Assembly (NCBI GenBank): GCA_025963465.1
Contig: JAOQAP010000229.1
Coordinates: 1-59,576 of the forward strand
DNA length: 59,576 nucleotides
Direction of reading: 5' to 3'
Origin: Flavipsychrobacter sp.
GTDB lineage: Bacteria; Bacteroidota; Bacteroidia; Chitinophagales; Chitinophagaceae
Shown here: positions 1 through 59,576 of the stretch, one piece after another
Numbering within the stretch: the stretch's first letter is position 1
Layout: every line of letters begins with the position of its first letter
The notes under the pieces: model-generated
What the model was told of the DNA's origin: nothing
What the model saw: the letters and a program-made list of their open reading frames with translations, nothing else
Database searches by the model: none
Made by a program: the position numbers and the translations under genes

Positions 1-1
1 C

Positions 2-439
2 ATTTTTACATCGTCGCTGATACTTGCGGTTAGGATCATTCAATATGCTGCGTATCTGGGAATGTCTATGATACAGATGGTACCATATAACCTGAAGGAA
101 GCGGCATACTCCCTTGGCGCAACGAGATGGGAAGTGATACGCAGTGTGATACTGCCATATACAAGATCTGGTCTGTTCGCAGGAGTGATGTTATCGCTGG
201 GCCGCGCGCTGGGCGAAACAATGGCCGTGACCATGGTAATAGGTAATACGAGCCTGATACCTAAAAGCATCTTTGCTCCGGGCAATACAATGGCGAGTGT
301 TATCGCCAACGAGTTTACAGAAGCAGATCATCCCGTATATCTTTCCGCATTGATAGAATTAGGGTTGGTGCTTTTCGTGGTTACTGTGGTCATTAACATG
401 ATAGGAAAAAGACTGATCAAAAAAGCAACGAACGGATAA
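2..439 (+). CDS. pstC: Phosphate ABC transporter permease PstC (3' part only)
   Basis: The reading frame is open to the left edge, so the gene starts outside the window; the last 145 residues are present. PstC is one of two inner-membrane permeases of the high-affinity phosphate importer PstSCAB. The coupling-helix signature (KEAAYSLGATRWEV, around residues 30-43 of the fragment) is the EAA loop that contacts the ATPase PstB, and RALGETMAV with the following hydrophobic stretch is typical of PstC. The stop overlaps the next start (TAATG), so pstC and pstA are translationally coupled. The order pstC-pstA-pstB-phoU is the canonical one; pstS is expected upstream. Confidence 0.95.
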   Translation: MFTSSLILAVRIIQYAAYLGMSMIQMVPYNLKEAAYSLGATRWEVIRSVILPYTRSGLFAGVMLSLGRALGETMAVTMVIGNTSLIPKSIFAPGNTMASVIANEFTEADHPVYLSALIELGLVLFVVTVVINMIGKRLIKKATNG

Positions 440-1284
440 TGAGCGTACATGTAAAATACAGGATAGGAAAAAGCATAGGCTTCCAGGCATTGGTCGTTCT
501 GTTGTCTGTGGCATGCGTGATACCACTGATATTTATATTGGTGTATATCATACAGTCGGGCATCACAAAGATCAACTGGCACTTTCTGACCAATCTGCCC
601 AAGCCGGTAGGTGAGTCAGGCGGAGGAATAGCCAACGCACTGGTGGGAAGCATCATCATTATAGCTATGGCATCTGTTATGGCCATACCATTCGGTATAC
701 TGTGTGGCATATACCTGAGCGAGAACAAAACAAGTAAGCTAGCCTACTGGAGCCGGCTATGTGTTGACATATTACAGGGCATACCTTCTATAGTAATAGG
801 TATAGTAGCATACTTCTGGTTCGTAAAACCTTTTGGTGGTTTCTCTGCAATATCAGGTAGTATAGCGCTCGCCATTATGATGCTGCCGATAGTGGTACGT
901 TCTACAGAAGAAACACTTTTGTTGTTACCCGATTCGCTGAAAGAAGCGGCATTCGCACTAGGTATGCCTTTTCACAGGGTGATATTGAAAGTGGTTCTAC
1001 CGTGCGGTATCAGCGGTATCATTTCCGGCGTTATGCTTTCTGTAGCCAGGATAACCGGTGAAACGGCACCATTGCTATTCACTGCATTTGGTAACCCATA
1101 CCTGAGTACAAATATTACCAAGCCCATGCAAACACTACCTCTGCTTATCTTCAACTATGCTACCAGCCCTTATAACGACTGGCACGACCTGGCATGGGGT
1201 GCATCATGCATATTGCTGATATGGGTACTACTCTTAAATATTTTTACTAAGCTCATAACGAGAAAATGGACAGTACAATTGTAA
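439..1284 (+). CDS. pstA: Phosphate ABC transporter permease PstA
   Basis: A 281-residue inner-membrane permease pairing with PstC to form the phosphate channel. A first membrane segment lies near residues 15-40, with several more through the protein. The EAA-type loop ([15 protein letters not shown], about residues 167-181) is followed by [16 protein letters not shown], the usual PstA sequence. Length matches the family. The ATG overlaps the pstC stop by one base, and the 3' end overlaps pstB by 19 bases, so all three are probably translated as a coupled unit. In known bacteria this operon responds to phosphate limitation; no Pho-box-like site can be judged because the promoter is outside the window. 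Confidence 0.95.
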
Positions 1285-2024
1285 AGTCAGTAAATTACAA
1301 TGCATACTTCGGAGATAACCACGTTGTAAAAAATGTGAACATTGATATCCCCAGGAATAATGTGATCGCGGTAATGGGCCCATCGGGTTGCGGTAAGACC
1401 ACTTTTTTGCGTGGCATCAATCGTATGCATGAGCTGATACCTAATGCGACAGCAAAAGGACAGATAATGCTGAACAATGAAGACGTAATGGAGATGCATC
1501 CCATCTTTGTACGCCTGAAGATAGGTATGGTGTTCCAGCGGCCAAATCCGTTTCCCAATCTCAGTATCTATGATAATGTGATAGCCGGCTATAAGCTGAA
1601 CGGTATAAAACTACCAAAAGCAGAAAAGGACCGGATAGTAGAGCACTCGCTGACGCGTGTGGCGCTGTGGAAAGAAGTAAAGGATTCGCTTACTAAAAAA
1701 GGCTCTTTCCTTTCCGGTGGCCAGCAGCAACGCCTGTGCATAGCACGTGCTGTGGCTATGGAGCCTGAGGTGCTGTTGTTTGACGAGCCTACATCTGCAC
1801 TCGATCCTATTTCTACCTCTACGGTGGAAGAGCTGTTTCATGAATTGAAGAAGAACTATACGCTTATTATTGTAACGCATAATATGCAGCAGGCAGCAAG
1901 GGTAAGCGACAAGACCGCCTTCTTCTACATGGGCGAGCTGGTGGAATATGGTGAGACCAAACAAATGTTTACGAATCCAAGCGACCTGCGTACACAGAAC
2001 TATATTACGGGCAGGTTCAGTTAA
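1266..2024 (+). CDS. pstB: Phosphate ABC transporter ATPase PstB
   Basis: A 252-residue cytoplasmic ATPase that powers PstCA. Visible motifs: Walker A GPSGCGKT (38-45), Q-loop region VFQRPNPFP (89-97), ABC signature LSGGQQQR (149-156), Walker [13 protein letters not shown] (169-180) and the switch histidine in [10 protein letters not shown]. The phrase RPNPFP is characteristic of PstB among ABC ATPases. The start lies inside pstA (19-base overlap). Length is normal for the family, and phoU follows after 51 bases. Confidence 0.97.
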
Positions 2025-2075
2025 GCCTCCTGAAAGTTACTACCATTATTTATCAGACATTCATAATTTAGAGCA

Positions 2076-2750
2076 ATGACACAGTTAGAAAATGAGATAC
2101 AGGCGGTAAAGACCGAAGTCATCAGTATGTGGACACTTGTGGAATCTCAGTTGCAAAAGACGAGAAGCGCCATGCTGCATTTTGACCGCGACCTTGCAAG
2201 AGAGGTAGTGCTCAAAGAAAAGCGAGTGAACGCTTTTGAGCTGAAGCTGGACCGCGATTGCGAAAATATATTCGCGCTATACTGCCCGGTTGCCATAGAC
2301 CTGCGCTTTCTGCTGGCTGTGCTCAAGATCAATAACAACCTGGAACGCATAGGTGATATAGCTGAAGGTATAGCTAAGTATATCATAGAGCCGCTGGAAG
2401 ATTTCGATCATTCTGTATTTGAGAAAACACAGCTCATCAAAATGTTTGATGATTCTATCAGCATACTTGCCGATACCCGTATAGCGTTTGAGAAGGAAGA
2501 TACGATACTGGCGCGCAGTATTTTTAAACGCGATGAAGTACTCGATGCTATTAATCGCAGCGCAATAGAAAAAGTAGGTGAGTGCATAAAAGACGATATG
2601 AACGTGATGAGCGATGCACTGTATGTGCTGTCTATTATCCGTAAGCTGGAGCGCGTAGGCGACCAGGCAAAGAACATAGCAGAAGAGATCATCTTTTTTG
2701 TAGAAGCAAAAGTGCTGAAACACCAGAAGGAAAGCTCTGGTAAAAATTAA
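2076..2750 (+). CDS. phoU: Phosphate transport regulator PhoU
   Basis: A 224-residue, almost wholly helical protein with the two tandem three-helix PhoU repeats. Repeat signatures RFLLAVLKINNNLERIGD (about 77-94) and the second copy YVLSIIRKLERVGDQAKNI (about 182-200) carry the metal-binding E/D residues (ERIGD, ERVGD). PhoU is known to hold the Pst transporter and the PhoR sensor in the off state when phosphate is plentiful. It is the last gene of the pst operon; a strong hairpin follows 44 bases after the stop. Confidence 0.96.
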   Translation: MTQLENEIQAVKTEVISMWTLVESQLQKTRSAMLHFDRDLAREVVLKEKRVNAFELKLDRDCENIFALYCPVAIDLRFLLAVLKINNNLERIGDIAEGIAKYIIEPLEDFDHSVFEKTQLIKMFDDSISILADTRIAFEKEDTILARSIFKRDEVLDAINRSAIEKVGECIKDDMNVMSDALYVLSIIRKLERVGDQAKNIAEEIIFFVEAKVLKHQKESSGKN

Positions 2751-2794
2751 ATATAGATATGCAGGAGCATTGAGTGTGTTCGCCTGCTGCTTGT

Positions 2795-2825
2795 AAATAG
2801 CCTCCGGATATCCGGAGGCTATTTT
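2795..2825 (+). terminator. Rho-independent terminator of the pst-phoU operon
   Basis: A perfectly symmetric inverted repeat centred between 2809 and 2810 (arms AAATAGCCTCCGG and its complement around ATAT), followed by TTTTATAT. It lies between the phoU stop and the next promoter. Confidence 0.85.
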
Positions 2826-2830
2826 ATATG

Positions 2831-2838
2831 TATTTTTG
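2831..2838 (+). promoter_or_regulatory. -7 box TATTTTTG of the small GNAT gene
   Basis: TATTTTTG fits the Bacteroidota -7 consensus TAnnTTTG and ends only six bases before the ATG at 2845, so the transcript should start at or very near the start codon. No clear TTG is seen at the usual -33 spacing; that position falls within the terminator hairpin of the pst operon. Confidence 0.6.
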
Positions 2839-2844
2839 CGGGCA

Positions 2845-3135
2845 ATGGAGATCATCAACAACAAAAAAGAATTCAGGTTCGAGGCCATGTTACCCGACGG
2901 CGAATTTGCTAGGCTGGATTATCGCTGGCTGAAGGGCCGTATGGTGCTGATGCACACCGTGGTGCCCGGGTCGGCCCGGGGTAAGGGAGTAGGTGCAGCC
3001 CTGGTAAAGTATGTGCTTGACTATGTACGCGCTCACGACCTGAAAGTGATCGTGTATTGCCAGTTCGTAGCTAAATACATGAAAAGCCACCCGGAATATG
3101 ATGACCTGGTAGCTGAAACAGCAGGGAGCAGGTAA
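2845..3135 (+). CDS. Small GNAT-fold N-acetyltransferase-like protein (YjdJ/COG2388 type)
   Basis: 96 residues. The central acetyl-CoA-binding motif is VPGSARGKGVGAALV (about 40-54), containing the RGxGVG pyrophosphate loop; the C-terminal CQFVAKYMKSHPEY is typical of the short one-domain GNAT group (Acetyltransf_CG). These proteins are about half the size of ordinary GNATs and their substrates are generally unknown. The start was placed at the ATG 2845 rather than an upstream in-frame TTG because the -7 box overlaps that TTG. The stop abuts the stop of the convergent gene with no spacing. Confidence 0.8.
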   Translation: MEIINNKKEFRFEAMLPDGEFARLDYRWLKGRMVLMHTVVPGSARGKGVGAALVKYVLDYVRAHDLKVIVYCQFVAKYMKSHPEYDDLVAETAGSR

Positions 3136-4035
3136 TTATCTTTTACGCTTATAAGGCTTAGACTTGTTATCCTCCATTGCCTCACTGCCTTTACGTTTTT
3201 TATCAGATAGCATTATCCTGATACCTACGTTGATGCCAAAATTGCTGAATGGCAACGACCAGGCAGGTGCGGTCGTTCCATTAGAATCTACAACAACGGT
3301 CTTGCTGTATTTTACTAAGTTCGGCCCGCCTATAGAGTCTACAGGGTAGCTGACTCCATTTTGCGTTACACGGGTATACTGGGATTCTTTTGTAAACAGC
3401 GACATGGACGTAAAGCCAAGCTCACCCCATAACATGGTACGGTCGCCCAGTCTATATTGCACCCCGGCACTTGCTGACAGTCCCGGCGAAAAGCTGGTCT
3501 TTATCTTCGAGGTGAGATCGGTTGTTAAACCCTGGCTTGGCACGTTGTAAATCTCATCAACGGTAACGGTGCTTATCAGCGGTAGTACCACTCCTGTGCG
3601 GGTATACAGGTTCCAGGCGGAAGAGCCACCTGTCTGCAACACCAATGCTGGTGTAAGGAATATGGTTGACTTTGACCGGCTATTAATAGTAACATTACCC
3701 ATTGCGCCACCCAGGTTAGCATTTTCATATACGAAACTATTTTTTGTATTGTAGATACCCAGGTAAGCATCCGTCTGCACTCCAACATGGTCGGTGAACA
3801 TATAGCCAAAACCAACCGTGCATGAAAGTCCGGAAGAATAGGAAGCAGCTTTCATAGCATAATTTTCCCGGAAAGTAGATCGGCTGTACGTTCCGCTATA
3901 GGGTGTTCCATTGCCATCAAGTGTTTGCCCTGCGGTGGGTATAGCGTAGCCTAATCCTGTATTGAAGTAGAACTGGGCATTTGCCGAACTAATGATAAGG
4001 GACATACCGAATGCAAGGAGCGCGACTTTTTTCAT
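3136..4035 (-). CDS. Outer-membrane beta-barrel family protein
   Basis: 299 residues. The N-terminus (MKKVALLAFGMSLIISSANA, then Q) is a Sec signal peptide with an A-x-A/Q cut. The body alternates hydrophobic and polar residues and carries repeated aromatic strand ends (YRLGDRTMLWGELGF, FGINVGIRIML), as in Bacteroidota porin-family (OmpA-like barrel) proteins. The C-terminus is a basic tail (KRKGSEAMEDNKSKPYKRKR) rather than the usual terminal aromatic residue, which is odd for a barrel. A variant -7 box (TAACTTCG, complement of 4051-4058) precedes the start by 15 bases. The exact function is unknown. Confidence 0.75.
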   Translation of the reverse strand: MKKVALLAFGMSLIISSANAQFYFNTGLGYAIPTAGQTLDGNGTPYSGTYSRSTFRENYAMKAASYSSGLSCTVGFGYMFTDHVGVQTDAYLGIYNTKNSFVYENANLGGAMGNVTINSRSKSTIFLTPALVLQTGGSSAWNLYTRTGVVLPLISTVTVDEIYNVPSQGLTTDLTSKIKTSFSPGLSASAGVQYRLGDRTMLWGELGFTSMSLFTKESQYTRVTQNGVSYPVDSIGGPNLVKYSKTVVVDSNGTTAPAWSLPFSNFGINVGIRIMLSDKKRKGSEAMEDNKSKPYKRKR

Positions 4036-4080
4036 ATACTTAATTTGACGCGAAGTTATGGGTTATCAGCAGGTATATAA

Positions 4081-4114
4081 AAAGAAAGGCCCGGAATGAG
4101 CAGGGCCTTTCTTT
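4081..4114 (-). terminator. Terminator of the Xaa-Pro aminopeptidase gene
   Basis: A perfect 12-bp stem (AAAGAAAGGCCC with GGGCCTTTCTTT) and a 10-base loop. Read on the minus strand the right arm runs into a T-rich tract, directly after the stop of the gene at 4133-5422. Confidence 0.85.
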
Positions 4115-4132
4115 ATCATTTCGTTTATTAGT

Positions 4133-5422
4133 TTATTTCTTCATGGCTGCTTCTATTTCTTCGACGGTTATCGGTATTCCTTTGAACAGGTCTACATTAC
4201 CTGTTTTCGTGATCCAGATGTTATTTTCTATACGTATCCCCATTTGCTCCTCTTCTATATATATGCCCGGCTCTATGGTAAACAACATACCTTCTTTTAC
4301 CACATCTGTATATGAGCCGATGTCATGAACTACTATACCCAGATAGTGTGATACGCCGTGATAGAAATATTTGCGGTAAGCCGGGTTTTCGGGATCCTGG
4401 TTCTTAATATCTGCCTTAGTGATGAGACCAATATTAAGTAACTGCTTTTCCATTTCCTGGTTGATGCTCTTTACATAATCCTGGAAAGGCAGGCCGGGTT
4501 TTAATATCTTTTTTCCGTGGTTATGTACTGCCAGGCAGGCATTATATACTTCTTTCTGCCTTTTGGTAAACCTGCCGTTTACAGGTACTGTGCGGGTAAG
4601 ATCTGCATTATAATTACCATATTCAGCGCCAAAGTCCATCAGTATCAGCTCGCCGTCCTTACATTCCTGGTTGTTTTCTTCGTAATGGAGTGTACGGGCA
4701 CGGTCGCCGGAAGCAATAATGCAGCCATAAGCGTGACCGGTTGCGCGGTTCCTGAGGAATTCATGGGTGATTTCCGCTTCTATTTCATGCTCCATCACGC
4801 CCGGTTTCAGGAATTTCAGCACCCTGTCCAGCGCTTTGGCGGTAATAGATATGGCTTCTTTTGTTACTTCTATCTCTTCTTTGGTTTTTATATTGCGCAA
4901 TTCTTTCATGATACGCGCTGCACGGTCATAATTATGAACCGGGTACTTTTTCATGAAGTCATGAACAAAAAGAAGATCTGTTCGTGGCAATTCGGTGTCC
5001 AGGCGGTTATGTTCGTTCGTATTCAGGTACACCGTATCTGCACTGTTCATCATTACCTGCAGCATGGTATCAACCCCATCCAGCCATTGCACATTTTTAA
5101 TACCTGATATGGCTGTAGCCTCATCCTTACGGAATTTATGTCCTACCCATTTTTCCAGCAATTCATTAGGGCGAAGGAGTACGAGTACCTCGCGCATATT
5201 CTTATCCGGGTTATCCGGGTAGAGCACTACCATTGTTTTTTCCTGTGATATGCCCGATAACCATAATATATCCGCATCGGGTTTGTAACCGTAGACGCCG
5301 TCACCGCTTTTTGGAAAAACAGGGCTTGCAGGGAAAATGGCCAGGGAATTAGGTTTCATTTTTTTAATAAAACGCTGCCTGTTCTGCTCATATAATTTTG
5401 AAGGAATTGGGAAATATTTCAT
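4133..5422 (-). CDS. pepP: Xaa-Pro aminopeptidase (M24B metallopeptidase)
   Basis: 429 residues, the usual length for aminopeptidase P, which removes the N-terminal residue from peptides with proline at position 2. An N-terminal AMP_N-type domain (about 1-160) is followed by the pita-bread catalytic domain. Metal ligands visible: Asp in LMDFGAEYG, Asp in NADLTRTVP, His in FYHGVSHYLG, Glu in FTIEPGIY and Glu in GIRIENN. No signal peptide, so cytoplasmic. It is a single-gene transcript with its own terminator downstream. Confidence 0.94.
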   Translation of the reverse strand: MKYFPIPSKLYEQNRQRFIKKMKPNSLAIFPASPVFPKSGDGVYGYKPDADILWLSGISQEKTMVVLYPDNPDKNMREVLVLLRPNELLEKWVGHKFRKDEATAISGIKNVQWLDGVDTMLQVMMNSADTVYLNTNEHNRLDTELPRTDLLFVHDFMKKYPVHNYDRAARIMKELRNIKTKEEIEVTKEAISITAKALDRVLKFLKPGVMEHEIEAEITHEFLRNRATGHAYGCIIASGDRARTLHYEENNQECKDGELILMDFGAEYGNYNADLTRTVPVNGRFTKRQKEVYNACLAVHNHGKKILKPGLPFQDYVKSINQEMEKQLLNIGLITKADIKNQDPENPAYRKYFYHGVSHYLGIVVHDIGSYTDVVKEGMLFTIEPGIYIEEEQMGIRIENNIWITKTGNVDLFKGIPITVEEIEAAMKK

Positions 5423-5760
5423 TTTTATTGTGCTTTAAATAATAAAGATGTGAAGGTAAGCGGAAAACGCTGAATGAAGAAAGGTGGTTTTTTGGGGGAC
5501 ACCCAAACAAAAAATAAATCTATATGTTCAAAATAATTTTCAATCAGTTGTGTTAAAATTAATAAAAAATAATCCTATCTTTAAGCGTTGTTTTTTGGCG
5601 ATTACCGCATTCCGCTGTAGGGAAGCTGTTTATCGCAATTAAAAAACATGTTAAATCCGGGCTGCAAAAAGCTCGTGTGTTGCTATCTCTATAGGTAGCA
5701 TGCGCTATTGTTTTTTGCAGTAATAACAATGCTTTCAAGACCTTTTTAAATAGTTGACAG
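5423..5760. other. 338-bp divergent intergenic region with promoter and long leader
   Basis: AT-rich spacer between pepP and the giant T9SS gene. It holds a hairpin at 5491-5507 (TTTGGG / CCCAAA flanked by T and A runs) and a variant -7 box TATCTTTA at 5576-5583 with TTG at 5548-5550 (25-base gap, slightly long). If that promoter is used, the giant gene has a leader of roughly 170 bases with a weak hairpin near 5690-5707. No open reading frame of note. Confidence 0.5.
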
Positions 5761-8700
5761 ATGAAAAAAATGTACAAGATCCTTACCCTTCTTTCGGTAG
5801 TCATTTTAGCGGCCAACAGTGCTTTTGCACAACCCGCATGGACGGGTACCGTTACGTTTAATTACTCAGGTAATGTGCAAACCTATGTTATACCTGCCGG
5901 TGTGGATTCCGTGCGAATTAATGTACAGGGAGCCGTGGGAGGTAAAAATGGAGATGTGAGCACCCATTTTAATGTGCCGGGATCAGGTGTTTGTGCTGCA
6001 GCAACTTATTCAGTAGCGCCGGGTTTTAGCACTTACGTATATGTCGGAGGAAAAGGCGGAGACGGAGGACTTACTTCATCATCATTCACACCGGGAGGAT
6101 TTAACGGTGGTGGCAGGGGTGGATTTCTTACAAGTTCCGTGGGTGCGGGCGGTGGTGGCGGCGGCTCTGACGTTCGTTTTGGTGGAACTTCGCTGGCCAA
6201 TCGTGTAATTGTAGGTGCCGGTGGTGGCGGTTCGGGTAGCGGTGTTTGCGGTGCCAGGTATGAAGATGGCGGAAACGGTGGAGGTCTGACCGGTACAACA
6301 GGCAGTACAACTGTTGGTTTTGGAACATGTTCTGCACTTGGCGCAGCCTCTGGCGGCGGTGGCGGTACACAGATAGCAGGCGGTGCGGCAGGTTTTTGTA
6401 CAACATGTGGGGGTGGTGCAGCAGGTGCAGGCGGTTCAGGTGTTGGTGGCGATGGTGCCTCATCATCTCCCGGTGGCGGCGGCGGCGGCGGCTATTACGG
6501 CGGCGGCGGCGGTAAGTATACCGGCGGCGGCGGCGGCTCATCATTCTATGCAACATTCGCGATAGCTCCGGCTCCTTTTACTCCCGGATGCGGCACATCA
6601 GATGGTACTGTTAGTATTGTTAACCATTGTATCCCACAAACGATCACTGCAACAAGAACTACTATATGTCCTTACGAAACACTAACACTTTCTGATAATG
6701 TGGGTGGTGGTTCATGGAGCAGCGGTAATAGCTCTATAGCATCGATTAATTCTTCTACAGGTGTGGTATCCGGTACTTTTCCAGGTCTTTCTACTTTACA
6801 AACAGTAGTAATGACCTATACTGCAGGCCCATGTTCGGCAACACAAACTATTACAGTAAATCCATTGCCTCCTGCTATTACCGGCAGCACAACTATATGC
6901 TCCGGCCTTACATCAAACCTAACTGATGCAGTGCCAGGTGGTACATGGACAGGAACGGGCGTTACTTCTGTTGACCCTTTTGGTGTGCTTTCAGGCACTA
7001 CCGCCGGTACAGGCACGGTAACTTACGCCAATCCAACTACAGGTTGCTATATTACTGCGCCGACATTGGTGAACCCATTACCAGCAAATATCACCGGAAA
7101 TTTCCAGGTATGTGTGGGCTTAACACAAACGCTGAGCGATGCAACGCCTTTAGGTACCTGGACGAGCGGATCAACAACAATTGCAGATATAGATATTAAT
7201 ACCGGCGTTGTTACAGGGAAGTTTGCAGGATCTGGTTCAGATCTCATAACTTATACTATCACATCTACAGGCTGTATCAAAACACATTCATTTACTGTAA
7301 ATCCGTTACCGGACCCGGTAACAGGTACTTTAACGCTCTGCGAAGCTGGAGGCACTACAACATTGACCAACTTCACCCCATTTGGTCCCGGAACATGGAG
7401 CACAAGTTCAGGAAATTTTTCTGTCAATCCGACGACGGGTGTTGTAACAGGCATAACCGCCGGAACAGGGATCGTTACTTTTACTATTACATCCACAGGT
7501 TGTCTTTCTACTGCGGTGGTTACCGTAAATCCGTTACCTACTTTGTTTAATATGTCAGCCAATGGACATTATTGCGCCGGCGGCACAGGTATTGATGTAC
7601 AGTTATCCGGCTCCCAAACAGGATTCCAGTATGATCTTTATGACGGCATAACATATATAACAACATTAACAGGAACAGGAGGCATTCTTGATTTCGGCTT
7701 ACAGCCGGGTGGTTCATACACGGTAAGAGCTACAGATATTACATTGCCTACTAACTGTACCAGAACGATGACCGGTACTACTGTAATAACAATCGATCCG
7801 TTACCTGGGCCGATCTTAGGGGCGTCCGGTGTTTGCGCAGGGTCTACTATTACGTTAAGTGATGCCGGCGGCGGAACATGGAGCAGCAGCAATATCCTTG
7901 TTGCTACCATCGGATCTCTTACCGGTGTTGTTACCGGTGTTCCTCTTTCAAAAGGTACAGCGACAATTACCTATACATTACCTGGTACAGGCTGTATAAC
8001 TACTACGGTAATATCCGTAAGACCTAATTATCCAATATATGGAACTTTTAAAGGTTGCACAGGTGATGTACTTACAGTATTTGATTCCAGCGATGCACCT
8101 GCAGGCGGCACCTGGTCGGCTACGGGTGGTTGGTCAATAGTTCCAGGCATACCACCTACTTCGGCCGATATTAACGCACCTACGCCGGGAACAAGTGTGA
8201 TCACATATACAGGTCCATTTGGCTGCAAGGCAACTCAAACGGTTACTATTAACCCATTGAGCGCTATAACAGGACCAAAAGTAGTGTGCGAGAATTCTGT
8301 TATAACATTATCCAATCCTAACCTTGGTGGTACGTGGAGCAGTCATAATAATGCTATCGCAACTGTAGACGCTTTTGGTAATGTGACCGGAGTTTCTGCT
8401 ACTATAGGCGGCGGAACCGTGCAGATCGATTATTCATTAAGCACGGGTTGCGTAGCGGGTCTTGTTATTACAGTAAACCCGACACCTACGGCAATTCTTG
8501 GTTCTCCGAAAGTCTGCCTGGGCTTCGTAACGACATTAAGCGACGCACTGCCGGGCGGTGTCTGGTCTACTGCATGTAGCGGATTAATGACCATAGGCAG
8601 CAGTTCGGGTGTAGTCACAGGCATTGCCAGCGGAACATGTACTATTTCTTATACGATGCCGGTTACCGGCTGTATGGCTACAATATCTTTCACAGTAAAT

Positions 8701-11700
8701 CCGTTACCAACAACGATAGTAGGAACATTGAACCTATGTATGGGGTATAACGGTGGATTAAGCGATGGCATGACAGGCGGCACATGGACTAGTGTAACGA
8801 CTACTGTTGCGACAATAGATCTGAATTTAGGTACCTTGACGAGCGTGGGTCCGGGCACAACTATAATAAGTTATACCCTGCCAACAGGATGTTACATAAC
8901 CGGCTTAGTAACAGTGAACCCTACACCGCCGCCAATAACGTTTGTAACAGGAACAGATACACTTTGCGGTGGATCTACTATAACACTTACTGACGCAATG
9001 GTGCCGACAGGTACATGGAGTACAAAAAGCGGAACTATATCTACAGCCATAGCTCCGCCGGGTACGATACTTGGCGGTGGCGGTACCGGTGGACTTGATT
9101 CTGTGATCTATACATCACTCGCCGGTTGTAAAATAGCGAAATATATATATGTGCGCACGCTCAGCCCGATAGGCGGTCCTACTAAAATGTGCGTAGGTTC
9201 TACATTTACGTTTACGGAGCTGGCTACAGGGGGTACCTGGAAAAGCAGTAACAGCGGTGTTGCGTCGGTCAACTCGTCGGGGCTGGTCACGGCTCTTACA
9301 CCGGGTGTGACCACGATCATGGATACCTTCTCAACCGGTTGTTATGCAACCAAGACTGTGACCGTTTATCCGATGCCTTCTCCAATATCTGGCCCTACAT
9401 TTACCGTATGTGCCGGATCAACGATAACACTTAGCGACCCTTCGCTGGGCGGAACATGGACTTCTGCACCTACTACCGTTGCAACCGTAAATAGTGGTAC
9501 CGGCGTTGTTACAGGAGTAGATCCTCTTGGTGGTACAGCAACAATAACTTACACGATCACAGTAAGCGGATGTACTGCAACCGCAATAGTTACCGTAAAT
9601 CCGTTGGATACCATAATAGGCCCATCGTCTATATGCGCAGGATCAACAGCTACTATGAGTGACGCAACCATAGGCGGCGGAACATGGAGTACCAGCAATA
9701 CCACTATAGCGATAATCGGATCAACTTCCGGTGTTATATCGCAAAATGTACCACCATTGACCGGGGTAGTAACGGTAATATTTACTACGTCACTTAACTG
9801 TACGGCCACAAAAACATTTACTGTGAATGTTGTAGGGAAAATCACACCGGATAACGTGTGCGTTGGATCCACGGTCACACTTACTGATGCTGCAGCCCCC
9901 GGGGGGGGTACCTGGAGTACTACCAGTACGGCTATTGCCTTAATAGGCAGTTCGGGTGTCGTCACAGGTACCACTGCGGGCACAAGTGTAGTCACCTATA
10001 CTATTCCCGGTACCGGTTGCCAGGCAACTATATTATTTGTTACAAACCCGCTACCTGCTGCGATAACCGGGAACCTGAGAGTATGTGAGGGATCGACGAC
10101 AGTATTATCAGACGCTACGCCGTTTGGCACATGGACCAGTTCGGTTACAACAATAGGAACGATAAGTAGTGTTACGGGAACTGCAGGCGGTATATCCGGA
10201 GGCACAACAACCATTACCTATACAGTATCGCTGACGGGATGTACGGCCATAGCTACGCTTACCGTAGACGCGGTTGCGCCTATTACCGGATCACCAGGCG
10301 TGTGTATCGGGCAAACAACAACATTGAGCAATGCAATAACCGGGGGTACCTGGAGCAATGGATGTACTGCGTTTTTTACTGTATCAGGCGGAGGTGTTGT
10401 GACGGGTGTGTCAACGGGTACATGTACTGTTACATATACAAATCCTAATGGATGTACGTCGACGGCTGTAATTACGGTAAATGCATTGCCGGGTACTATT
10501 AATGGGCCTTCTTCTGTTTGCCAGGGAAGTACTATAACACTCACCGATGCAACTGGTGGAGGAACCTGGAGCGAATCGGCGACTCAGATATCTATTCCTG
10601 TTCCGTCTATAGGCACCACTGTTGTAGTTACGGGTACAGGTGCCGGAACAGCCACAATAACCTATACATCAGGATTGGGCTGTTTTGCTACGAAAACTAT
10701 TACAGTAAATCCGGTAACGCCTATAATACCAGCATCACCTGCTGTATGTCTGGGTAGTACTATAACACTTAGCGATGCCACCAGCCCCGGAACCTGGAGT
10801 CGGGGAGCAACTGCAATAGACATAACTTCATCAACAGGTGTGATAACTACCAATGCTGTAGGTACAAGTGTTGTCACCTACACCATAACATCTTCAGGAT
10901 GTACTACAACAGCAATAGTCACGGTCAATCCGTTGCCTGCTGTTATTAACGGACCATCGGTGGTTTGTGCAGGATCATCTATAGTATTGACCGATGCAAC
11001 TGCAGGTGGAGTCTGGGCATTTTTACCTCCCGGCTCTGTTAGTATTGCGGCGGTAACAACCACAGCAACAGTTACAGGGATAATTGGGATCTCAACAATA
11101 AGTTACACCTTGCCTACAGGTTGCAGGGCAACACATATAGTAACAGTTAATCCTGTACCAGGACCTATAACAGGTATCAAGATCATATGTGCCGGACTTG
11201 GAAATTCCACGCAGCTGACTGATGCAACGGCCGGTGGTACATGGAGTAGTGTGAATACAGTGGTAGGTACCGTTGGGTCTACTTCCGGTTTGGTGGTGTC
11301 ACAAGGTGTGGTAGGTACAACAACTATTAGTTATACGCTAAACGCAACAGGTTGTGCGGCAACTACCGTTGTTACGGTTTCTCCATTCCCTAACCCGATA
11401 ACTGGCCCTACGGAAGTATGTGTAAGATCTACCATTACATTATCTGACGCGCTAACGCCCGGTGTATGGAGTAGCCTTAACTCAACTATTGCAACTATAA
11501 CAACACCTGCAGCGGTTGTTACCGGAGTGTCCGCAGGAACAGCAACAATAGATTATGTATCGCCGTCCGGTTGTAATGCAACATATGTGGTCACGGTCAA
11601 TCCACAACCACTTGCGCTCATTACGCCTATAGGAAGTACGAGTCTGTGCCCCGGATTATTTGTGGCGCTGACCGCAAACACAGGTACAGGCCTCTCTTAC

Positions 11701-13293
11701 CAATGGTATGATGCTACAGGACCTGTAATTATTGCAGGCGAAACAAATGCCAGCTATATAGCGATGCCTCCTGCAAACACTACATATGAAGTAGCGGTGA
11801 TAGACTCTAACAATTGTTCTGACACTTCAGCCGGTGTGCTGGTGTCTATATTGACGGCTACAGCCAGCATAACAGCATTCCCGTCATCGGGTACAGTGTG
11901 CGCAGGTACCGCAATTACGCTCACCGCATCAGGCACTGCACCAACCGGTTATCAGTGGGAATTGGGCGGGGTAGCAATTCCGGGCGCGACTAATATAACT
12001 TATTCACCAACAGTGAGCGGGTCTTACGATGCCGTAGTAAGTAATGCATCCGGCTGTAATGCCAGGTCTACGCCTATTACAGTAACCATAAATCCGAAAC
12101 CGGCAGGCACTATTACCGCTGTTGGCCCGACCATCTTCTGTATGGGAGACAGCGTAGAGCTGAAAGGCGATATTGGTTCAGGACTTACTTACCAATGGTT
12201 CAATACTTTAGGAGCTATACCGGGCTATACAAACAGCAGCTATTTCTTTAAGGCTACAGGAACATATCATGTAGTCGTAACGAATTCTACTGGCTGTACG
12301 GCTACCTCAGGTACAGTAGGTGTAACAGCAAAACCATTGCCGACAGGCGCAGTGATCAATCCTGCAATCCTGGAATTCTGTACAGGTGGTTTTGTTGATC
12401 TTACGGCTACTTCCGATGTGTTGCCAATCGCATCCTTCCTATGGTATCAAAATGGCATTTCAATTGGAGTTACAGGAGCAACCTTAAAGGTATCGACATC
12501 TGGCAGATACAAAGCGTTGGTTACCGATCCTGCAACAGGTTGCAGCGTGTTTACTCCGGAAGATACCACCACGCTGATTACAGCGCCTGTGATCGTACCA
12601 CTTTCATCGGCATCATTCTGCTGGGGTGGAAGCGCAGCACTGCGTGCAAATATTGTAGCGGGTATAACACCTACCTACCAGTGGTATGTGGGCGGAGTGC
12701 CTATTACAGGAGGTACTAATAGTATATATAATGCAACAGCAGGAGGCAGCTACACGGTTAAGATAACGTCGGCATGCTCTATTACCAGCCTTGCGGTTTC
12801 TGTAAAAGAAAACCCGCTGCCAAATCCATTGCTGAAATTTGATGGTGAGCATATCTATACTACATACAGTGGTTATGTAAGTTACCAGTGGTATAAAGAC
12901 CTGGTAGCGATACCTGGCGCTACGCACTACAATGTAGTGCCAAGTACTAATGGCAAGTACAAGGTTTCTGTAATAGATACGAACGGATGTCAGTCTATGT
13001 CAACAGAATATATACTCACCGGATGGACTCCTCACTTCAACGGTGTTCAGACTCCGCTGGCGCAGGGCGAAATTAGGGTATTCCCTAACCCTGCACAGGA
13101 TATGTTGCACATAGAATCGGCAGATGTACTGAAGGCGATTATAACTTCTATTGACGGACGCGTGATGATACAACAGCCGAACGCTAAAGATATAGACATT
13201 AAGAGCCTTATAGATGGTATCTATACCATTACCCTTTACGATGTGAACGGACAAATGGTGAAGGCCGACAAGTTCGTAAAGACGACAGAATAA
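5761..13293 (+). CDS. Giant T9SS-secreted surface protein with Gly-rich head and Ig-like repeat array
   Basis: 2,510 residues. Signal peptide 1-23 (ends NSAFA, then Q). Residues about 24-285 form a Gly-rich domain with runs of Gly. About 299-1956 hold 21 Ig-like (Big_2-like) repeats of about 75 residues with the pattern xVCxGSTITLSDAxxGGTWSS...TGVVTG...TITYT...GCxATxxVTVNPLP; each has one Cys near each end, suggesting one disulfide per repeat. The fourth is followed by one unrelated module (YCAGGTG type, bases about 7561-7815). About 1957-2420 hold around six Ig-like domains with YQWY signatures. Residues about 2436-2510 are a type A T9SS sorting domain (VFPNPAQD, then GIYTITLYD), so the protein should cross the outer membrane and be anchored or released. 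It is probably an adhesin or matrix-type protein; no catalytic domain was recognised. Confidence 0.9.
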   Translation: MKKMYKILTLLSVVILAANSAFAQPAWTGTVTFNYSGNVQTYVIPAGVDSVRINVQGAVGGKNGDVSTHFNVPGSGVCAAATYSVAPGFSTYVYVGGKGGDGGLTSSSFTPGGFNGGGRGGFLTSSVGAGGGGGGSDVRFGGTSLANRVIVGAGGGGSGSGVCGARYEDGGNGGGLTGTTGSTTVGFGTCSALGAASGGGGGTQIAGGAAGFCTTCGGGAAGAGGSGVGGDGASSSPGGGGGGGYYGGGGGKYTGGGGGSSFYATFAIAPAPFTPGCGTSDGTVSIVNHCIPQTITATRTTICPYETLTLSDNVGGGSWSSGNSSIASINSSTGVVSGTFPGLSTLQTVVMTYTAGPCSATQTITVNPLPPAITGSTTICSGLTSNLTDAVPGGTWTGTGVTSVDPFGVLSGTTAGTGTVTYANPTTGCYITAPTLVNPLPANITGNFQVCVGLTQTLSDATPLGTWTSGSTTIADIDINTGVVTGKFAGSGSDLITYTITSTGCIKTHSFTVNPLPDPVTGTLTLCEAGGTTTLTNFTPFGPGTWSTSSGNFSVNPTTGVVTGITAGTGIVTFTITSTGCLSTAVVTVNPLPTLFNMSANGHYCAGGTGIDVQLSGSQTGFQYDLYDGITYITTLTGTGGILDFGLQPGGSYTVRATDITLPTNCTRTMTGTTVITIDPLPGPILGASGVCAGSTITLSDAGGGTWSSSNILVATIGSLTGVVTGVPLSKGTATITYTLPGTGCITTTVISVRPNYPIYGTFKGCTGDVLTVFDSSDAPAGGTWSATGGWSIVPGIPPTSADINAPTPGTSVITYTGPFGCKATQTVTINPLSAITGPKVVCENSVITLSNPNLGGTWSSHNNAIATVDAFGNVTGVSATIGGGTVQIDYSLSTGCVAGLVITVNPTPTAILGSPKVCLGFVTTLSDALPGGVWSTACSGLMTIGSSSGVVTGIASGTCTISYTMPVTGCMATISFTVNPLPTTIVGTLNLCMGYNGGLSDGMTGGTWTSVTTTVATIDLNLGTLTSVGPGTTIISYTLPTGCYITGLVTVNPTPPPITFVTGTDTLCGGSTITLTDAMVPTGTWSTKSGTISTAIAPPGTILGGGGTGGLDSVIYTSLAGCKIAKYIYVRTLSPIGGPTKMCVGSTFTFTELATGGTWKSSNSGVASVNSSGLVTALTPGVTTIMDTFSTGCYATKTVTVYPMPSPISGPTFTVCAGSTITLSDPSLGGTWTSAPTTVATVNSGTGVVTGVDPLGGTATITYTITVSGCTATAIVTVNPLDTIIGPSSICAGSTATMSDATIGGGTWSTSNTTIAIIGSTSGVISQNVPPLTGVVTVIFTTSLNCTATKTFTVNVVGKITPDNVCVGSTVTLTDAAAPGGGTWSTTSTAIALIGSSGVVTGTTAGTSVVTYTIPGTGCQATILFVTNPLPAAITGNLRVCEGSTTVLSDATPFGTWTSSVTTIGTISSVTGTAGGISGGTTTITYTVSLTGCTAIATLTVDAVAPITGSPGVCIGQTTTLSNAITGGTWSNGCTAFFTVSGGGVVTGVSTGTCTVTYTNPNGCTSTAVITVNALPGTINGPSSVCQGSTITLTDATGGGTWSESATQISIPVPSIGTTVVVTGTGAGTATITYTSGLGCFATKTITVNPVTPIIPASPAVCLGSTITLSDATSPGTWSRGATAIDITSSTGVITTNAVGTSVVTYTITSSGCTTTAIVTVNPLPAVINGPSVVCAGSSIVLTDATAGGVWAFLPPGSVSIAAVTTTATVTGIIGISTISYTLPTGCRATHIVTVNPVPGPITGIKIICAGLGNSTQLTDATAGGTWSSVNTVVGTVGSTSGLVVSQGVVGTTTISYTLNATGCAATTVVTVSPFPNPITGPTEVCVRSTITLSDALTPGVWSSLNSTIATITTPAAVVTGVSAGTATIDYVSPSGCNATYVVTVNPQPLALITPIGSTSLCPGLFVALTANTGTGLSYQWYDATGPVIIAGETNASYIAMPPANTTYEVAVIDSNNCSDTSAGVLVSILTATASITAFPSSGTVCAGTAITLTASGTAPTGYQWELGGVAIPGATNITYSPTVSGSYDAVVSNASGCNARSTPITVTINPKPAGTITAVGPTIFCMGDSVELKGDIGSGLTYQWFNTLGAIPGYTNSSYFFKATGTYHVVVTNSTGCTATSGTVGVTAKPLPTGAVINPAILEFCTGGFVDLTATSDVLPIASFLWYQNGISIGVTGATLKVSTSGRYKALVTDPATGCSVFTPEDTTTLITAPVIVPLSSASFCWGGSAALRANIVAGITPTYQWYVGGVPITGGTNSIYNATAGGSYTVKITSACSITSLAVSVKENPLPNPLLKFDGEHIYTTYSGYVSYQWYKDLVAIPGATHYNVVPSTNGKYKVSVIDTNGCQSMSTEYILTGWTPHFNGVQTPLAQGEIRVFPNPAQDMLHIESADVLKAIITSIDGRVMIQQPNAKDIDIKSLIDGIYTITLYDVNGQMVKADKFVKTTE
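6475..6537 (+). repeat. GGC trinucleotide tracts encoding poly-glycine
   Basis: Three uninterrupted GGC runs (six copies at 6475-6492, four at 6499-6510, five at 6523-6537) within the Gly-rich head. All are in frame, so slippage would change glycine length without breaking the frame. Confidence 0.85.
6643..11630 (+). repeat. Array of 21 Ig-like repeats plus one foreign module
   Basis: Twenty-two consecutive units of about 225 bp each, counted from the TWS/GVWS core and the closing VNPLP linker. The fifth unit is of the YCAGGTG type. Units are diverged from one another at DNA level, so this looks like an old array rather than a recent amplification. Confidence 0.85.
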
Positions 13294-13311
13294 CAATAAT
13301 TGACAAAAATG

Positions 13312-13351
13312 ATAAAGCGGCTGCCTTTTTACAGGTGGTCGCTTTATTTTT
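13312..13351 (+). terminator. Terminator of the giant T9SS gene
   Basis: Arms ATAAAGCG and CGCTTTAT extended inward by G-U and G-C pairs to about 15 bp, with an 8-base loop and TTTTT after the stem, 18 bases past the stop codon. Confidence 0.85.
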
Positions 13352-13421
13352 GTAACAACCATTTTTCACCGCCATTTTTATCCTGTTCACCGACTTACGT
13401 TACCGTTTAGCCGAAATGAAC

Positions 13422-13452
13422 TTTCAAATGATGCATGTGCGAAATATATTTG
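13422..13452 (+). promoter_or_regulatory. Promoter of the TonB-dependent receptor gene
   Basis: -7 box TATATTTG at 13445-13452, with TTTC at 13422-13425 nineteen bases upstream as a near-match to the TTTG -33 element. The start codon follows 20 bases after the -7 box. Confidence 0.65.
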
Positions 13453-13472
13453 CACCATAATTATTATAGCAT

Positions 13473-15728
13473 ATGAAGAAAAATAATTACTCTGCTTTTT
13501 TAACGTCACTGCTGCTACTTCCCTTCTTTGTGCTGGGTGTGATAGCCGCACACGCACAATACAAGATCAGCGGCACCGTGGTAGGTGACAAAGACAAGCC
13601 TATAAAAGGGGTGAACGTGTACCTGGATAACACAATAGATGGGGCCACTACAGATAGCATGGGTATATTCAGCTTTACCACCTCTGAAAAAGGCAACCAG
13701 ACCATTATGGCTACAGAAATGAGCCATGAAAATACCGGTATGCCTATAGTTATATCAGGCGATATGAGTGGCATAGTGCTGAGAATGAAATCCAACAAAG
13801 CACATAGACTCGACGAAGTCACCATCACCGCCGGTTCATTCGACGCATCGAACGATAAAAGTAAAACTGTGTTGCGTCCGCTGGATATAGTAACAACAGC
13901 AGGAGCAGGAGCAGACGTGATAAAAGCGATGGAAATGCTGCCCGGTACGCAAAAAGCAGGCGCCGACAATGGAATGTTTGTAAGAGGTGGAGATGCCAGT
14001 GAAGCGGCAATCGTTGTCGATGAAATGATCATACAGAATGCCTTTTTCAGTGGTCCTCCGGGTGTGTCCACCCGCAGCCGTTTCGGTGCGTTCAATTACC
14101 AGGGCGTGTCATTCAGCAGCGGTGGATATAGCGCAAGATATGGACAGGCACTATCCAGTGTATTGGAATTGAATACTACGGACATGCCTGAGAAAAGCAA
14201 CGTGAACGTGGGTATCAACATGGCCGGCGTATATGCTTCAGGTACAAAAAAATGGAAAAAGAGCAGCATAGATATTGGCGGCAACTACACAAATACAACC
14301 CCATTCTTTGGTCTTGCAAAGACCAATGTAAACTTTTATGCGCCACCACAAGGCGGCAGCGGGAATGTTCGTTATGTGTGGGTGCCCACAAAAGATATAA
14401 TGCTGAAAGCGGGCGTTAATGGATCCTATAATAAGAGTGGTATACAAATAGTCAATCCTTATGCAGGTGTTGCAGACAGTGCATTGTCGGATCCATCAAG
14501 TAAATACTTCAAATCGCTGGGTAACAATATTAATTTCGAAACACAGGAACAGTATTACCTGGCCTACATTTCTTACAAGCAAATGTTCAAAGCGAAATAC
14601 AGCCTGTATACAGCCGCATCATTCAGCTTCGACAAGACAGATAATAAATTCGGCAACTTCCCTATTAAACAACAGGATCACAGGGCGCAATTTCGTATAG
14701 AAGGCAAACGCTTTTTTACAAGCAGGCTGAACCTGCTTGTAGGAACAGATGTTCAAAGTTTTGGCATTGATAAAGACTATAGTACGTTTGCCAACCAGAA
14801 TTTTGTTGAGACGCAACCTGCAGCTTACACAGAACTGGAATGGACGCCATTGTATTGGCTTGCTTTTCGTCCCGGTGTGCGCTATGAGCATAGCACATTG
14901 CTGAATACGGATAAAATTGCTCCTCGTGTATCTATGGCCATAAAGACAAGCAAAACCAGCCAGGTGTCCCTGGCGAGCGGCATATTTTACCAGGATGCGC
15001 CGAGCCAATATCTGCTTGCAGGAAAGACACCGGGTATGCAGGAAGCAATACATTATATAGCTAACTGGCAATGGAACAAGAATGATCGCCTGCTGCGTAT
15101 AGAAGGGTATTATAAAGATTATGCAAGCCTGATACTGGAGCAAAACAACGTCTTTGATCCAAACCCTTATCGTACGATAACAAATAGTACTATCGTTTCT
15201 AACACAGGATCAGGTTACGCACAGGGTGTCGATGTGTTCTTTAGGGATAAGAAAACAATAAAGAATGCAGACGTCTGGGTGTCCTATAGTTATATTGATA
15301 CAAGGAGAATATACAATAATTTCCTGAAGAGTGCAACACCAGGGTTTATTGCCAAACATAACCTGAACCTGGTAGGCAAGTATTTCGTTGAAAAATGGCA
15401 CACCAGCTTGAATGCAACATACAGCTACGCAAGCGGAAGGCCATACTACAACCCGAACTACAAAGGTGCAGATGTGACAAACAAATTCATGTGTGACATG
15501 ACCCCGCAATATCACAATCTTGCACTGTCAGCAGCATGGCTGCATAGCTTCGGCAGGTGGTTCACAGTGTTTTATGTGAGCCTTGACAACGTTACTAACC
15601 AGCATAATGTCTTTGGCTACAGGTATAATGCTGCAGGCCAGCCGAGTGCTGTTGTGCCACCACTGTACAGGTCTGTATTCTTTGGTATCAACGCATCACT
15701 TTCTCAATTCAGTAAAGACGAACTATAA
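13473..15728 (+). CDS. TonB-dependent receptor with carboxypeptidase-regulatory-like N-terminal domain
   Basis: 751 residues. Signal peptide about 1-28 (ends AAHA, then Q). Residues about 30-110 form a CarboxypepD_reg-like beta-sandwich (ISGTVVGDKDKPIKGVNVYL), usual in Bacteroidota receptors. The plug follows (VIKAMEMLPGTQKAGADNGMFVRGGD), then a 22-strand-type barrel to the C-terminus. The substrate cannot be told. No SusD-like lipoprotein is adjacent, so this is not a classical polysaccharide-utilisation pair; instead a small periplasmic helical protein follows after 24 bases. The barrel lacks an evident terminal aromatic residue (ends SKDEL). Confidence 0.9.
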   Translation: MKKNNYSAFLTSLLLLPFFVLGVIAAHAQYKISGTVVGDKDKPIKGVNVYLDNTIDGATTDSMGIFSFTTSEKGNQTIMATEMSHENTGMPIVISGDMSGIVLRMKSNKAHRLDEVTITAGSFDASNDKSKTVLRPLDIVTTAGAGADVIKAMEMLPGTQKAGADNGMFVRGGDASEAAIVVDEMIIQNAFFSGPPGVSTRSRFGAFNYQGVSFSSGGYSARYGQALSSVLELNTTDMPEKSNVNVGINMAGVYASGTKKWKKSSIDIGGNYTNTTPFFGLAKTNVNFYAPPQGGSGNVRYVWVPTKDIMLKAGVNGSYNKSGIQIVNPYAGVADSALSDPSSKYFKSLGNNINFETQEQYYLAYISYKQMFKAKYSLYTAASFSFDKTDNKFGNFPIKQQDHRAQFRIEGKRFFTSRLNLLVGTDVQSFGIDKDYSTFANQNFVETQPAAYTELEWTPLYWLAFRPGVRYEHSTLLNTDKIAPRVSMAIKTSKTSQVSLASGIFYQDAPSQYLLAGKTPGMQEAIHYIANWQWNKNDRLLRIEGYYKDYASLILEQNNVFDPNPYRTITNSTIVSNTGSGYAQGVDVFFRDKKTIKNADVWVSYSYIDTRRIYNNFLKSATPGFIAKHNLNLVGKYFVEKWHTSLNATYSYASGRPYYNPNYKGADVTNKFMCDMTPQYHNLALSAAWLHSFGRWFTVFYVSLDNVTNQHNVFGYRYNAAGQPSAVVPPLYRSVFFGINASLSQFSKDEL

Positions 15729-15752
15729 ATAAACCATAAACAAACATAACAA

Positions 15753-16403
15753 ATGAAAAAGATCATGTTAATGGGCGCAATGGCCCTCACCGTAATGAGC
15801 GCTAAAGCGCAGGATTTTAAAACTGTCCTGGACAAAACATTCACAGCCTTTGATACAACACAGGATATGAATGTGAAGATAGAGCAGAGCAATAAGCTGG
15901 GTCTGATTGCTAAAAAGTTTGATAACGAATGGACCAGCCATTACTACCTGGCCTACAGCAAAACAGTACTGTCTTACATGGAAAAAGATGCAGCAAAGCG
16001 AGATTCATACCTGGATGAAGCAGATAAGGAAAGACAGGACGCGGTGACCATACTGAAAAAAGAAAATGATGAGACCTATGTACTGGCTGCTATGATAGCT
16101 AATGCACGCATGGTAATAGATGGGATGAACAGGTGGCAGAAATACGGCAAGATCTTCAACGAACAACTGGACAACGCCAAAGAGCAGAACCCGGATAACC
16201 CAAGAAGGTATTACCTGATAGGTGTTAGCAAATTCTACACGCCAAAAGCATTTGGCGGTGGCAAGAAGATAGCCCAGCCTTTCCTGGAGAAAGCAGAAGG
16301 TCTGCTGGCTAAAGAACAGAAGACGGACATCACAAAACCACATTGGGGAATGAGATTGACCGAGTATTACCTCGCAGAATGTAAGAAAGATGAAAAGGAA
16401 TAG
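15753..16403 (+). CDS. Secreted helical (TPR-like) protein linked to the TonB receptor
   Basis: 216 residues with a short signal peptide (MKKIMLMGAMALTVMSAKA, then Q). The mature part is helical, with features of tetratricopeptide-type repeats (YYLAYSKTVLSYM; YYLIGVSKFYTPKAFGGG). Proteins of this type often follow TonB-dependent receptors in Bacteroidota and are annotated as hypothetical. It is probably cotranscribed with the receptor (24-base gap, no terminator between). The function is unknown; a periplasmic accessory to the receptor is an inference from position only. Confidence 0.75.
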   Translation: MKKIMLMGAMALTVMSAKAQDFKTVLDKTFTAFDTTQDMNVKIEQSNKLGLIAKKFDNEWTSHYYLAYSKTVLSYMEKDAAKRDSYLDEADKERQDAVTILKKENDETYVLAAMIANARMVIDGMNRWQKYGKIFNEQLDNAKEQNPDNPRRYYLIGVSKFYTPKAFGGGKKIAQPFLEKAEGLLAKEQKTDITKPHWGMRLTEYYLAECKKDEKE

Positions 16404-16503
16404 TTGATTATCAGGAGGGTAGATGCTGGCACGATAGTTTATACCGTTAAAGCAAATAAGTTTAAATTTCCCTTCTAATAAAGCCTCTTAACTTTTCCCA
16501 CCT

Positions 16504-16533
16504 CAGGGCCCGATGCGAAAGCACCGGGCCCTG
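16504..16533 (+). terminator. Hairpin with GNRA loop after the receptor operon
   Basis: Nine-bp perfect stem CAGGGCCCG / CGGGCCCTG, one mismatch, then a three-bp inner stem closed by a GAAA tetraloop. A short T-run (ATATTTT) follows. It is probably a terminator, though the U-tract is weak. Confidence 0.6.
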
Positions 16534-16647
16534 GATATTTTAAGGAAGCCTGCAGGGTAAAACAGTTGGTGTGAATTTATTTAGGGCTGTAACAGGCGAT
16601 ATAGGTAAGTCCGGAGAACTGAACGTATAGAGAAGCCTCTTTAAGGG

Positions 16648-16681
16648 TTTGGGGTTTATGGGTTCGCGTTTTGTATATTTA
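16648..16681 (+). promoter_or_regulatory. Promoter of dgt
   Basis: TTTG at 16648-16651 and TATATTTA at 16674-16681 (22-base gap). The -7 box ends four bases before the ATG at 16686, so a leaderless transcript is likely. Confidence 0.6.
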
Positions 16682-16685
16682 CACC

Positions 16686-18083
16686 ATGAATTGGGCATCA
16701 CTCTACACAACAAGAAGAACTGGCGATAAGGAAGGCAAACAGGCTATATATGATCCTGTACGCAGTTCTTTTTTGCAGGACTATGACCGTATCATATTTT
16801 CCTCTGCTTTTCGCAGGTTGCAGAATAAGACACAGGTATTCCCTTTGCCCGGGGCAATATTTGTACACAACAGGCTTACGCATAGTTTAGAAGTAGCATC
16901 TGTAGGCCGCTCGCTAGGCAAAGCAGCGGGAGAGATGATAGCAGCAAAATATGTGAATGAGACGGATCAGTTCAAAGAATTCTACCGTCATGATCTGTCT
17001 GCTGTAATAGCATCGGCCTGTCTTGCTCATGATATAGGTAATCCCCCTTTTGGCCATTCTGGAGAAGACGCGATACGGTCGTTCTTTACCGGCCTGGAAG
17101 GTGAGATGAAAGAGAAGATACATGGTGCATTGAACCCTAAACAGTTAAAAGATTTTGAGCTGTTTGAAGGAAACTCAAATGCGCTACGGACGCTTACCAA
17201 CAGCTTTAATGAGACAGAACCGGGAGGGTATAAACTTACCTATACCACATTGGCTGCTTTGGTGAAATACCCTTGTACATCAATAGAAGGATTTAATAAA
17301 GACACGAAGCTGATCGCTACAAAGAAATCAGGGTTCTTTGATTCAGAGATAGATACTTACCGGCAAATAGCAGGTGCGCTGGAAATAGAAAGAAAGGAAG
17401 GGTATGAAAACGTGTATGCACGCCATCCGTTTGTATATCTTACAGAAGCGGCAGACGATATATGCTACAGGGTGATAGATATGGAAGATGCACATAGGCT
17501 GCGCATTGTTTCCTTCGAAACTTTTAAAGAAATGTTCCTGCCGTTCTTTGATACAGAGACCGCAGACTACAACACAAGGCAATACCTGGAAAGAAAGCTG
17601 GAAAACATAAACGACGACAACCAGAAGGTGCAGTATATACGCGCACGCTGGATAGGGCTTATGATAGATAAGCTGGCAAAAGCATTCATGGCAAATGAGG
17701 AAGCTTTATTGAGTGGCACACTGGAGCAAGACTTGTTGTCCTGTTTGTCAGATACGGATAATGTACTAATAAAGAAGATCAACAAATATTCTGTAAAGTA
17801 TATCTACAACTACAGGGCTGTGGTGGAGATAGAGATAGCAGGTTACAATGTGATAGGTGGATTGTTGAAAGAGTTCATTCATGCTGTGCTGTATCCCAAA
17901 GAAACAAGGTCGGTCAAGATAGTAAAACTGGTGTCCGGGCAATTCCCGATAACGCCGGCTGAGGATAAAGACATTTATAGAGACATACAATCACTGGTTG
18001 ATTTCATTGCCGGCATGACCGACTTGTATGCTCTGGACCTTTACCGCAAGATAACAGGGATCACCATACCGGTAATTGGTTAA
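16686..18083 (+). CDS. dgt: Deoxyguanosinetriphosphate triphosphohydrolase (dGTPase)
   Basis: 465 residues. HD-superfamily phosphohydrolase that splits dNTPs (typically dGTP) to the nucleoside and triphosphate. Metal-binding HD residues: His66 in RLTHSLEVA, His115-Asp116 in LAHDIGNPPFGHSG, and a later Asp in the EAADDICYRVIDMEDA stretch. FRRLQNKTQVFP is the family signature near the N-terminus. An upstream in-frame TTG at 16671 was rejected because the -7 box overlaps it. It is followed after 23 bases by queA. Confidence 0.94.
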   Translation: MNWASLYTTRRTGDKEGKQAIYDPVRSSFLQDYDRIIFSSAFRRLQNKTQVFPLPGAIFVHNRLTHSLEVASVGRSLGKAAGEMIAAKYVNETDQFKEFYRHDLSAVIASACLAHDIGNPPFGHSGEDAIRSFFTGLEGEMKEKIHGALNPKQLKDFELFEGNSNALRTLTNSFNETEPGGYKLTYTTLAALVKYPCTSIEGFNKDTKLIATKKSGFFDSEIDTYRQIAGALEIERKEGYENVYARHPFVYLTEAADDICYRVIDMEDAHRLRIVSFETFKEMFLPFFDTETADYNTRQYLERKLENINDDNQKVQYIRARWIGLMIDKLAKAFMANEEALLSGTLEQDLLSCLSDTDNVLIKKINKYSVKYIYNYRAVVEIEIAGYNVIGGLLKEFIHAVLYPKETRSVKIVKLVSGQFPITPAEDKDIYRDIQSLVDFIAGMTDLYALDLYRKITGITIPVIG

Positions 18084-18106
18084 TAATTATCTACTAAACC
18101 TCTGCC

Positions 18107-19330
18107 ATGCACCCCAAAGAACTGCGCATAGAAGATTTTATATACCCGTTGCCCGACGAGCGGATAGCGAAGCATCCTTTGCAGGAGCGTGACGCGTCGA
18201 AGTTGCTGATCTATAAAGAAGGAACGATAACAGAAAATATATACACGAACATAGCTGACAATATTCCTGCAGACAGCCTGATGGTTTTTAACCAGACCAA
18301 AGTAGTGAATGCCCGGTTGCTGTTCAAAAAGCCATCGGGTTCAACAATAGAGGTTTTTTGCCTCGCGCCAAACGGGCAATATGCAGACATCCAAACGGCT
18401 ATGCTGCAAAAAGGTAAAGTGCTGTGGGAGTGCCTCGTAGGTGGGGCTGCAAAGTGGAAGCCGGGCATGGTATTAGAGATAGTGCATAGTGAGCCGTCAT
18501 TTACCTTATCTGCACAGATTGTTGAGCGTAGCCCTACGGCATTTACACTAAGCCTGGAATGGGATGATGCTGCACTCACTTTTGCAGAAGTGTTGCATTA
18601 TACCGGCAAGGTGCCATTACCTCCCTACATGCACCGTGATGCCGCCATAGAAGACGAAGACAGGTACCAGACCGTATTTGCAAAGGAAGAAGGCAGCGTG
18701 GCGGCACCCACTGCCGGGTTGCATTTTACTGATGATGTAATACAGCGTATTGCAGCAAACAATATAGACACCGCTTTCCTAACCCTGCACGTAGGTGCCG
18801 GCACCTTTCGCACGGTGAAGAGCGAAACCATGGCAGAGCATGATATGCATGCCGAATGGATAGAAGTAACGCTGGAAAACATAAATATCCTTACTGCTGC
18901 ACTCAGTAAAAATATTATAGCAGTAGGCACCACCTCTCTGCGCACACTGGAAAGCCTGTACTGGATAGGCAACAAAATAGTTAATGGCGAAACGCCTGAC
19001 CTGCAAAATATAGCCGTGTCTCAATGGGATCCGTACGACACACAAAATACTTGCAGCACTACAGATGCGTTCAACGCATTGGCTGCATACATGGTTTCAA
19101 ATAAATTAAGCAAGCTCATCACCCGCACTCAGATACTGATCGCACCGGGTTATACATTCCGGGTTGTAAATTGCTTGGTAACAAATTTCCATCAGCCACA
19201 GTCTACATTGCTTCTTCTGGTTGCAGCATTTATCGGCGATGACTGGAGAACGGTATATGACTACGCGCTTGGTCATGATTACCGATTCCTGAGTTACGGG
19301 GATGGAAGCGTATTGTTCCGAAACAGCTAA
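18107..19330 (+). CDS. queA: S-adenosylmethionine:tRNA ribosyltransferase-isomerase QueA
   Basis: 407 residues. Transfers and isomerises the ribose of SAM onto 7-aminomethyl-7-deazaguanine in tRNA to give epoxyqueuosine. The signature is clear: FNQTKVVNARL near residue 62 and GSVAAPTAGLHFT near residue 200, then HVGAGTFRTVK. It is about 50 residues longer than the Escherichia coli enzyme, with the extra length in a middle insertion and the C-terminus. No other queuosine genes are nearby. Confidence 0.95.
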   Translation: MHPKELRIEDFIYPLPDERIAKHPLQERDASKLLIYKEGTITENIYTNIADNIPADSLMVFNQTKVVNARLLFKKPSGSTIEVFCLAPNGQYADIQTAMLQKGKVLWECLVGGAAKWKPGMVLEIVHSEPSFTLSAQIVERSPTAFTLSLEWDDAALTFAEVLHYTGKVPLPPYMHRDAAIEDEDRYQTVFAKEEGSVAAPTAGLHFTDDVIQRIAANNIDTAFLTLHVGAGTFRTVKSETMAEHDMHAEWIEVTLENINILTAALSKNIIAVGTTSLRTLESLYWIGNKIVNGETPDLQNIAVSQWDPYDTQNTCSTTDAFNALAAYMVSNKLSKLITRTQILIAPGYTFRVVNCLVTNFHQPQSTLLLLVAAFIGDDWRTVYDYALGHDYRFLSYGDGSVLFRNS

Positions 19331-19375
19331 TCCACCAATACCTTTTAGGAGTTGTAGTTTAATAATTATTTATCA

Positions 19376-19403
19376 TTGACATTAACCTTATTTCGTAATT
19401 TTG
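19376..19403 (+). promoter_or_regulatory. Promoter of nadC
   Basis: TTGACA at 19376-19381 and TAATTTTG at 19396-19403 give a 17-base gap, inside the range known for Flavobacteria. It lies within an open frame, which shows that translation starts downstream of it. Confidence 0.65.
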
Positions 19404-19429
19404 CACATCATTTAATACCATATCCATTG

Positions 19430-20269
19430 TTGAATACAAAAGAGTTTATCGAAGCGGCGTTATCAGAAGATGTAGGAAGTGGTGACTATTCCACGCTGGC
19501 CAGCATACCTGCAGATGCTAGGGGTAAGGCAGTGCTGAAGATAAAAGAGAATGGCATAATAGCCGGTATGGACCTGGCAGAGGAGATATTTTACTTCCTG
19601 GAGCCGGGATCACAATTCACGCTCTTCAAAAAGGACGGGGATAAGGTACACAATGGAGAAATAGCGTTTGAAGTATCTGCCGGAGTGCATACTATATTGA
19701 AAGCAGAACGGTTGGCACTCAACTGCATGCAGCGAATGAGCGGTATTGCCACACTTACCAATCAATACGTAGAAATCATAAAGGGATACCCCACTAAAAT
19801 ACTGGATACCCGCAAGACCACACCACTGTTTCGCATGCACGAAAAAGAGGCAGTACGTATAGGTGGTGGTGTGAACCACCGGATGGGCCTGTATGATATG
19901 GTTATGCTGAAAGACAACCATATAGACTTCTGTGGCGGTATAGAAAAAGCAATAGAACAGACCAATGACTACCTGCGCAAAAACGCGCTGAACCTGAAAA
20001 TAGAAGTAGAAACACGGAGTATAGAAGATGTAAAACGGGTACTGGCTGTAGGCAATGTACACCGGATAATGCTGGACAACTATACACCGGAACAAACCGA
20101 AGAAGCGGTGGGCCTTATAGGCAGTAAATACGAAACAGAAGCATCCGGTGGTATTACGCTCGATAATATAGTGGCTTATGCACGCACAGGGGTTACTTAC
20201 ATATCTGTAGGTGCCATCATTCATCACGCAGTAAGCATGGACCTCAGCCTGAAAGCGGAAATAGTATAA
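19430..20269 (+). CDS. nadC: Nicotinate-nucleotide pyrophosphorylase (carboxylating), QPRTase
   Basis: About 279 residues. Makes nicotinate mononucleotide from quinolinate and PRPP in de novo NAD synthesis. Recognisable: EDVGSGDYST near the N-terminus, ERLALNCMQRMSGIAT, the active-site stretch LDTRKTTP, HRMGLYDMVMLKDNH, and the ASGGI phosphate loop near the C-terminus. There is no ATG close to the expected N-terminus; the frame continues upstream but a promoter lies within it at 19376-19403, so TTG at 19430 (or the TTG at 19427) is the likely start. nadA and nadB are not in the window. The next gene starts two bases after the stop. Confidence 0.9.
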   Translation: MNTKEFIEAALSEDVGSGDYSTLASIPADARGKAVLKIKENGIIAGMDLAEEIFYFLEPGSQFTLFKKDGDKVHNGEIAFEVSAGVHTILKAERLALNCMQRMSGIATLTNQYVEIIKGYPTKILDTRKTTPLFRMHEKEAVRIGGGVNHRMGLYDMVMLKDNHIDFCGGIEKAIEQTNDYLRKNALNLKIEVETRSIEDVKRVLAVGNVHRIMLDNYTPEQTEEAVGLIGSKYETEASGGITLDNIVAYARTGVTYISVGAIIHHAVSMDLSLKAEIV

Positions 20270-20271
20270 AC

Positions 20272-21144
20272 ATGAAACACCTTGTATTTATCATCAATCC
20301 CAAATCTGGGGTAGAACGACAGAAAGAGATAACACAAGGTATAGAGTTGCACCTGGATAAGTCAAAATACTCTCACGAAATAATATACACTCAATATGCT
20401 AAGCACGGTATTGAGCTGGCAAAAGAATGTGCTGAAAAAGGTGCCTATGCTGTTGTGGCCGTAGGCGGGGATGGCTCTGTAAACGATATAGTGCAAGGAC
20501 TGTTGGGCACAAACACACTACTCGCCATTATACCCAAGGGTTCGGGCAATGGGATGGCGCGTACTATGCGGATACCGCTGGATACCAATGAGGCTATAAA
20601 GGTCATCAACAAAGGCAATACTATTGCTATGGATATTGGCTATGCTAATGGGCACCCTTTTATCAGTAATGCAGGGGTGGCTTTTGACGCACTAATTTCT
20701 AAAAAATTTGCCAAAAGTGAGACGCGTGGATTGATGGTATATAGCTGGCTGGTAACAAAGCATATGTGGCTGTATAAGAACTGGGACTGGCAGATAACTG
20801 TAGACGGCAAAGTACATAACGAATGCGCCTTTATGGTGAATGTAGCCAATGGCCAGCAATTCGGTTATAACTTTCGTATAGCCCCCATGGCAAGTTTTAC
20901 TGACGGGTTACTCGATATTATTATTGTCAGGAAGTTTCCTAAGATACTGGGAGGGATGCTGGCTTTTCGGGGTCTTACCGGCAGTATAGCGGGCAGCCCA
21001 TATGTAAAACACCTGACCGGAAAAAAGATCACGGTTTCCAATCCTTCCTTAAAGCTCATGCAGACTGACGGCGATGCCCATGCCTGCGAGCACACAATAG
21101 ATTTTACTGTAAAGCAGGGAGCACAACAGGTAATTGTGCCTTAA
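20272..21144 (+). CDS. Diacylglycerol kinase-family lipid kinase (YegS/DgkB-like)
   Basis: 290 residues, cytoplasmic or peripheral. DAGK catalytic domain with FIINPKSG at the N-terminus, the nucleotide-binding GGDGS (65-69) and GSGNGMAR (90-97), then a beta-sandwich C-terminal domain with TDGLLDIIIV and TDGDA. Members phosphorylate diacylglycerol, sphingoid bases or related lipids; the substrate cannot be assigned from sequence. The two-base gap to nadC implies cotranscription. Confidence 0.88.
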   Translation: MKHLVFIINPKSGVERQKEITQGIELHLDKSKYSHEIIYTQYAKHGIELAKECAEKGAYAVVAVGGDGSVNDIVQGLLGTNTLLAIIPKGSGNGMARTMRIPLDTNEAIKVINKGNTIAMDIGYANGHPFISNAGVAFDALISKKFAKSETRGLMVYSWLVTKHMWLYKNWDWQITVDGKVHNECAFMVNVANGQQFGYNFRIAPMASFTDGLLDIIIVRKFPKILGGMLAFRGLTGSIAGSPYVKHLTGKKITVSNPSLKLMQTDGDAHACEHTIDFTVKQGAQQVIVP

Positions 21145-21153
21145 CTTGCGGGC

Positions 21154-22197
21154 ATGTACCTTAAGAAACAATTCGCTGCCATTGCCGTGCTATGCGCGTT
21201 TTGTTTTCTATACTCCTGCAAAAGACAACATCACAATGTAACCCGTGGATTTTACTATTGGAAAACCATTTACAAGCCATCGGCCTACGAGATAGATAGG
21301 TTGCACGAACTGCAAGTGCAGAAAATGTACCTGCGCCTGTTTGATGTGGACTGGGAGCCTGCTAATAACCAGCCAATCCCGATAGCACCTATACAATTGC
21401 CGGATAAAATGGATACTTCACTCCGGTTTATACCTGTCGTATTCATAACCCAGAGAACGCTGGCGCACCTGCAAAAAAACCAGGTAACCCCATTGGCGGA
21501 AAACATAGATCATCTTATAAAGGCATTATGCACCAATGCCGGTATCACCCCCCAGGAGGTACAGATAGACTGTGACTGGACATCCGGCAACAAAGAGCTA
21601 TACTTCAGCTTACTATCTGTGCTGAAGCAGCAGGCATACGTTAAGGGTAAGACCCTCTCCTGCACCATACGTATGCACCAGGTAAAATACACTACGAGTA
21701 GTGGCATACCTCCGGTGGATAAAGGCATGCTCATGTGCTACAGCATGGGCGATATGAAGAAGACAGGGGTTCGCAATTCTATACTGGATGTAGATGAAGC
21801 CAAAGATTACCTGAAAAGGATCGGCACTTATTCATTACCACTGGATATAGCGCTTCCTATCTTCCAGTGGTGTATCCTGTTCCGCAATGGCAGGTTTAAT
21901 GGGATCATGCACGATATAGCGCCTGCTGATGTGAGTGGGAACAAGCTTTTCACGCACACGGGCGATAACATCTATCGCTGTAAGGCAGATACTTTATGGC
22001 AGGGCTTTAGCCTGAAAGCAAAAGACGAGCTGAGGGTGGAAAGCCCCTCATATGATGCGCTGATGGATATTGCTTCTTTCACATCTAAACAATTATCTCA
22101 ACCGGACGTTAATGTTCTTTTATTTTCGTGCGATAGTATAACTTTATCCAAATATTCAATGCATGAGCTGGAATCGGTTTATAATTCTTATCGTTAG
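21154..22197 (+). CDS. Putative lipoprotein of unknown function
   Basis: 347 residues. The N-terminus has a lipoprotein signal with lipobox FLYSC (Cys about 22), so it is probably lipid-anchored after Sec export. The body has alternating strand-helix character with conserved-looking phrases YLRLFDVDWE, QIDCDWTSG and MCYSMGDMK, recalling the strand ends of a TIM-barrel glycoside-hydrolase-like fold, but no family was recognised with certainty. A TAACTTGC stretch 12 bases before the start resembles a degenerate -7 box. The 3' end overlaps the next gene by 35 bases, suggesting the two work together. Confidence 0.75.
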   Translation: MYLKKQFAAIAVLCAFCFLYSCKRQHHNVTRGFYYWKTIYKPSAYEIDRLHELQVQKMYLRLFDVDWEPANNQPIPIAPIQLPDKMDTSLRFIPVVFITQRTLAHLQKNQVTPLAENIDHLIKALCTNAGITPQEVQIDCDWTSGNKELYFSLLSVLKQQAYVKGKTLSCTIRMHQVKYTTSSGIPPVDKGMLMCYSMGDMKKTGVRNSILDVDEAKDYLKRIGTYSLPLDIALPIFQWCILFRNGRFNGIMHDIAPADVSGNKLFTHTGDNIYRCKADTLWQGFSLKAKDELRVESPSYDALMDIASFTSKQLSQPDVNVLLFSCDSITLSKYSMHELESVYNSYR

Positions 22198-24523
22198 TAT
22201 TATTGGCCTGGCAGGTATTACTAAACTGGTTATAGCCTGTGCAGGCGGCGATGATCCATATGAGTCGGCCACCTTTTTTCTCAATACGGTCAATAAGCAC
22301 CCTTCATTTGTTCCCTTCTATTACTCGCCTTCTATTACTTTTTATACAGACGGGTATGATTTTGATAAAACAGAGATCAATAATAAACTGTCTGACCCTA
22401 ATCCGGCCATGTGGAAAAAATACACCGGTAACCAGGTTTCAGCTGTAGATATTGATAGTTTCATCTATCGGTTTTCCAAGGCAGACATGGACAATATTTA
22501 TCGCCACATAAAGAAATATGAACCGCTTAACGTAGGAGCCAAAGTGAGTAGCAATGGGTTTACCAAGTGGCTTATTGCAAACAAGCAGGTCAATACTGCG
22601 CAGTACCTGGCATTTGCAAAATCATGTGAGCCATATACAGAACCGGTGGAGGCTGTATGGAACAACAAGACAAGTGAGTATGAAACACCCAAAAGAGATT
22701 CTGCTGCAATGCACCTCCTTATTGTGGAAGCAATACGCCAGTACGAAGTATTGAAAGATAATGAGTTGAAACAACGCTATGCTTACCAGGCAGTACGTAT
22801 GGCATTTTACAGTGGCAGGTACCTGGAAACGGTTACCCTGTTTGATAATATGGTTACGGCAAATGATAACTTCCTTTATTACCGCAGTCTGGCCTTGAAA
22901 GCAGGCGGGCTTTATAAGACAGGAAGGAAAACAGAGGCGGCCTATTTGTATAGCCTTGTATTTGATAAAACAAAAGAAGACAAGAAGAATATATACACCA
23001 GCTTTAGGTGGGCTGTGAATGGAAATATAGCACCCGTTTTAGCACTCTGTAAGAATGATCATGAAAAGGCTGTGCTGTACGTAATGAGAAGCCTTTACGA
23101 ATATGACGCAAATGAAAAACATCCTATAGAGACGATCAAAAAAGCCTATGAGCTTGATGCAAAAGTAAGAGGCCTGGATATAGTAATGACACGCTGCATA
23201 AACAGGGCAGAAGGCAGCCGGATACCCGGTATGGCTATAGGTGGAAATAAAGATGATTCTGAACTGGTAGAGCTGAATGACTTTGCACAAAGAGTAGCAA
23301 AAGAAGGCCGGTGCGGCGACGCGGCATTCTGGTATCTGTCATCTGCATACATATACATATTGCAGGGCGACGCGGTGAACTGCAAAAACTTCCTGCTGAA
23401 AGCCCATTCCGAAAAAATGACACCTGCAGAAGAAGACGTGCATGACATTGTAAATGTGCTTTGTGTAATGAGGCAGGAAGAAAAAGTGACGCCGGAAACA
23501 GAAGCGCAGTTGCTCCCGTTATTACGTGCCGTTGAGGCAAAGGGAAATAAAAGTCGCAGGTACAGCACGCTGTTTGGCAATATGATGGTAATGGTGCTTA
23601 AAGAAGTTTACATAGCTCAGGGCAATACGGATAAAGCGATCTATTGTTACTCAAAAGCAGCAGGCGCGTCTTTTGCTTATCCATGGAGCTACGCAACCGA
23701 TTATACAGATGAGCCGGGTAGAATGCTGGAAGGAATGACTCCCGACGAATTGCATGCCATTGAGGCGTTTATAATGAAAAAGAATAAGTCCCCTTTCGAT
23801 ACTTGGCTTACAGAGACCACTATGTATTCTGCGGGTGCGCTTTATGAGCTGGAGGCAACAAAGTACATGAGGACGTTCCAGTTCGACAAAGCGGTAGAAG
23901 TACTGAAGAAAGTACCGGAAGATATCCTGAAGAAAACGGAGCTGCCGGACATAATGGTAAGCCACATACTGGACGGCCAGGAATGGAATGCATCTGACAA
24001 AGCAGTAAAATACAACAAGCTGCAGTTTGCTAAAAAAATGCTTGAGTTGCAGCAGGCACTAAAGAAAAGCCCTTCTGACGGAAGAGCTGCATACCAGTAT
24101 GCCAATGGCTTGTATAACATGAGCTACTATGGCAAGGCGCACCATGCCTATGACTACTACAGGACAGGCACAAGTGAGTATGCATATTTTAATTATAAAG
24201 ATCGCAGCAAACTAGCTGACTATGAACTGGAACACTATAATGTGCAAACTCCTGAAAAGTATTATGTGCAGGCTTATGAGAACAGCACAGATAAAGAGGT
24301 AAAAGCAAGATGCCTGTTTATGGCAGCAAAATGCTGGCAGAAGAATTGTGCTCCGGGTAAAGAACAATCTTATTATAATGTCGATGCGGAAACGTATTAC
24401 AGGAATACATTTAAAAACCCCTACCTGCAAAAGCTTAAAGGTGACTATAAGGATACAAAGTTCTATGCTAATGCGACAGGTTCCTGTTCTTATTTCAGGG
24501 ATTATGTAAAGAAGAATAAATAG
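22163..24523 (+). CDS. Large lipoprotein-like TPR-type protein, conserved in Bacteroidota, function unknown
   Basis: 786 residues. N-terminal hydrophobic segment (about 6-24) ending in a lipobox-like VIAC followed by AGGDDPYES; the CAGGD start is reminiscent of large hypothetical proteins in Bacteroidota. The rest is rich in helical A/Y/L repeats (AYLYSLVFDKTKED, AIYCYSKAAGASFAY, YQYANGLYNMSYYGKAHHAYDYY), consistent with tetratricopeptide-like units. It starts inside the preceding lipoprotein gene, which suggests translational coupling and a shared complex in the cell envelope. No catalytic motif seen. Confidence 0.8.
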   Translation: MSWNRFIILIVSIIGLAGITKLVIACAGGDDPYESATFFLNTVNKHPSFVPFYYSPSITFYTDGYDFDKTEINNKLSDPNPAMWKKYTGNQVSAVDIDSFIYRFSKADMDNIYRHIKKYEPLNVGAKVSSNGFTKWLIANKQVNTAQYLAFAKSCEPYTEPVEAVWNNKTSEYETPKRDSAAMHLLIVEAIRQYEVLKDNELKQRYAYQAVRMAFYSGRYLETVTLFDNMVTANDNFLYYRSLALKAGGLYKTGRKTEAAYLYSLVFDKTKEDKKNIYTSFRWAVNGNIAPVLALCKNDHEKAVLYVMRSLYEYDANEKHPIETIKKAYELDAKVRGLDIVMTRCINRAEGSRIPGMAIGGNKDDSELVELNDFAQRVAKEGRCGDAAFWYLSSAYIYILQGDAVNCKNFLLKAHSEKMTPAEEDVHDIVNVLCVMRQEEKVTPETEAQLLPLLRAVEAKGNKSRRYSTLFGNMMVMVLKEVYIAQGNTDKAIYCYSKAAGASFAYPWSYATDYTDEPGRMLEGMTPDELHAIEAFIMKKNKSPFDTWLTETTMYSAGALYELEATKYMRTFQFDKAVEVLKKVPEDILKKTELPDIMVSHILDGQEWNASDKAVKYNKLQFAKKMLELQQALKKSPSDGRAAYQYANGLYNMSYYGKAHHAYDYYRTGTSEYAYFNYKDRSKLADYELEHYNVQTPEKYYVQAYENSTDKEVKARCLFMAAKCWQKNCAPGKEQSYYNVDAETYYRNTFKNPYLQKLKGDYKDTKFYANATGSCSYFRDYVKKNK

Positions 24524-24539
24524 GACTTAACAGCAATGT

Positions 24540-25196
24540 TTATTCGCTGGGGGCGGCCATGCCACCCGTAAGGTCGTATATCTTCTGTATCTCCTTTAGT
24601 ATCTTTTCAAAATTGATGTTGAGATCAATGAGAATACCGGTGTGAAGGTCAAACACCCAGCCATGTACTATAGGGTATTTGTTTTGCAGGTAACACTGTT
24701 GTACGCTTGCTGTTTTGATCACGTTCGTAGCTTGTTCCAGCACGTTCAGCTCCACCAGGCGGCTGTAGCGTTTGTGTTCATCCTTTATAGCATCCAGTTC
24801 ATCGTAGTGCATCCGGTATACATCGCGTATGGTGCGTAGCCAGGGGTTCAGCAGGCCCATATCTTTTGGCATCATCGCTGCTTTTACGCCGCCGCAGTTA
24901 TAATGCCCGCACACTATAATATGTTTCACACTAAGGTGCTTCACTGCATAGTTGATAACAGACATTACATTAAGGTCGGTATTATTCACCAGGTTGGCTA
25001 CATTGCGGTGTACGAATACATCGCCGGGCTCCAGTCCCATGATCTCATTAGCCGGTACACGGCTGTCTGAGCAGCCGATATAGAGATAGTCGGGATTCTG
25101 ATCGCGAGCCAGCTTCTCAAAGAAATTAGCATCCTTTGCTGTCATCTCCGCTACCCATTTCCTGTTATTATCGAATATCTGTTCGTAAGAAGCCAT
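24540..25196 (-). CDS. can: Beta-class carbonic anhydrase
   Basis: 218 residues. Interconverts CO2 and bicarbonate in the cytoplasm. Zinc ligands Cys42, His98 and Cys101 are present, as is the Asp44-Arg46 dyad (CSDSRVPAN), and HYNCGG is the standard second motif. Length and motifs match the Can/CynT type. It converges on the preceding gene with only 16 bases between them and no clear terminator. A near-consensus -7 box (TAATATTG, complement of 25216-25223) lies 19 bases before the start. Confidence 0.96.
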   Translation of the reverse strand: MASYEQIFDNNRKWVAEMTAKDANFFEKLARDQNPDYLYIGCSDSRVPANEIMGLEPGDVFVHRNVANLVNNTDLNVMSVINYAVKHLSVKHIIVCGHYNCGGVKAAMMPKDMGLLNPWLRTIRDVYRMHYDELDAIKDEHKRYSRLVELNVLEQATNVIKTASVQQCYLQNKYPIVHGWVFDLHTGILIDLNINFEKILKEIQKIYDLTGGMAAPSE

Positions 25197-25285
25197 AATA
25201 TACCGGTTTTCACTGCAATATTACTTCAAAACACAGCAATTAGGATTATTGCCAAATAAACATTTCGTAAACACAGCATATCAGC

Positions 25286-25293
25286 TATTTTTG
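25286..25293 (+). promoter_or_regulatory. -7 box TATTTTTG of the FAH-family gene
   Basis: Exact TAnnTTTG match, 22 bases before the ATG at 25316. TTTCG at 25263-25267 lies about 19 bases upstream and could serve as a weak -33 element. Confidence 0.6.
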
Positions 25294-25315
25294 CGGGGTC
25301 AAAAAATAGATACTC

Positions 25316-26320
25316 ATGAAACTTGTAACATATTCTAAGAACGGTAAAGAACAATTAGCTTTTTATATTAATGATTCGCTGTACGATACAAATGCAGCTA
25401 ACAGCCAATTGCCAAACGCGATGAGCACCCTGTTGGAAAACTGGGAAAGCACAATAGACGCTATGCGCAAAACCGAGGCAGATATTAAGAGCGGCAGCAA
25501 CAAAGCAGAAGGTATACCATACAAAGGTGCAAACATATTAGCACCGGTGCCGCACCCTACTTCCTGCCGCGATGGATACGCGTTTCGTCAGCACGTGGCA
25601 TCTGCCCGCCGCAACCGCAAGGTGGATATGATACCCGAGTTTGACCAGTACCCGATATTCTATTTTACCAATCATAATGCAATACAGGGCCCTGGTAATA
25701 TTCCATGTATGCCCGACCATTTTAAGAAACTGGATTTCGAACTGGAAGCAGCTATAGTTATCTGCAAAAAAGGAAGAAATGTAAAAGCAGCGGATGCGGA
25801 CCAATACATAGGTGGCTACATGATCATGAATGACATGAGCGCCCGTACCCTGCAAATGGAAGAGATGCTGCTGAACCTGGGCCCGGCAAAAGGTAAGGAC
25901 TTCTGCACAGTGATAGGACCAATACTGGTAACACCGGATGAACTGGAACCATATAAAATACCAGCTAAGGAAAACCACGTAGGCAATACCTACGATCTGA
26001 AGATGACCTGCAAAGTAAATGGCATACAGGTGAGCGAAGGCAGCATGGGCGATATGGACTGGACATTTGCAGAGATAGTAGAGCGCTGTGCTTATGGAGC
26101 AGACATACTGCCCGGCGATGTAATAGGCAGCGGCACCGTAGGTACCGGTTGTTTTATGGAGCTGAATGGTACAGGTAAGCTGAATGACCCTGCCTACACA
26201 GAACAATGGCTGCAGGACGGTGATGTAGTAGAAATGGAAATAGCCGGCCTTGGACATCTTTCTAATACCATAGTAGCAGAAAAAACAGATTTTAGTATAT
26301 TGGCATTGAAGAAGAAATAA
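25316..26320 (+). CDS. Fumarylacetoacetate hydrolase-family protein
   Basis: 334 residues. The C-terminal two-thirds is an FAH domain with the metal-binding acidic residues in FELEAAIVI and GGYMIMNDMSAR and the closing GSGTVGTGC. The N-terminal stretch of about 80 residues is the small FAH_N-like part. Members hydrolyse C-C bonds in 2-oxo/4-oxo acids, as in tyrosine or aromatic breakdown; the exact substrate is not determinable. The next gene, a 3-hydroxyacyl-CoA dehydrogenase, is 28 bases downstream, fitting a catabolic operon. Confidence 0.9.
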   Translation: MKLVTYSKNGKEQLAFYINDSLYDTNAANSQLPNAMSTLLENWESTIDAMRKTEADIKSGSNKAEGIPYKGANILAPVPHPTSCRDGYAFRQHVASARRNRKVDMIPEFDQYPIFYFTNHNAIQGPGNIPCMPDHFKKLDFELEAAIVICKKGRNVKAADADQYIGGYMIMNDMSARTLQMEEMLLNLGPAKGKDFCTVIGPILVTPDELEPYKIPAKENHVGNTYDLKMTCKVNGIQVSEGSMGDMDWTFAEIVERCAYGADILPGDVIGSGTVGTGCFMELNGTGKLNDPAYTEQWLQDGDVVEMEIAGLGHLSNTIVAEKTDFSILALKKK

Positions 26321-26348
26321 ACTTCTTTAACCATAATCTTTATACGAC

Positions 26349-27500
26349 ATGAAAATAATAGGTGTAGTAGGCTCTGGCGCTATGGGCAGTGGTATAGCGC
26401 AGGTAGCGGCTATGGCCGGTCACAAAGTAGTGCTCTCCGACGAAAGCGATATAGCGCTGGGCAAGGCAAAGACCAACCTGGCAAATACCTTGCAGAAACT
26501 GCAGGAAAAAGGCAAGATCGCCAGTGCTCATGATATCTTGTCCCGCATCGCGTTTTCCGATGATCCTGATTCCATGAAGGATTGCGGGCTGGTGATAGAG
26601 GCCATTATAGAAAAGCTGGAAGCAAAGCAGAACCTGTTCAAGACCCTCGAACAGATAGTGAGCCATGATTGTATCATGGCGAGCAACACCTCTTCTTTAT
26701 CTATTACATCTATTGCCGCGGCGTGTAAGAACCCGTCAAGGGTAATTGGGCTGCATTTCTTCAACCCGGCTCCGCTTATGGCGCTGGTAGAGATCATACC
26801 GGCTATACAAACAGACCTGGACTTGCTGCCGGAAGCAAAAGAGCTGATGAAGCAGTGGGGTAAGATTCCGGTAGTAGCTAAAGATACTCCCGGTTTTATA
26901 GTAAACAGGGTGGCGCGTCCCTTCTACGGCGAGGCCATACGTATATATGAAGAAGGAATTGCGGATATGGCTACCATAGACTGGGCAATGACCGAGATAG
27001 GCGGTTTCCGTATGGGGCCCTTCGCACTTACAGACTATATAGGGCATGATGTGAACTATGTTGTGACCGAGACTGTGTTCCAGTCATTCTTCTACGATCC
27101 GCGTTACAAGCCCTCCTTTTCACAAAAGAGGTTGCTGGAAGCCGGCTGGCTGGGCCGCAAAACCGGAAAAGGGTTTTATAATTATGCAGAAGGTGCTGCT
27201 ATGCCGGAACCAACGAAGGACATGGTTTTAGGTACAGAGATATATGAGCGCATACTGGCTATGCTCATCAATGAAGCTGTTGATGCCCTTTACCTGAAAG
27301 TGTCTTCCCCCGCCGATCTGGAAACAGCAATGACCAAAGGGGTAAACTATCCTAAGGGCTTGCTGCAGTGGTGCGATGAGTGGGGCGCGGACAAATGCGT
27401 GGAAAAACTGGACAAAATGTACCATGAATACCACGAAGACAGGTATAGGGTCAGCCCTTTATTAAGAAAACAAGCGCTTGGAAATAAAAAATTTGATTAA
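26349..27500 (+). CDS. 3-hydroxyacyl-CoA dehydrogenase (PaaH/Hbd family)
   Basis: 383 residues. NAD-binding Rossmann domain with GVVGSGAMGSGIAQVAA (about 4-20), the catalytic His in IGLHFFNPAPLM, then a first 3HCDH domain (DTPGFIVNRVARPF) and a shorter second 3HCDH domain at the C-terminus, which makes it longer than the roughly 280-residue Hbd proteins. It oxidises 3-hydroxyacyl-CoA to 3-oxoacyl-CoA in fatty acid or phenylacetate breakdown. It is probably cotranscribed with the FAH-family gene. Confidence 0.93.
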   Translation: MKIIGVVGSGAMGSGIAQVAAMAGHKVVLSDESDIALGKAKTNLANTLQKLQEKGKIASAHDILSRIAFSDDPDSMKDCGLVIEAIIEKLEAKQNLFKTLEQIVSHDCIMASNTSSLSITSIAAACKNPSRVIGLHFFNPAPLMALVEIIPAIQTDLDLLPEAKELMKQWGKIPVVAKDTPGFIVNRVARPFYGEAIRIYEEGIADMATIDWAMTEIGGFRMGPFALTDYIGHDVNYVVTETVFQSFFYDPRYKPSFSQKRLLEAGWLGRKTGKGFYNYAEGAAMPEPTKDMVLGTEIYERILAMLINEAVDALYLKVSSPADLETAMTKGVNYPKGLLQWCDEWGADKCVEKLDKMYHEYHEDRYRVSPLLRKQALGNKKFD

Positions 27501-27509
27501 TTTTCGGAA

Positions 27510-28199
27510 ATGAAACGGATAACACTTATAGCTTTTCTGTCTTTTATAGCCATGCAGGGCTTTGCTCAAAAAAAAACCATTTTTGGTTTATATGGCGGTG
27601 GCGGCCTTGGCACAACATATAATTATAATGTTGCCATCTCCGGTGGCCTTGATTTCATCAAGGTTTATTCCACACATGCCGGCATAGGTGCGAACCTGTT
27701 TTACCAGACATATGGCCTGTATTACGATAATGAAGCGTATGGTGCAAAAGGCGGCGGCGGCAATGCCGGTGTGCAGTTGCTTAATCAGAGTTCTTATGTT
27801 TTCCTCTGTCCTAAATTTGACTACGGCATAGGCAGGAACCAGGGGGTGCATTTTTACGTAAATGCAGGTGTTGGTTTCAACATGGGCGGAACAGAAGAGC
27901 TACGCAAATGGGACAAAGGCTTCGGGGCAGGCTTAGGCAACTACGATAGTACTATTGTTACCACGACTAATATTACGAAGATGCTGCTGCGTGTAGGTAC
28001 CGGCTTCACAGAATACTTCCGTACGGGCAAGCACTGGTGCTTTACAGTAACAGAAGACTTCGGCTTTATTGGACAGAACCTGAGCAGCTCAAGTGATTAT
28101 CTCAATCCTTCGCGTACTGAATACTCGCCGCGCAGCCTGAGGCCTGCATATATTTCCCTGCAGATAGGTATCTCGCATTTAGGGTTTCATGAGGACTAG
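27510..28199 (+). CDS. Outer-membrane beta-barrel-like protein, first of a tandem pair
   Basis: 229 residues. Signal peptide (MKRITLIAFLSFIAMQGFA, then Q). The mature part is Gly/aromatic-rich with amphipathic strands (GLYGGGGLGTTYNYNV; GVHFYVNAGVGFNMGG), typical of small porin-family barrels. Its N-terminus starts MKRI like its downstream neighbour, and both follow the same strand layout, so they look like diverged paralogues. Position ten bases after the dehydrogenase gene may be incidental. The function is unknown. Confidence 0.75.
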   Translation: MKRITLIAFLSFIAMQGFAQKKTIFGLYGGGGLGTTYNYNVAISGGLDFIKVYSTHAGIGANLFYQTYGLYYDNEAYGAKGGGGNAGVQLLNQSSYVFLCPKFDYGIGRNQGVHFYVNAGVGFNMGGTEELRKWDKGFGAGLGNYDSTIVTTTNITKMLLRVGTGFTEYFRTGKHWCFTVTEDFGFIGQNLSSSSDYLNPSRTEYSPRSLRPAYISLQIGISHLGFHED

Positions 28200-28220
28200 T
28201 TATTAGCACCTGATCCAATT

Positions 28221-28871
28221 ATGAAAAGGATAGCCCTTGCCTTTGTTTTTTCACTCATCGCTCATCATTCCTTTTCACAAGGTATGTATGGTGTTGAGGT
28301 GGGCCTGGGCAAGGCCATGTCTTACAAGGCCGATTTTACTCCGCGACTGGAGGGATTCCTGATGAAAGCTGTGGGCCGTCATGTGCAGGTAGGCGGTGCA
28401 TTAGCATTCGAGCGATATTCTTTTCTCTACGGTACCGGCATCACTGCCGACAATGGTGTGCCGGGAGATATACTCTACATAAAACAAAAAAGCACCTATA
28501 CTTACTTTCTTCCTAAGATAGACGTGGGCTTTGGCTACAGGCAATATATTCATGCAGGAGCTTCTGCAGGTGCCGGTATATTTACATCCGGCAGCCAGGT
28601 CACGAACAAAATAGATCCTTTCCCTACACCCGGTGTTCCCGGTTATGTCGCAGATCACACTACTACCAACAACATACCTACATTCATGTTCAGGTATGGT
28701 ATGAGTATATCGGAGCGTATTCCTACAAAGGGATTTTTTAACGTGGTCCTATCACAGCAGTTCGGCCACCTCACAAAGAGTTTTTACACTACCCCGGACC
28801 TGCGCACTAATTACTTTGTATTTTCAGTGGGTATCATGCACAATTACAACCAGGTACTGGTTGAGTATTAA
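28221..28871 (+). CDS. Outer-membrane beta-barrel-like protein, second of a tandem pair
   Basis: 216 residues with a signal peptide (MKRIALAFVFSLIAHHSFS, then Q). Strands such as VQVGGALAFERYSFLYG, YFLPKIDVGFGYRQYIHAG and the closing NYFVFSVGIMHNYNQVLVEY support a small beta-barrel. Its MKRI start, signal and strand pattern parallel the preceding gene, suggesting duplication. It ends 13 bases before the stop of a convergent gene, with no hairpin between. Confidence 0.75.
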   Translation: MKRIALAFVFSLIAHHSFSQGMYGVEVGLGKAMSYKADFTPRLEGFLMKAVGRHVQVGGALAFERYSFLYGTGITADNGVPGDILYIKQKSTYTYFLPKIDVGFGYRQYIHAGASAGAGIFTSGSQVTNKIDPFPTPGVPGYVADHTTTNNIPTFMFRYGMSISERIPTKGFFNVVLSQQFGHLTKSFYTTPDLRTNYFVFSVGIMHNYNQVLVEY

Positions 28872-28884
28872 TAACCTGTTTCTC

Positions 28885-30714
28885 TTACTGTATGTGATAG
28901 TAGGCAAAGCTACTACCGCTTGTATCTGTAAGCGTATTCAGGAAAGCAACGATATCTTTCATTTCCTTTTTGGTCAGGTTTAATTTGTCTGCCGGTAGGG
29001 TTTGTGTGTTCAGGGTTATTCCTCTTCCTGCCCCGCCTCCATCATTATAAAAGCTGACAACATCGTCCAGCGTCTTAAAAACGCCATTGTGCATATAGGG
29101 GGCAGTAAGTGCCGCATTGCGCACGGTCGATGTTTTGAAGGCATGCTTATGCAGGGATACAAGTGTATACTTTGCTTTTCCGGGGTCTTCATCAAGAATT
29201 GACTTTGCCTGATCTGTAGCAGGCACCGCCAGTATCTCCGATTCTGTCTCCTGGTATAGTGGTGGCGTCAGACCATTGAATACAGGAGCATAATGACAGG
29301 TGCCGCACTTAGCCTTTCCCATGAACAGGTTGAACCCGTTCTTTTCATCGGCTGTAAAGCTGTCTGTTTCATGGCGCATGTATTGGTCAAAACGGGAATT
29401 GAGGCTGATAAGCGAACGAACATAACTGGATATGGCATTGGCAATATTGTAATGGGAGATAGGTGTTTTATCTTCAGGATATGCTTTTTGAAATGCCGCA
29501 TTGTATTCCTTGTCGGCGGTCAATCGCGGTACGCTGCTTTCCAGCGACCCGTTCATTTCATCTGTATTATGCACCACAGCACTTAGCTGGTTCTCTAAAG
29601 TTTCTGTTCTTGAATCATAGAACTGCCGCGTTTGCAGGGCAACATTCCATAGGGTAGGCGTATTGCGCAGCAATAGTTTATTGCCGCTCATATTGGTTGC
29701 TTTCGGCAGCCCGTCAGTAAACCCTTTTTGTGCCTGGTGGCATGAGGCGCAGCTACGGCTGCCGTCGCCTGATAGCCGGGTATCGTAGAACAATCGCTTA
29801 CCAAGTTCTACCCTGTCTTGTGTGATACTATATTTTTTATCAGGGGAAAAAAAGGCCAGGTTCATGATGTCCTGTGCAAAGAGGTTCTTTGCATCGGCGT
29901 TCAGCGGATTGAGCTCACTGTAATTTATAACGCCCAGTTTCTTGCTGCACAGCATCAGCCATTCAGAAAGTTTGTTCACATGTTCCCTTATGAAGAACAT
30001 CCGGTCAAAAGTATTGAAGTTGTTGTGCTTGCTTAGGTATTCGTCAGCATTTCTAAACAGCGTATCACCTCTTTTCCAAAGCGAGGTGTCAATATCCTTT
30101 TTGTAAAAACCTGTTACGGTATGTATAGCAGTAAGCACAACTCTTGTTTCAGGTAGTGCATGAAAAGATTGCGGTACATCGAATCCGGTAATACCCATTG
30201 AAATAATACGGTACATGCCTAACCGCGCTCCCTGCCATATCTTATCATCCCTGAAATAATATATACGGTCAGGGTCATTCCTGAACCGCTCCATGTTTTT
30301 AATAAGAACAGCGATCTCTTTATTGAGCTTTTGCCTGTCCATTGCATTGGCATACAATACGGCTTCAATTACCTGGAATCCGTGAGGCTTCAGTGAGTCG
30401 CCGGGGTTCTCTTCTTCTATTTTCAGCAGGTCGGGCCCGTTGAGCAGCCGTGCTCTGAACGGTTCAAACACATCTACGAGGAATTCTACCTTTTTATAGG
30501 CGTTCCTGCACGTAAAGAAGGCAGCAGTAAGCGCCTCTTTATTTGCGTTGCCCTTACTTATCGCCTGGAACTGACGCAAATCGCCAAGCAGTTTATCCAG
30601 TTGTTTGTCATAATAACCGGCCACCTCCTGTTTGTGGGTCAGGCTGTTGGTAAATGATAAACAAAAGATCATAACACTGGTTACAGATATAATAACCCAC
30701 TTGGTCGGTCGCAT
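28885..30714 (-). CDS. Di-haem cytochrome c peroxidase (MauG/CcpA type) with extra N-terminal domain
   Basis: 609 residues from the ATG. Signal anchor or signal peptide near 7-25. An N-terminal helical domain of about 260 residues precedes the peroxidase part and is not part of classical CCPs. Two haem-binding CxxCH motifs are visible: CASCH (about 322-326) and CGTCH (about 470-474), each followed by the expected family sequence (QKGFTDG; RNAALTAPYMHNG). It is a periplasmic enzyme reducing hydrogen peroxide with electrons from cytochromes, or a MauG-like oxidant. A variant -7 box TAAGTTCG (complement of 30734-30741) sits 19 bases before the start. Confidence 0.9.
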   Translation of the reverse strand: MRPTKWVIISVTSVMIFCLSFTNSLTHKQEVAGYYDKQLDKLLGDLRQFQAISKGNANKEALTAAFFTCRNAYKKVEFLVDVFEPFRARLLNGPDLLKIEEENPGDSLKPHGFQVIEAVLYANAMDRQKLNKEIAVLIKNMERFRNDPDRIYYFRDDKIWQGARLGMYRIISMGITGFDVPQSFHALPETRVVLTAIHTVTGFYKKDIDTSLWKRGDTLFRNADEYLSKHNNFNTFDRMFFIREHVNKLSEWLMLCSKKLGVINYSELNPLNADAKNLFAQDIMNLAFFSPDKKYSITQDRVELGKRLFYDTRLSGDGSRSCASCHQAQKGFTDGLPKATNMSGNKLLLRNTPTLWNVALQTRQFYDSRTETLENQLSAVVHNTDEMNGSLESSVPRLTADKEYNAAFQKAYPEDKTPISHYNIANAISSYVRSLISLNSRFDQYMRHETDSFTADEKNGFNLFMGKAKCGTCHYAPVFNGLTPPLYQETESEILAVPATDQAKSILDEDPGKAKYTLVSLHKHAFKTSTVRNAALTAPYMHNGVFKTLDDVVSFYNDGGGAGRGITLNTQTLPADKLNLTKKEMKDIVAFLNTLTDTSGSSFAYYHIQ

Positions 30715-30881
30715 CACGAAAATGTTTCAACTGCGAACTTAGAATTATTAATGGCAGGAAACACAGCGATAACAGTAATTTAATATTGGCAACAATTGCA
30801 TAATGATTTGGTAATAATGCAATGCCTTTCCGTAATAGTATGGTAACATACTACTGCGACATTTGCTCCAAATTATTAAAA

Positions 30882-33800
30882 ATGAAACAAAGATTTCTAC
30901 ACATCGTTACAACACTTGTTCTGTTGTTAATAGCCCAGGCAGGCAATGCCCAGACGACCATATTGGATTATGGTACTTCCTGGAAGTACCTGGACAATGG
31001 TACTAATCAGGGTGCTGCCAGTACGTGGGCGGTTGCCGGATTCAGCGATGCCACATGGGTAAGTGACACTGGTTGGTTTGGCTATGGAGACACTTGGATC
31101 ACCAAGCTGGTGAACGCATGTGGAACTGTTGTTGCCAGTCCTTCATGCACCAATAAATATATAACTACCTACTTCCGTAAGGTGGTAAATATACCAAGCA
31201 CATCTATCTACGACTCGGTTACGATCAACGTAAAGCGTGATGATGGAGTGGTGGTGTATGTCAATGGTGTAGAAGTAATGAGAGATGTTAACCTTCCTTC
31301 AGGTACTATGACCTACACTACTACTGCAACTACTGCTCTTGGCGGTGTAGATGAGTATACACCAATAACAAAACGTATACCTATTTCTTACTTTACCAAT
31401 GGAAATAACACAATAGCTGTAGAATTGCACCAGCAGTCAGGTACCAGCTCAGACCTTGGTTTTAACATGCAGATGATCGCTACGCCATCACTTACAATAT
31501 TTGATTATGGCGATGCATGGAAATATTTTACCACAGCTACAGACCAGGGTACGCCATGGCGTATGGTTGGTTTTGCTGACGGATCATGGGGTACAGGTAC
31601 AGGTCATATAGGTTTTGGTGAAACGTGGACAACCACCTGCATACCTGCAGGTCCTACAGGTTGTGCTGTTTGCCCGGCCGTTCCCGGCTCATGTGTAAAG
31701 TATAACACTACGTATTTCAGAAAGGTTGTTAATATCTCTTCGGTTGCAGTGTACGACTCTATTAAGTTCTCAGTGTTCAGGGATGATGGTATAGTAATGT
31801 ATGTAAATGGAAATGAGGTGTGGAGAGACAACTTGCCTGCAGGTGCTGCAGGCACTATGACCTACGGTGTTACAGCGCCAAATAACATTAATGGCACAAC
31901 GGGTATTTATGCAGAGTCGCTTGCGGTTTCACAGAGTATTCCTATCTCAGCATTTGTTAATGGTGCTAATACCATTGCTGTTGAAGTGCACCAGAACTCT
32001 TCAACAAGCTCAGATCTTGACTTTAATGTAAAGATGGTAGGTATACCACACGTTACTGCCCCACCTGCTGTTCCTGTTACATTATCCCAGGGCCCTTACC
32101 TGCAGATGGGTAACAAAACCGCTGTGAGTGTGCGATGGAGAACAAACATTGCTTCAAAATCAAAAGTCGAAGTAGGAAACGTAGCTGGCACCTACCCGAT
32201 CGTTGTGAATGATAATGTATTGAAGACAGAACATGAGATACGCGTTACCGGTCTTACCCCTGATACTAAATATTACTACCGTATTGGTACTGATACATCT
32301 GTTACCCAGGGCGATACCAGCAACTTCTTTGTTACTGCTCCGCCGGACAATTCCACAAGGAAAGTAACCATTGCTGCATTTGGGGATTGCGGCCGTAATG
32401 ACAATAACTACCAGGCAGGTGCGTTATCTGCTTACCAGAACTACCTGGCCGGTAAGGGTATGAAAGCAGCAGACCTTATGCTTATTGTAGGTGATAACGC
32501 ATATGATGCAGGTACTGATGCTGAGTTCTCAAACAATTTCTTTAGCAGGTATAGCGGCAATATATTGAAGAACCATATGCTGTTCCCTGCTCCGGGTAAC
32601 CACGATTATGCTAACGCATCTGCAAGGCAGGTAGATCATAATATGCCGTATTATAACCTGTTCAGCCTTCCTTCTGCTGCAGAATGTGGCGGGGTAGCAT
32701 CAGGCACAGAGGCTTATTATTCTTACGATTGGGGTAATGTCCATATCCTGTCTCTCGACTCTTATGGAGATGAAGATGCAGGTACCACACGTCTGTACGA
32801 TACATTAGGTGCACAGGTAAAGTGGATAAAGAATGACCTTGCTGCAAATAATAAAAAATGGGTGATCGCATACTTCCACCACCCTCCGTATACAATGGGT
32901 AGCCATACATCAGATGGCGAAGCTGAACTGGTGAATATCCGCCAGAACTTTATCCGCATACTGGAGCGTTATGGTGTTGATATGGTTATCTGCGGTCATA
33001 GCCATGATTATGAGCGTTCTTACCTGCTGAAGGGCCACTATGGTTCAGAAGCGTCATTTAATAAGGCTGCGCATACTACAGATACTTCCAGCGCAAAATA
33101 TAATGGCAGTACTAACTCTTGCCCTTATACTGTTCCGTCAGGCCATGTAAACCACGGAACTGTATACGTAGTTTCCGGTTCTGCAGGTGCCAATGGCGGT
33201 ACGCAGGGCGGATACCCGCACAACGCGCTTCCGTTTGCTGTAAATGATGGCGGTATGTTTTATATGGAGATCCAGGATAATCGTCTTGATGCGAAATTCC
33301 TGCGCAGGGATAATACTGTGTTTGATCAGTTTACTATCATGAAAGATACTAAGGTGAAAGATACAATAAAGGTATTCCCTTCTACAGCCGTAAATCTTTC
33401 TGCAAGCTGGCTGGGTGCCTACACATGGACTAATGGCGCCACCACACGCTCTGTCACTGTAACAGCGCCATTGACAGATACTACAGTTATTGTTAAGGAT
33501 AGCGTTACTAAAACATGTCTTACAGACCAGCATTTTATCAATGTATTGTGTACTACTCCTGCATTCACTACATGTCCGTCTAATATTACAACAACAGGTT
33601 GCAATGCTACAGTTACTTATAATGTAGCTGATACAGGTACTGCAACTCCTGCACTCACCTATACATTTACCGGCGCTACTACAGGCACTGGCATTGGTAC
33701 GGGCAGCGGCAGCTTATTCAACACAGGCGTTACAAACGTTAAGATCACAGCAACCAATGCATGCGGCAGTGTTAATTGCAACTTCACGGTTACCGTAGGT

Positions 33801-36800
33801 CCGTTACCAACAGTGCCAACTGTATCCGGCGGTGGTACTTATTGTGACAATGCGATGCTTACAGCATCTAATGGTTCAGATGGTACTATATACTTCCAGG
33901 GCTTTACGTCTGGTGGCACATCTACTACTGATCCCGGTACATCAGCTATTGTAACTGCTACGGGCACGTATACCTACTATTTCCGTGCAATGTCATCAGC
34001 GGGTTGCTGGGGTCCGGAGGGTAGTGCCACCGTTACTATCAATCCATTGCCTGCTCCTGTCAATGTAAGTGGCGCCGGTGCATTCTGCAGCAGCGGTACT
34101 ATCACAGCATCAGGTGGTGCAGGTGGCAGCATTTATTTCCAGGGTACAACTTCGGGCGGCACAGCTATTACCTCTCCTACAGTGTCGGCACAGGTGAGCA
34201 GCACCGGTACCTATTACTTTAGGTCAAGGTCTGCTTACGGTTGCTGGAGCCAGGAAGGCTCTGCTAATGTATTCATTTACGGCGTACCTGCTGCAGTTAC
34301 TGTTTCAGGTGCCGGTACATTCTGTAACAATACAACGATCACTGCAGCTAACGGCGGCAGCGGGATCATCTATTTCCAGGGCAATAATTCAGGCGGCACA
34401 TCTACAGCTGCTCCGCTCACCTCATTGAGCGTCACCTCATCAGGCACCTATTATTTCAGGGCCCGTTCTGTTTCAGGTTGCTGGGGTCCTGAGGGTAATG
34501 CTGTTGTGGTAATAAAACCATTGCCTCCTGTGCACAGCATTACAGGCGGCGGTCACTACTGTTCAGGTGATGGTGGTGTTCATATCGGTCTCAACACTTC
34601 CGATACCGGTTTCAGTTACCAGTTAGTATATGGCACTACACCTGCAGGTAGCATAGTTGCAGGTACAGGCAGTGCTATTGATCTGGGCATGCAGACAGGC
34701 GCAGGTGCTTATTCAGTGATCGCAATAAACAATACAACATCATGTACTGCTAACATGACAGGCAGTGCATCAGTAAATATCGAGCCGTTACCTACAGACT
34801 ATACAGTTACCGGCACAGGTAGCTACTGCGCAGGCGGTGCTGGCTTGCACATTGGTCTGAGCGGTTCTAACACAGACGTTACTTACCAGTTATACAAGGG
34901 TTTAACAACCGTTGGTGTACCACAGCCCGGTATGAGTGCTGCTCTTGATTTTGGCGCACAAACAACGGCAGGCACTTACACAGTTGTTGCTAAGAATACA
35001 ACGACCTTATGTAAGCTGACTATGACTACATCTGCTACAGTTTCTATTAATGCATTGCCTGTTGCTCAAACGATAACAGGTGGTGGTAGTTACTGCGCAG
35101 ACGATACAGGAGTACATATATTCCTTGGTGGTTCAGAATCTACGGCTATATATCGTTTATATAAAGGCACTTCTTTAGTGGGTGGACCATTCACAGGCAC
35201 GAGCTCCGCACTTGATCTGGGTAAGTACACGGCATCTGGTGCATATTATGTAACCGCGGTGAATCCTGCAACTACGTGTACCAATAACATGTTGTCGTTT
35301 GTTACAGTATCTGTTAATCCGCTACCTGCAGCACATACCGTAACAGGTGGTGGTAATTATTGTGCAGGTGGCACAGGAGTTCATATCGGATTGAACGGTT
35401 CAGAAACACGTAACCGTTACCAGCTATACAATGGTATTGCCTCGGTTGGTGCAGCTGTAAAAGGCAACAATTCAACATTAGACTTCGGTGCGCTTACAGC
35501 AGCGGGTAACTACTCTGTTGTTGCTACAGATACAATAACTGCTTGTACCAGCGATATGGCAGGTATGGAGTCTATAACGATCAATCCTTTACCGGCTGTT
35601 TACCCGGTTACAGGTGGTGGTGCTTATTGTGCATCAGGCAGCGGTGTTCACGTTAAGCTTGGTGGATCAGAAGCAGGTATCAGGTACCAGCTTTACAATG
35701 GTGTTGCCGCCGTAGGTACTCCCGTTACAGGTACATCCTCTTTAATTGACTTCGGTTCACAAAAAACAGCAGGCACATACACTGTCATTGCCTCCGATAT
35801 ATTTACCGCTTGTACGCAGAATATGATGGGTGCGGTATCTGTATCTGTCAATCCTTTACCTGCAGTATTTGTTACAAAGGGTGGTGGTAGTTTCTGTGCA
35901 GATGGTGCCGGTGTATCATTAGGACTGTCCGGCTCACAGTTGGGTATGAGCTATCAGCTATACAATACCGGCGTACTGACTGGCAGCAAACTAAAAGGTA
36001 CGGGCGCTGCGCTTGACCTTGGCCTTAACAAGGCTTCTGGCAATTACAGCATGGTCGCTAAAGACACGGTTACTGGCTGTGCCATCAATATGAAGGATAC
36101 AGTTGTTATTACAGCAATACCTGTAGTGATACCATCTATCTATACGTCATCTGCAAAAGGCAATCATGTATGTAGCGGAGAGCTGGTAATGTTTGATACA
36201 AAACCATTTAACGAAGGTTCAACCCCTATGTACAAGTGGACAGTAAATGGTACCGATCAGGCTGTATCTAAGAGTACGTTCCTGTTAACGCCTAAGAACG
36301 GAGATGTGATAAAAGCAACCCTCACCAGTGGTGCAACATGCGCTACACCAAGAACAGTAAGCAGCAGCGTAACCATGAAAGTTGATGACATCATTTACCT
36401 ATCTGTTGCAGTTACTGCAAATCCTGCAGGTATCAGCGGCAAGGGCCAGAAAGTTACAGTTACTGCGACTCCGGCAAATGCAGGTGATGCTGCTACTTAC
36501 CAGTGGTATGTAAACAGTACAATAGTACCGGGCGCTACTTCCGCTGCATATGTAACCACAGGTTTGTCTGTAGATGACTCGGTGACCTGTATCGTTACGC
36601 GTGGCGATGCATGTGCAAAGTATGCATCCGGCTTCGTAGTGGTAAGGTCTCGTACATTGAATGTGAATGAAATGACGGCAGCTGGCAACATCACTGTATC
36701 GCCAAACCCTAACAAAGGAACATTCAATGTTCGCGGTTCATTAAGTACAACTAACGATGAGCAGGTGGCTTTGGAAATAACAGACATGCTGGGCCGTGTT

Positions 36801-36941
36801 ATATATAAAAACACAACAATGGCCCCGGGTGGAAATATTAACGAGCAGTTACAGGTGAGCAACGTAGCTCCGGGTATATACCTGCTGAGTGTAAGGTCTG
36901 CCGGTGAGCACAATGTGTTCCACCTGGTTATCGAACAATAG
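30882..36941 (+). CDS. Giant T9SS-secreted metallophosphatase with repeat arrays
   Basis: 2,019 residues; signal peptide ends GNA, then Q, so ATG 30882 was chosen over a start 60 bases upstream that would precede it. Order: two homologous beta-sandwich modules (about 25-203 and 204-392; both begin DYGxxWKY and contain RDDGxVxYVNGxEV); a fibronectin-like purple-acid-phosphatase N-domain (398-490); a calcineurin-like metallophosphatase domain (about 495-810) with GDCG, GDNAYD, GNHDY, FHHPPY and GHSHDYE metal motifs; an HYR-like domain (890-975); three repeats with IYFQG and CWGPEG signatures; six YCAGGTG-type repeats of about 88 residues; Ig-like modules; and a T9SS sorting domain (VSPNPNKGTFNV). 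It likely releases phosphate from esters outside the cell. Confidence 0.9.
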   Translation: MKQRFLHIVTTLVLLLIAQAGNAQTTILDYGTSWKYLDNGTNQGAASTWAVAGFSDATWVSDTGWFGYGDTWITKLVNACGTVVASPSCTNKYITTYFRKVVNIPSTSIYDSVTINVKRDDGVVVYVNGVEVMRDVNLPSGTMTYTTTATTALGGVDEYTPITKRIPISYFTNGNNTIAVELHQQSGTSSDLGFNMQMIATPSLTIFDYGDAWKYFTTATDQGTPWRMVGFADGSWGTGTGHIGFGETWTTTCIPAGPTGCAVCPAVPGSCVKYNTTYFRKVVNISSVAVYDSIKFSVFRDDGIVMYVNGNEVWRDNLPAGAAGTMTYGVTAPNNINGTTGIYAESLAVSQSIPISAFVNGANTIAVEVHQNSSTSSDLDFNVKMVGIPHVTAPPAVPVTLSQGPYLQMGNKTAVSVRWRTNIASKSKVEVGNVAGTYPIVVNDNVLKTEHEIRVTGLTPDTKYYYRIGTDTSVTQGDTSNFFVTAPPDNSTRKVTIAAFGDCGRNDNNYQAGALSAYQNYLAGKGMKAADLMLIVGDNAYDAGTDAEFSNNFFSRYSGNILKNHMLFPAPGNHDYANASARQVDHNMPYYNLFSLPSAAECGGVASGTEAYYSYDWGNVHILSLDSYGDEDAGTTRLYDTLGAQVKWIKNDLAANNKKWVIAYFHHPPYTMGSHTSDGEAELVNIRQNFIRILERYGVDMVICGHSHDYERSYLLKGHYGSEASFNKAAHTTDTSSAKYNGSTNSCPYTVPSGHVNHGTVYVVSGSAGANGGTQGGYPHNALPFAVNDGGMFYMEIQDNRLDAKFLRRDNTVFDQFTIMKDTKVKDTIKVFPSTAVNLSASWLGAYTWTNGATTRSVTVTAPLTDTTVIVKDSVTKTCLTDQHFINVLCTTPAFTTCPSNITTTGCNATVTYNVADTGTATPALTYTFTGATTGTGIGTGSGSLFNTGVTNVKITATNACGSVNCNFTVTVGPLPTVPTVSGGGTYCDNAMLTASNGSDGTIYFQGFTSGGTSTTDPGTSAIVTATGTYTYYFRAMSSAGCWGPEGSATVTINPLPAPVNVSGAGAFCSSGTITASGGAGGSIYFQGTTSGGTAITSPTVSAQVSSTGTYYFRSRSAYGCWSQEGSANVFIYGVPAAVTVSGAGTFCNNTTITAANGGSGIIYFQGNNSGGTSTAAPLTSLSVTSSGTYYFRARSVSGCWGPEGNAVVVIKPLPPVHSITGGGHYCSGDGGVHIGLNTSDTGFSYQLVYGTTPAGSIVAGTGSAIDLGMQTGAGAYSVIAINNTTSCTANMTGSASVNIEPLPTDYTVTGTGSYCAGGAGLHIGLSGSNTDVTYQLYKGLTTVGVPQPGMSAALDFGAQTTAGTYTVVAKNTTTLCKLTMTTSATVSINALPVAQTITGGGSYCADDTGVHIFLGGSESTAIYRLYKGTSLVGGPFTGTSSALDLGKYTASGAYYVTAVNPATTCTNNMLSFVTVSVNPLPAAHTVTGGGNYCAGGTGVHIGLNGSETRNRYQLYNGIASVGAAVKGNNSTLDFGALTAAGNYSVVATDTITACTSDMAGMESITINPLPAVYPVTGGGAYCASGSGVHVKLGGSEAGIRYQLYNGVAAVGTPVTGTSSLIDFGSQKTAGTYTVIASDIFTACTQNMMGAVSVSVNPLPAVFVTKGGGSFCADGAGVSLGLSGSQLGMSYQLYNTGVLTGSKLKGTGAALDLGLNKASGNYSMVAKDTVTGCAINMKDTVVITAIPVVIPSIYTSSAKGNHVCSGELVMFDTKPFNEGSTPMYKWTVNGTDQAVSKSTFLLTPKNGDVIKATLTSGATCATPRTVSSSVTMKVDDIIYLSVAVTANPAGISGKGQKVTVTATPANAGDAATYQWYVNSTIVPGATSAAYVTTGLSVDDSVTCIVTRGDACAKYASGFVVVRSRTLNVNEMTAAGNITVSPNPNKGTFNVRGSLSTTNDEQVALEITDMLGRVIYKNTTMAPGGNINEQLQVSNVAPGIYLLSVRSAGEHNVFHLVIEQ
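33817..34529 (+). repeat. Three IYFQG/CWGPEG repeats
   Basis: Three consecutive units of about 78 residues (each SGxGxFC, then IYFQGxxSGGT, then SGTYYFRxRS, then GCWxxEG) in the phosphatase protein. They are closely related to one another at protein level. Confidence 0.85.
34530..36120 (+). repeat. Six YCAGGTG-type repeats
   Basis: Six units of about 88 residues with the pattern TGGGxYCAGGxGVHIxLxGSxxxxxYQLY, then ALDFG, AGTYxVxA and a closing VNPLPA linker. A single unit of the same type is found in the other giant T9SS protein at about 7561-7815. Confidence 0.88.
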
Positions 36942-36961
36942 GGGTTTTTTTAATAAAAGGC

Positions 36962-36992
36962 AAAAGGGGCGGTGTTCAACACTGCCCCTTTT
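36962..36992 (+). terminator. Terminator of the giant phosphatase gene
   Basis: Fourteen-bp stem (AAAAGGGGCGGTGT pairing with its complement) and a three-base loop, followed by a T-run, 20 bases after the stop. Confidence 0.85.
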
Positions 36993-36996
36993 CTGT

Positions 36997-37004
36997 TAAC
37001 TTTG
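36997..37004 (+). promoter_or_regulatory. -7 box TAACTTTG of the lpxH gene
   Basis: Exact TAnnTTTG match immediately after the terminator of the previous gene and 18 bases before the ATG at 37023. Confidence 0.6.
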
Positions 37005-37022
37005 CAGCCACCTCATTCTTGC

Positions 37023-37784
37023 ATGGAATTACCAAAGGGTAAAAAAGTTTATTTCGCATCCGATTTTCATTTGGGCATACCTGACCGCGCTACAAGCATA
37101 GCACGCGAGCGGCGTTTGTGTCAATGGCTGGACGAAATAAGTGCAGATGCAGAACAGCTATTCCTCGTTGGCGACATATTTGATACCTGGTTTGAATATA
37201 AGAATGTGGTACCCCGTGGCTTTACCCGTTTTATGGGTAAGCTTGGTGAGTTAAAGGATAAGGGCTTACACATAGAAGCATTTACCGGCAATCATGATAT
37301 ATGGATGCAGGGATATTTTGAAGAAGAATTGGATATACCCGTTCATCATCAGCACATTATCAGGGAGATAAATGGGAAAAAGCTGTTCATTGCACATGGC
37401 GATGGCCTGGGCCCGGGAGATAATGGGTATAAATTCCTCAAAAAAGTATTGAGCAGTCCTGTATTACAATGGCTGTACCGTAGGGTACACCCGGATACGG
37501 GTGTGGGTATCGCAAGCTGGTTCAGCCGTCTTGGCCCCAAGCATGTAGATGCACCTTTAAAGCAATTCCTTGGGCCGGATAAAGAGATGTTGGTACAGTT
37601 TGCCATCGAGACCCTGAAACATGAGCATATTGACTATTTTATATTCGGGCACAGGCATATAGCAATTGAGTATCCATTGCCCCAGAACAGCCTGTATGTG
37701 AATCTGGGCGACTGGATACAATACGACAGCTATGCTGAATTTGATGGTGACCAATTGAAATTAAAATATTACAAGTCAAAATAG
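37023..37784 (+). CDS. lpxH: UDP-2,3-diacylglucosamine diphosphatase (LpxH-type)
   Basis: 253 residues. Calcineurin-like phosphoesterase that cleaves UDP-2,3-diacylglucosamine to lipid X in lipid A synthesis. Metal motifs DFHLG, GDIFDTW, GNHD, HGDG and GHRH are all present in the order of the LpxH family. The ATG at 37023 was chosen because the -7 box and terminator lie just upstream. It is the first gene of a compact three-gene unit: the next starts one base after its stop. Confidence 0.9.
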   Translation: MELPKGKKVYFASDFHLGIPDRATSIARERRLCQWLDEISADAEQLFLVGDIFDTWFEYKNVVPRGFTRFMGKLGELKDKGLHIEAFTGNHDIWMQGYFEEELDIPVHHQHIIREINGKKLFIAHGDGLGPGDNGYKFLKKVLSSPVLQWLYRRVHPDTGVGIASWFSRLGPKHVDAPLKQFLGPDKEMLVQFAIETLKHEHIDYFIFGHRHIAIEYPLPQNSLYVNLGDWIQYDSYAEFDGDQLKLKYYKSK

Positions 37785-37785
37785 G

Positions 37786-38292
37786 ATGACACAACGCACT
37801 TTAGTAATGATCAGGCATGCCAAAAGCAGCTGGACAAATCCCTTACAGAGCGATTTTGAGCGCCCGCTGAATGAGCGCGGCAAAAAGGAAGCGCCTGAAA
37901 TGGGTAAAAAGCTGAAGAAAGCACACATAATACCCGACCTCATTATTGCCAGCAGCGCCAAAAGGACAAAACAGACAGCAAAACGAATAGCAGAAGAGGT
38001 CGGTTACGACGTGGAAAATATAAAATGGGAGGAAAAACTCTATCATTGTATACCTTCGGTTTTGGAAGAAACGATCTATGAGGTAAGTAATAGTGTGAAG
38101 ACGGTCTTTATAGTAGCACATAACCCGGGCATTACAGAATTTGTGAACCAGCTGGTGCCGGAATTTAAGATAGACAATATGCCTACCTGCGGAATAGTGG
38201 CAACACATGTAGAAACGGAAGAATGGAATAATTTCTCCATAGCAAACAAAAAAGTATTTTTATTCGAACAACCTGGAAATGAGCATAACTAA
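37786..38292 (+). CDS. SixA-like phosphohistidine phosphatase
   Basis: 168 residues, histidine phosphatase fold. The catalytic RHA motif is at 10-12 (MIRHAKSSW), and the second active-site His is in FIVAHNPG near residue 112. SixA proteins remove phosphate from His-containing phosphotransfer proteins; in other phyla they can act on PTS NPr. The target here is unknown. It starts one base after lpxH and overlaps the next gene by 14 bases. Confidence 0.88.
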   Translation: MTQRTLVMIRHAKSSWTNPLQSDFERPLNERGKKEAPEMGKKLKKAHIIPDLIIASSAKRTKQTAKRIAEEVGYDVENIKWEEKLYHCIPSVLEETIYEVSNSVKTVFIVAHNPGITEFVNQLVPEFKIDNMPTCGIVATHVETEEWNNFSIANKKVFLFEQPGNEHN

Positions 38293-39763
38293 TAATAAAT
38301 CAATTGTACAGATAACTGGTATTTTAGAAAAGTTATTTGAAGAACATTTTGAGAAAAAGGCGGAGAACATTGAAGCGCTGGCCGTATCCGGCTCAGACCG
38401 CAGGTATTACCGTATCACCCATGGCAAGATATCTGCCATCGCTACATACAATACTAACGTAGCGGAAAACAATACATACTTCTACTTTACAGAGCTGTTT
38501 CGCAAGCACCAGGTAAACGTGCCTGAAGTGTACAAGATCAGTAAAGACCGCCGCGCATACCTGCAGCAGGACCTTGGCCGCATTTCTTTGTTCGATCTCG
38601 TAACAACGGAAGGCTATACAGAACCTGTGCGCAAGCTCTACCACAAGGCGCTGGCGCAGCTGGCCCGTGTGCAATGGATTGCCGGCCGGGAGGCAGATTA
38701 CAAGCAATGCTTCTCAGCAAAACAATTTGACGAAAAGGCGATTATGTCTGATCTGCTTTATTTTAAATATTACTTCGCAGATCTTCAGAATATTCCTTAT
38801 GACCGCTCCGGCCTTATCAGCGAAATGGAGTTGTTAAGCAAGGACCTTGGACGTGTGCAACCGCAGACGCTCATGTTCCGTGATTTCCAGAGCAGGAACA
38901 TCATGGTGCATGAAGGCAAGATATTCTTTATTGATTTCCAGGGTAGTATGCAGGGCCCGCCGCAGTATGACATTGCGTCGCTGCTGTGGCAGGCAAGAGC
39001 ACAGCTGCCAGCTGCATGGAAAGAAGACCTGCTGAACGGTTATATAAGCAGTCTTACAGAGTTGCATGTACCACGTATGGATGAGATCCATTTCAGGCGT
39101 GGGTATGTACAATTCGTACTGGTGAGATTGCTCCAGGTGCTTGGCTCTTATGGTTTCCGTGGTTTGCTGCAGCACAAGGCGCATTTTATTACCAGCATAG
39201 GCCCTGCGCTGAAAAACCTGGACATGTTCCTTGCAGATCATCCGCAAACACCGGCATACCCTGAGCTCAGGTCGCTGTTGGAAAAGATATCGTCGCCTGA
39301 TATGCAGGATAAGTATACCACAGTGGCCAGCAGCGAAAAGCCGGTACTTGCGGTAACCATTAACAGCTTCTCCTACAAAGCAGGAATACCAAAGGTAGCT
39401 GGTCCGCACGGCGGTGGTTTCGTGTTCGACTGCAGGGGAATACTGAACCCCGGCCGCTACGCCGCTTACAAATACCTGACGGGTAATGATGAGATGGTGC
39501 GCCAGTTCCTGGAGCGTGAGACCCGCATGCCCGATTTTATGAACTATGTCTATGCACTGGTGTCCATCAGTGTTGATGATTATATTACCCGTGGATTTGA
39601 ACAGTTGAGTATCTCTTTTGGCTGCACCGGTGGTCAGCATCGTTCGGTATATGCCGCTAACCAGCTGGCAAACTACCTGCGCACCCGTTACAACCTCGAG
39701 GTTACAGTAGCGCACACCAATGAAAAGAAGTGGGTGCTGGGCGAAGAAAATGTAGATGCATAA
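38279..39763 (+). CDS. Aminoglycoside-phosphotransferase-fold kinase fused to a RapZ C-terminal domain
   Basis: 494 residues in two parts. Residues about 1-335 are an APH-fold small-molecule kinase: catalytic MFRDFQSRNIMV (Asp202, Asn207) and metal-binding FIDFQG (Asp219), most like sugar kinases of the AmgK group. Residues about 357-480 match the C-terminal domain of RapZ, with INSFSYKAGIP, FDCRGILNPGR and FGCTGGQHRSV (447-457). In E. coli that domain binds glucosamine-6-phosphate and governs GlmS production; the N-terminal P-loop domain of RapZ is absent here and replaced by the kinase. A role in amino-sugar sensing or salvage is inferred. It overlaps the SixA-like gene by 14 bases. Confidence 0.9.
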   Translation: MSITNNKSIVQITGILEKLFEEHFEKKAENIEALAVSGSDRRYYRITHGKISAIATYNTNVAENNTYFYFTELFRKHQVNVPEVYKISKDRRAYLQQDLGRISLFDLVTTEGYTEPVRKLYHKALAQLARVQWIAGREADYKQCFSAKQFDEKAIMSDLLYFKYYFADLQNIPYDRSGLISEMELLSKDLGRVQPQTLMFRDFQSRNIMVHEGKIFFIDFQGSMQGPPQYDIASLLWQARAQLPAAWKEDLLNGYISSLTELHVPRMDEIHFRRGYVQFVLVRLLQVLGSYGFRGLLQHKAHFITSIGPALKNLDMFLADHPQTPAYPELRSLLEKISSPDMQDKYTTVASSEKPVLAVTINSFSYKAGIPKVAGPHGGGFVFDCRGILNPGRYAAYKYLTGNDEMVRQFLERETRMPDFMNYVYALVSISVDDYITRGFEQLSISFGCTGGQHRSVYAANQLANYLRTRYNLEVTVAHTNEKKWVLGEENVDA

Positions 39764-39785
39764 AGATCGTTAGCTATTACAATAG

Positions 39786-39817
39786 AAAAAGGACGGAGTA
39801 TACCTCCGTCCTTTTTT
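39786..39817. terminator. Bidirectional terminator between the APH-RapZ gene and the Cys-rich gene
   Basis: Eight-bp GC-rich stem (GGACGGAG / CTCCGTCC) flanked by A5 and T6, loop TATAC. It can serve both convergent genes. Confidence 0.9.
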
Positions 39818-39834
39818 GTATAACAGGTTAATTC

Positions 39835-40440
39835 TTACTTACTCTGTCCTGTGATAGGGGCAATATTATCAATTACGTTATTAGAGTTTACATTACGTGC
39901 TTTGTTTGCCTGTGGGCCATCATAGGCCGGTGTTGGGCAGCCATGATACGCTGCTGCGTTCAGTTCAGCTACATTGTCACCACCATAACATACTTTGATA
40001 TAGTGTCTGCCTTTGTTACTGTAATAGCCTTCATAAGAAGTAGCAGTATTCATAGCATATTCAGGATAAGACTGTGATTGAGGTGCTATCATTTTCTGCT
40101 GTTCATCATTTTCTGATGGCTGCTGTGAAACGGTAATGCCATTGCTGTTCATGGTAATGAATTCATCCCTTGTCAGGTCACCGTTGTCACGATTGCGTGT
40201 AGACACCATATTTACACGGGGGTGAGTAGAGTTGCTATATGTAGGCTCTTCGCAGCATATAAAGTAGCCGTAATCACCTTTACATACTTTAAAGTCATAA
40301 GCAAATTTGGTTTTATAACAAGATCCGCCTTTTCTGCAAACCTTGCCTTTAGGGGCTGGGCAAATTTTTTCTGTACTCTGCGCTTCTGCACTGCTGTAAG
40401 TAAATCCTACAATGGCGAGTGCTATTATTAAGTTTTTCAT
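39835..40440 (-). CDS. Secreted cysteine-rich protein of unknown function
   Basis: 201 residues. Signal peptide (MKNLIIALAIVGFTYSSAEA, then Q). The first 50 mature residues hold seven Cys (CPAPKGKVCRKGGSCYKTKF, then VCKG and FICCEEP), suggesting a small disulfide-bonded domain; two further Cys lie near the C-terminus (KVCYGG, HGCPTP). The middle is Asn/Gln/Ser-rich and probably flexible. No family recognised. It is transcribed alone, away from gltX. Confidence 0.75.
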   Translation of the reverse strand: MKNLIIALAIVGFTYSSAEAQSTEKICPAPKGKVCRKGGSCYKTKFAYDFKVCKGDYGYFICCEEPTYSNSTHPRVNMVSTRNRDNGDLTRDEFITMNSNGITVSQQPSENDEQQKMIAPQSQSYPEYAMNTATSYEGYYSNKGRHYIKVCYGGDNVAELNAAAYHGCPTPAYDGPQANKARNVNSNNVIDNIAPITGQSK

Positions 40441-40494
40441 GTTTGTTTGTTTTTCGTTTCTTCTAAATCGGTTATCACTCTAGTAGTAGTAAAG

Positions 40495-40507
40495 ACCGTG
40501 CCACGGT
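40495..40507. promoter_or_regulatory. Short palindrome in the divergent spacer before gltX
   Basis: ACCGTG-C-CACGGT, a perfect 6+1+6 dyad 55 bases upstream of the Cys-rich gene. It could be an operator; no protein can be assigned. The rest of the 237-base spacer shows nothing else but the gltX promoter. Confidence 0.35.
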
Positions 40508-40665
40508 ATATTAATGTAGGTTTAAATGCTGTAACTGATTAATTATCAGCACTATTATGGCCACTGTAAATAATTCCGTAAGTAGAACAGGTGTCGTAGC
40601 TCCCTGTTTTTATATTCATTTTTGCCTCTTACAGGCCTTATTCCTGTTTATTAGGTTTTACTATT

Positions 40666-40673
40666 TACTTTTG
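40666..40673 (+). promoter_or_regulatory. -7 box TACTTTTG of gltX
   Basis: Exact TAnnTTTG match that ends four bases before the ATG at 40678, so the mRNA probably begins at or next to the start codon. Confidence 0.65.
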
Positions 40674-40677
40674 GCGC

Positions 40678-42195
40678 ATGAAAGTAAGAGTAAGATTTGC
40701 GCCCAGCCCTACCGGCGGATTGCATTTAGGTGGTGTACGCACCGTTTTGTTCAATTATTTGTTTGCCCGTGCACATGGCGGCGACTTTGTGCTGCGTATA
40801 GAAGATACCGACCAGGCCCGTTTTGTAGCAGGCGCTGAGCAATATATAATGGACTGCCTGCAATGGTGTGGGCTGGAGCCGGATGAAAGCCCTGTGAAGG
40901 AAGGACAATATGCACCTTACCGCCAGAGCGAACGTAAACACCTGTATGCAGAATATGCCCAAAAGCTGGTGACAGAAGGCAATGCTTACTATGCGTTTGA
41001 TACTACTGATGACCTGGAGCGTATGCGCAGGGAAATGAAGAAAGACGAGCACTCTGTACCCCAGTACGACAAGACCACCCGCATGCAGATGCGCAACTCG
41101 CTGACGCTGCCTGCTGATGAAGTGAAGACATTGCTGGACCAGGGAACACCATATGTAATAAGGATAAAAGTACCCGCAGATAAAACAGTAACACTTACCG
41201 ATATGATACGCGGCGAGGTGTCGTTTGACAGTAACCTGGTAGATGATAAGGTGTTGCTGAAAGCAGATGGTATGCCTACCTATCACCTTGCGGTGGTAGT
41301 AGATGATTACCTGATGAAGATCACGCATGCTTTCCGTGGTGAGGAATGGCTGCCAAGCGCACCGGTACATGTGCTGCTTTGGGAAAACCTTGGCTGGAAA
41401 GAAAGTATGCCGCAATGGGCGCACCTGCCACTGATACTGAAACCTGATGGCAACGGTAAGTTGAGCAAGCGCGATGGCGACAGGCTGGGCTTTCCTGTAT
41501 ATGCCATGAACTGGACAGACCCAAAGACCAATGAAACTACAAAGGGCTTCCGCGAGATGGGCTTTATACCGCAGGCATTTGTAAACATGCTGGCCATGCT
41601 TGGCTGGAACGATGGTACAGGGCAGGAGGTCTTCTCGCTCGATGAGCTGGTACAAAAGTTTGACATAGGACGAGTGCATAAGGGTGGGGCTAAGTTCGAT
41701 TTTGAAAAGGCTAAATGGTTCAACCATCAATATATTCAGCACACGGACAATGAAGAGCTGGCTAAGCTGGCCGCACCGTATGTGGAAAAGGAATTAGGAA
41801 TTGGTAATCTGGATCTGGGATTGCTAAGTACTGTAGTTCCATTAATAAAAGACCGCTGCACTTTGCTGCCTGATTTCTGGGAGCAGGGGCATTTCTTCTT
41901 CAGGACGCCAACTACTATTGATGAGGCTGCGATAAAAGATAAATGGAACGACCAGAAGCAACAGTTCTTTACCGCGTGGACCGGCATACTTACTGCAACC
42001 GACAACTGGAACCACCAGGACCTGGAGAACAGCTTTAACGAAGAGGTAACTAAACACGGCCTGAAGAAGGGGGATGTCATGTTACCTTTACGTATCATGC
42101 TGGTAGGTGGTAAGTTTGGCCCGGGCGTGTTTGTAATAGCAGAGGTAATAGGCAAGGAAGAAACTATGAAGCGCATAAAACATATAACAGGATAA
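40678..42195 (+). CDS. gltX: Glutamate--tRNA ligase
   Basis: 505 residues, class I aminoacyl-tRNA synthetase. The HIGH-equivalent motif lies in APSPTGGLHLGGVR (about 8-21) and the KMSKS-equivalent in GKLSKRDGD (about 260). The C-terminal half is the anticodon-binding helical domain. Length is normal for the family. It is followed after 143 bases by the anti-sigma-like cupin gene; no clear terminator lies between. Confidence 0.97.
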   Translation: MKVRVRFAPSPTGGLHLGGVRTVLFNYLFARAHGGDFVLRIEDTDQARFVAGAEQYIMDCLQWCGLEPDESPVKEGQYAPYRQSERKHLYAEYAQKLVTEGNAYYAFDTTDDLERMRREMKKDEHSVPQYDKTTRMQMRNSLTLPADEVKTLLDQGTPYVIRIKVPADKTVTLTDMIRGEVSFDSNLVDDKVLLKADGMPTYHLAVVVDDYLMKITHAFRGEEWLPSAPVHVLLWENLGWKESMPQWAHLPLILKPDGNGKLSKRDGDRLGFPVYAMNWTDPKTNETTKGFREMGFIPQAFVNMLAMLGWNDGTGQEVFSLDELVQKFDIGRVHKGGAKFDFEKAKWFNHQYIQHTDNEELAKLAAPYVEKELGIGNLDLGLLSTVVPLIKDRCTLLPDFWEQGHFFFRTPTTIDEAAIKDKWNDQKQQFFTAWTGILTATDNWNHQDLENSFNEEVTKHGLKKGDVMLPLRIMLVGGKFGPGVFVIAEVIGKEETMKRIKHITG

Positions 42196-42338
42196 GTGTA
42201 GTGAAAACTTATTAGTACTCATGTACGTAAGTATCTGTACAGTTTCCAATAACAGGTTGGCAATATCTTCTTTGCAGGGGCTTTAGCAGCCTTGTGTAGT
42301 AAGCTATGTGCATATAAGGAAGCTTTTTTTTAAAAACA

Positions 42339-42935
42339 ATGAACATACAGGATTATATAGATAGCGGTGTGCTCCATGACTATGTGATGGACCTGCTCAC
42401 GGACCAGGAAAGGGCCGGTGTAGAAAGCGCATGCGCACGACATCCTGAGATAAAGGAGGAGCTGGTACGCATGCAGGAGTCTATCCGCAATTTTGCGGAG
42501 GAGGCTGCGCGCAACCCGGCTCCGGTGTTACAGGAAAGCATCTGGAACACCCTGGAGAATATCAACAAAGAAAAGTCTGGTGATATAAGTGCCGGCCCTG
42601 TCATCAACAAATACTCCGACTACCAGAACTGGAAGCGCATAGTAGCCCCCTACATGCCTAAGGAAATTACCAGTGAGCGCGTAACAAAAGTGATCCGCCA
42701 TTCAGGTGGCGTTACACAGGTGCTCATTATCTCTACTACCGATGTGGAAGAAGAGGTGCATGAGCACGAGCGTGAAAGCTTCATCATCCTGGAAGGGGAA
42801 TGTGAATGTTACATAGGCGACGAAGTTATACGTTTAGGACCGGGTGGTTTTGTTGAGATACCACTTTACGTAAGCCACAATGTAAAGATATTATCCCCTC
42901 ATGTGGTTGCGGTGCTGCAGCATGTAGCATTGTAA
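42339..42935 (+). CDS. Anti-sigma-factor-like N-terminus fused to a cupin domain
   Basis: 198 residues. The first 80 residues (IDSGVLHDYVMDLLTDQERAGVE...HPEIKEEL) look like the RskA/anti-sigma helical head, which binds ECF sigma factors; the last 100 are a cupin (EEVHEHERESFIILEGE with His/Glu metal ligands, then GPGGFVEIP). There is no transmembrane segment, so it is a soluble protein reminiscent of ChrR, in which a zinc-binding anti-sigma domain is fused to a cupin. The usual Zn-ligand Cys/His set of ChrR is not visible in the head. No sigma-factor gene is adjacent, so its partner is unknown. Confidence 0.75.
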   Translation: MNIQDYIDSGVLHDYVMDLLTDQERAGVESACARHPEIKEELVRMQESIRNFAEEAARNPAPVLQESIWNTLENINKEKSGDISAGPVINKYSDYQNWKRIVAPYMPKEITSERVTKVIRHSGGVTQVLIISTTDVEEEVHEHERESFIILEGECECYIGDEVIRLGPGGFVEIPLYVSHNVKILSPHVVAVLQHVAL

Positions 42936-43249
42936 TTTGTAAATTTTTCATATGTTGATTATTATTGTTCTATTTTTTAGGTTAAGTATTTTTTAAGTTT
43001 CAGTTGGGTCTCACCTTCAGGACCTACTGCATGCCGGTTTGCAGTATGTTATTACCCGTATATTTCTTCTTAGGCGGTATTACGCTGAAAGCACTGCCTG
43101 GCGGGCCATCTATTTTCTATGATAACACGAAAAGTGTAGTAGCATAGATATTCCACTTTTTATTTCCATTCCCCTATACGATCTTTGTCAGTCGGCAAAC
43201 AGTTTAGGTGATGCAATTTCACGGCTCATATTTTTAATAGTACCTGTAG

Positions 43250-43268
43250 AGCCACAATGATTGTGGCT
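43250..43268. repeat. Perfect 9+1+9 palindrome
   Basis: AGCCACAAT-G-ATTGTGGCT. The one-base centre favours a DNA operator-type site over an RNA hairpin. Confidence 0.7.
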
Positions 43269-43393
43269 ATCACAATTCCGCATCTTCTGCCCACCGGAAA
43301 AAACCGGAAGTAATTCCCGCAGTATCCCGCAGTTCCAGAAATTCAGTAATTCCAGGAACCTGCCCGACGGAATAGGTGGGTTCAGGACGAGAC

Positions 43394-43415
43394 AAATTGC
43401 GCAGGTGCGCAATTT
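43394..43415. repeat. Perfect 10+2+10 palindrome with extra half-site
   Basis: Arms AAATTGCGCA and its complement around GG. A third copy of the half-site TGCGCAA lies at 43427-43433, 21 bases (about two helical turns) from the second. Confidence 0.7.
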
Positions 43416-43458
43416 TCAGGCAATAGTGCGCAAGAATTGGGCAATAATTCCGGCTCAG

Positions 43459-43477
43459 TTTATTGATAATCAATAAA
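43459..43477. repeat. Perfect 9+1+9 AT-rich palindrome
   Basis: TTTATTGAT-A-ATCAATAAA, with outer CAG/CTG bases extending the symmetry. It lies about 110 bases upstream of the serS -7 box. Confidence 0.7.
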
Positions 43478-43586
43478 ACTGCCCAAAAATAAAAAACCAG
43501 GAAAAACGGACTATTCGGCTGAATAAACGGTGGGAACAAAACGAGAAAGAAAATGTATGGACAAATCAAGGTTCACACATTACCAT

Positions 43587-43594
43587 TATCTTTG
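43587..43594 (+). promoter_or_regulatory. -7 box TATCTTTG of serS
   Basis: Exact TAnnTTTG match, 17 bases before the ATG at 43612. No clear -33 element. Confidence 0.6.
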
Positions 43595-43611
43595 GGCATT
43601 AATAGAAAAAT

Positions 43612-44883
43612 ATGTTACCCATACATTTATTCAGGACCAATAAGGAACTGATACTCGAAGGACTGAAGAAGAAGAATTTTAAGGAAACGGAGCTGGTGCA
43701 CCGTATCATAAGTATAGACGAACACCGCAGGACCCTGCAGGTGGAAAATGATAATCTTGCAGCATCTGTAAACAGTGCATCGAAGGCGATAGGCCAGCTG
43801 ATGGCCAAGGGCGAAAAGCAGCAGGCGGAAGAAATGAAGGCGCAGGTGTCGCAGCATAAAGAGCAGGCAAAGGAAATAGCACAGAAACTGGCAGACCTGG
43901 AAGCCCAGCTGCATGAAAGCCTGGTGCGCCTGCCTAACCTGCCGCACATAAGTGTGCCTCCCGGCAAAACCCCGGAAGAGAACGAAGTGGTACGCACAGG
44001 CGGCACAAGGCCCGACCTGAGCGCTCAAAATATGCCACACTGGGAGCTGACGGCTAAATATGGCCTGATGGACCTGGAGCTGGGCACCAAGATAACGGGA
44101 GCAGGTTTCCCTGTATTCATGGGGCAGGGTGCAAGGCTGCAACGCGCGCTTATCAACTATTTTCTGAATTATAATACAGAAGCAGGCTATAAGGAATACT
44201 GCCCGCCCTTTATGGTGAATGCAGACAGCGCCTATGGTACCGGTCAACTGCCGGACAAGGAAGGCCAGATGTACCATGTAACGGCTGATGAGCTGTACCT
44301 GATACCTACTGCCGAGGTGCCGGTGACGAATATATATCGTGATGTGATCATACAGGAATGCGACCTGCCGGTGAAGATGACTGCTTATTCTCCGTGTTTT
44401 CGCCGTGAGGCTGGCAGCTATGGCAAGGATGTGCGCGGGCTGAACAGGGTCCACCAGTTTGACAAAGTAGAAGTAGTACAGATCACAAACCCGGTGCACA
44501 GCTATGAGGCGCTGGAAGGCATGGTGCATCATGTAGAAAAGCTGCTGCAGTCGCTGAACCTGGAGTATCGCATACTGCGCCTGTGTGGTGGTGATATGAG
44601 CTTTACCTCTGCGCTTACGTATGACTTTGAGGTGTATAGCGCGGCGCAGGAACGCTGGCTCGAGGTGAGTTCTGTATCGAACTTTGAAACGTTCCAGAGC
44701 AACAGGATGAAGATACGCTACAAGGACGGCAATGGTAAAACACAGCCGGTGCATACGCTTAATGGTAGTTCGCTTGCGCTGCCGCGTATTATCGCGTGCC
44801 TGCTGGAAAACCATCAGACGGTTGATGGTATTAAGATACCTGCTGCTTTGCAGCCTTATTTCGGGAAGGATTTAATTAATTAG
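43612..44883 (+). CDS. serS: Serine--tRNA ligase
   Basis: 423 residues, class II aminoacyl-tRNA synthetase that also charges tRNA-Sec where present. The N-terminal 100 residues form the long antiparallel coiled-coil arm that grips the tRNA. Motif 2 lies in YSPCFRREAGSYGKDVRGLNRVHQF (about 260-285) and motif 3 in NGSSLALPRIIACLLENHQ near the end. Length is normal. Confidence 0.97.
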   Translation: MLPIHLFRTNKELILEGLKKKNFKETELVHRIISIDEHRRTLQVENDNLAASVNSASKAIGQLMAKGEKQQAEEMKAQVSQHKEQAKEIAQKLADLEAQLHESLVRLPNLPHISVPPGKTPEENEVVRTGGTRPDLSAQNMPHWELTAKYGLMDLELGTKITGAGFPVFMGQGARLQRALINYFLNYNTEAGYKEYCPPFMVNADSAYGTGQLPDKEGQMYHVTADELYLIPTAEVPVTNIYRDVIIQECDLPVKMTAYSPCFRREAGSYGKDVRGLNRVHQFDKVEVVQITNPVHSYEALEGMVHHVEKLLQSLNLEYRILRLCGGDMSFTSALTYDFEVYSAAQERWLEVSSVSNFETFQSNRMKIRYKDGNGKTQPVHTLNGSSLALPRIIACLLENHQTVDGIKIPAALQPYFGKDLIN

Positions 44884-44901
44884 CTTTTTTGACTGGAATT
44901 A

Positions 44902-44930
44902 GGAATTTGTAATTGGGAATTTGGATTGTA
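44902..44930. repeat. Interspersed intergenic repeat, copy 1
   Basis: GGAATTTGTAATTGGGAAT followed by TTTGGATTGT, just after serS. The same 19-mer and downstream 10-mer recur at 56289-56323 with six extra bases between. Confidence 0.75.
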
Positions 44931-44934
44931 GTGT

Positions 44935-45049
44935 GGCGCGAGTCAACCACCCCGCCTCGCTAAAGGCAGCAAAGCTGCCCCGCTCGTCGCTGACCTCCGG
45001 TCGTGCCTTTGCAAGGCACCTAAAAACAGGAGGGGAGCGTGTTGCGCAA
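44935..45049. repeat. Diverged intergenic repeat, copy 1
   Basis: A GC-rich block beginning GGCGCG and ending GCGCAA, with CCACCCCG near the start and TCGTGCCTTTGCAAGGCACC near the end. It shares these landmarks in the same order with 45630-45717. It contains internal small dyads (GGCAGC...GCTGCC). No coding potential seen. Confidence 0.6.
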
Positions 45050-45096
45050 GCCTCATGTTTGGTAAATAAAAGCAAATAGTACTTTAAACTTATTAT

Positions 45097-45534
45097 ATGA
45101 TTCAACGTAAACAATCTCTTTGGCTATTACTGGTAGCATTGCTGAATGCAGGTGTATTCTATTTTGATGTGTACCATTATCATAATATCGTGAATGGCCT
45201 GGACACAACAGGTGTGTTGCGGGTAGGCGACCATTATCCTTCGCTGATAATAGCGGTGGTCATTACTTTATTGCCGCTTGTAACTATATTCATGTTCCGC
45301 AACAGGAAACAGCAGATGCGTATGATAGCATATAACCTGGTTGCAGAATCTACATTTGTGGCTATGCTGCTTACGAGAGTAACAAGGCTGGAAAAGCTGA
45401 CGCCGCCACCTACAAGCGGCACCTACTGGATAGGCGCTATACTGCCTATAGTTGCCATCATATTCCTGATCATGGCCATGATAGGTGTGCGTAAGGATGA
45501 TAAGCTGGTGAAGTCGGTGGATAGGCTGAGGTAG
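45097..45534 (+). CDS. DUF4293 family membrane protein
   Basis: 145 residues. The start MIQRKQSLWLLLVALL is the hallmark of the DUF4293 family, restricted to Bacteroidota. Four hydrophobic segments (about 7-24, 47-66, 78-94, 111-131) indicate an inner-membrane protein with four helices. The function is unknown. It is bracketed by two diverged copies of an intergenic repeat (44935-45049 and 45630-45717) and followed by a strong terminator. Confidence 0.88.
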   Translation: MIQRKQSLWLLLVALLNAGVFYFDVYHYHNIVNGLDTTGVLRVGDHYPSLIIAVVITLLPLVTIFMFRNRKQQMRMIAYNLVAESTFVAMLLTRVTRLEKLTPPPTSGTYWIGAILPIVAIIFLIMAMIGVRKDDKLVKSVDRLR

Positions 45535-45547
45535 GTTAATTGGTTAA
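45534..45547. repeat. 14-mer GGTTAATTGGTTAA, copy 1
   Basis: Identical copies are found at 47658-47671 and 48554-48567, all just downstream of stop codons. A near-copy follows at 45551-45565. Confidence 0.7.
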
Positions 45548-45585
45548 AAAGTTGATTGGTTAAAAGGGCTGGGATATAAAACAGG

Positions 45586-45612
45586 AAAGCCACTACCGAT
45601 GTAGTGGCTTTT
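45586..45612 (+). terminator. Terminator of the DUF4293 gene
   Basis: Perfect 11-bp stem (AAAGCCACTAC / GTAGTGGCTTT) with loop CGAT, then TATTAT. Symmetric enough to work in both directions. Confidence 0.88.
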
Positions 45613-45629
45613 ATTATGTTGTTTATTTT

Positions 45630-45717
45630 GGCGCGGGTGCTCCCACCCCGATTACATTCGGCCTTCGCCTCATTCCATCTGTGAGCTACGCTCGTGCTTT
45701 TGCACCTAACGGCGCAA
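45630..45717. repeat. Diverged intergenic repeat, copy 2
   Basis: Starts GGCGCG, has CCACCCCG, then CTCGTGCTTTTGCACCTAA and ends GCGCAA, the same landmarks in the same order as 44935-45049 but about 30 bases shorter. Confidence 0.6.
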
Positions 45718-45784
45718 TGACATGTATTGATACCAAGTATGATGTCTAATTGACATAACTTCTTGTTGTTTCTTTGATTGACGG

Positions 45785-46609
45785 TTATTTGTCTTTTGAG
45801 AAGGAGCGTTTCATTTCCATGACGTCCATTTCCAGGTCGGCGAGGCGGTGGTATACTTCGGCTGGCTCGCTGAAGTCGCTGCTTATTTTCATGCGGCCAT
45901 ACCATACTTCTTTTATGTCTTCAGGGTCTATCTCCAGTGTAGGGAACTCGTGGCGGTGTGCTATGGTATCTGACTTCAGGTATATCTTGCCGCGTTCTTT
46001 CAGGCGGTTCACTACCCTTTTTACGGCTACGCCGCCGGTATGTACTACTACATATACCCTGTTGTCGCGTATCTTATCCAGCTGGTCTATCCACTCGCCT
46101 ATTATGCGGTCGCCATGCAGCACATTCGGCGCCATTGAGGGGCCGTCCACTTCAAACATACGGTAAGTGGCATTGTTCAGTCCCGGCAGACGAAAGGTGG
46201 GCAGGGTTTCCATGAACTCCACATCGCCGTAACCTGAGAGATAACCAGCTCTTGCTTTTACCGGCACATATACAATATTGTCGTTACCGCTATTGTCTAC
46301 CGTTATGATGCGGGGTATATTACTATATCCGCCGGGTATGGGTATTGCTGAAGATTTAGGGAACGCCGCCTGCAACATCACGTCTTTTTCGGTCGACTTC
46401 AGGATATCTTCTATGTTTTTTGACAACATATCGTCCAGGGAAACTCCAAAAAATTTGGAAAATATGATCAAAGTGTCAAGGTTTGGCTCACTGATGCCTG
46501 CCTCGTAGTTGGCTATTGTGGTACGTCCTATATTCACCGCAGAGCTAAGCGCATCCTGCGTTTTGCCGGATTTCTTTCTTAAGAATTTAAGATTTGTTGC
46601 TAAGTACAT
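45785..46609 (-). CDS. LexA/CI-type self-cleaving repressor (XRE helix-turn-helix plus S24 peptidase)
   Basis: 274 residues. An XRE/lambda-type helix-turn-helix spans about 5-60 (KTQDALSSAVNIGRTTIANYE). The C-terminal S24 domain has a Ser-Lys dyad: Ser158 in VDGPSMAP and Lys197 in VAVKRV, 39 residues apart (37 in LexA). An Ala-Gly cleavage site (Ala121-Gly122 in KARAGYL) lies 36 residues before the Ser, close to the 34 in LexA. Such proteins self-cleave on RecA activation and de-repress a phage or SOS-linked genes. It is divergent from the MuB-like gene, with overlapping control regions. The -7 box ends four bases before the ATG, implying a leaderless mRNA. Confidence 0.92.
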   Translation of the reverse strand: MYLATNLKFLRKKSGKTQDALSSAVNIGRTTIANYEAGISEPNLDTLIIFSKFFGVSLDDMLSKNIEDILKSTEKDVMLQAAFPKSSAIPIPGGYSNIPRIITVDNSGNDNIVYVPVKARAGYLSGYGDVEFMETLPTFRLPGLNNATYRMFEVDGPSMAPNVLHGDRIIGEWIDQLDKIRDNRVYVVVHTGGVAVKRVVNRLKERGKIYLKSDTIAHRHEFPTLEIDPEDIKEVWYGRMKISSDFSEPAEVYHRLADLEMDVMEMKRSFSKDK

Positions 46610-46613
46610 GATG

Positions 46614-46673
46614 CAAATGTAAGATTATTTTTCCACAAAATTTGGATTTGTCAAAATAATTGGAATATCTTTG
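46614..46673. promoter_or_regulatory. Divergent promoters and likely operator of the repressor
   Basis: Leftward -7 box TACATTTG (complement of 46614-46621). Rightward -33 TTTG (46641-46644) and -7 TATCTTTG (46666-46673), 21-base gap. Between them lie the dyad ACAAA/TTTGT (46635-46639, 46647-46651) and direct repeats CAAAATTTGGA (46636-46646) and CAAAATAATTGGA (46652-46664). A repressor bound here would cover both promoters, the lambda-like layout of a self-regulating switch. Confidence 0.6.
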
Positions 46674-46770
46674 TGTCGTAATTGATGCTACAGGCAATCA
46701 AAAATACAGAATAAAAGTATCTGTGCCAATAAAATTGTCTAAGCAAAGGATTACGGAAAAGTGCTAACCC

Positions 46771-46809
46771 ATGACACTAATCTGTAACCACGAAAACTTA
46801 AGCATATGA
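46771..46809 (+). CDS. Possible 12-residue leader peptide overlapping the MuB-like start
   Basis: A short open frame (ATGACACTAATC..., encoding MTLICNHENLSI) ends in a TGA that overlaps the ATG of the next gene (ATGA). This layout allows translational coupling. Short frames arise by chance, so support is weak. Confidence 0.25.
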   Translation: MTLICNHENLSI

Positions 46810-47654
46810 CAAACGAACAAAAAGGACAAGTAAGAGACGCATTAGTGCGGTATGTAAACAATTTTCCTACGCAGGGCATGGCGGCGGAAAGTTTGCACGG
46901 GATTAGCTCATCAACGATCTCACAGGTAAAGAACCATAACTGGGAACAGCTGAGCGACAGGCTATGGCACCACGTAGCCCGCCAGGTGGGTTTTTACTGC
47001 GGCGAATGGCAGGCTGCGGATACGAGTGTATACCTGCTGCTGCGCATATTGCTGAGCGACGCACAGCACTACGCTATGACCTATGGTATAGCTATAGGTG
47101 AGGGCCTGGGCAAAACATTTACCGCAGGCCGCTATATGAGAGAAAATGAATCTGTATACTATATAGCCTGCAACGAACAGTATAACCGCAAATCGTTCAT
47201 GGCTACGCTGATGACCAATGCCGGAGTTGAAGCAAAGGGCACCGTACCACAGATGATGATGCATTATGCGATGCACATCGCAGAGCAACCCGCTCCCGTG
47301 CTGATAATAGATGACGCACATAAGCTAAAGGACAGGGTGCTGCACCTGGTGGTATTGCTGGCCAACAGCATGATGGCGAAAGCGGGTGTGGTGATCATGG
47401 GATCAGATAAGCTGCGGACGAAGATAGTGGAAGGCGTGCGGCTGAAGAAAGTGGGATTTGATGAGATATACCAGAGCATCGGCAGGCGCTTTATAACAGT
47501 GGAAAATATGGGGCCGAAAGATCTGGACCTGGTATGCAGGGCAAACGGCGTGTGCGAGGAAGGGCTGATAAAAGAAATAGCAGAGCAATGCGATAACCTG
47601 CACACGGCATCGCAACTGATACAACGGCAAACACATTATAGCCATGCGGCTTAG
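46806..47654 (+). CDS. MuB-like AAA ATPase (transposition-target/ExeA-type)
   Basis: 282 residues. The N-terminal 60 residues look like the small helix-turn-helix DNA-binding domain of phage Mu B (GMAAESLHGISSSTISQVKN). The AAA core has Walker A GEGLGKT (98-104) and Walker B VLIIDDAH (165-172), then a sensor-type segment GVVIMGSDKL. In Mu-like elements MuB binds target DNA, activates the transposase MuA and gives target immunity. No MuA-like transposase (DDE) gene is present in this window, so the function here is open. The promoter diverges from the repressor gene. Confidence 0.85.
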   Translation: MTNEQKGQVRDALVRYVNNFPTQGMAAESLHGISSSTISQVKNHNWEQLSDRLWHHVARQVGFYCGEWQAADTSVYLLLRILLSDAQHYAMTYGIAIGEGLGKTFTAGRYMRENESVYYIACNEQYNRKSFMATLMTNAGVEAKGTVPQMMMHYAMHIAEQPAPVLIIDDAHKLKDRVLHLVVLLANSMMAKAGVVIMGSDKLRTKIVEGVRLKKVGFDEIYQSIGRRFITVENMGPKDLDLVCRANGVCEEGLIKEIAEQCDNLHTASQLIQRQTHYSHAA

Positions 47655-47657
47655 TTT

Positions 47658-47671
47658 GGTTAATTGGTTAA
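47658..47671. repeat. 14-mer GGTTAATTGGTTAA, copy 2
   Basis: Identical to 45534-45547 and 48554-48567; four bases after the stop of the MuB-like gene. Confidence 0.7.
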
Positions 47672-47675
47672 TCCT

Positions 47676-47727
47676 CCTTCGCTGCTTATCATGTTCTTGT
47701 ATAAGCAGCTACGGCGGACGAAGAAGG
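47676..47727. repeat. Imperfect inverted repeat between the MuB-like and DnaA-IV genes
   Basis: Inner arms GCTGCTTAT (47681-47689) and ATAAGCAGC (47701-47709), and outer arms CCTTC / GAAGG. It could be a hairpin in the transcript or an intergenic repeat. Confidence 0.6.
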
Positions 47728-47807
47728 TTAATAGGGTAATAGGTTGATGAGATCAATAAATGGCTGCTTCCGAAGAATAATTAAATAACGACTTTAAGAA
47801 TAAACAT

Positions 47808-48266
47808 ATGAATAACATACCGCAATTTCAGAGCGCTGCAAGGCATATAGCAAGGTCTGCGCAGCAGAAGATCAAAAACAAGACAGGTATGCAGGTGACA
47901 CTGCTGCTATACCCTGATGCAGACCTGCTGCGAACACCCAAGCATATGCTGCACGTAATAGCGCTGTCGCTGGGCATGGAGGCAGAATGCTTTAAAATGA
48001 AGACACGCAAACGGGATATCGTTGAGCTGCGGTTCATAGCCTCGCTGTTCCTGCGTAACAATTTCCCAAGGATAACGCTGTACCAGATAGCGGCGCTCTT
48101 TGGTGGGTTGGACCATTCGTCTGTGCTGAGCGGGATGGCGAGGGCGTATGACCTGATACAGGCCGGAGACCCACGCTTTGTAGAAAAATACAATACTGTA
48201 CTAAAATCTGTAAATCTATGGCTAAGAAAAGAGGAATCAGGCTACGCATCAGCCAACAGCGCGTAG
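47808..48266 (+). CDS. Stand-alone DnaA domain IV-like DNA-binding protein
   Basis: 152 residues. The C-terminal half matches the origin-binding domain IV of DnaA: RKRDIVELRFIASLFLR (about 67-83) and the signature FGGLDHSSVLSGM (98-110; the DnaA form is FGGxDHTTV). There is no AAA ATPase domain, so it cannot be an initiator alone, but it could bind DnaA-box-like DNA. The N-terminal 60 residues are unrecognised. It may compete with host DnaA or recruit replication or transcription to an element; both are inferences. It overlaps the next gene by 49 bases. Confidence 0.8.
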   Translation: MNNIPQFQSAARHIARSAQQKIKNKTGMQVTLLLYPDADLLRTPKHMLHVIALSLGMEAECFKMKTRKRDIVELRFIASLFLRNNFPRITLYQIAALFGGLDHSSVLSGMARAYDLIQAGDPRFVEKYNTVLKSVNLWLRKEESGYASANSA

Positions 48267-48535
48267 AGGCGCTCAAAGAAATATGCGACGAAATGCTGGA
48301 GGAATTTGCCCCGGCAAACGAGCACCAGCACCTGCTGAAAGAATACCTGGTAGAGCTGCGCCACAAACTGGAAGAAATGCTGAAGCGCAACCAGAACCTG
48401 TATACCCTTTCTCACTCAGGTGCAGAATCAATAGCGTTTTACCAGCTATGGCATATGCTGGACATAAGTGCGGACAAATACGCTACACTGATAGTGGACA
48501 ACCTGCTGAAAAAAATGGGGAACATGGCCGCATGA
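48218..48535 (+). CDS. Small helical protein of unknown function
   Basis: 105 residues, almost all helical, with a basic start (MAKKRGIRLRISQQRV) and a charged coiled-coil-like stretch around HLLKEYLVELRHKLEEMLKR. No family recognised. It begins 49 bases inside the DnaA-IV gene in another frame, which implies translational coupling and makes a shared function likely. Confidence 0.65.
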   Translation: MAKKRGIRLRISQQRVEALKEICDEMLEEFAPANEHQHLLKEYLVELRHKLEEMLKRNQNLYTLSHSGAESIAFYQLWHMLDISADKYATLIVDNLLKKMGNMAA

Positions 48536-48553
48536 CAGGTCAATTAGTTAAAG

Positions 48554-48567
48554 GGTTAATTGGTTAA
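48554..48567. repeat. 14-mer GGTTAATTGGTTAA, copy 3
   Basis: Identical to 45534-45547 and 47658-47671; 18 bases after the previous stop. Confidence 0.7.
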
Positions 48568-48732
48568 AGGGGCATGCGGCAGTTTAATTGTTGCTGATAC
48601 CCAACTGAATGGCCCGGCGCCGTTGTCATTATTATGATAGTTTTTTCTTTGGCATGAAAATTATTATACTAGTAATGAGCGCACATAAGCACCATGAAAA
48701 AAACTACTGAGAACGAATAAAGAAGCAAGACA

Positions 48733-48963
48733 ATGAAAAGACAAGCATCACACAACGGTTTATCTTCCTTAGAAAGATTTGTAACATCAGGAAGAGGAAT
48801 GCAGCATAGCTCATCTGCTACTACAGACCATGGAGACGCAACAAGGCGCCAGAAAAAACATGATATGCTGGTTACATTTATGGCCAACGCGCATACACCA
48901 AAACGGAGGCCCGCCCCTGTAAGACCTAAATTACTGACCACATTACTGTCTATCTTCTTTTAA
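48733..48963 (+). CDS. Small basic protein of unknown function (tentative)
   Basis: 76 residues, rich in Arg, Lys, His and Ser, with a hydrophobic end (LLTTLLSIFF). No family seen. The case for a gene is its ATG spacing and position within a same-strand run of small genes; a 72-residue-plus frame can arise by chance, so it is tentative. Confidence 0.4.
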   Translation: MKRQASHNGLSSLERFVTSGRGMQHSSSATTDHGDATRRQKKHDMLVTFMANAHTPKRRPAPVRPKLLTTLLSIFF

Positions 48964-49052
48964 AAGGAGACAGATGACAATTCCGATGGGGTTGGTATGA
49001 TTTTTTATTACATGAAAACAAGATTACTCACTATTTCTATAAAGCATTGACC

Positions 49053-49343
49053 ATGAACAGAACGGCATACATAGCAGGAAAAATAACCGGCCTGCCCAAA
49101 GGACACGTACAGAACAAATTTAATGTAGTGAGCAACCAGCTTTCAGGCATGGGCTACGAGGTGATAACGCCAGACGCAGTGACGGATGACTCGAAAGGAT
49201 GGGACGCCAGTGTGCGTAACGATATAAAGAAGATGCTGGAGTGCGACGAAGTACACCTGTTACCAGACTGGCAGGACAGCAAGGGTGCACAACTGGAGCG
49301 TGACATAGCATTGCGCCTGGGCATGCAGGTGGTATATCATTAA
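49053..49343 (+). CDS. DUF4406 / nucleoside 2-deoxyribosyltransferase-like protein
   Basis: 96 residues. YIAGKITGLP at the N-terminus, then NDIKKMLECDEVHLLPDW and SKGAQLERDIALRLGM match DUF4406, a small Rossmann-like family common in phages and related to nucleoside deoxyribosyltransferases. Start chosen at ATG 49053; an upstream in-frame TTG at 49047 is less likely. It is the last gene of the accessory island and is followed by a strong terminator. Confidence 0.85.
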   Translation: MNRTAYIAGKITGLPKGHVQNKFNVVSNQLSGMGYEVITPDAVTDDSKGWDASVRNDIKKMLECDEVHLLPDWQDSKGAQLERDIALRLGMQVVYH

Positions 49344-49367
49344 GCAAAAAAGAAGATGGTTATAATT

Positions 49368-49397
49368 AAGGCGATGTGCAATTTGTGCATCGCTTTT
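49368..49397. terminator. Terminator at the island / photolyase boundary
   Basis: Stem GCGATG / CATCGC extended by G-U pairs and flanked by AAG / TTTT, with a T-rich tail rightward and an A/T-rich tail leftward. It can end both the DUF4406 gene and the convergent photolyase gene. Confidence 0.8.
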
Positions 49398-49402
49398 CTT
49401 TG

Positions 49403-50707
49403 TTATTTATTCAACCCCGTCTTATATGCCTTCAGGCACCGTTCGCGAGCCATGCTGTGATCTACAATAGGCTGAACGTAAGTAAGCTCGTCATATTCCG
49501 GTACCCAGTGGCGTATGTATTTTAGTTCCGGGTCAAATTTTTGCGTTTGCAGGTATGGATTGAAGACCCGGAAGTAGGGCGCGGCATCACAACCGGAGCC
49601 CGCTGCCCATTGCCAGCCGCCATTATTGGCAGCGAGATCATAGTCCAGCAGCTTTTCTGCAAAGTATGCCTCGCCCCAGCGCCAGTCTATCAGCAGGTCT
49701 TTGGTGAGAAAGCTGGCCACGATCATGCGTACCCGGTTGTGCATAAAGCCGGTCTCGTTCAGTTCGCGCATACCTGCATCTATTATGGGGTAGCCCGTTT
49801 GCCCGGCACACCACAGCTCAAATTCTTGCTCATTGTTGCGCCAGGGTATGTTGTCGTATTCTTTTTTAAATGCGCCATTCACCACATGTGGAAAGTTGGA
49901 TAGTATCGCCTGGTAGAAATCGCGCCATATAAGCTCGTTGAGCAGGGTTGCATTCAGTTCAGTGGCCTGTGTGGCAAGGTGGCGAATGCTTACTGTGCCA
50001 AAACGCAGGTGCACACTAAGCCTGGTTGTGCCGTGCATTGCAGGGAAGTCGCGTGTTTCATCGTAACGTTTCGCAATTTCTTCGTTTAGCTTTGCTGGGA
50101 CTATACCTGGCGGTGCTTCTTTAAAGCCTAGTGCGGCCAATGACGGAATACGTTCAGGTGCTTGCTTATAGAAATTGTGATAGTATTTTTTTGTTGGATA
50201 TGGTTTCAGATAGAAGCCATTGAGCCGCTCCTTCCACTTTCTGCTGTAGGGTGTGAATACAGTATAGGGTTCGCCATTGTCCTTTACCACTTCCTTTTGT
50301 TCAAAGATCACCTGGTCTTTAAAAGAGTAGAAGGGGATATCTTTCTTCTTCAGAAATTGTTCTATGTCCTCATCACGTTTTATGGCCGATGGTTCATAGT
50401 CACGATTGGTATATACGGCGGTAATATTGTATTCCTCCGTGAGTTGTTTAAAGCTTTCGTTCGGTGTGCTGTGCAATACATGGAGGGTGCTGCCCATCTT
50501 TACCAACTTACCCTGCATATCACTTATCGCATTATGTATGAAGTGAACGCGTTTGTCTTTCTTATTTTCCAGCAGATCCAGTATCTCCGTGTCGAATATA
50601 AAGACAGGCAAAACGGGTATTCCGGTTTTTAACGCATGGTACAACCCCGCATTATCATCGAGCCTGAGATCGCGGCGAAACCAGAATATGGTAATGGGTT
50701 GGCGCAT
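49403..50707 (-). CDS. phrB: Deoxyribodipyrimidine photolyase (class I)
   Basis: 434 residues. Repairs UV-induced cyclobutane pyrimidine dimers using light. The N-terminal antenna domain begins ITIFWFRRDLRLDDN, and the FAD-binding C-terminal domain has WRWGEAYF, DYDLAANNGGWQWAAGSGCDAAPYFR and FNPYLQTQKFDP, all characteristic. Length is slightly short of the E. coli enzyme (472). A variant -7 box TAGCTTTA (complement of 50711-50718) ends three bases before the ATG, so a leaderless mRNA is likely. Confidence 0.95.
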   Translation of the reverse strand: MRQPITIFWFRRDLRLDDNAGLYHALKTGIPVLPVFIFDTEILDLLENKKDKRVHFIHNAISDMQGKLVKMGSTLHVLHSTPNESFKQLTEEYNITAVYTNRDYEPSAIKRDEDIEQFLKKKDIPFYSFKDQVIFEQKEVVKDNGEPYTVFTPYSRKWKERLNGFYLKPYPTKKYYHNFYKQAPERIPSLAALGFKEAPPGIVPAKLNEEIAKRYDETRDFPAMHGTTRLSVHLRFGTVSIRHLATQATELNATLLNELIWRDFYQAILSNFPHVVNGAFKKEYDNIPWRNNEQEFELWCAGQTGYPIIDAGMRELNETGFMHNRVRMIVASFLTKDLLIDWRWGEAYFAEKLLDYDLAANNGGWQWAAGSGCDAAPYFRVFNPYLQTQKFDPELKYIRHWVPEYDELTYVQPIVDHSMARERCLKAYKTGLNK

Positions 50708-50830
50708 AGATAAAGCTAAGATGGATTTATTGAAATAAAGGGCCGGAAGATTATTTTTTTATTGCTGCCATACTAAGAATGGTTTTTTGTTAGTTTAATG
50801 ATATGTTTATGCAAACATTACCCCTTCATT

Positions 50831-52339
50831 ATGAGCCGCAAGCAAGTGATAGCCCTGATCATACTTATCATTATTGTTTCTATACCCATATTTGTGCACC
50901 TGGATGTAATAACGGTACAATTATGGGATGAGTCGCGGGTCGGCGACCATGCCATAGCAATGATAAGAGATAACAACTGGCTGGTGACCACCTATCATGG
51001 TAAGCCGGATATGTGGATGACAAAACCGCCGCTAATGGCATGGCTACAGGCACTGGATATGAAACTAATTGGATATAATGAGCTCGCTATACGCCTGCCT
51101 TCCGCACTGGGCGCACTGGGTACATGCCTGCTGTTATTTTACCTGTTTACCAAAAAGCTTAAAGAGCACCTGCCGGGAATGATAGCAGCCATAGTACTGA
51201 TAACAGTACCCGGATATGTTATATACCATGGCACGCGCACAGGTGAATATGATTCGCTGCTCACCATGTTTATGACAGGCTATGCCGTCTTTTTCTTTTT
51301 TTACTGCGCAGAAAATAAAGGTAAATATCTCCTGCTTACTTTCCTCTTCGTGATACTTGCTACACTTACCAAAGGAATACAGGGGGTTACATTTATTCCT
51401 GCATTATTTGCATATGCTATTTATAAAAAACGAATAGCTACAATTATTAAATCACCGCTGTTCTACACAGGTATAGCGGGGTTTATGATGTTCGCTGTGG
51501 GGTATTATTTATTGAGGGAACACTATAACCCGGGTTATATAAAGACAATTCAGGAAAATGAGATAGGCGGCCGATACAATTCTGTAATAGAAGGACATAA
51601 GGGTGGGCCATGGGAATACCTGTATATGCTGGTAGGTGAATATTTTAATAACTGGTACCTGCTGGTAATACCCGGGGTGATAGCAGGCTTATTCAATAAA
51701 GATAAAGCGATAAAAGACATAACTGTTTTTGCCACGATATTTGCGTTGCTATACCTGGTCATTATCTCCGGTGCGCAAACACAGATATACTGGTACCTGC
51801 TACCCATCTATCCTTTCTTATCGGTTTTGGTCGCGGTATTGTTATATACAGTTTGCCAGCTACTGGAAGGCATCGGTAATATTGCGGAAGTAATATCATT
51901 AAAAATATCCGGCGCTGTTATGTCCTATATCTTCCTTGTGCTGGTGCTTTTTGCTCCTTATCAAAAGATATGTGATTATGTACTGTCGAATGTGACAGAC
52001 AACTGCATGAAACCGGAACGGCATAACATACAACTATACCTACAGCGCATACTACACAAACATGATAAAGGAATGGACGGCACAGTTTTTCTGGAAGACG
52101 GCATAGAGCAAGACCTGGAATGGTATGTAATGGCCCTGCAGCAAGAGCACAGGCTCTTTAAAATAGCACCAAGAAATGAAATAAAAGCAGAAGATAAAGT
52201 AGTCGTGTTCCTGCCAGAATCAAAGCAGTACCTGGCCGAAAGATATGACCTGACCGTATTGGACTCCCTGGAAAATGTGGTAAGATACCAGTTGCATGAA
52301 AAAAAGACAGTGCCGGGCATGGCGGCCGCAATAAAATGA
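50831..52339 (+). CDS. Glycosyltransferase family 39-like membrane protein (ArnT/PMT type)
   Basis: 502 residues with about ten membrane segments. GT-39-type features: WDESRVGDHAIAM in the first periplasmic loop carries the acidic catalytic residues (D-E), then KPPLMAWLQALD, and a long hydrophobic core. Such enzymes transfer sugars from polyprenyl-phosphate to lipids or proteins in the periplasm; ArnT adds aminoarabinose to lipid A, others O-mannosylate proteins. The acceptor cannot be told. The start at 50831 (MSRKQ) was chosen over one 33 bases upstream for the better signal segment. Confidence 0.85.
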   Translation: MSRKQVIALIILIIIVSIPIFVHLDVITVQLWDESRVGDHAIAMIRDNNWLVTTYHGKPDMWMTKPPLMAWLQALDMKLIGYNELAIRLPSALGALGTCLLLFYLFTKKLKEHLPGMIAAIVLITVPGYVIYHGTRTGEYDSLLTMFMTGYAVFFFFYCAENKGKYLLLTFLFVILATLTKGIQGVTFIPALFAYAIYKKRIATIIKSPLFYTGIAGFMMFAVGYYLLREHYNPGYIKTIQENEIGGRYNSVIEGHKGGPWEYLYMLVGEYFNNWYLLVIPGVIAGLFNKDKAIKDITVFATIFALLYLVIISGAQTQIYWYLLPIYPFLSVLVAVLLYTVCQLLEGIGNIAEVISLKISGAVMSYIFLVLVLFAPYQKICDYVLSNVTDNCMKPERHNIQLYLQRILHKHDKGMDGTVFLEDGIEQDLEWYVMALQQEHRLFKIAPRNEIKAEDKVVVFLPESKQYLAERYDLTVLDSLENVVRYQLHEKKTVPGMAAAIK

Positions 52340-52342
52340 AAA

Positions 52343-52363
52343 GTGAGCGGGAATACCGCTCAC
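52343..52363. terminator. Hairpin between convergent genes
   Basis: Perfect 8-bp stem GTGAGCGG / CCGCTCAC with loop GAATA. The U-tract is weak, so it may be a hairpin-only end or a bidirectional terminator. Confidence 0.6.
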
Positions 52364-52390
52364 CTTAAGTAGTCGCTGTTAAATTATTTC

Positions 52391-54238
52391 TTAATCCAGC
52401 ATGTTGCCGATAGCTGTTACCAGCTCTGTGCGGGTAATGGGGTTGCCCTTGATCTTGTTAAACCCTATGGCATCAATAAGGTATTTATCGCGGATGATCT
52501 TTATCAGCTGTCCGTTGTTTATCTCCGGTATCAGTACTTTTTTGTAGTTACCGAGTATTTCACCCAGGTTCTTAGGGAACGGGCGCATATGGCGCAGGTG
52601 TGCATGTGCCACTTGTTTGCCTTCTGCCTGCAATTCCATTACCGCACTTTTTATGGCGCCGTAGGTAGAGCCCCAGCCCAGCACCAGCACATCGCCGTAA
52701 ACGGGCCCGCTGTCCAGTGTTTGCAGCGGTATGTAGTCTGCTATCATATCTACTTTGGCCTCACGGGTCTTCACCATGTGCTGGTGGTTTTCCGCATCGT
52801 AAGATATATTGCCGGTGATGTCTTCTTTTTCCAGTCCGCCTATGCGGTGCTCCAGTCCCGGAGTGCCGGGTACAGCCCATGGGCGCACCAGTTTTTCATC
52901 GCGGAGGTAAGGCATGAAGGTAGTTTCGTCAGCGCTCAGCTCTTTCTTGAAGTTTACTTTTATTGGCTGCAGATCAGCGCTCTTAGGGTAGCGCCATGGC
53001 TCTGCGCCATTGGCTATATAGCCGTCGCTAAGCAGGATAACCGGGGTCATGTGCTGCACTGCTATGCGTACTGCTTCATATGCTGCGTCGAAACAATCGC
53101 TAGGGGTAGATGCAGATATGATCGGTAAAGGACACTCACCATTACGGCCGTAGTAAGCCTGCAGTAGATCGCTTTGCTCAGTTTTGGTAGGCAGGCCGGT
53201 AGATGGGCCACCACGTTGTATGTTGATAATAAGCAATGGTATTTCCAGCATTACCGCCAGGCCCATAGCTTCTGTTTTCAGCGCCATGCCAGGGCCTGAT
53301 GTAGTAGTGATACCAAGGCTGCCGCCGTAAGCTGCGCCAATAGCTGCAGTGATAGCCGCGATCTCATCTTCTGCCTGGAACGTACGTATGCCGAAATTCT
53401 TATGACGTGATAATTCGTGTAATATATCGGACGCAGGAGTAATAGGGTAAGTGCCGAGAAACATAGGCAATGCGCTCTTTTCGCCGGCGGCTATGAGGCC
53501 GTAAGTGAGGGCTATATTACCTGTTATATTCCTGTAAGTGCCTCTCGGCAGCTTTGCTTTCTCTACCTTATAGCGGGAAGTAAATGCTTCTGTAGTATCG
53601 CCGTAGTTATAGCCGGCCTGCAGCGCTTTTATATTGCTTTCCAGTATTTCCGGGCGTTTGCCAAATTTATCGTGCAGGAAAGAGTAGGTGCTGGTAAGGT
53701 CGCGGCTATAGAGCCAGTACAGGAAGCCGAGTACGAACATGTTCTTCGCCCTGTCTTTTTCCTTTACGCCCATAGGTATGTCCTTCAGCGCCTCGCGGGT
53801 CAGTTTGGTGATATCCATTTTGTGCAGCTCGTAGCCCACAAGGGAATCGTCCTCTATCGGGTTTACGCCGTCGGGATAGTTGGCCAGGCGCAGGTTCTTG
53901 CTGTCGAAGCCACTGGTGTCTACCAGTATGATACCGTTTGGTTTCAGCGTTTTCAGGTTCACTTTCAGTGCAGCGGCGTTCATAGCCACCAGCACATCGC
54001 AGTTGTCACCCGGGGTGTATATTTTCTGGCTGGAAAAATGAAGCTGGTAACCGCTCACGCCGGGTACAGTGCCTTGTGGGGCGCGTATCTCTGCCGGGAA
54101 ATCCGGGAAGGTGGAGAGGTCGTTGCCTATAAGCGCACTGTTATTGGTAAACTGGCTTCCTGTAAGCTGCATACCATCACCGCTGTCGCCGGCAAACTTT
54201 ATCACTACATCATCAATAATCTGAACAGGTACTTCCAT
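52391..54238 (-). CDS. korA: 2-oxoacid:ferredoxin oxidoreductase, alpha subunit (gamma-alpha fusion, KorA type)
   Basis: 615 residues. The N-terminal 180 residues are the gamma domain (IKFAGDSGDGMQLTGS), followed by the alpha (pyrimidine-binding) domain with the family signature FQAEDEIAAITAAIGAAYGGSLGITTTSGPG and the C-terminal domain. The enzyme converts 2-oxoglutarate (or another 2-oxoacid) to acyl-CoA with ferredoxin as acceptor. The beta subunit, which carries the TPP-binding domain and is normally the next gene, is not in this window on either side. -7 box TACCTTTG (complement of 54256-54263) 17 bases before the start. Confidence 0.9.
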   Translation of the reverse strand: MEVPVQIIDDVVIKFAGDSGDGMQLTGSQFTNNSALIGNDLSTFPDFPAEIRAPQGTVPGVSGYQLHFSSQKIYTPGDNCDVLVAMNAAALKVNLKTLKPNGIILVDTSGFDSKNLRLANYPDGVNPIEDDSLVGYELHKMDITKLTREALKDIPMGVKEKDRAKNMFVLGFLYWLYSRDLTSTYSFLHDKFGKRPEILESNIKALQAGYNYGDTTEAFTSRYKVEKAKLPRGTYRNITGNIALTYGLIAAGEKSALPMFLGTYPITPASDILHELSRHKNFGIRTFQAEDEIAAITAAIGAAYGGSLGITTTSGPGMALKTEAMGLAVMLEIPLLIINIQRGGPSTGLPTKTEQSDLLQAYYGRNGECPLPIISASTPSDCFDAAYEAVRIAVQHMTPVILLSDGYIANGAEPWRYPKSADLQPIKVNFKKELSADETTFMPYLRDEKLVRPWAVPGTPGLEHRIGGLEKEDITGNISYDAENHQHMVKTREAKVDMIADYIPLQTLDSGPVYGDVLVLGWGSTYGAIKSAVMELQAEGKQVAHAHLRHMRPFPKNLGEILGNYKKVLIPEINNGQLIKIIRDKYLIDAIGFNKIKGNPITRTELVTAIGNMLD

Positions 54239-54255
54239 GATCTATAAAATGGGTG

Positions 54256-54263
54256 CAAAGGTA
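54256..54263 (-). promoter_or_regulatory. -7 box TACCTTTG of the korA-type gene
   Basis: Exact TAnnTTTG on the minus strand, 17 bases before the ATG (54238). Confidence 0.6.
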
Positions 54264-54352
54264 CGCTATTAATTAAATAGGGTATGTACGTTGGATTGCT
54301 CCATATTTGTTATTATTTTTAACTTTTCGGGTTATATTCCGATCATTTGGCG

Positions 54353-54360
54353 TACGTTTG
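54353..54360 (+). promoter_or_regulatory. -7 box TACGTTTG of the vWA gene
   Basis: Exact TAnnTTTG, 17 bases before the ATG at 54378. It lies within a longer open frame and argues for the downstream start. Confidence 0.6.
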
Positions 54361-54377
54361 TTCAACTGGGTGGTTGC

Positions 54378-56285
54378 ATGTTACTAAGGAGATATATATT
54401 AGCATTATTGTTTATTTTTTGTGGAAGTCCCTTGTTTGCACAGCAACAGGGCGATCAGGCACAATCACGTATCCTTATTATGCTCGACAGGTCGTCGAGC
54501 ATGGTGCAGTCATGGGCAGGCGGTAAAGAGAAATATAAGGCAGCAGATGAACTGATATTGAAGCTGGTAGACAGTCTTTATGCCGTGAACCCAAACGTAG
54601 AGATCGCATTGCGCGTATTCGGCCACCAGTACACGGTGGAGCAAAATAACTGTTACGATACAAGGACGGAAGTACTTTTCAGTAAAGATGTACGTACACA
54701 AATGGCGCTGCGCCTTGCGGATATACACCCGCTGGGCGTGACGCCTATCTCCTATGCGCTGCAGCAGGCTGCCACCTACGATATTACTGACCTGAGCAGG
54801 AATGCGTATTGCATAGTGCTGATCACCGATGGCGGCGAAAGCTGTGGCGGCAACATATGTGATGTAATGGACAAGTACCTGAAGAACAAGATACACTTCA
54901 AACCATACATAGTAAGCCTCGAAGATTATGCACCGCTAAGAACCACGTATGCATGTATGGGAGAATACCTGCAGGTGTTGAACAAAGGCGATATAAAACC
55001 CGCTGTAGGTACCATAGTAGAGGCTTTCAGACCTATGCTGCAGATGAGCAATGATGAGCTGAAACAGATGAACGTGACCGGTGTGGTGCCAAGTGTATTA
55101 AAAGTAGTAACACCTCCTGTAAAGATAGACCCTAAGCCGGTAATAGAAAAGGAACCTGTAAAAGAGAAGATCGTATTTACCAAACCGCCGCCTAACGAGA
55201 AGATCGCAGGATTGATCAATGAACGGTTGAGATTGATGCCGGTCATCCCACCGGAGCCGGAAAAACTGTACCTCAGGGAACCCGGAGCAGTAACGATAGT
55301 TGCAGACGTGCCCAAGGCAAAAGATGTGGTAGCCCGACTGCCGCTAGCCCGCCATGCCCAGTTCAATGTAATATTTGTGATAGAAGACAGGCCGCTGGCT
55401 ATGCGCGATGTACCACCATACTTCGTACAGCCTATGCTACCTGCTGCACCTGTAGTAGTAGCGCCACCACCTAAACCTGTAAAAAAACCGGAGAAAGAAC
55501 CTAAACACCTCGACTACAAAGTAGAGGTAGTAGACGCACAGGAAACATCTGTAGAAATATACTTTACAAATGGTAAAGGAAAGTTCTATTCATCTACGCC
55601 GCAGGTGCAGCTACTGGACCCCGGTACTAACCAGGCAGTAAAGAAATTTTACCGTACCGTAGATGAGAACGGCAACCCGGACCCACAGCTGCATATACTG
55701 CCGGGCCGCTATGATATTGCATTTACAGAAACCAAGGGTACTATAGACAAGAACGTAGAAATACTGGCGGGGAAGAAAAATAAGATATACATAACGATGA
55801 AGACCACCAGCCTCAGCTTTGCTTATCGTGATGATCCGAAAAGGCCGGTGACCGAATTCTCGGCTGTGGTGACAGAACGTAATAAGACGCAGGGTGGCAG
55901 GGTGCAGAACCAGAAATGTACAGAGCTGCTGGAGTATGAACCGGGCAACTACCACATAGTCATCAACACATTCCCCGAAGATGTGCGTAATGTGGACCTG
56001 GACTTTAATGAAACAGAAATAGAGATAGCACAGCCCGGCTTTGCAAAGTTCACAGTTCCTGAAGGCAGCAAGGCGGCGAATATGACGCTATGGCGCAGGC
56101 TGGGCGATAAGTTCGAGCGTTTTTATACCATGGATATCCGTGACCCGAGAAGCCAGCACATGCAGATACAACCGGGCGAATACCAGGTACACTACCAGGG
56201 TGGCCCCGGTCCGAAATCGGCGTCAGAAAAAGTAATACCATTCCTGGTGAGAACTACACAGGAAACGGTGGTGATACTGAAGTAG
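54378..56285 (+). CDS. Secreted von Willebrand factor A-domain protein
   Basis: 635 residues. Signal peptide ends SPLFA, then Q. The vWA domain (about 30-225) has a MIDAS: DRSSSM (DxSxS), then PISYALQQA and ITDGGESCGG. The middle (about 240-430) is Pro/Lys/Val-rich with repeats of KPVxxEKPV type and acts as a flexible linker; the rest is beta-rich repeats of unknown type. No T9SS tail. It could bind surface ligands in a metal-dependent way. The start at 54378 was chosen because a -7 box lies just upstream and an earlier start would add a region without a signal peptide. Confidence 0.88.
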   Translation: MLLRRYILALLFIFCGSPLFAQQQGDQAQSRILIMLDRSSSMVQSWAGGKEKYKAADELILKLVDSLYAVNPNVEIALRVFGHQYTVEQNNCYDTRTEVLFSKDVRTQMALRLADIHPLGVTPISYALQQAATYDITDLSRNAYCIVLITDGGESCGGNICDVMDKYLKNKIHFKPYIVSLEDYAPLRTTYACMGEYLQVLNKGDIKPAVGTIVEAFRPMLQMSNDELKQMNVTGVVPSVLKVVTPPVKIDPKPVIEKEPVKEKIVFTKPPPNEKIAGLINERLRLMPVIPPEPEKLYLREPGAVTIVADVPKAKDVVARLPLARHAQFNVIFVIEDRPLAMRDVPPYFVQPMLPAAPVVVAPPPKPVKKPEKEPKHLDYKVEVVDAQETSVEIYFTNGKGKFYSSTPQVQLLDPGTNQAVKKFYRTVDENGNPDPQLHILPGRYDIAFTETKGTIDKNVEILAGKKNKIYITMKTTSLSFAYRDDPKRPVTEFSAVVTERNKTQGGRVQNQKCTELLEYEPGNYHIVINTFPEDVRNVDLDFNETEIEIAQPGFAKFTVPEGSKAANMTLWRRLGDKFERFYTMDIRDPRSQHMQIQPGEYQVHYQGGPGPKSASEKVIPFLVRTTQETVVILK

Positions 56286-56288
56286 GTT

Positions 56289-56323
56289 GGAATTTGTAAT
56301 TGGGAATCTGTAATTTGGATTGT
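56289..56323. repeat. Interspersed intergenic repeat, copy 2
   Basis: GGAATTTGTAATTGGGAAT, then CTGTAA, then TTTGGATTGT. Same as 44902-44930 with a six-base insertion. It lies just after the vWA stop. Confidence 0.75.
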
Positions 56324-56374
56324 TATGTGAATTACAAATGTAAAATGCAGCGCAGTCACATTGCCCATTTTACT

Positions 56375-56382
56375 TACATTTG
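56375..56382 (+). promoter_or_regulatory. -7 box TACATTTG of the GNAT gene
   Basis: Exact TAnnTTTG, 15 bases before the ATG at 56398. No clear -33 element. Confidence 0.6.
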
Positions 56383-56397
56383 TTTACTACTATTTTT

Positions 56398-56859
56398 ATG
56401 GAAGATATTATTGTTTCCGCCATTGACCATAAGGCGCCCCAGTACCAGCAGGTATGGAATGTGCGCGAAGAAATATTGCGCAAGCCGCTGGGCCGCTCGC
56501 TGAAGGACGACGATCTGAGCCGCGACCTTATAGACACGATATTCATAGCAGAGCATAAGGGTAAGGTAATAGGCTGCGTGCTGCTGCACCGCATAGATGC
56601 CGGGCAGGCACAACTGCGTGCCATGGCCGTGTATAATGAATGGCAGGGTAAGGGTGTAGGCAGGCTGCTGGTGCAGGCTGCGGAACAATATGCCATAGCG
56701 AACCATTACCACAGGATAATACTGCATGCGCGTAAAGTGGCTGTGGGGTTTTATTCGGGCATGGGCTACAATACCTACGGCGATGAATTTACAGAAGTAG
56801 GTATACCGCATTTCATGATGGAAAAGAACATTGGCGGCGGTATCGGCCATAGCTTATAA
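56398..56859 (+). CDS. GNAT-family N-acetyltransferase
   Basis: 153 residues. Motif A LRAMAVYNEWQGKGVGRLL (about 74-92) has the acetyl-CoA-binding QGKGVG; the last part (VGFYSGMGYNTYGDEFTEVGIPHFMME) is the usual motif B region. Substrate unknown. It is single-domain and cytoplasmic. The start is at 56398 because the frame upstream contains the -7 box. The next gene starts one base after its stop. Confidence 0.9.
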   Translation: MEDIIVSAIDHKAPQYQQVWNVREEILRKPLGRSLKDDDLSRDLIDTIFIAEHKGKVIGCVLLHRIDAGQAQLRAMAVYNEWQGKGVGRLLVQAAEQYAIANHYHRIILHARKVAVGFYSGMGYNTYGDEFTEVGIPHFMMEKNIGGGIGHSL

Positions 56860-56860
56860 C

Positions 56861-58759
56861 ATGGCAAAGAACATACATAAGGCAGCTACCGCAGCACCAC
56901 CGGTTAACACAATTACTCCGAAGAGCACTTCCGGTTCTGCGATGCGTATAAAGCTTTGTTTGCTGCTGGCCGTTGTTGCATTTATTGTTTATGGTAATAC
57001 ACTGAAGAATGAGTTTGCAGTAGACGATACGGTAATGCTCACCAACAATGAATATGTTCAGATGGGGCTGCAGGGCATACCTAAGCTGCTGGTAACCCCG
57101 CACCAGGCGGGGCACTGGAGAAACGATAATGATGAATACCGCCCATTGTCCCTGGTGCTTTTTGCTGCTGAGTACCAGCTATGGGAGCTATCGCCGACGG
57201 GCTATCACTTCATGAACATACTTTTGTTTGCGGGTTGCGTGGTACTGTTGTTCCTGTTCCTTTACGAATTATTTGACCGGAAAAAAATAGTAGTGGCCTT
57301 TATTGCCGCTTTGCTGTTTGCAGTTCATCCCATACATACAGAGGTTGTAGCGAATATTAAAAGCAGTGATGAGCTGCTCTCTTTCCTTCTTGCCTTTACC
57401 GGGTTGCTGGTGTGCACAAAATATGTGCGCACAGGCAGTGTGCTGCAGCTGATGGCAGCCATACTCTGCTTCTTCCTGGCGCACCTTGCAAAAGAAAGCG
57501 TGGTCACATTTATTGCTGTTGTTCCTGTGGTGTTTTACTTTTTCATCAATAGTAATAAAAAGCGCAGCCTGCATGTATCACTGGGCTTTGTGGTAGCGGC
57601 CGCGCTGTTCGTTATAGCACGCTATGCGGTGCTTAGCTACTGGCATGTGAATAATGTGGCACAGATAACCCTTATAGAGAATGCGCTCCGGGCGCCCGGC
57701 CTGTCGGCAGCATCGCGTATAGCTACTGCTGTGCTCATGATGGGCATGTACCTTAAGCTGTTATTCATTCCCTACCCGCTTATCAGCGATTATTCATTCA
57801 GCACTATTCCCTTCACGCATTTTTCTGATCCCCTGGTGTTGCTGTCTTTTGCTTTGTATACCACGCTGGCTGTGGTATGTATTACGCGTTTCAGGAAAGA
57901 CCGCAGGGACCCGTATGCATTTGCCATCTTTTTCTTTTTTGTAACCATAGCGTTGTTCACAAATATTTTCATTCCCATAAAAGCAACTATGGGTGAGCGT
58001 TTTCTTTTCTACCCGTCTGTAGGTTTATGCATTGCTGCCGCTGCACTTATAGCCCGCTGGGCGGGAGATGCAGGTATGAACATACTAAAACAAGCAAAAA
58101 TACTGGCTGTGCTGGTGCCTGTGTGTGTGCTGTGGGGCGGTATGGCCATAGCGCGCAACCCCGACTGGAAGGATAATAATACGATATACGGTACCGACGT
58201 TATCAAAGCGCCGGGCAATGCGCATCTTAATTATTTTTATGGCTACGACCAGTTCAGCAGGTATCACAAAGAGCAGAACCCTGCAGAGCGGCAAAGGCTG
58301 CTGAGCAGCGCCATAGAATACTTTCGTAATGCCCTGGCCATTTATCCCGGCTACAACTTTGTGCTGGCCGACCTGGGGGCTGCCTACTTTTGCAACAAAC
58401 AATATGACTCTGCGGAACACTATGATAAAAAGATGGTGAAAGCAGACCCTAAGTATGACCTGGCCAGGAACAATCTTTCAGGCGTGTACCTGAACACAAA
58501 AAAATACCGCGAGGATATAGACCTGTGCAAAGAAACAATAACAGTGCTGCCGCATAATGTAAACAGCTATGCCGACATGGGTCTCTCCTACAAGGCGCTG
58601 GGTATTTATGATTCTGCTATTTATTACCTGCGCATGGGTATGGCCATAGAACCCAAGTTCATTGGTTTTTACCAGGTAATGAGCAATGTATATTACACCA
58701 TGGGGAAGACAGACTCTGCGGATATATATGCGGCGTTATCAAAGCGCATGGAGCAGTAG
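56861..58759 (+). CDS. Membrane protein with GT-C-like core and C-terminal TPRs (TMTC-like)
   Basis: 632 residues. After a short cytoplasmic tail, about ten membrane segments run to residue 430. The loop after the first segment (YGNTLKNEFAVDDTVMLTNN) carries the acidic pair typical of GT-C transferases, and NDNDEYRPLSLVLFAAEYQLW with LFAVHPIHTEVVANI match the TMTC/O-mannosyltransferase group. About four TPR-like units fill the C-terminal 160 residues. Members O-glycosylate proteins or bind them; no direct evidence here. It is probably cotranscribed with the GNAT gene (one-base gap). Confidence 0.85.
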   Translation: MAKNIHKAATAAPPVNTITPKSTSGSAMRIKLCLLLAVVAFIVYGNTLKNEFAVDDTVMLTNNEYVQMGLQGIPKLLVTPHQAGHWRNDNDEYRPLSLVLFAAEYQLWELSPTGYHFMNILLFAGCVVLLFLFLYELFDRKKIVVAFIAALLFAVHPIHTEVVANIKSSDELLSFLLAFTGLLVCTKYVRTGSVLQLMAAILCFFLAHLAKESVVTFIAVVPVVFYFFINSNKKRSLHVSLGFVVAAALFVIARYAVLSYWHVNNVAQITLIENALRAPGLSAASRIATAVLMMGMYLKLLFIPYPLISDYSFSTIPFTHFSDPLVLLSFALYTTLAVVCITRFRKDRRDPYAFAIFFFFVTIALFTNIFIPIKATMGERFLFYPSVGLCIAAAALIARWAGDAGMNILKQAKILAVLVPVCVLWGGMAIARNPDWKDNNTIYGTDVIKAPGNAHLNYFYGYDQFSRYHKEQNPAERQRLLSSAIEYFRNALAIYPGYNFVLADLGAAYFCNKQYDSAEHYDKKMVKADPKYDLARNNLSGVYLNTKKYREDIDLCKETITVLPHNVNSYADMGLSYKALGIYDSAIYYLRMGMAIEPKFIGFYQVMSNVYYTMGKTDSADIYAALSKRMEQ

Positions 58760-59092
58760 TGATATAGTTCTGTCTGCGCCACCGCTCAAGGACGCGCGTG
58801 GTCGTGGTGAAGGAATAGTGTGGGGCACAAAACACACCCCTAACCCCTCTCCAGAGGGGAAGTATGGTTACTTACCCTCATTTTCAACATGCGCATATAC
58901 AACAAAAATAGTTCTTATGGTACCGTTTTTTAACGGTAGAGCGCATCTTTCTTTAAGCTAACTTGGTTTGTTACTAAAACACAAACCATGCTTTATCACT
59001 ACTTCATTCACCTCTGTGTGCTGCGATGGCGACCCTGCCTATTGCCCCACGACGTAATCACCATTTAATTATTTTTTAAACTGAAAGAATTT
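58760..59092. other. 333-bp intergenic region with repeat element
   Basis: Contains a palindromic element near 58838-58862 (CCCCTAA, then CCCCTCT...AGAGGGG with a two-base centre, 58844-58859) of a kind common between Bacteroidota genes, a hairpin at 58921-58938 (TACCGTT / AACGGTA, loop TTTT), and 7-bp arms GGTTTGT (58965-58971) / ACAAACC (58981-58987). No gene or clear promoter seen. Confidence 0.55.
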
Positions 59093-59576
59093 ATGAAAAC
59101 AACATGGAATAAAATGAAGTATGCACTTCGTGCTACATTGCTATGCAGCATACTAAGCTGTATGCAGACGAAAGGTGCAGATGCACAGATAATTACCCGG
59201 TACGCTGGCAGCGTCGGTACGTACGGTTACGCAGGAGATGGAGGGCCAGCAACGAGCGCCTATCTGTCATCAATTGGGTTTATGAAAATGGATGGAATCG
59301 GGAATCTGTATTTTACAAATAGCGCCTCTCCTATAGGCAAAGTAAGAGTAATTGACCCATCAGGAGTAATAAACACTTTTGCGACAACATGGGATGGCAT
59401 CGTAGGTGTAGACGCGGCAAACGACATATACTTTGCTGATCCAAGTAACAACGTGTACAAAGTTAATCATACCACGAGCGTAACTACTGTTGTGGCTGGC
59501 AATGGTACATCTGGCTTTTCCGGGGATGGAGGAGCTGCAACCAACGCACAATTAAGCTCGCCAAGATCTGTAGCAT
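59093..59576 (+). CDS. Secreted NHL-repeat-like protein (5' part only)
   Basis: The frame is open to the right edge; 161 residues are visible. N-terminal signal (hydrophobic 12-22, cleavage likely at ADA, then Q). Two units of the form AGSVGTYGYAGDGGPATSA and AGNGTSGFSGDGGAATNA, with LSSPRSVA, look like NHL/SMP-30-type beta-propeller blades that in Bacteroidota often precede a T9SS tail; the tail would lie beyond the window. An alternative start is the second Met (residue 8). Confidence 0.8.
   Translation, partial: MKTTWNKMKYALRATLLCSILSCMQTKGADAQIITRYAGSVGTYGYAGDGGPATSAYLSSIGFMKMDGIGNLYFTNSASPIGKVRVIDPSGVINTFATTWDGIVGVDAANDIYFADPSNNVYKVNHTTSVTTVVAGNGTSGFSGDGGAATNAQLSSPRSVA

Follow-up and report, generated by a model that had tools for sequence, protein, structure and literature searches.

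Apparent replacement of the usual damage repressor by a Mu-like virus repressor in a Chitinophagaceae-like group

What is the role of an S24 repressor that diverges from genes for a MuB-like ATPase and a stand-alone DnaA domain IV protein at a locus where the MuA transposase is missing? The window analyzed here is the whole of contig JAOQAP010000229.1 of Flavipsychrobacter sp. (59,576 nt). Pfam and PHROG profile searches recovered every gene that a sequence-only reading of this DNA had named for the island, including the divergent repressor (REP) and MuB-like ATPase, both with domain matches (Table 1). The two terminator-like hairpins proposed as boundaries were also recovered, in a scan giving six hairpins against a shuffle mean of 4.1. 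Host genes (serS, DUF4293 and photolyase) flank the island on both sides, as seen in a scan of the window island. Beyond the features named in that reading, there are operator sites between REP and MuB, a gam gene in sister units and, probably, a regulatory target outside the island.

Table 1. Features of the island and its boundaries in the window.
Feature	Position	Strand	Details
Terminator-like hairpin	45585..45612	+	Hairpin scan; found on both strands
REP	45785..46609	-	274 aa; HTH_3 and S24 peptidase domain
Operator-like palindrome TCCAAAAAATTTGGA	46445..46459	.	Within REP; pattern search
-7-like element TACATTTG	46614..46621	-	Leftward, for REP; sequence reading and alignment
Operator O1 TCCACAAAATTTGGA	46632..46646	+	Pattern search
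Operator O2 GTCAAAATAATTGGA	46650..46664	+	18 bp from O1; pattern search
-7-like element TATCTTTG	46666..46673	+	Rightward, for the MuB operon; sequence reading and alignment
Operator-like site O3 GACAATTTTATTGGC	46725..46739	-	Pattern search
MuB-like AAA ATPase	46806..47654	+	Helix-turn-helix-like N-terminal part
DNA4	47808..48266	+	Stand-alone DnaA domain IV with N-terminal extension
HEL	48218..48535	+	Small protein
BAS	48733..48963	+	Small basic protein
DUF4406 protein	49053..49343	+	Pfam match
Terminator-like hairpin	49368..49396	+	Hairpin scan

The MuB-like protein matches AAA_22 (2e-14) and PHROG 296, annotated as 'DNA transposition protein' (2.9e-34), and weakly the Mu MuB protein in the PDB (8xvb, 2.3e-4). 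The assignment of DNA4 to DnaA domain IV is borne out by its match to Bac_DnaA_C (4.2e-9), with the Asp-His signature of that domain, and by matches to DnaA domain IV structures in the PDB; nothing in the phage collection matches it. Our guess is that DNA4 may act at DnaA boxes, with the use of host DnaA sites being plausible. The HEL reading frame overlaps DNA4 by 49 bases, and HEL is also located behind DNA4 in Mu-like prophages. Neither HEL nor BAS has a Pfam family above the cut-off, and we regard both as real genes because they are conserved in other genomes. The AlphaFold model of HEL is of moderate confidence (pLDDT 69) and gave no fold match at E < 0.001, nor does the HEL sequence have a credible match in the PDB. 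The DUF4406 assignment was confirmed (1.8e-22), the ATG at 49053 being preferable to the TTG at 49047 as its start. Gam, of the recognised Mu end-protection family (PHROG 491), has no copy in the window island and belongs to the unit elsewhere, sitting directly before BAS in most sister loci.

The unit, that is REP diverging from MuB, DNA4, HEL, Gam, BAS and DUF4406, was found at 53 loci, one per genome, in eight genera (family and genus labels as assigned by the tool). Its most persistent operon gene is DNA4, present in 51 of the 52 testable loci; it is missing only from G138, where REP stands without any operon gene. MuB is kept in 46 of 53 loci and Gam in 40 of 50 testable ones, including two partial copies of 55 and 113 aa, and several lineages without Gam and MuB still keep DNA4. 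For nearly every unit gene, dN/dS in 12 close pairs lies between 0.00 and 0.20. The unit genes are under purifying selection and are not decaying debris.

REP itself matches HTH_3 (5.6e-14) in its N-terminal part and Peptidase_S24 (9.7e-8) in its C-terminal part. It has conserved Ala121-Gly122, Ser158 and Lys197, the latter two being, by motif, what we take to be the S24 dyad, and the Ala-Gly, Ser and Lys columns are invariant in 12/12 aligned S24 proteins. Judged by sequence, the residues needed for S24 self-cleavage are present. A tree was built with 27 of the 52 island REPs, omitting rows L063, L117 and L119, in which REP is absent or short; all 27 form a single clade with support 100/98, apart from the ordinary non-canonical LexA of the family, to whose members REP is 30-39% identical. 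The repressor of a Mu-like prophage, L073, is sister to this clade (support 98/83); support for the wider clade of prophage repressors is 93/99, under the starred level, and two prophage repressors lie outside it. The tree indicates that REP is not orthologous to the ordinary non-canonical LexA and groups with repressors of Mu-like prophages. Another locus in the genus is controlled by some S24 repressors.

The reported absence of MuA holds for the host assembly (97.5% complete), in which two MuA queries found none, the window being the whole contig. Across the unit loci, MuA lies beside the unit in 0 of 53, seven of which end at a contig edge, and the unit genes co-occur outside MuA-bearing prophages rather than only in full ones. 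MuA was detected with PHROG 310 and a MuA protein as queries. Pfam Mu-transpos_C (PF09299) was rejected as a detector, having missed the MuA of G022 and matched in no control genome. PHROG 310 hits 17 of the 35 genomes of the genus, and MuA was called for the five strongest only (E of 3.7e-24 or better, the next being 6.9e-16); the weaker matches are presumably other DDE transposases. All five strong matches are in island-bearing genomes of the genus (G005, G012, G018, G022 and G029). A prophage of the genus, L071, also has DNA4 and HEL. The phage collection contains MuB relatives at about 33% identity and only partial matches to REP.

The intergenic region between REP and MuB carries a pair of operators of the type YCAA-N5-TTGG, and this pair with its 18-bp spacing is found at 50 of 52 loci and, in identical layout, in prophage L073. 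In G138, where REP is present, no pair was found within the 3.4 kb examined. A strict site internal to REP occurs at 25 of 52 loci. The leftward -7-like element, for REP, is of the Bacteroidota type TAnnTTTG. Across nine genomes, 47 matches to the operator pattern were obtained, 17 of them within REP or next to it and 10 ahead of a polymerase gene, against 17 in total for the reversed control; taken by itself, the host genome shows no enrichment of the loose pattern (10 matches, reversed control 8). Other matches to the operator pattern, inspected at ten loci, are intragenic or before unrelated genes, and none is recurrent.

The polymerase belongs to the Y family and has a REP-type operator in front of it in 26 of the 27 genomes of the genus, where shuffles predict 0.91, a count for which the pattern was defined after inspecting upstream regions and which includes the host's own, already identified site. 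The recurrent operator targets are the unit itself and this one polymerase only, recA and other SOS genes not being among them, and to call REP an 'SOS master' is therefore too strong. None of 54 genomes from the eight island genera (G002, one of the 35 genus genomes, being omitted, and G014, where no island was found, being included) yielded an orthologue of the ordinary LexA, versus 23 of 26 other genomes, a selection with mostly one genome per genus; the three of these without it are G035, G045 and G054. In this Chitinophagaceae-like group, the repressor of a Mu-like virus seems to have taken the place of the usual damage repressor.

We consider it likely that the island corresponds to a Mu-like prophage's immunity and early region, fixed after the loss of MuA and kept as a host DNA-damage switch; of the possibilities raised earlier, the domesticated control switch is well supported. 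In this scenario, the early region would have become fixed in the ancestor of several genera once MuA was lost, and the captured Mu-type repressor would have taken over damage control of the translesion polymerase while keeping part of the phage operon. By analogy with known S24 repressors, REP would repress its own gene together with the polymerase and the former phage operon, and RecA filaments on damaged DNA would trigger its self-cleavage at Ala121-Gly122, so that polymerase and operon products would be made together. Damage induction of the island, like the function of its operon, is something we infer. Very tentatively, DNA4 might occupy DnaA boxes and delay or re-tune DnaA during damage, while MuB, HEL and Gam, dropped in some lineages, would assist on DNA and DNA ends. 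A bolder version, conceivable though doubtful, is that the phage repressor replaced an ancestral non-canonical LexA and that free DNA4 is a damage-induced brake on DnaA, a replication checkpoint of phage making built into the damage response.

The same switch might instead have the protection or handling of broken DNA as its output, with Gam on ends, MuB filaments, and DNA4 only targeting or regulating these. The end-protection family of Gam, its retention and that of MuB at most loci, and the constraint on both genes are consistent with this, but Gam is absent from the window and DNA4 persists in lineages lacking both, and we regard this output as rather unlikely. Still less probable is an immunity function in which REP would silence incoming Mu-like phages with matching operators and the operon proteins would disturb transposition. 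Prophage L073, with its matching operator type and sister repressor, fits such a role, which leaves unexplained the conserved operator before the host polymerase and the missing ordinary LexA; moreover, strong MuA matches do occur in five island-bearing genomes.

An unrecognised mobile or satellite element, as also suggested earlier, is very improbable. The genus shows more than one island neighbourhood, with some relocation within it, and G009 has a second, partial copy; against mobility, there is usually one island per genome, a GNAT neighbour is common to loci of three genera, island distances track those measured for a host gene, and close-relative scans of viral contigs found no relative of REP or MuB. 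A prophage remnant without function, to which the loss of Gam in the window and an in-frame stop in the MuB of G016 might point, is the least credible reading given dN/dS values far below 1 in close pairs, conserved operators and retention across eight genera. The earlier notion of a decayed Mu-like prophage thus stands for the origin of the island and fails for its present state, the remaining genes being under purifying selection.

The preferred reading, a retained damage switch of Mu-like origin, has precedents. That SOS repressors derive from captured phage repressors has already been proposed (PMC8565304, PMC13148647), including a phage origin for the non-canonical LexA of Bacteroidetes (Sanchez-Osuna 2021, PMC8565304). 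REP resembles that LexA in combining HTH_3 and S24 domains with self-cleavage residues, and in that both its own promoter and an error-prone polymerase carry an upstream palindrome of the 4-5-4 form as operator; the operator motif differs, being YCAA-N5-TTGG for REP versus CTAA-N5-TTAG or GGA-N5-TCC for Bacteroidetes LexA. Unlike the ordinary non-canonical LexA, REP falls with Mu-like prophage repressors and has a phage early operon attached; MuB, Mu-like and DnaA go unmentioned in PMC8565304. HdiR and UmuDAb, as described there, likewise control small regulons around error-prone polymerases, with different origins and hosts. FddR of Francisella is also a captured phage S24 repressor, self-regulated, with a divergent target and, in some species, dinB; it is related to lambdoid repressors, its divergent gene has no assigned function, and a retained Mu early operon is not described in the portion available (PMC13148647). 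The early region of the hankyphage (PV107404), a Bacteroidota Mu-like phage, contains a repressor and MuB relatives, as the island does (PMC12135933). Bacteroidota Mu-like phages such as this one have MuA, whereas the island does not.

In one bacterial group, the captured repressor, its operators, a matching prophage, the early operon, the recruited polymerase and the absence of LexA are visible together, and the order of events is therefore testable. The island looks like a preserved intermediate in the process by which viruses can come to provide bacteria with a damage-response switch, and it suggests that such repressors recurrently have a stand-alone DnaA domain IV protein as partner.

The repressor of the island (REP) was assigned HTH_3 and S24 domains by Pfam and PHROGs, which also bore out three further genes named in the sequence-only reading: those for a MuB-like protein of the AAA type, for a protein with a Bac_DnaA_C domain (the stand-alone DnaA domain IV protein, DNA4) and for a DUF4406 protein. 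The terminators it had placed at the island ends were likewise recovered, a terminator-like hairpin bounding the island on each side. Beyond them lie serS-DUF4293 on one side and a DNA photolyase gene on the other, in a window that is one entire contig of the 4.18 Mb, 277-contig host genome.

Features of the island and its surroundings in the window
Feature	Position	Orientation	Remark
REP	45785-46609	minus	diverges from the operon
O1	46632-46646		operator, REP-MuB intergenic region
DnaA-box-like 9-mer	46631-46639		TTTTCCACA; overlaps O1 where O1 breaks palindromic symmetry
Photolyase gene	49403-50707	convergent with operon	
Short repeats	~45533-45572, 47653-47675, 48537-48568		intergenic, mutually related, kind GGTTAATTGGTTAA; found by eye

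Using BLAST and HMMs built for the analysis, we annotated 53 loci, one per genome and seven of them cut by a contig end, together with prophage and control loci. The co-occurrence of MuB-like and DnaA-IV genes in relatives, which the sequence-only reading had proposed to check, proved to be that of a recurrent unit with the order REP / MuB DNA4 HEL Gam BAS DUF4406, where HEL is a small helical and BAS a small basic protein. The Mu transposase MuA, noted as absent from the window, is absent from all 53 loci as well. Among testable loci, REP is present in 52/52, DNA4 in 51/52, MuB in 46/53, BAS in 44/48, HEL in 41/50, Gam in 40/50 (two partial) and DUF4406 in 26/46. MuB is missing from G001, G008, G023, G076, G123 and G165, where DNA4 stands first in the operon, nearest to REP, and from G138, where no operon gene was found within 3.4 kb beyond REP. 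The G138 locus (L274) has the most divergent island-class REP and no operator pair. The window island contains no Gam and no significant remnant of it; G024 retains a short remnant, and the Gam of G028 matches PF07352 (3.7e-23). In G009, a short contig (C132, locus L068) carries an additional, incomplete copy of the unit, which reflects either contamination (5%) or a true duplicate.

Within the genus, island-type MuB was found in 30/35 genomes (23/25 good ones) and REP, at an identity of at least 76%, in 32/35. Of the three genomes below this identity, G034 yields only a remote REP paralogue, as a contig end truncates its island, while G002 and G014 are 57% and 82% complete, respectively. Across 344 sampled genomes from the family, REP (at least 65% identity) occurs in 8 of 101 genera, and MuB (at least 41%) in the same eight.

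The idea of a decayed Mu-like prophage holds for the origin of the unit and fails for its decay. In a REP tree of 72 rows, the 27 island REPs included form a single clade (100/98), whose sister is the repressor of a MuA-bearing region of G012, L073 (98/83). Both belong to a larger group of repressors from Mu-like prophages (93/99, unstarred), which is separate from the 22 ordinary regulators. L069 and L070, also repressors of prophages, lie outside this larger group, and several rows are long-branched. The promoter of the L073 repressor is itself covered by two YCAA-N5-TTGG-type sites at a spacing of 18 bp, and a predicted operator pair with this spacing was found in 50/52 island loci, all but G113 and G138, allowing at most one mismatch per site. 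Another MuA-bearing region, L071 of G022 in the same genus, has consecutive REP / MuA MuB p157 DNA4 HEL. Against decay stand the retention of the unit in 53 loci and the dN/dS values of 12 close pairs, which range from 0.00 to 0.20 with one exception (BAS in one pair, 0.47 at a dS of 0.04) and three undefined values. Judged in this way, the unit is conserved and not debris. The statements on which genes are present, how conserved they are, where they come from and how the operator is shared all rest on sequence.

Pairwise distances of REP, MuB, DNA4, HEL and Gam correlate with those of a host Y-family polymerase (see below) within the genus (r 0.44-0.58; 0/2000 permutations as high). A GNAT gene (PF14542) adjoining REP is common to 22/53 loci in three genera; 14 loci have a photolyase gene close by (downstream in 13), and 11-12 have pst and phoU genes. 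Distances, which differ from a formal tree test, and shared neighbours fit vertical descent with some relocation.

The residues of REP, its sites and its published relatives argue strongly for a damage-triggered repressor. Orthologues of the ordinary non-canonical LexA of the family (query L285; 53-86% identity) were found in 23/26 genomes without the island and in none of the 54 genomes of the eight island genera (53 with the unit), where L285 matches only REP itself or remote S24 proteins. Promoters of the ordinary LexA's own clade carry CTAA-N5-TTAG in 8/11 cases, in agreement with the published motif (PMC8565304), the main text of which mentions neither MuB, Mu-like nor DnaA. Among the open-licence papers listed, none is on this unit by title or abstract start, and none was found that joins DnaA, Mu-like, Bacteroidetes and MuB.

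With a loose operator pattern, the host genome gave 10 match rows, five of them in the island and another just upstream of a Y-family polymerase (IMS match, 4.5e-37), vs 8 rows in the reversed control. Orthologues of this polymerase (at least 67%) occur in 27/35 genus genomes, and the same operator precedes it in 26/27 (0.91 in shuffles), the 27th being without upstream sequence. A stricter pattern gave 47 rows in nine genomes vs 17 in the reversed control; by our own count, 17 of the 47 fall inside REP or ahead of it and 10 ahead of the polymerase, which leaves 20, roughly the background level, and no further recurrent target appeared. An additional S24 regulator (~30% identity), present in 11/35 genus genomes, is divergent to a two-gene set in all four loci inspected (L207, L289, L290, L292). 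This set looks like imuA-imuB; its second gene matches IMS in 2/2 tested, and a DnaE-type DNA polymerase III alpha follows it in L207, the one locus tested. The damage response of the genus therefore looks divided among small units, which resembles what is described for Francisella (PMC13148647).

The DNA4 profile matches DnaA domain IV in PDB (8btg, 7.7e-9), including that of E. coli with a DnaA box (1j1v, 2.3e-6). An Asp-His pair is invariant in 12/12 aligned sequences, as is the arginine aligned to an E. coli arginine that contacts DNA. REP adjoins a DNA4 protein without MuA also in genera g16 (L262, L263, L265) and g72 (L267, L270, L276, with Gam), in separate REP clades, so the pairing outlived MuA loss more than once, apparently by independent retention; the five genomes tested there retain ordinary LexA. 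Since DNA4 is the least-lost operon gene, we prefer the reading in which it is predicted to act at DnaA boxes. As for the 9-mer at O1, TTWTNCACA has a match in 30/44 aligned intergenic regions; it may reflect feedback by DnaA or DNA4, or be a chance product of the operator itself.
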